Below are positions 1 to 8,204 of a stretch of 8,204 bases of DNA, one piece after another; position 1 is the first letter of the stretch, and the number at the start of each line of letters is the position of its first letter. Both the position numbers and the translations under genes were made by a program. The notes under the pieces are model-generated. The model saw nothing but the letters and a program-made list of their open reading frames with translations, had not been told where the DNA came from and did no database searches. Source of the DNA: Nitrospinae bacterium RIFCSPLOWO2_12_FULL_45_22 (GTDB lineage: Bacteria; 2-12-FULL-45-22); NCBI GenBank assembly GCA_001803565.1, contig MHDQ01000129.1, positions 692 to 8,895 of the forward strand, in the 5' to 3' direction.

Positions 1-142
1 GCTCCTACGCCTCACGCATCCGTGTCCATCCGTGGCTAAAAACCTAATGGTAGCTAAACAATTACATTCCTTCATGTTTTTGGCCTTCTTGAAAGAGGGC
101 GTAATGGAGCAAGAGTGAGGGGTGGGCAGTTACGTGCTCAAT
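1..142. other. Left-edge non-coding stretch with a dispersed-repeat fragment
   Basis: No credible coding region is visible downstream of the chaperone gene in this stretch. Bases 14-38 read, on the minus strand, as GCCACGGATGGACACGGATG. This resembles the CACAGAG/CACGGAT class of dispersed intergenic repeats also seen at 1054-1178 and 7991-8159. The remainder shows no promoter, RNA gene or coding signal that I can support. The window edge cuts the region, so a neighbouring gene may begin just outside. Confidence 0.4.
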
Positions 143-180
143 CCTTTTAGTGCCTCCGTGTCTTAGTGGCACATAAAAGG
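143..180 (-). terminator. Hairpin directly after the torD-like stop codon
   Basis: CCTTTTAGTGCC (143-154) pairs with GGCACATAAAAGG (168-180): about 12 base pairs with one bulged base and a 13-base loop. The loop holds a CCGTGTCTTAGT segment of the dispersed repeat family. The hairpin abuts the stop codon at 181-183. No U-tract follows on the minus strand, so it is not a textbook intrinsic terminator. It may instead protect the mRNA 3' end or simply be a repeat that inserted here. Confidence 0.4.
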
Positions 181-864
181 TTACCCGGGGAGATGGGTGA
201 GGGTCTTCTCTTCAAAGAGGATAAACTCGTTGATTAATTGGGCTATCCCTCTATAAAAATCGCTCTGGGTCTTCTGGCAGATCTGCTTACAGAGTTCTGG
301 GAGCCAGGGGGTCAGGTGATTTATAACGAACTCAGCTTCTAGTTTTTGCCACTGAACAGCCTCTTCTTCCTTTCCTTGTTGCCAGGCCTCACGTTCCCTC
401 TGGCAGAGGTAGTGCATAAAGGCCAATTCTATCCCGGCATGGTCTGGCAGCTCGGTACAGTGCTCATCCAATTCTGTCCCAGCACGCCGGTAAATCTTTC
501 TGACTGCCTGGGCTGAGGGGCCCAGGAGCAAGCCCTTCTTTTTTTTACCCGCTATCTCCCAGGTATCGCAATACACCGATTCATATGGGGTAACGTATTT
601 TCCCAGGGGGACATGAAAAAGGTCGTAATACTCCTGCTGGAGTTTATCCAGGTCGCCATTATAGCCCTGGGAAAATTCCTCTAGTATAGCTAACACTGAG
701 GGATCAAAGTACTGGGAGAGTTCTTCGAGAAGGCCTGGTTCTTGAAGCTGCTTTATCAAATTATCCTGAGGAGGGTTAAGGAATATGGAGGAGAAAAATA
801 AATAGAAAATCTCCCGCACAACGGCTATTTGCGCCTGGGCTTGTATTTGTAATTTATTACCCAT
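181..864 (-). CDS. TorD/DmsD-family molybdoenzyme maturation chaperone
   Basis: This 227-residue, all-helical protein carries the TorD-family signatures in the expected order. YDLFHVPLGKYVTPYESVY-like residues lie at 80-98, LPDHAGIELAFM at 139-150 (the conserved PDH...EL...FM motif), EFVINHLTPWLPEL at 178-191 and FYRGIAQLINEF near 203-214. Family members are cytoplasmic chaperones that bind the apo catalytic subunit and its Tat signal, assist molybdopterin cofactor insertion and delay export until folding is complete. The obvious client is the molybdenum subunit encoded at 1880-4750. Length is normal for the family. There is no clear Shine-Dalgarno sequence before the ATG at 864, so the exact start is less certain than for its neighbours. 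The gene is separated from the FeS gene by 335 bp of repeats, so co-transcription is likely but not shown. Confidence 0.9.
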   Translation of the reverse strand: MGNKLQIQAQAQIAVVREIFYLFFSSIFLNPPQDNLIKQLQEPGLLEELSQYFDPSVLAILEEFSQGYNGDLDKLQQEYYDLFHVPLGKYVTPYESVYCDTWEIAGKKKKGLLLGPSAQAVRKIYRRAGTELDEHCTELPDHAGIELAFMHYLCQREREAWQQGKEEEAVQWQKLEAEFVINHLTPWLPELCKQICQKTQSDFYRGIAQLINEFILFEEKTLTHLPG

Positions 865-933
865 TTCTTATGCTTTGCCCAGAAAATAAAAATTTATAAC
901 TGTTTAGCCAAACAAAGCATCTCACGAATTATT

Positions 934-997
934 TGTAGTGGTCGAGCTTGCTCGACATGCCTAGCATCACCCCGGCAGAGCAAGCTCTGCCACTACA
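934..997. repeat. Double-hairpin (REP-like) element, copy A
   Basis: The outer inverted repeat TGTAGTGG (934-941) and CCACTACA (990-997) encloses two hairpins. GTCGAGC/GCTCGAC (941-947 with 950-956) has 7 pairs, and GGCAGAGC/GCTCTGCC (974-981 with 984-991) has 8 pairs. A 17-base spacer separates them. The two stems share the core GAGCTTGCTC in inverted orientation. The same architecture recurs at 8017-8074 with different stem sequences. It resembles REP/BIME-type elements; whether a RAYT transposase moves them cannot be told here. Confidence 0.7.
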
Positions 998-1053
998 TTG
1001 TCCCTTTGCGATTTTATAATATTAATTCGTCTAAACCTCTTGGAATTCTTATC

Positions 1054-1178
1054 TCACCGCTGAAGACGCAGAGAACACTAAGACCGTGGGACGTGTCCGT
1101 GATCCGTGTCCATTACTCAACGGACACGTAGAACGGACACGGTTACGAAAGTGCATTCTCTGTGTCCTCTGTGGTGAA
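1054..1178. repeat. Composite nested repeat with CACAGAG-type arms
   Basis: The left arm starting at 1054 (CACCGCTGAAGACGCAGAG) is an imperfect inverted match to the right arm ending at 1178 (CTCTGTGTCCTCTGTGGTGA). An independent hairpin of 21-base arms lies inside: 1091-1111 against 1122-1142, with 17 of 21 positions pairing and a 10-base loop. The arms belong to the same family as those at 7991-8017 and 8131-8159. A TGGTGAACGGTTAC segment follows the right arm directly. Confidence 0.6.
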
Positions 1179-1199
1179 CGGTTACATATTTTTTATGTT

Positions 1200-1775
1200 T
1201 TAAGGCAGCGTCGTGGCCTCGAACCGGGTAGCGGGATGGGTATAGCTGGGGTCGGGAAACCCATCCGGCTTATTTTGTCCAGAATTACTGATATTAAAGT
1301 CCTCGGAATGCAGTGCCCGACCTGTACAGGTAGTCTCGCAGGCTGGCTTCAGGCCCGCATCAATCCGGTGCACACAGAAGGTACACTTCTCTACCTTCTT
1401 GGTATTGGCATTATACTGCGGGACACCATAAGGACAGGCCCATTCGCAGTAGCGGCACCCGATACACTTATCCTGGTCAATCAAGACAATGCCGTCAGCA
1501 CTCCTTTTGCTGATGGCATCAACCGGGCAGGAGGCCAGGCAGGCTGGGTGCTGACAATGGTTACAAGCCGAGGTAACGAATCGTTTCTTGACATTGGGAT
1601 AAGTACCGCTATCTTTAAAAATAACCCAGCGCCAACTGGTATGGGTCGGGATCCCCTCTTCGGTAATCATAGGGGAAAAGAGGGGATAGGTATTGTTTTC
1701 GGACTTACAGGCAATGGTGCAGCTCTCACAGCCAGTGCATTTATCCAACTGAATAAGCCAACCTTTTTGAGCCAT
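1200..1775 (-). CDS. Four-cluster [4Fe-4S] ferredoxin-like electron-transfer subunit of a molybdenum oxidoreductase (DmsB/PsrB/TtrB type)
   Basis: The 191-residue protein has 16 cysteines in four complete sets: C13/16/19/23, C71/74/79/83, C104/107/110/114 and C131/134/146/150. It therefore has the ligands for four [4Fe-4S] clusters, as expected for the beta subunit of DMSO-reductase-superfamily enzymes, which passes electrons between the catalytic subunit and a membrane or cytochrome partner. The C-terminal DPSYTHPATRFE resembles the conserved end of this family. It has no signal peptide, which fits co-export with the Tat-bearing catalytic subunit. A strong ribosome binding site, GGAGGTG at 1781-1787, sits 5 bases before the ATG and fixes the start. 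It lies 104 bp downstream of the catalytic gene, the usual order for such operons. A long plus-strand frame over the same bases is a shadow. Confidence 0.93.
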   Translation of the reverse strand: MAQKGWLIQLDKCTGCESCTIACKSENNTYPLFSPMITEEGIPTHTSWRWVIFKDSGTYPNVKKRFVTSACNHCQHPACLASCPVDAISKRSADGIVLIDQDKCIGCRYCEWACPYGVPQYNANTKKVEKCTFCVHRIDAGLKPACETTCTGRALHSEDFNISNSGQNKPDGFPDPSYTHPATRFEATTLP

Positions 1776-1794
1776 CTTCTCACCTCCATATGAT

Positions 1795-1873
1795 TAACTT
1801 ATAACGATTAACCAATAACTTATAACGGGGAGGGACCTTTTGTTATCAGTTAATTGTTATTAGTTATATGTTA
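1795..1873. repeat. Imperfect long hairpin with 12-bp direct repeats between the catalytic and FeS genes
   Basis: The 32-base arms 1795-1826 and 1842-1873 are inverted copies matching at 26 of 32 positions, around a 15-base GC-richer loop (1827-1841). The left arm contains TAACTTATAACG twice (1795-1806 and 1816-1827), 21 bp apart, about two helical turns. The right arm ends 6 bp from the stop codon of the catalytic gene. It could tune expression between the two genes, serve as a binding site, or be a member of the AT-rich GTTATCAGTTA-type dispersed repeats. The sequence does not decide. Confidence 0.6.
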
Positions 1874-1879
1874 GATTTG

Positions 1880-4750
1880 TTATACCTTTTCTACTTTAAC
1901 TTTCGTGTCATAAAAGGAACAACTACCGCCAACCTTGGACTGGAGGGACACATTGCCCAGCTTGGCATCCAGCCGCATGACCAGATTGGCCTGAAGACCG
2001 GCACCACGGCTGGCATCGTATTCGGTCTCTGCACCATCTATGATATGGGGCCGGGAGCCTAATTCCCAGTGGCCATAGTGGTGCGAGATGGCTACCACGC
2101 CAGGGCGAATTCCTTCCATCACCTTGGCATAGCCCACAATACCGGTAGTATTACTGGCCGATGTTACCCGCACCTTATCCCCGGTAGAGATACCTAAAGA
2201 TTTCGCATCAGTGCTGTTTATCTCCACATAGTTTTCGGGGGCCAGCAGCATGAGCCAGGGGTTAGTGGCGGTCCGGGCCTGGCCGTGCCGCACAGACTTA
2301 TAAGTGATGAGGTGCAAGGGATAGGCACTGTCATCTACCGGGGTATCGTCCGCATGCCTGGGAACCTCGTATTTGGGCAGCGGATCAAAGGTCTTCCCGG
2401 TCATAGAATCTTTGGTAGTGGCTAGCTCTTCTATATAGAGATGGATCTCATTGCCATAGGTATTTTTCACATAATCGCCACTATATTCCTTGCCCGGGTC
2501 TTCAAAGGCCCCTCCTTTAGCCTTGATCTCTTCTACAGTAACGGTCCTTCCCAGGGCACTGGTGGCATTTTTGGCCAGGTTGTCCAGTTGCCTGCGGGTA
2601 AAATCCCAGGCCCTATCCAAAGAACCACCATCCTCAAAGGCCCCCGCACCGACGGAGGGGAGGTTCATCTTCTTAGCTAGCTCTATCAGGATATCCATAT
2701 ACATCTTGGTATTGGGCAGGATAGGCGTATAGTTCATATCGGCATCGAAGCTCCCTACTACCGGTTGCTGGAAGGCAGTGGCCTTGGCCAGGATAGCCGG
2801 AGATGTCCCGGTAAAGGCAAACTTTTCCAGATAGGTAGTATCGGGCAGGATATAATCGGCCAGAGCCGCTACCTCGCCTATATTGAGACTGATAGCCACA
2901 AAGAGGGGTAGCTTGCTCTCATCCTTGACATAGTCTTCAAAGACCTTTTTCAGGGCCGGGGTAGAATAAGGCCAGGCATTCCAGTAAGTAATTATGGCCT
3001 TAGCGGAATAAGGATAGCCATCGGCCGCACTGGGTATTGCCTCTTGAAAATTACCGTGGGTAGCATAGGGGAACCAGGGTCTCTTGGCCGGGTAACCATC
3101 CCGCTGGAAAAAGCTCTTGCCATCGGTTTCGTAAAATTTCAATTTTGTCCTATCTATCCGCACTCCCTTGTAACTTACCTTCTTAGGTACCTTGGTAACA
3201 TCAACAACACCGGTATTATTGGCATAGGCCCCGCCACCTGCCGTACTGCCGCCTTTCCAATCGTAGTTACCGATGAGGGTATCTAAGGCTATAACCGCCA
3301 GGGAAGAGTAAGCGCCATTGGTATGCTGGACAGTACCCCGATAATGTTCAGTCCCGGCCTTCTTCCCATGGCTGGTAAACTCCCTGGCCAGACTCTCTAT
3401 AGTGCTGCTCTCTATGCCGCAGATGGAGGCATATTCAGCAATGGTCTTCTCCTGCACCCGTTCTTTGAACAGGGTAAAGGCCGATTTGCAGCTCTTACCC
3501 CCAACGGTGACAGTGCCAGTATCCAGGGTCCCTTCTACGGCAGTAGTGGTATCATCACTCTTTACGGCTAGGCCCTGGGTCCCATCCCAGACCACAAACT
3601 TGCTCCCATCACCACCCAGGACATCATCCCGCAGGTATTTATTGGTGCTAAGATCCACCAACCAGGTAGCATCGGTCCAGGTCTTTTCGCCATCGGCCGT
3701 AGCTGCGGCCTTATTGGCATTCTTGAGGTATTTCTCGTCATATTTTTTATTATCAATGATCCAGCGGGCCATACCCAGGGCCAGGGCACCATCAGTGCCG
3801 GGCTTTACTGGTATCCAGCCGCCATTGGCCTGGGCTGCCGAGTGGGAAAAGCGGGGGTCTACCACTACATACTTACCACCGTTCCTCTTCATCTCCATCA
3901 GCTTGCGGGCAATGGGGACAAAGGCGAAGTTAGATTCAAGGGGGTTTGAGCCGAAAAGGAGGACATATTCCGAGCTGAGAAAATCGGCCTTGAAATGGTT
4001 CTTCCTCCCAGCCTTATTCGTTTTATCCCAGGTGACCAGCTCGTAGGCCACATGGTGGTCTACCTCACAGATACTGGTATGGTCCAGGCGATAATTGGCG
4101 GTACCAAAACCGTCCTTCCATATCCGGTCGCTAAAATCTCCTTCTACCGTGCGGCCCGGTGCGAATAGGACTTGATTGGCCACCGGTCCGGCCTCCGGGG
4201 CATCAGGATTGGCCGGGGTAGTCAAATCCCGCAGGGCCAGGAGGCGGGAGGCAATATCACTGAGGGCCTCATCCCAGCTCACCGTCTTCCATTGCCCCGA
4301 TCCCCTGGGCCCCACCCGCTTTAATGGCGCCTTTACCCGATAAGGGTCATAGAGGGTCTGGATACCGGCCTGTCCCTTGAGGCACATACGGCCCCGAGAC
4401 TTGTTGGCCTCAGTAGCGTCAGTGCTATAAGGGAGCCGCTCATCGGGGTGCATATTGTTGGGATGATAAGGGTTACCGTCCAGCTTCACCAGGACACCAT
4501 CTACTACCTTGGCCTGTAACCCACAACGGCCGTGGCACATCTGACAGAAGCTGCGGACTATCGTGACGCCCGGGGCAGTCTCTACTGGGTCTGCGGAATA
4601 TTGCCCTAGAGTGATGGCTGCCGCCTCTTTGGTCTTAAATATTGTCGAACTAAGGGCAGCAGCGGACGCCAGGGCACCACTTATGGCCAGGAACTTCCTG
4701 CGATCCACTTCTGGATTCAACCAATTCTTCCCCTTTTCCTCTCTCTCCAT
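1880..4750 (-). CDS. Tat-exported molybdopterin (bis-MGD) oxidoreductase catalytic subunit, TtrA/PsrA/ArrA-like, substrate unknown
   Basis: This 956-residue protein begins with a Tat signal (DRRKFLAISGALASA, twin Arg 17-18), so it acts outside the cytoplasmic membrane. The [4Fe-4S] ligands follow: C69-x2-C72-x3-C76 and then C123 in GRMCLKG, an unusually long 46-residue gap that contains GNPYHP. YDPYRVKAPLKRVG (134-147) and the following TVSWDEAL are typical of the DMSO reductase superfamily. C228 in DHTSICEVDHH is the probable molybdenum ligand, as in the polysulfide/arsenate/tetrathionate branch. The C-terminal third (about 808-950) has the molybdopterin-dinucleotide-binding fold, including ISHHYGHWELG. 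The ATG is preceded at 10 bases by AAAGGAGGT (4761-4769). FeS and TorD-like genes follow and a triheme cytochrome gene precedes. Tetrathionate, thiosulfate/polysulfide, arsenate or selenium oxyanions are possible substrates; none is demonstrated, so I give no gene symbol. Confidence 0.92.
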   Translation of the reverse strand: MEREEKGKNWLNPEVDRRKFLAISGALASAAALSSTIFKTKEAAAITLGQYSADPVETAPGVTIVRSFCQMCHGRCGLQAKVVDGVLVKLDGNPYHPNNMHPDERLPYSTDATEANKSRGRMCLKGQAGIQTLYDPYRVKAPLKRVGPRGSGQWKTVSWDEALSDIASRLLALRDLTTPANPDAPEAGPVANQVLFAPGRTVEGDFSDRIWKDGFGTANYRLDHTSICEVDHHVAYELVTWDKTNKAGRKNHFKADFLSSEYVLLFGSNPLESNFAFVPIARKLMEMKRNGGKYVVVDPRFSHSAAQANGGWIPVKPGTDGALALGMARWIIDNKKYDEKYLKNANKAAATADGEKTWTDATWLVDLSTNKYLRDDVLGGDGSKFVVWDGTQGLAVKSDDTTTAVEGTLDTGTVTVGGKSCKSAFTLFKERVQEKTIAEYASICGIESSTIESLAREFTSHGKKAGTEHYRGTVQHTNGAYSSLAVIALDTLIGNYDWKGGSTAGGGAYANNTGVVDVTKVPKKVSYKGVRIDRTKLKFYETDGKSFFQRDGYPAKRPWFPYATHGNFQEAIPSAADGYPYSAKAIITYWNAWPYSTPALKKVFEDYVKDESKLPLFVAISLNIGEVAALADYILPDTTYLEKFAFTGTSPAILAKATAFQQPVVGSFDADMNYTPILPNTKMYMDILIELAKKMNLPSVGAGAFEDGGSLDRAWDFTRRQLDNLAKNATSALGRTVTVEEIKAKGGAFEDPGKEYSGDYVKNTYGNEIHLYIEELATTKDSMTGKTFDPLPKYEVPRHADDTPVDDSAYPLHLITYKSVRHGQARTATNPWLMLLAPENYVEINSTDAKSLGISTGDKVRVTSASNTTGIVGYAKVMEGIRPGVVAISHHYGHWELGSRPHIIDGAETEYDASRGAGLQANLVMRLDAKLGNVSLQSKVGGSCSFYDTKVKVEKV

Positions 4751-4782
4751 AATTGCATTAACCTCCTTTCAAATTTTTTTAT

Positions 4783-4909
4783 CCTGAATTATGTAGGTTT
4801 CATTTAAAAATGCTTTACTCGCTTGTCATTCTGAGCCGCAGCCCTGAACAAAGTGAAGGGTCAGGCGAAGAATCTAACCAAGACCCTTCGCTCCGCTCCG
4901 GGTGACAAC
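4783..4909. mobile_element. Diverged, one-ended relative of the 6197-6336 MITE
   Basis: Reading the plus strand from 4783, the first 54 bases match the minus strand of the MITE from 6336 inward at 43 of 54 positions, including the terminal part (CCTGAATTATGTAGG against CCCAAATTATGCAGG). The interior TTGTCATTCTGAGC (from 4823) pairs with GCTCCGGGTGACAA (4896-4909), and GCGAAGAATCT (4865-4875) pairs with AGACCCTTCGC (4881-4891). An extra segment with CCCTGAAC...GAAGGGTCAG lies in the left half. The distal terminal repeat is not recognisable; the sequence changes to TGGTGAACGGTTAC. The element lies 14 bp upstream of the ribosome binding site of the molybdoenzyme gene, so it probably overlaps that gene's leader or promoter. 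Confidence 0.7.
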
Positions 4910-4960
4910 CCCTGGTGAACGGTTACGAAAAAGCCATTCAGTACTGAAAGATATATGTCA

Positions 4961-5731
4961 TTATTGATAGAAGGGTTTCGTAGAGCCTTTACTATGGCAG
5001 GCCACGCACCGGGTAACATCGGTATTACGCCGGAGGCTGACAGCCGATTCGTCCCGCATATCTACCCCTTTGCTATGGCAGGCCTGGCAGGTCTCGTTTG
5101 TAACCGTAGTAGTGCCAGGATAATAGGGAAACATGGCGGCATGGGCAGGTTTTATGCTGGGGTCTAAAGATTTTTCGCTTACCCGGTCACCATGGCAGAT
5201 CAAGCAAGCCTTATTATAACTAGGGGAGTTAGGGTCATGGGCGGCCATGATGGCCGAGGGGGATTTGAAGGGCTTTATTAAGTTAAAAGAGGTACTAGAA
5301 TATGATGTAAAAGGGGGGGTAATAGAACCTGGTTTGGTAAATACTGCCCAGAAGGTGTAAGCACCACCAGTGATATCTGGTACCTGAAAATCGAATAAGG
5401 TCCCTGCGGCATTACTTACGTTCCAGGAAGTAGCTAGTGGGACAATCTGGTCTGTCCACTGCGTCTGTGGGGTCAAGAATTGAAAGGTATTATCCGGCAA
5501 CTGTAAGGCAAAATATATATCTACCTTATTATTTTCTGTCCCGGCCTTAATATCGAATTTCAAGGTTAAGCGATCCTGGCCCTTAACATAGTTGTTCTTA
5601 TTAGCGATAAGGGTGATAGAGGGGTTACCGGCTAATGCGGTCACGGCAGGTAAAAAGAGTAATCCTACTGCGAAGATACAGATTAAAACTAAACCTAAAT
5701 ACTTCAATTCTACTCGATTACCTCGCTCCAT
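4961..5731 (-). CDS. Exported triheme c-type cytochrome with N-terminal beta-rich domain
   Basis: The 256-residue protein starts with a hydrophobic signal segment (about 11-34, ending TALAG), either a cleavable signal peptide or a membrane anchor. Residues about 36-152 form a beta-rich, Ig-like region (VDIYFALQLPDNTF, GGAYTFWAVFTKPG) without heme motifs; similar domains occur in secreted proteins of metal- and sulfur-respiring bacteria. The C-terminal part has three covalent heme sites: CLICH (176-180), CQACH (215-219) and CVACH (242-246). Only two other histidines exist (H165, H197), so one heme lacks a His sixth ligand; Met162, Met200 or Met225 could serve. AAAGGAGG at 5743-5750 precedes the ATG by 11 bases. 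It is the first gene of the apparent molybdoenzyme cluster and is the likely electron partner, by context. I do not recognise a named family. Confidence 0.85.
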   Translation of the reverse strand: MERGNRVELKYLGLVLICIFAVGLLFLPAVTALAGNPSITLIANKNNYVKGQDRLTLKFDIKAGTENNKVDIYFALQLPDNTFQFLTPQTQWTDQIVPLATSWNVSNAAGTLFDFQVPDITGGAYTFWAVFTKPGSITPPFTSYSSTSFNLIKPFKSPSAIMAAHDPNSPSYNKACLICHGDRVSEKSLDPSIKPAHAAMFPYYPGTTTVTNETCQACHSKGVDMRDESAVSLRRNTDVTRCVACHSKGSTKPFYQ

Positions 5732-5950
5732 AGCTTATCATTCCTCCTTTCTCTCTGCTCAATAGTAAGTAACACTCCGGTCCCAAAAAGTTTCTCAGTT
5801 TTTTCCCTCTTTAGCCTTGCATTTTGTTTTTTTAGACCTATCACCCCCTTCTTCTTTTAATCTGAATCTAGGGCGAATGTTAATGAGTGCTTTCCAAGTA
5901 AAAAATTGCTCATCACAATTAGATGAGATTTATTTGCTCTGGATCCAGGT
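5732..5950. other. Leader region of the cytochrome gene
   Basis: This 219-bp AT-rich spacer holds the cytochrome ribosome binding site (5743-5750) and presumably the promoter of the cytochrome-molybdoenzyme cluster. I searched by eye for GG-N10-GC sigma-54 promoters on the minus strand and found none convincing. Translation past the stop of the 66-residue upstream frame gives no recognisable transposase continuation. Confidence 0.4.
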
Positions 5951-6151
5951 TTAACTGATAGAAATGTTTTCTCCTTTAAGTTTTCTGACAATATTCTCTG
6001 CATTACCTAAATAGATATTTGTGGTCACGACCCGGCTGGGGCCGGACCCCGGGCCCTTACCGTCCTGTGAGCCATCCAGCTTTATCCGCTGGGAATGACG
6101 GTAGTAGTAGTGATATTTTCGCCCCCGTTTGATCTCGTATATCTTACCCAT
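5951..6151 (-). pseudogene. Short frame resembling the N-terminus of a transposase (probable truncated remnant)
   Basis: The 66-residue basic frame starts well: GGAGGAG (6161-6167) lies 9 bases before the ATG. The content KIYEIKRGRKYHYYYRHSQR, followed by a Gly/Ser/Lys-rich stretch and VVTTNIYLGNAENIVRKLKG, resembles the first residues of IS1634/IS4-superfamily-like transposases (a short beta hairpin, then a YLG motif before the DDE domain). No DDE catalytic core follows in any frame down to the cytochrome gene. It is therefore best read as a 5' fragment of an insertion sequence. The resemblance is from memory of the family pattern, not a search. It could alternatively be a genuine small DNA-binding protein. 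The MITE left end is 46 bp upstream of its start codon. Confidence 0.45.
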
Positions 6152-6191
6152 TCAGACTTCCTCCTCCAAGGATTATTGCAAAATGGGAAAG

Positions 6192-6196
6192 CTAAT
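6192..6196. repeat. Left target-site duplication CTAAT of the MITE
   Basis: CTAAT directly precedes the MITE end at 6197 and is repeated in direct orientation at 6337-6341, directly after the other end. The preceding base is G on both sides, but at 6336 that G belongs to the terminal repeat. Confidence 0.75.
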
Positions 6197-6336
6197 CCCA
6201 AATTATGCACGAATTTAGGAAGAACCGGTTGTATTGTCACCCTGAGCAACGCGAAGGGTCTCTTTTTAGATTCTTCGCTACCGCTCATAATGACAGGCTA
6301 GTAAAGCGTTTTAAAACGATTCCTGCATAATTTGGG
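6197..6336. mobile_element. 140-bp MITE with 18-bp terminal inverted repeats
   Basis: The ends CCCAAATTATGCACGAAT (6197-6214) and ATTCCTGCATAATTTGGG (6319-6336) are inverted copies matching at 17 of 18 positions. The flanking bases are CTAAT on both sides (6192-6196 and 6337-6341) in direct orientation, which an inverted repeat alone would not create; this is a 5-bp target-site duplication. The interior has a second inverted repeat, TTGTCACCCTGAGC (6234-6247) against GCTCATAATGACA (6283-6295), with GCGAAGGGTCT and AGATTCTTCGC inside. It is too short to code for a transposase, so it must have been moved in trans. Confidence 0.85.
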
Positions 6337-6341
6337 CTAAT
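6337..6341. repeat. Right target-site duplication CTAAT of the MITE
   Basis: This is the second direct copy of the 5-bp target sequence and abuts the terminal repeat ending at 6336. Five-base duplications narrow the class of transposase that moved the element. Confidence 0.75.
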
Positions 6342-6352
6342 ATACCCTTATT

Positions 6353-6471
6353 AAGGAGGAAATATAATGTAAGCAAAGGTCATGCCAGGATGGATAAAGA
6401 ATTGGGGCGGCTTATGTAATCCCAAGGTAATAGAGGACTTGCTGGATCTCAGGAGACAAAAATGGAGATAA
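6353..6471 (+). other. Strong ribosome binding site with ATG-TAA start-stop and short downstream frame
   Basis: AAGGAGG (6353-6359) is followed after 7 bases by ATG (6367-6369) and immediately by TAA (6370-6372). In the same frame the sequence stays open to 6471 (an ATG at 6382 begins MPGWIKNWGGLCNPKVIEDL and 9 further residues). This may be a decayed small gene with a nonsense change at codon 2, a 29-residue peptide starting at 6382, or a regulatory start-stop. I recognise no family. It is the only credible plus-strand translation signal in the window. Confidence 0.25.
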
Positions 6472-6559
6472 TTATTGACACCCAACGGGGGTGGATAACG
6501 TTACCTCTGGGTAATGGATTTGGGCGTATAGTTAAGGAAAATATAACGCATAGGGGAAT

Positions 6560-6600
6560 GTAACATTTAAGTAACTATGTTACCCTATGGAAACACAGGG
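6560..6600 (-). terminator. Tandem hairpins after the response-regulator gene
   Basis: Reading the minus strand from the stop codon, CCCTGTG-TTTC-CATAGGG (6600-6583) forms a 7-pair stem with one G-U pair in RNA. It is followed at once by GTAACAT/ATGTTAC (6577-6583 with 6560-6566), a perfect 7-pair stem with a 10-base loop. They start 3 bases after the stop codon. No U-tract follows, so intrinsic termination is uncertain; 3'-end stabilisation is an alternative. Confidence 0.35.
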
Positions 6601-6603
6601 GGC

Positions 6604-7974
6604 TTAATTCAGGCCGAGGGCCTTGATCTTTTCCCAGAGGCATTTTCGGCTGATGCCCAGCCTTTCTGCGGCCCGGCCTTTTTGGCCATTACAGGCTCGC
6701 AATACCTGCCTGATATAATCTTTTTCATATTCTTTTATGGCATCATTCAAGGGTCGGAAGCCTTCTCTGGGAAGGGTACGGGGGGCTGTTGAGGTGCCCT
6801 GTAGTTCGGGCGGTAGACATTGGGCTGGTATTTCATCCTGATCCGGTGGGCATAATACTACAGCCCGTTCCATGATATTTTCTAATTCCCGGACATTGCC
6901 GGGATAATGGTACCCTAATAAAGGGCTTAACCCTTCCGGGGAGATACTCTTGATCTTTTTTCCGGTTCGGGCATTGTAGCGCGCAAGAAAATGCTGAACC
7001 AGTAGAGGAATATCTTCCCTCCTGTCCCGGAGGGGAGGTAAGACCATGGGGACTACATTGAGCCGATAGAAGAGGTCATCCCGGAACACCCCTTTTTCTA
7101 CTTCGGCCTTAAGGTCCCGCTTGGTAGCGCTTATTACCCGGACATTTATCTTTATGGTCTCTGTCCCACCAACCCGCTCATATTCCTTTTCCTGGAGCAC
7201 ACGCAATAATTTCCCCTGGAGCGATAGAGGCAGGTCATCAATATCATCAAGGAAGATAGAGCCGCCTTCTGCCAGCTCAAACTTTCCTTTTTTTTCTTTA
7301 ATGGCACTGGTAAAAGCGCCTTTCTCATGACCGAATAGCTCGGTCTCCAGAAGGGATTCCGGTAAGGCAGCACAATTGACCTTAATGAGGGGACAATTTC
7401 TCCGGGGGCTCCTCTGATGAATGGCCCTGGCAACCAATTCCTTGCCCGTACCAGTCTCTCCTTGGATTAGGATAGTAGAATCAGTCTTAGCCAGAATATT
7501 GATCAGATCGAATAGTTCCTGCATCGGGGGGCTCTTCCCGACCAGGTCTTCCAGGGTATAGCTCTGGCTGATCTCCTGACGGAGGCGCTGGTTCTCCCAG
7601 ACTAGTTGTTTTTCCCGGATGAGCCGCTCGATCATAAAGAGCAGCTCATCCATAATAAAGGGCTTGGTAAGGTAATCGTAGGCCCCTTGTTTCATGGCCC
7701 CGACAGCCGACTCTACCGTAGCATAGGCAGTTATAAGGATTACTGTAGTATCTGGAGAGACCTTTTTGCATTCCTGGAGGATCTGCAAGCCATCGTACTT
7801 AGGTAGGCGTAGATCAGTAATTAAAACATCATAGCTGTCTTCCCGGAGCATTTGGATGCCCTGGGCACCATCTTCAGCACTACGGACCGGGTATCCTTGC
7901 CCCTTGAGAGTATCGGTAATGGATACCCGCATCAGGGGTTCATCATCAATAACCAGGACCTTAGGTATAAACAT
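6604..7974 (-). CDS. NtrC-family sigma-54-dependent response regulator (REC-AAA+-FIS)
   Basis: With the ATG at 7974 the protein has 456 residues and three domains. The receiver (about 3-118) has acidic residues D10/D11, phospho-acceptor D54, T82 and K104. The AAA+ domain has Walker A GETGTGKE (172-179), the sigma-54 contact loop as GAFTSA (219-224) instead of GAFTGA, Walker B as IFLDD (240-244) instead of FLDE, sensor I as ATKRDL (283-288), arginine-finger region FRDDLFYRLN and GNVREL (359-364). The FIS-type helix-turn-helix ends the protein (RAAERLGISRKCLWEKIKAL). Such proteins are cytoplasmic activators of sigma-54 promoters, phosphorylated by a partner histidine kinase; none is in the window. 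A GTG start at 7995 would add 7 residues but lies inside a repeat arm. Neither start has a clear ribosome binding site. Its target is unknown; the neighbouring respiratory cluster is a candidate. Confidence 0.93.
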   Translation of the reverse strand: MFIPKVLVIDDEPLMRVSITDTLKGQGYPVRSAEDGAQGIQMLREDSYDVLITDLRLPKYDGLQILQECKKVSPDTTVILITAYATVESAVGAMKQGAYDYLTKPFIMDELLFMIERLIREKQLVWENQRLRQEISQSYTLEDLVGKSPPMQELFDLINILAKTDSTILIQGETGTGKELVARAIHQRSPRRNCPLIKVNCAALPESLLETELFGHEKGAFTSAIKEKKGKFELAEGGSIFLDDIDDLPLSLQGKLLRVLQEKEYERVGGTETIKINVRVISATKRDLKAEVEKGVFRDDLFYRLNVVPMVLPPLRDRREDIPLLVQHFLARYNARTGKKIKSISPEGLSPLLGYHYPGNVRELENIMERAVVLCPPDQDEIPAQCLPPELQGTSTAPRTLPREGFRPLNDAIKEYEKDYIRQVLRACNGQKGRAAERLGISRKCLWEKIKALGLN

Positions 7975-7990
7975 AATAATTAGTAAGAAG

Positions 7991-8159
7991 GCCACAGAGG
8001 CACAGAGTACACAGAGGTAGCAGCACCGTCTTACGGTGCGATAAACCTTTGGCAGGCTAAGAGCCTGCAGCTACACTACTCATTAGCACAGCCAATTATC
8101 TTTTCTGTTACTCGATTCAAATCCTCGTTTATTCTCTGTGACCTCTGTGATTCTGTGGC
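7991..8159. repeat. Composite nested repeat with CACAGAG-type arms
   Basis: The left arm GCCACAGAGGCACAGAGTAC (7991-8010, continuing to 8017) is an inverted match to the right arm ending CTGTGATTCTGTGGC at 8159 (from 8131), with roughly 22 of 26 positions pairing. The 113-bp interior starts with a complete double-hairpin element (8017-8074). The left arm covers the alternative GTG start of the response regulator, and the element occupies most of that gene's upstream region. Confidence 0.65.
8017..8074. repeat. Double-hairpin (REP-like) element, copy B
   Basis: This is a symmetrical element: GTAGC, A, GCACCGT-CTT-ACGGTGC (stem 8023-8029 with 8033-8039), a 12-base spacer, GCAGGCT-AAG-AGCCTGC (stem 8052-8058 with 8062-8068), A, GCTAC. 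Both stems have 7 perfect pairs and 3-base loops, and the outer GTAGC/GCTAC also pair. The organisation matches that at 934-997, but the stem sequences differ. Confidence 0.7.
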
Positions 8160-8204
8160 AAATATTTATTTTTATGATTTTGTCTGCAAAGGCAGGGTGA
8201 CGGT

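What the first reader, a model, noticed from the sequence alone, without database searches (positions are those of the whole stretch)
6192..6341. MITE with intact terminal repeats and a 5-bp target-site duplication
Directly visible: 18-bp terminal inverted repeats (17/18) bound a 140-bp non-coding element, and CTAAT is duplicated in direct orientation exactly at both boundaries. Exact boundaries with a preserved target duplication suggest fairly recent transposition. It sits between a minus-strand transposase-like remnant and a plus-strand translation start, splitting what may have been a divergent promoter region.
Basis: seen in the sequence. Interest (0 to 1): 0.7.

Follow-up and report, generated by a model that had tools for sequence, protein, structure and literature searches.

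The report
IS1380-type mini-transposon with REP core
The 140-base element is a real small non-coding transposon of the IS1380 type; it carries a second kind of bacterial repeat in its middle, and it sits in the untranslated leader of a respiratory-type operon, where it should form a strong RNA hairpin.

Summary
In detail: 13/13 (17/18 extended) terminal inverted repeats at 6197-6336, flanked by CTAAT on both sides. None of 300 shuffled windows had such a pair with a duplication. It is best read as a non-autonomous IS1380-family element. Its ends (CCCAAATTATGCA) and 5-bp AT-rich duplication match real IS1380 copies, for example one from Aliarcobacter with CCCGCATTATGCA / CCCAGATTATGCA and TTAAT. 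No autonomous partner with this exact end was found in the 85%-complete genome. The middle (6235-6296) is an inverted pair of TGTC/CGTC-type REP palindromes. The genome carries the same IS1380-type ends around other cores (a GTAG-type REP pair, a GTCATTGCGAG palindrome). It also carries the same REP core inside a second family with GTAACCGTTCACC ends and 8-bp duplications (IS66-type). The window itself (4783-4926) holds a hybrid with one end of each kind. The "transposase remnant" is a small gene under purifying selection. The site is not a divergent promoter: it lies between a strong sigma-54 promoter match (6387-6372, minus) and the first gene of a minus-strand operon. Mosaic MITE/REP elements are a new variant of a known kind.

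The parts
6192..6196 (+). left copy of the 5-bp target duplication, CTAAT
   Evidence: read directly; 5 bp is the only significant duplication length for the family
6197..6209 (+). left terminal inverted repeat CCCAAATTATGCA (18 bp with one mismatch to 6214), IS1380-type
6210..6234 (+). left arm between the TIR and the REP core
6235..6296 (.). core: inverted pair of TGTC/CGTC-type REP palindromes (TGTCACCCTGAGC...GGGTCT / AGATTCTTCGC...ATGACA), repeated elsewhere in the genome
   Evidence: class described in PMC3733652
6297..6323 (-). right arm, shared with elements that carry other cores
6324..6336 (-). right terminal inverted repeat (18 bp with one mismatch from 6319)
6337..6341 (+). right copy of the target duplication, CTAAT
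6372..6387 (-). sigma-54-type promoter match TGGCATGACCTTTGCT (11 of 12 consensus positions), reading towards the element and the operon
   Evidence: the only match of at least 9 on the minus strand of the window
5951..6151 (-). small conserved gene (66 aa), first ORF after the element; not a transposase remnant by the tests made
4783..4926 (+). hybrid element: left end IS1380-type (CCTGAATTATGTA plus arm), same REP core, right end IS66-type (GGTGAACGGTTAC)

Best explanation
The feature is a non-autonomous miniature element of the IS1380 type. Shown: exact 13-bp ends, a 5-bp duplication, no coding capacity, and other elements with the same ends in this genome and in four other MAGs. Inferred: it was inserted by an IS1380-family transposase supplied in trans, which recognised CCCAAATTATGCA-type ends and cut an AT-rich target with a 5-bp stagger. 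Shown: its core is an inverted pair of TGTC/CGTC-type REP palindromes that also occurs alone and inside an IS66-type MITE family. Inferred: the REP pair entered the MITE as a nested insertion, or by exchange between palindromic elements, and the composite then moved as one unit. Shown: it lies in a tandem minus-strand region between a sigma-54-type promoter match and the first gene of an operon. Inferred: about 140 of the roughly 210 nucleotides of leader RNA are this element, folded as one strong hairpin, which could affect mRNA stability or leave expression unchanged.
For: TIR and TSD and their rarity. Same ends with different cores in the genome: C218, C54, C285, C307, C151, C92, C74. Exact-end pairs in four other MAGs, two diverged copies at different sites in one of them. 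Real IS1380 copies end in CCC(A/G)NATTAT(G/T)CA-like repeats: Aliarcobacter CCCGCATTATGCAATA / CCCAGATTATGCAATA with TTAAT duplication, ISSsu5-like CCTGAATAATTCATA, and others. A published IS1380 element, IS1247, has a 5-bp duplication (PMC3281130). IS1380 transposases are present in the genome. REP core and its class. Sigma-54 match and paralog leader. Hairpin: RNA -53.8 kcal/mol, z -6.8; DNA z -4.9.
Against: None of the IS1380 copies found in this genome has the exact CCCAAATTATGCA end; the nearest, C48, has CCCTAATTGTTCAGTA, and several copies are cut by contig ends. No empty site could be examined. The duplication is imperfect in most other copies (3 of 15 perfect), as expected for old insertions. 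Arms and core of the nearest copies are diverged.
Confidence: 0.83

Rival explanations
1. The element is a MITE, but of another transposon family that also makes 5-bp duplications (for example Tn3-type TIMEs or another IS4-superfamily group); the likeness to IS1380 ends is convergence of short sequences.
For: No autonomous element with the exact end was found in the genome. Tn3-type miniature elements also make 5-6 bp duplications in AT-rich targets (PMC4133298).
Against: The ends agree with the Aliarcobacter IS1380 at 12 of 13 positions on each side (A/G allowed at position 4), and with the general IS1380 end pattern in several genomes.
Confidence: 0.1
2. It is a resident regulatory hairpin of the operon leader that only looks like a transposon; the CTAAT pair is coincidence.
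For: Strong folding, position in the leader after a sigma-54-type promoter; the paralogous operon leader on C180 also holds a palindromic element.
Against: The same ends occur at unrelated sites around other cores, and the family shows a 5-bp duplication. The paralog's leader carries an unrelated, IS66-type-like sequence instead.
Confidence: 0.04
3. The mosaic structure arose by exchange: palindromic elements recombine or switch template through a common REP core, so ends and cores are reshuffled. (A sub-question within the best explanation, not an alternative to it.)
For: The window's own hybrid 4783-4926: left 41 bp matches the IS1380-type arm (z 10.7 and 7.0) and not the IS66-type arms; right 27 bp matches the IS66-type end (z 7 to 11); no target duplication.
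Against: Only one hybrid seen; nested insertion of REPs into MITEs can explain the other cores without exchange, and REP dimers inside palindromes are known elsewhere (PMC3733652).
Confidence: 0.4
4. The first reader's view that the element splits a divergent promoter next to a transposase remnant.
For: A short ORF does lie next to it, and a ribosome-binding-site-like AGGAGG precedes ATG at 6367.
Against: ATG is followed directly by TAA; flanking genes are both on the minus strand; the 66-aa ORF has a constrained paralog and no transposase match.
Confidence: 0.02

Closest known systems
IS1380 family insertion sequences (IS1247, ISEcp1, ISSsu5, Aliarcobacter cibarius IS1380)
   Same: CC(C/T)-starting ends of the same pattern, 5-bp AT-rich duplication
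   Different: 140 bp, no transposase; the exact end was not found on an autonomous copy in this genome
CGTC- and GTAG-tagged REPs and their dimers (Di Nocera et al. 2013, PMC3733652)
   Same: core is an inverted pair of TGTC-tagged palindromes; dimers nested in palindromes were reported for A. variabilis and H. neapolitanus
   Different: here the surrounding palindrome is a recognisable IS1380-type (and in other copies IS66-type) MITE, and several REP classes share the same ends
Mosaic non-autonomous Tn3-derived elements (TIMEs, PMC4133298)
   Same: transposase-less elements with 5-6 bp AT-rich duplications that form mosaics
   Different: other ends and other parent family
IS66-type MITEs with GTAACCGTTCACC ends in the same genome
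   Same: carry the same REP core in some copies
   Different: other transposase family, 8-bp duplications; over 100 end sequences in the genome against about a dozen IS1380-type pairs

Membership tests
MITE (non-autonomous DNA transposon) | terminal inverted repeats bounding a short non-coding segment | tested here: met
MITE (non-autonomous DNA transposon) | target-site duplication of fixed length | tested here: met
   CTAAT 5/5 here; 5 bp for the family, p=0.001
MITE (non-autonomous DNA transposon) | several copies at different sites with flanks that diverge at the ends | tested here: met
   composite family C307/C285/C151/C92, 80-94% alike at different sites
MITE (non-autonomous DNA transposon) | empty orthologous site | not testable with these tools
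   only one genome of the same order is held, and it has no match
IS1380-derived element | ends like those of IS1380 elements | tested here: met
   12/13 on each side against the Aliarcobacter copy, A/G allowed at position 4; pattern in other genomes
IS1380-derived element | 5-bp (4-5) duplication | tested here: met
   IS1247 DR 5 in PMC3281130
IS1380-derived element | autonomous partner with the same end in the genome | tested here: inconclusive
   IS1380 transposases present, ends differ or are cut by contig ends
IS1380-derived element | mobilised by an IS1380 transposase | not testable with these tools
   needs a transposition assay
CGTC REP dimer (core) | CGTC/TGTC tag outside a short palindrome, in inverted pairs | tested here: met
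   TGTCACCC... and ...ATGACA, read directly; genome-wide copies
CGTC REP dimer (core) | 8-9 bp stem starting with AT, CCA tail | tested here: inconclusive
   one unit starts ATT, the other ACC; tails are CT; stems imperfect (sequence; definition)
IS66-type MITE (second family, GTAACCGTTCACC ends) | GTAA ends with 8-bp duplication | tested here: met
   66% matching flanks at 8 bp vs 36% expected, none of 5000 permutations; published IS66 elements have 8-bp DR (PMC3281130); an IS66 transposase gene starts about 100 bp inside such an end on C275. The GTAA rule is from general knowledge

The most novel reading that the evidence does not exclude
CGTC-type REP pairs, which have no known transposase, spread in this genome as interchangeable cargo of MITEs from at least two unrelated transposase families, and shared cores let the ends recombine into hybrids.
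Probability: 0.3. Interest if true: 0.55.

Novelty: new variant of a known kind. Interest (0 to 1): 0.38.

Why it matters
How CGTC-type REPs move is listed as open in the paper that defined them (PMC3733652). A genome where they sit inside IS1380- and IS66-type ends, with target duplications, offers a simple route (hitch-hiking) that can be tested. It also shows how intergenic hairpins of an operon can be supplied by several mobile families.

Tried and rejected
Rfam search of the window: no family. Exact TIR pair in viral contigs: none. TIR string in papers: none. The 140 bp in 60 other genomes: only fragments of the REP core. DDE_Tnp_1 and IS1380 loci in the own genome as the exact parent: ends differ. 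The four other-MAG loci as the autonomous parent: no transposase recognised next to the elements in the ORFs read. Transposase identity of the 66-aa ORF: rejected. Full IS66 at C275 as an intact parent: only the left end is secure; there is an assembly gap, and the right end belongs to a separate MITE.

Full report
Observation. The window has an inverted repeat of 13 perfect (18 with one mismatch) bases at 6197-6214 and 6319-6336, and CTAAT directly outside both ends. In 300 dinucleotide shuffles of the window no 13-bp inverted repeat came with a flanking 5-bp direct repeat.

Copies. The whole 140 bp occurs once in the genome (G000, 3.67 Mb, 321 contigs, 85% complete); other matches cover only the middle or one end. 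Searching the ends instead gave a family: C218 (128 bp), C54 (184), C285, C307, C151 and C92 (127 each), C74 (126), and weaker candidates. Exact-end pairs of 138-163 bp were also found in four unrelated MAGs (Bacteroidales, two Deltaproteobacteria, Helicobacteraceae), one of which has a second copy nearby. Over 15 such elements the flanks agree at 5 bp more than swapped flanks do (p=0.001) and at no other length.

Parent family. Annotated IS1380 elements were fetched and their ends searched. The Aliarcobacter cibarius copy ends in CCCGCATTATGCAATA and CCCAGATTATGCAATA with a TTAAT duplication; ISSsu5-like copies end in CCTGAATAATTCATA. IS1380 copies in other genomes give CCCGAATAATTCACCA / CCCGGATTATTCACCA and the like. 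IS1247 is published with a 5-bp duplication (PMC3281130). The element is therefore placed as IS1380-type. The genome does encode IS1380 transposases, but none found carries the exact end, so the parent is inferred.

Core. Positions 6235-6296 are two palindromes in inverted orientation with TGTC tags outward, the layout of CGTC-type REP pairs (PMC3733652). The same core occurs without such ends (C265, C299, C319, C283) and inside a second family with GTAACCGTTCACC ends (C230, C302, C288, C43 and others). That second family shows perfect 8-bp duplications in many copies (66% agreement at 8 bp, 36% expected), the length published for IS66 elements, and an IS66 transposase gene lies about 100 bp inside one such end on C275. 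There are 108 end sequences of this kind in the genome with at most one mismatch, against none for the reversed control.

Mosaic. The same IS1380-type ends surround different cores: the TGTC pair (C129, C218), a GTCATTGCGAG palindrome (C54), a GTAG-type pair (C285, C307, C151, C92), and an AGACGC palindrome (C74). Right arms are significantly alike across different cores (for example 4783 vs C54, z 5.0; C92 vs C54, z 5.3). The GTAG composite has moved as a unit: C307 is 94%, 91% and 80% identical to C285, C151 and C92 at different sites. The window also holds a hybrid at 4783-4926. Its left 41 bp match the IS1380-type arm (z 10.7 and 7.0) and not the IS66-type arms, its right 27 bp match the IS66-type end (z 7 to 11), and it has no duplication. 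This suggests exchange through the shared core, but one case does not prove it.

Surroundings. All genes here are on the minus strand: a sigma-54-activating response regulator (6604-7995), then the element, a 66-aa ORF (5951-6151), a cytochrome-like gene (4961-5731), a molybdopterin oxidoreductase (1880-4750), an iron-sulphur protein (1200-1775) and a chaperone (181-864). On the minus strand at 6387-6372 is TGGCATGACCTTTGCT, 11 of 12 sigma-54 consensus positions and the only match of 9 or more on that strand of the window. Matches of 10 or more occur at 0.078 per kb in this genome's loci. A paralogous operon on C180 has TGGCACAAAAATTGCC 201 bp before its 66-aa homologue; in the window the distance is 222 bp. 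So the element lies in the predicted leader. Folded in the transcribed direction it gives -53.8 kcal/mol, z -6.8. The C180 leader holds a degraded piece alike to the second MITE family (alignment score 20, best of 300 shuffles 17).

The 66-aa ORF. It matches no Pfam, NCBIfam or PHROGs family and no plasmid record. Its C180 paralog is 80% identical, with changes by codon position 8, 6 and 27 and dN/dS about 0.09 (NG86) to 0.19 (YN00). It is a constrained gene, not a remnant.

Verdict. A correct observation and a correct class (MITE), with the family now proposed (IS1380), the core identified (REP pair), and the context corrected (operon leader, not divergent promoter). Age, exact parent and any regulatory effect remain inferred.

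Noticed in passing
window 4783-4926: Hybrid element with one IS1380-type end and one IS66-type end around the same REP core, between the oxidoreductase and cytochrome genes.
   Followed up: yes
window 5951-6151 (-) and L057: 66-aa small protein upstream of two paralogous cytochrome-type operons, under purifying selection, with no family match.
   Followed up: partly
window 6372-6387 (-), 6560-6583: Strong sigma-54 promoter match, and about 190 bp upstream a dyad GTAACAT-N10-ATGTTAC that could bind the response regulator encoded next to it.
   Followed up: partly
window about 930-1010: GTAG-type inverted pair (TTTGTAGTGGTCGAGC...GCTCTGCCACTACA) between two operon genes; the same repeats form cores of IS66-type MITEs elsewhere in the genome (L111, L138).
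   Followed up: no
window 1173-1185: Another IS66-type end GGTGAACGGTTAC, next to an ACCGCTGAAGACGCAGAG...CTCTGTGTCCTCTGTGGT palindrome; no intact left end.
   Followed up: no
genome G000: 108 copies (at most one mismatch) of GTAACCGTTCACC, a very abundant IS66-type MITE end with clean 8-bp duplications and many unrelated palindromic cores.
   Followed up: partly
L057 leader (C180): The paralogous sigma-54-type leader also carries a degraded MITE-like palindrome, of the other family.
   Followed up: partly
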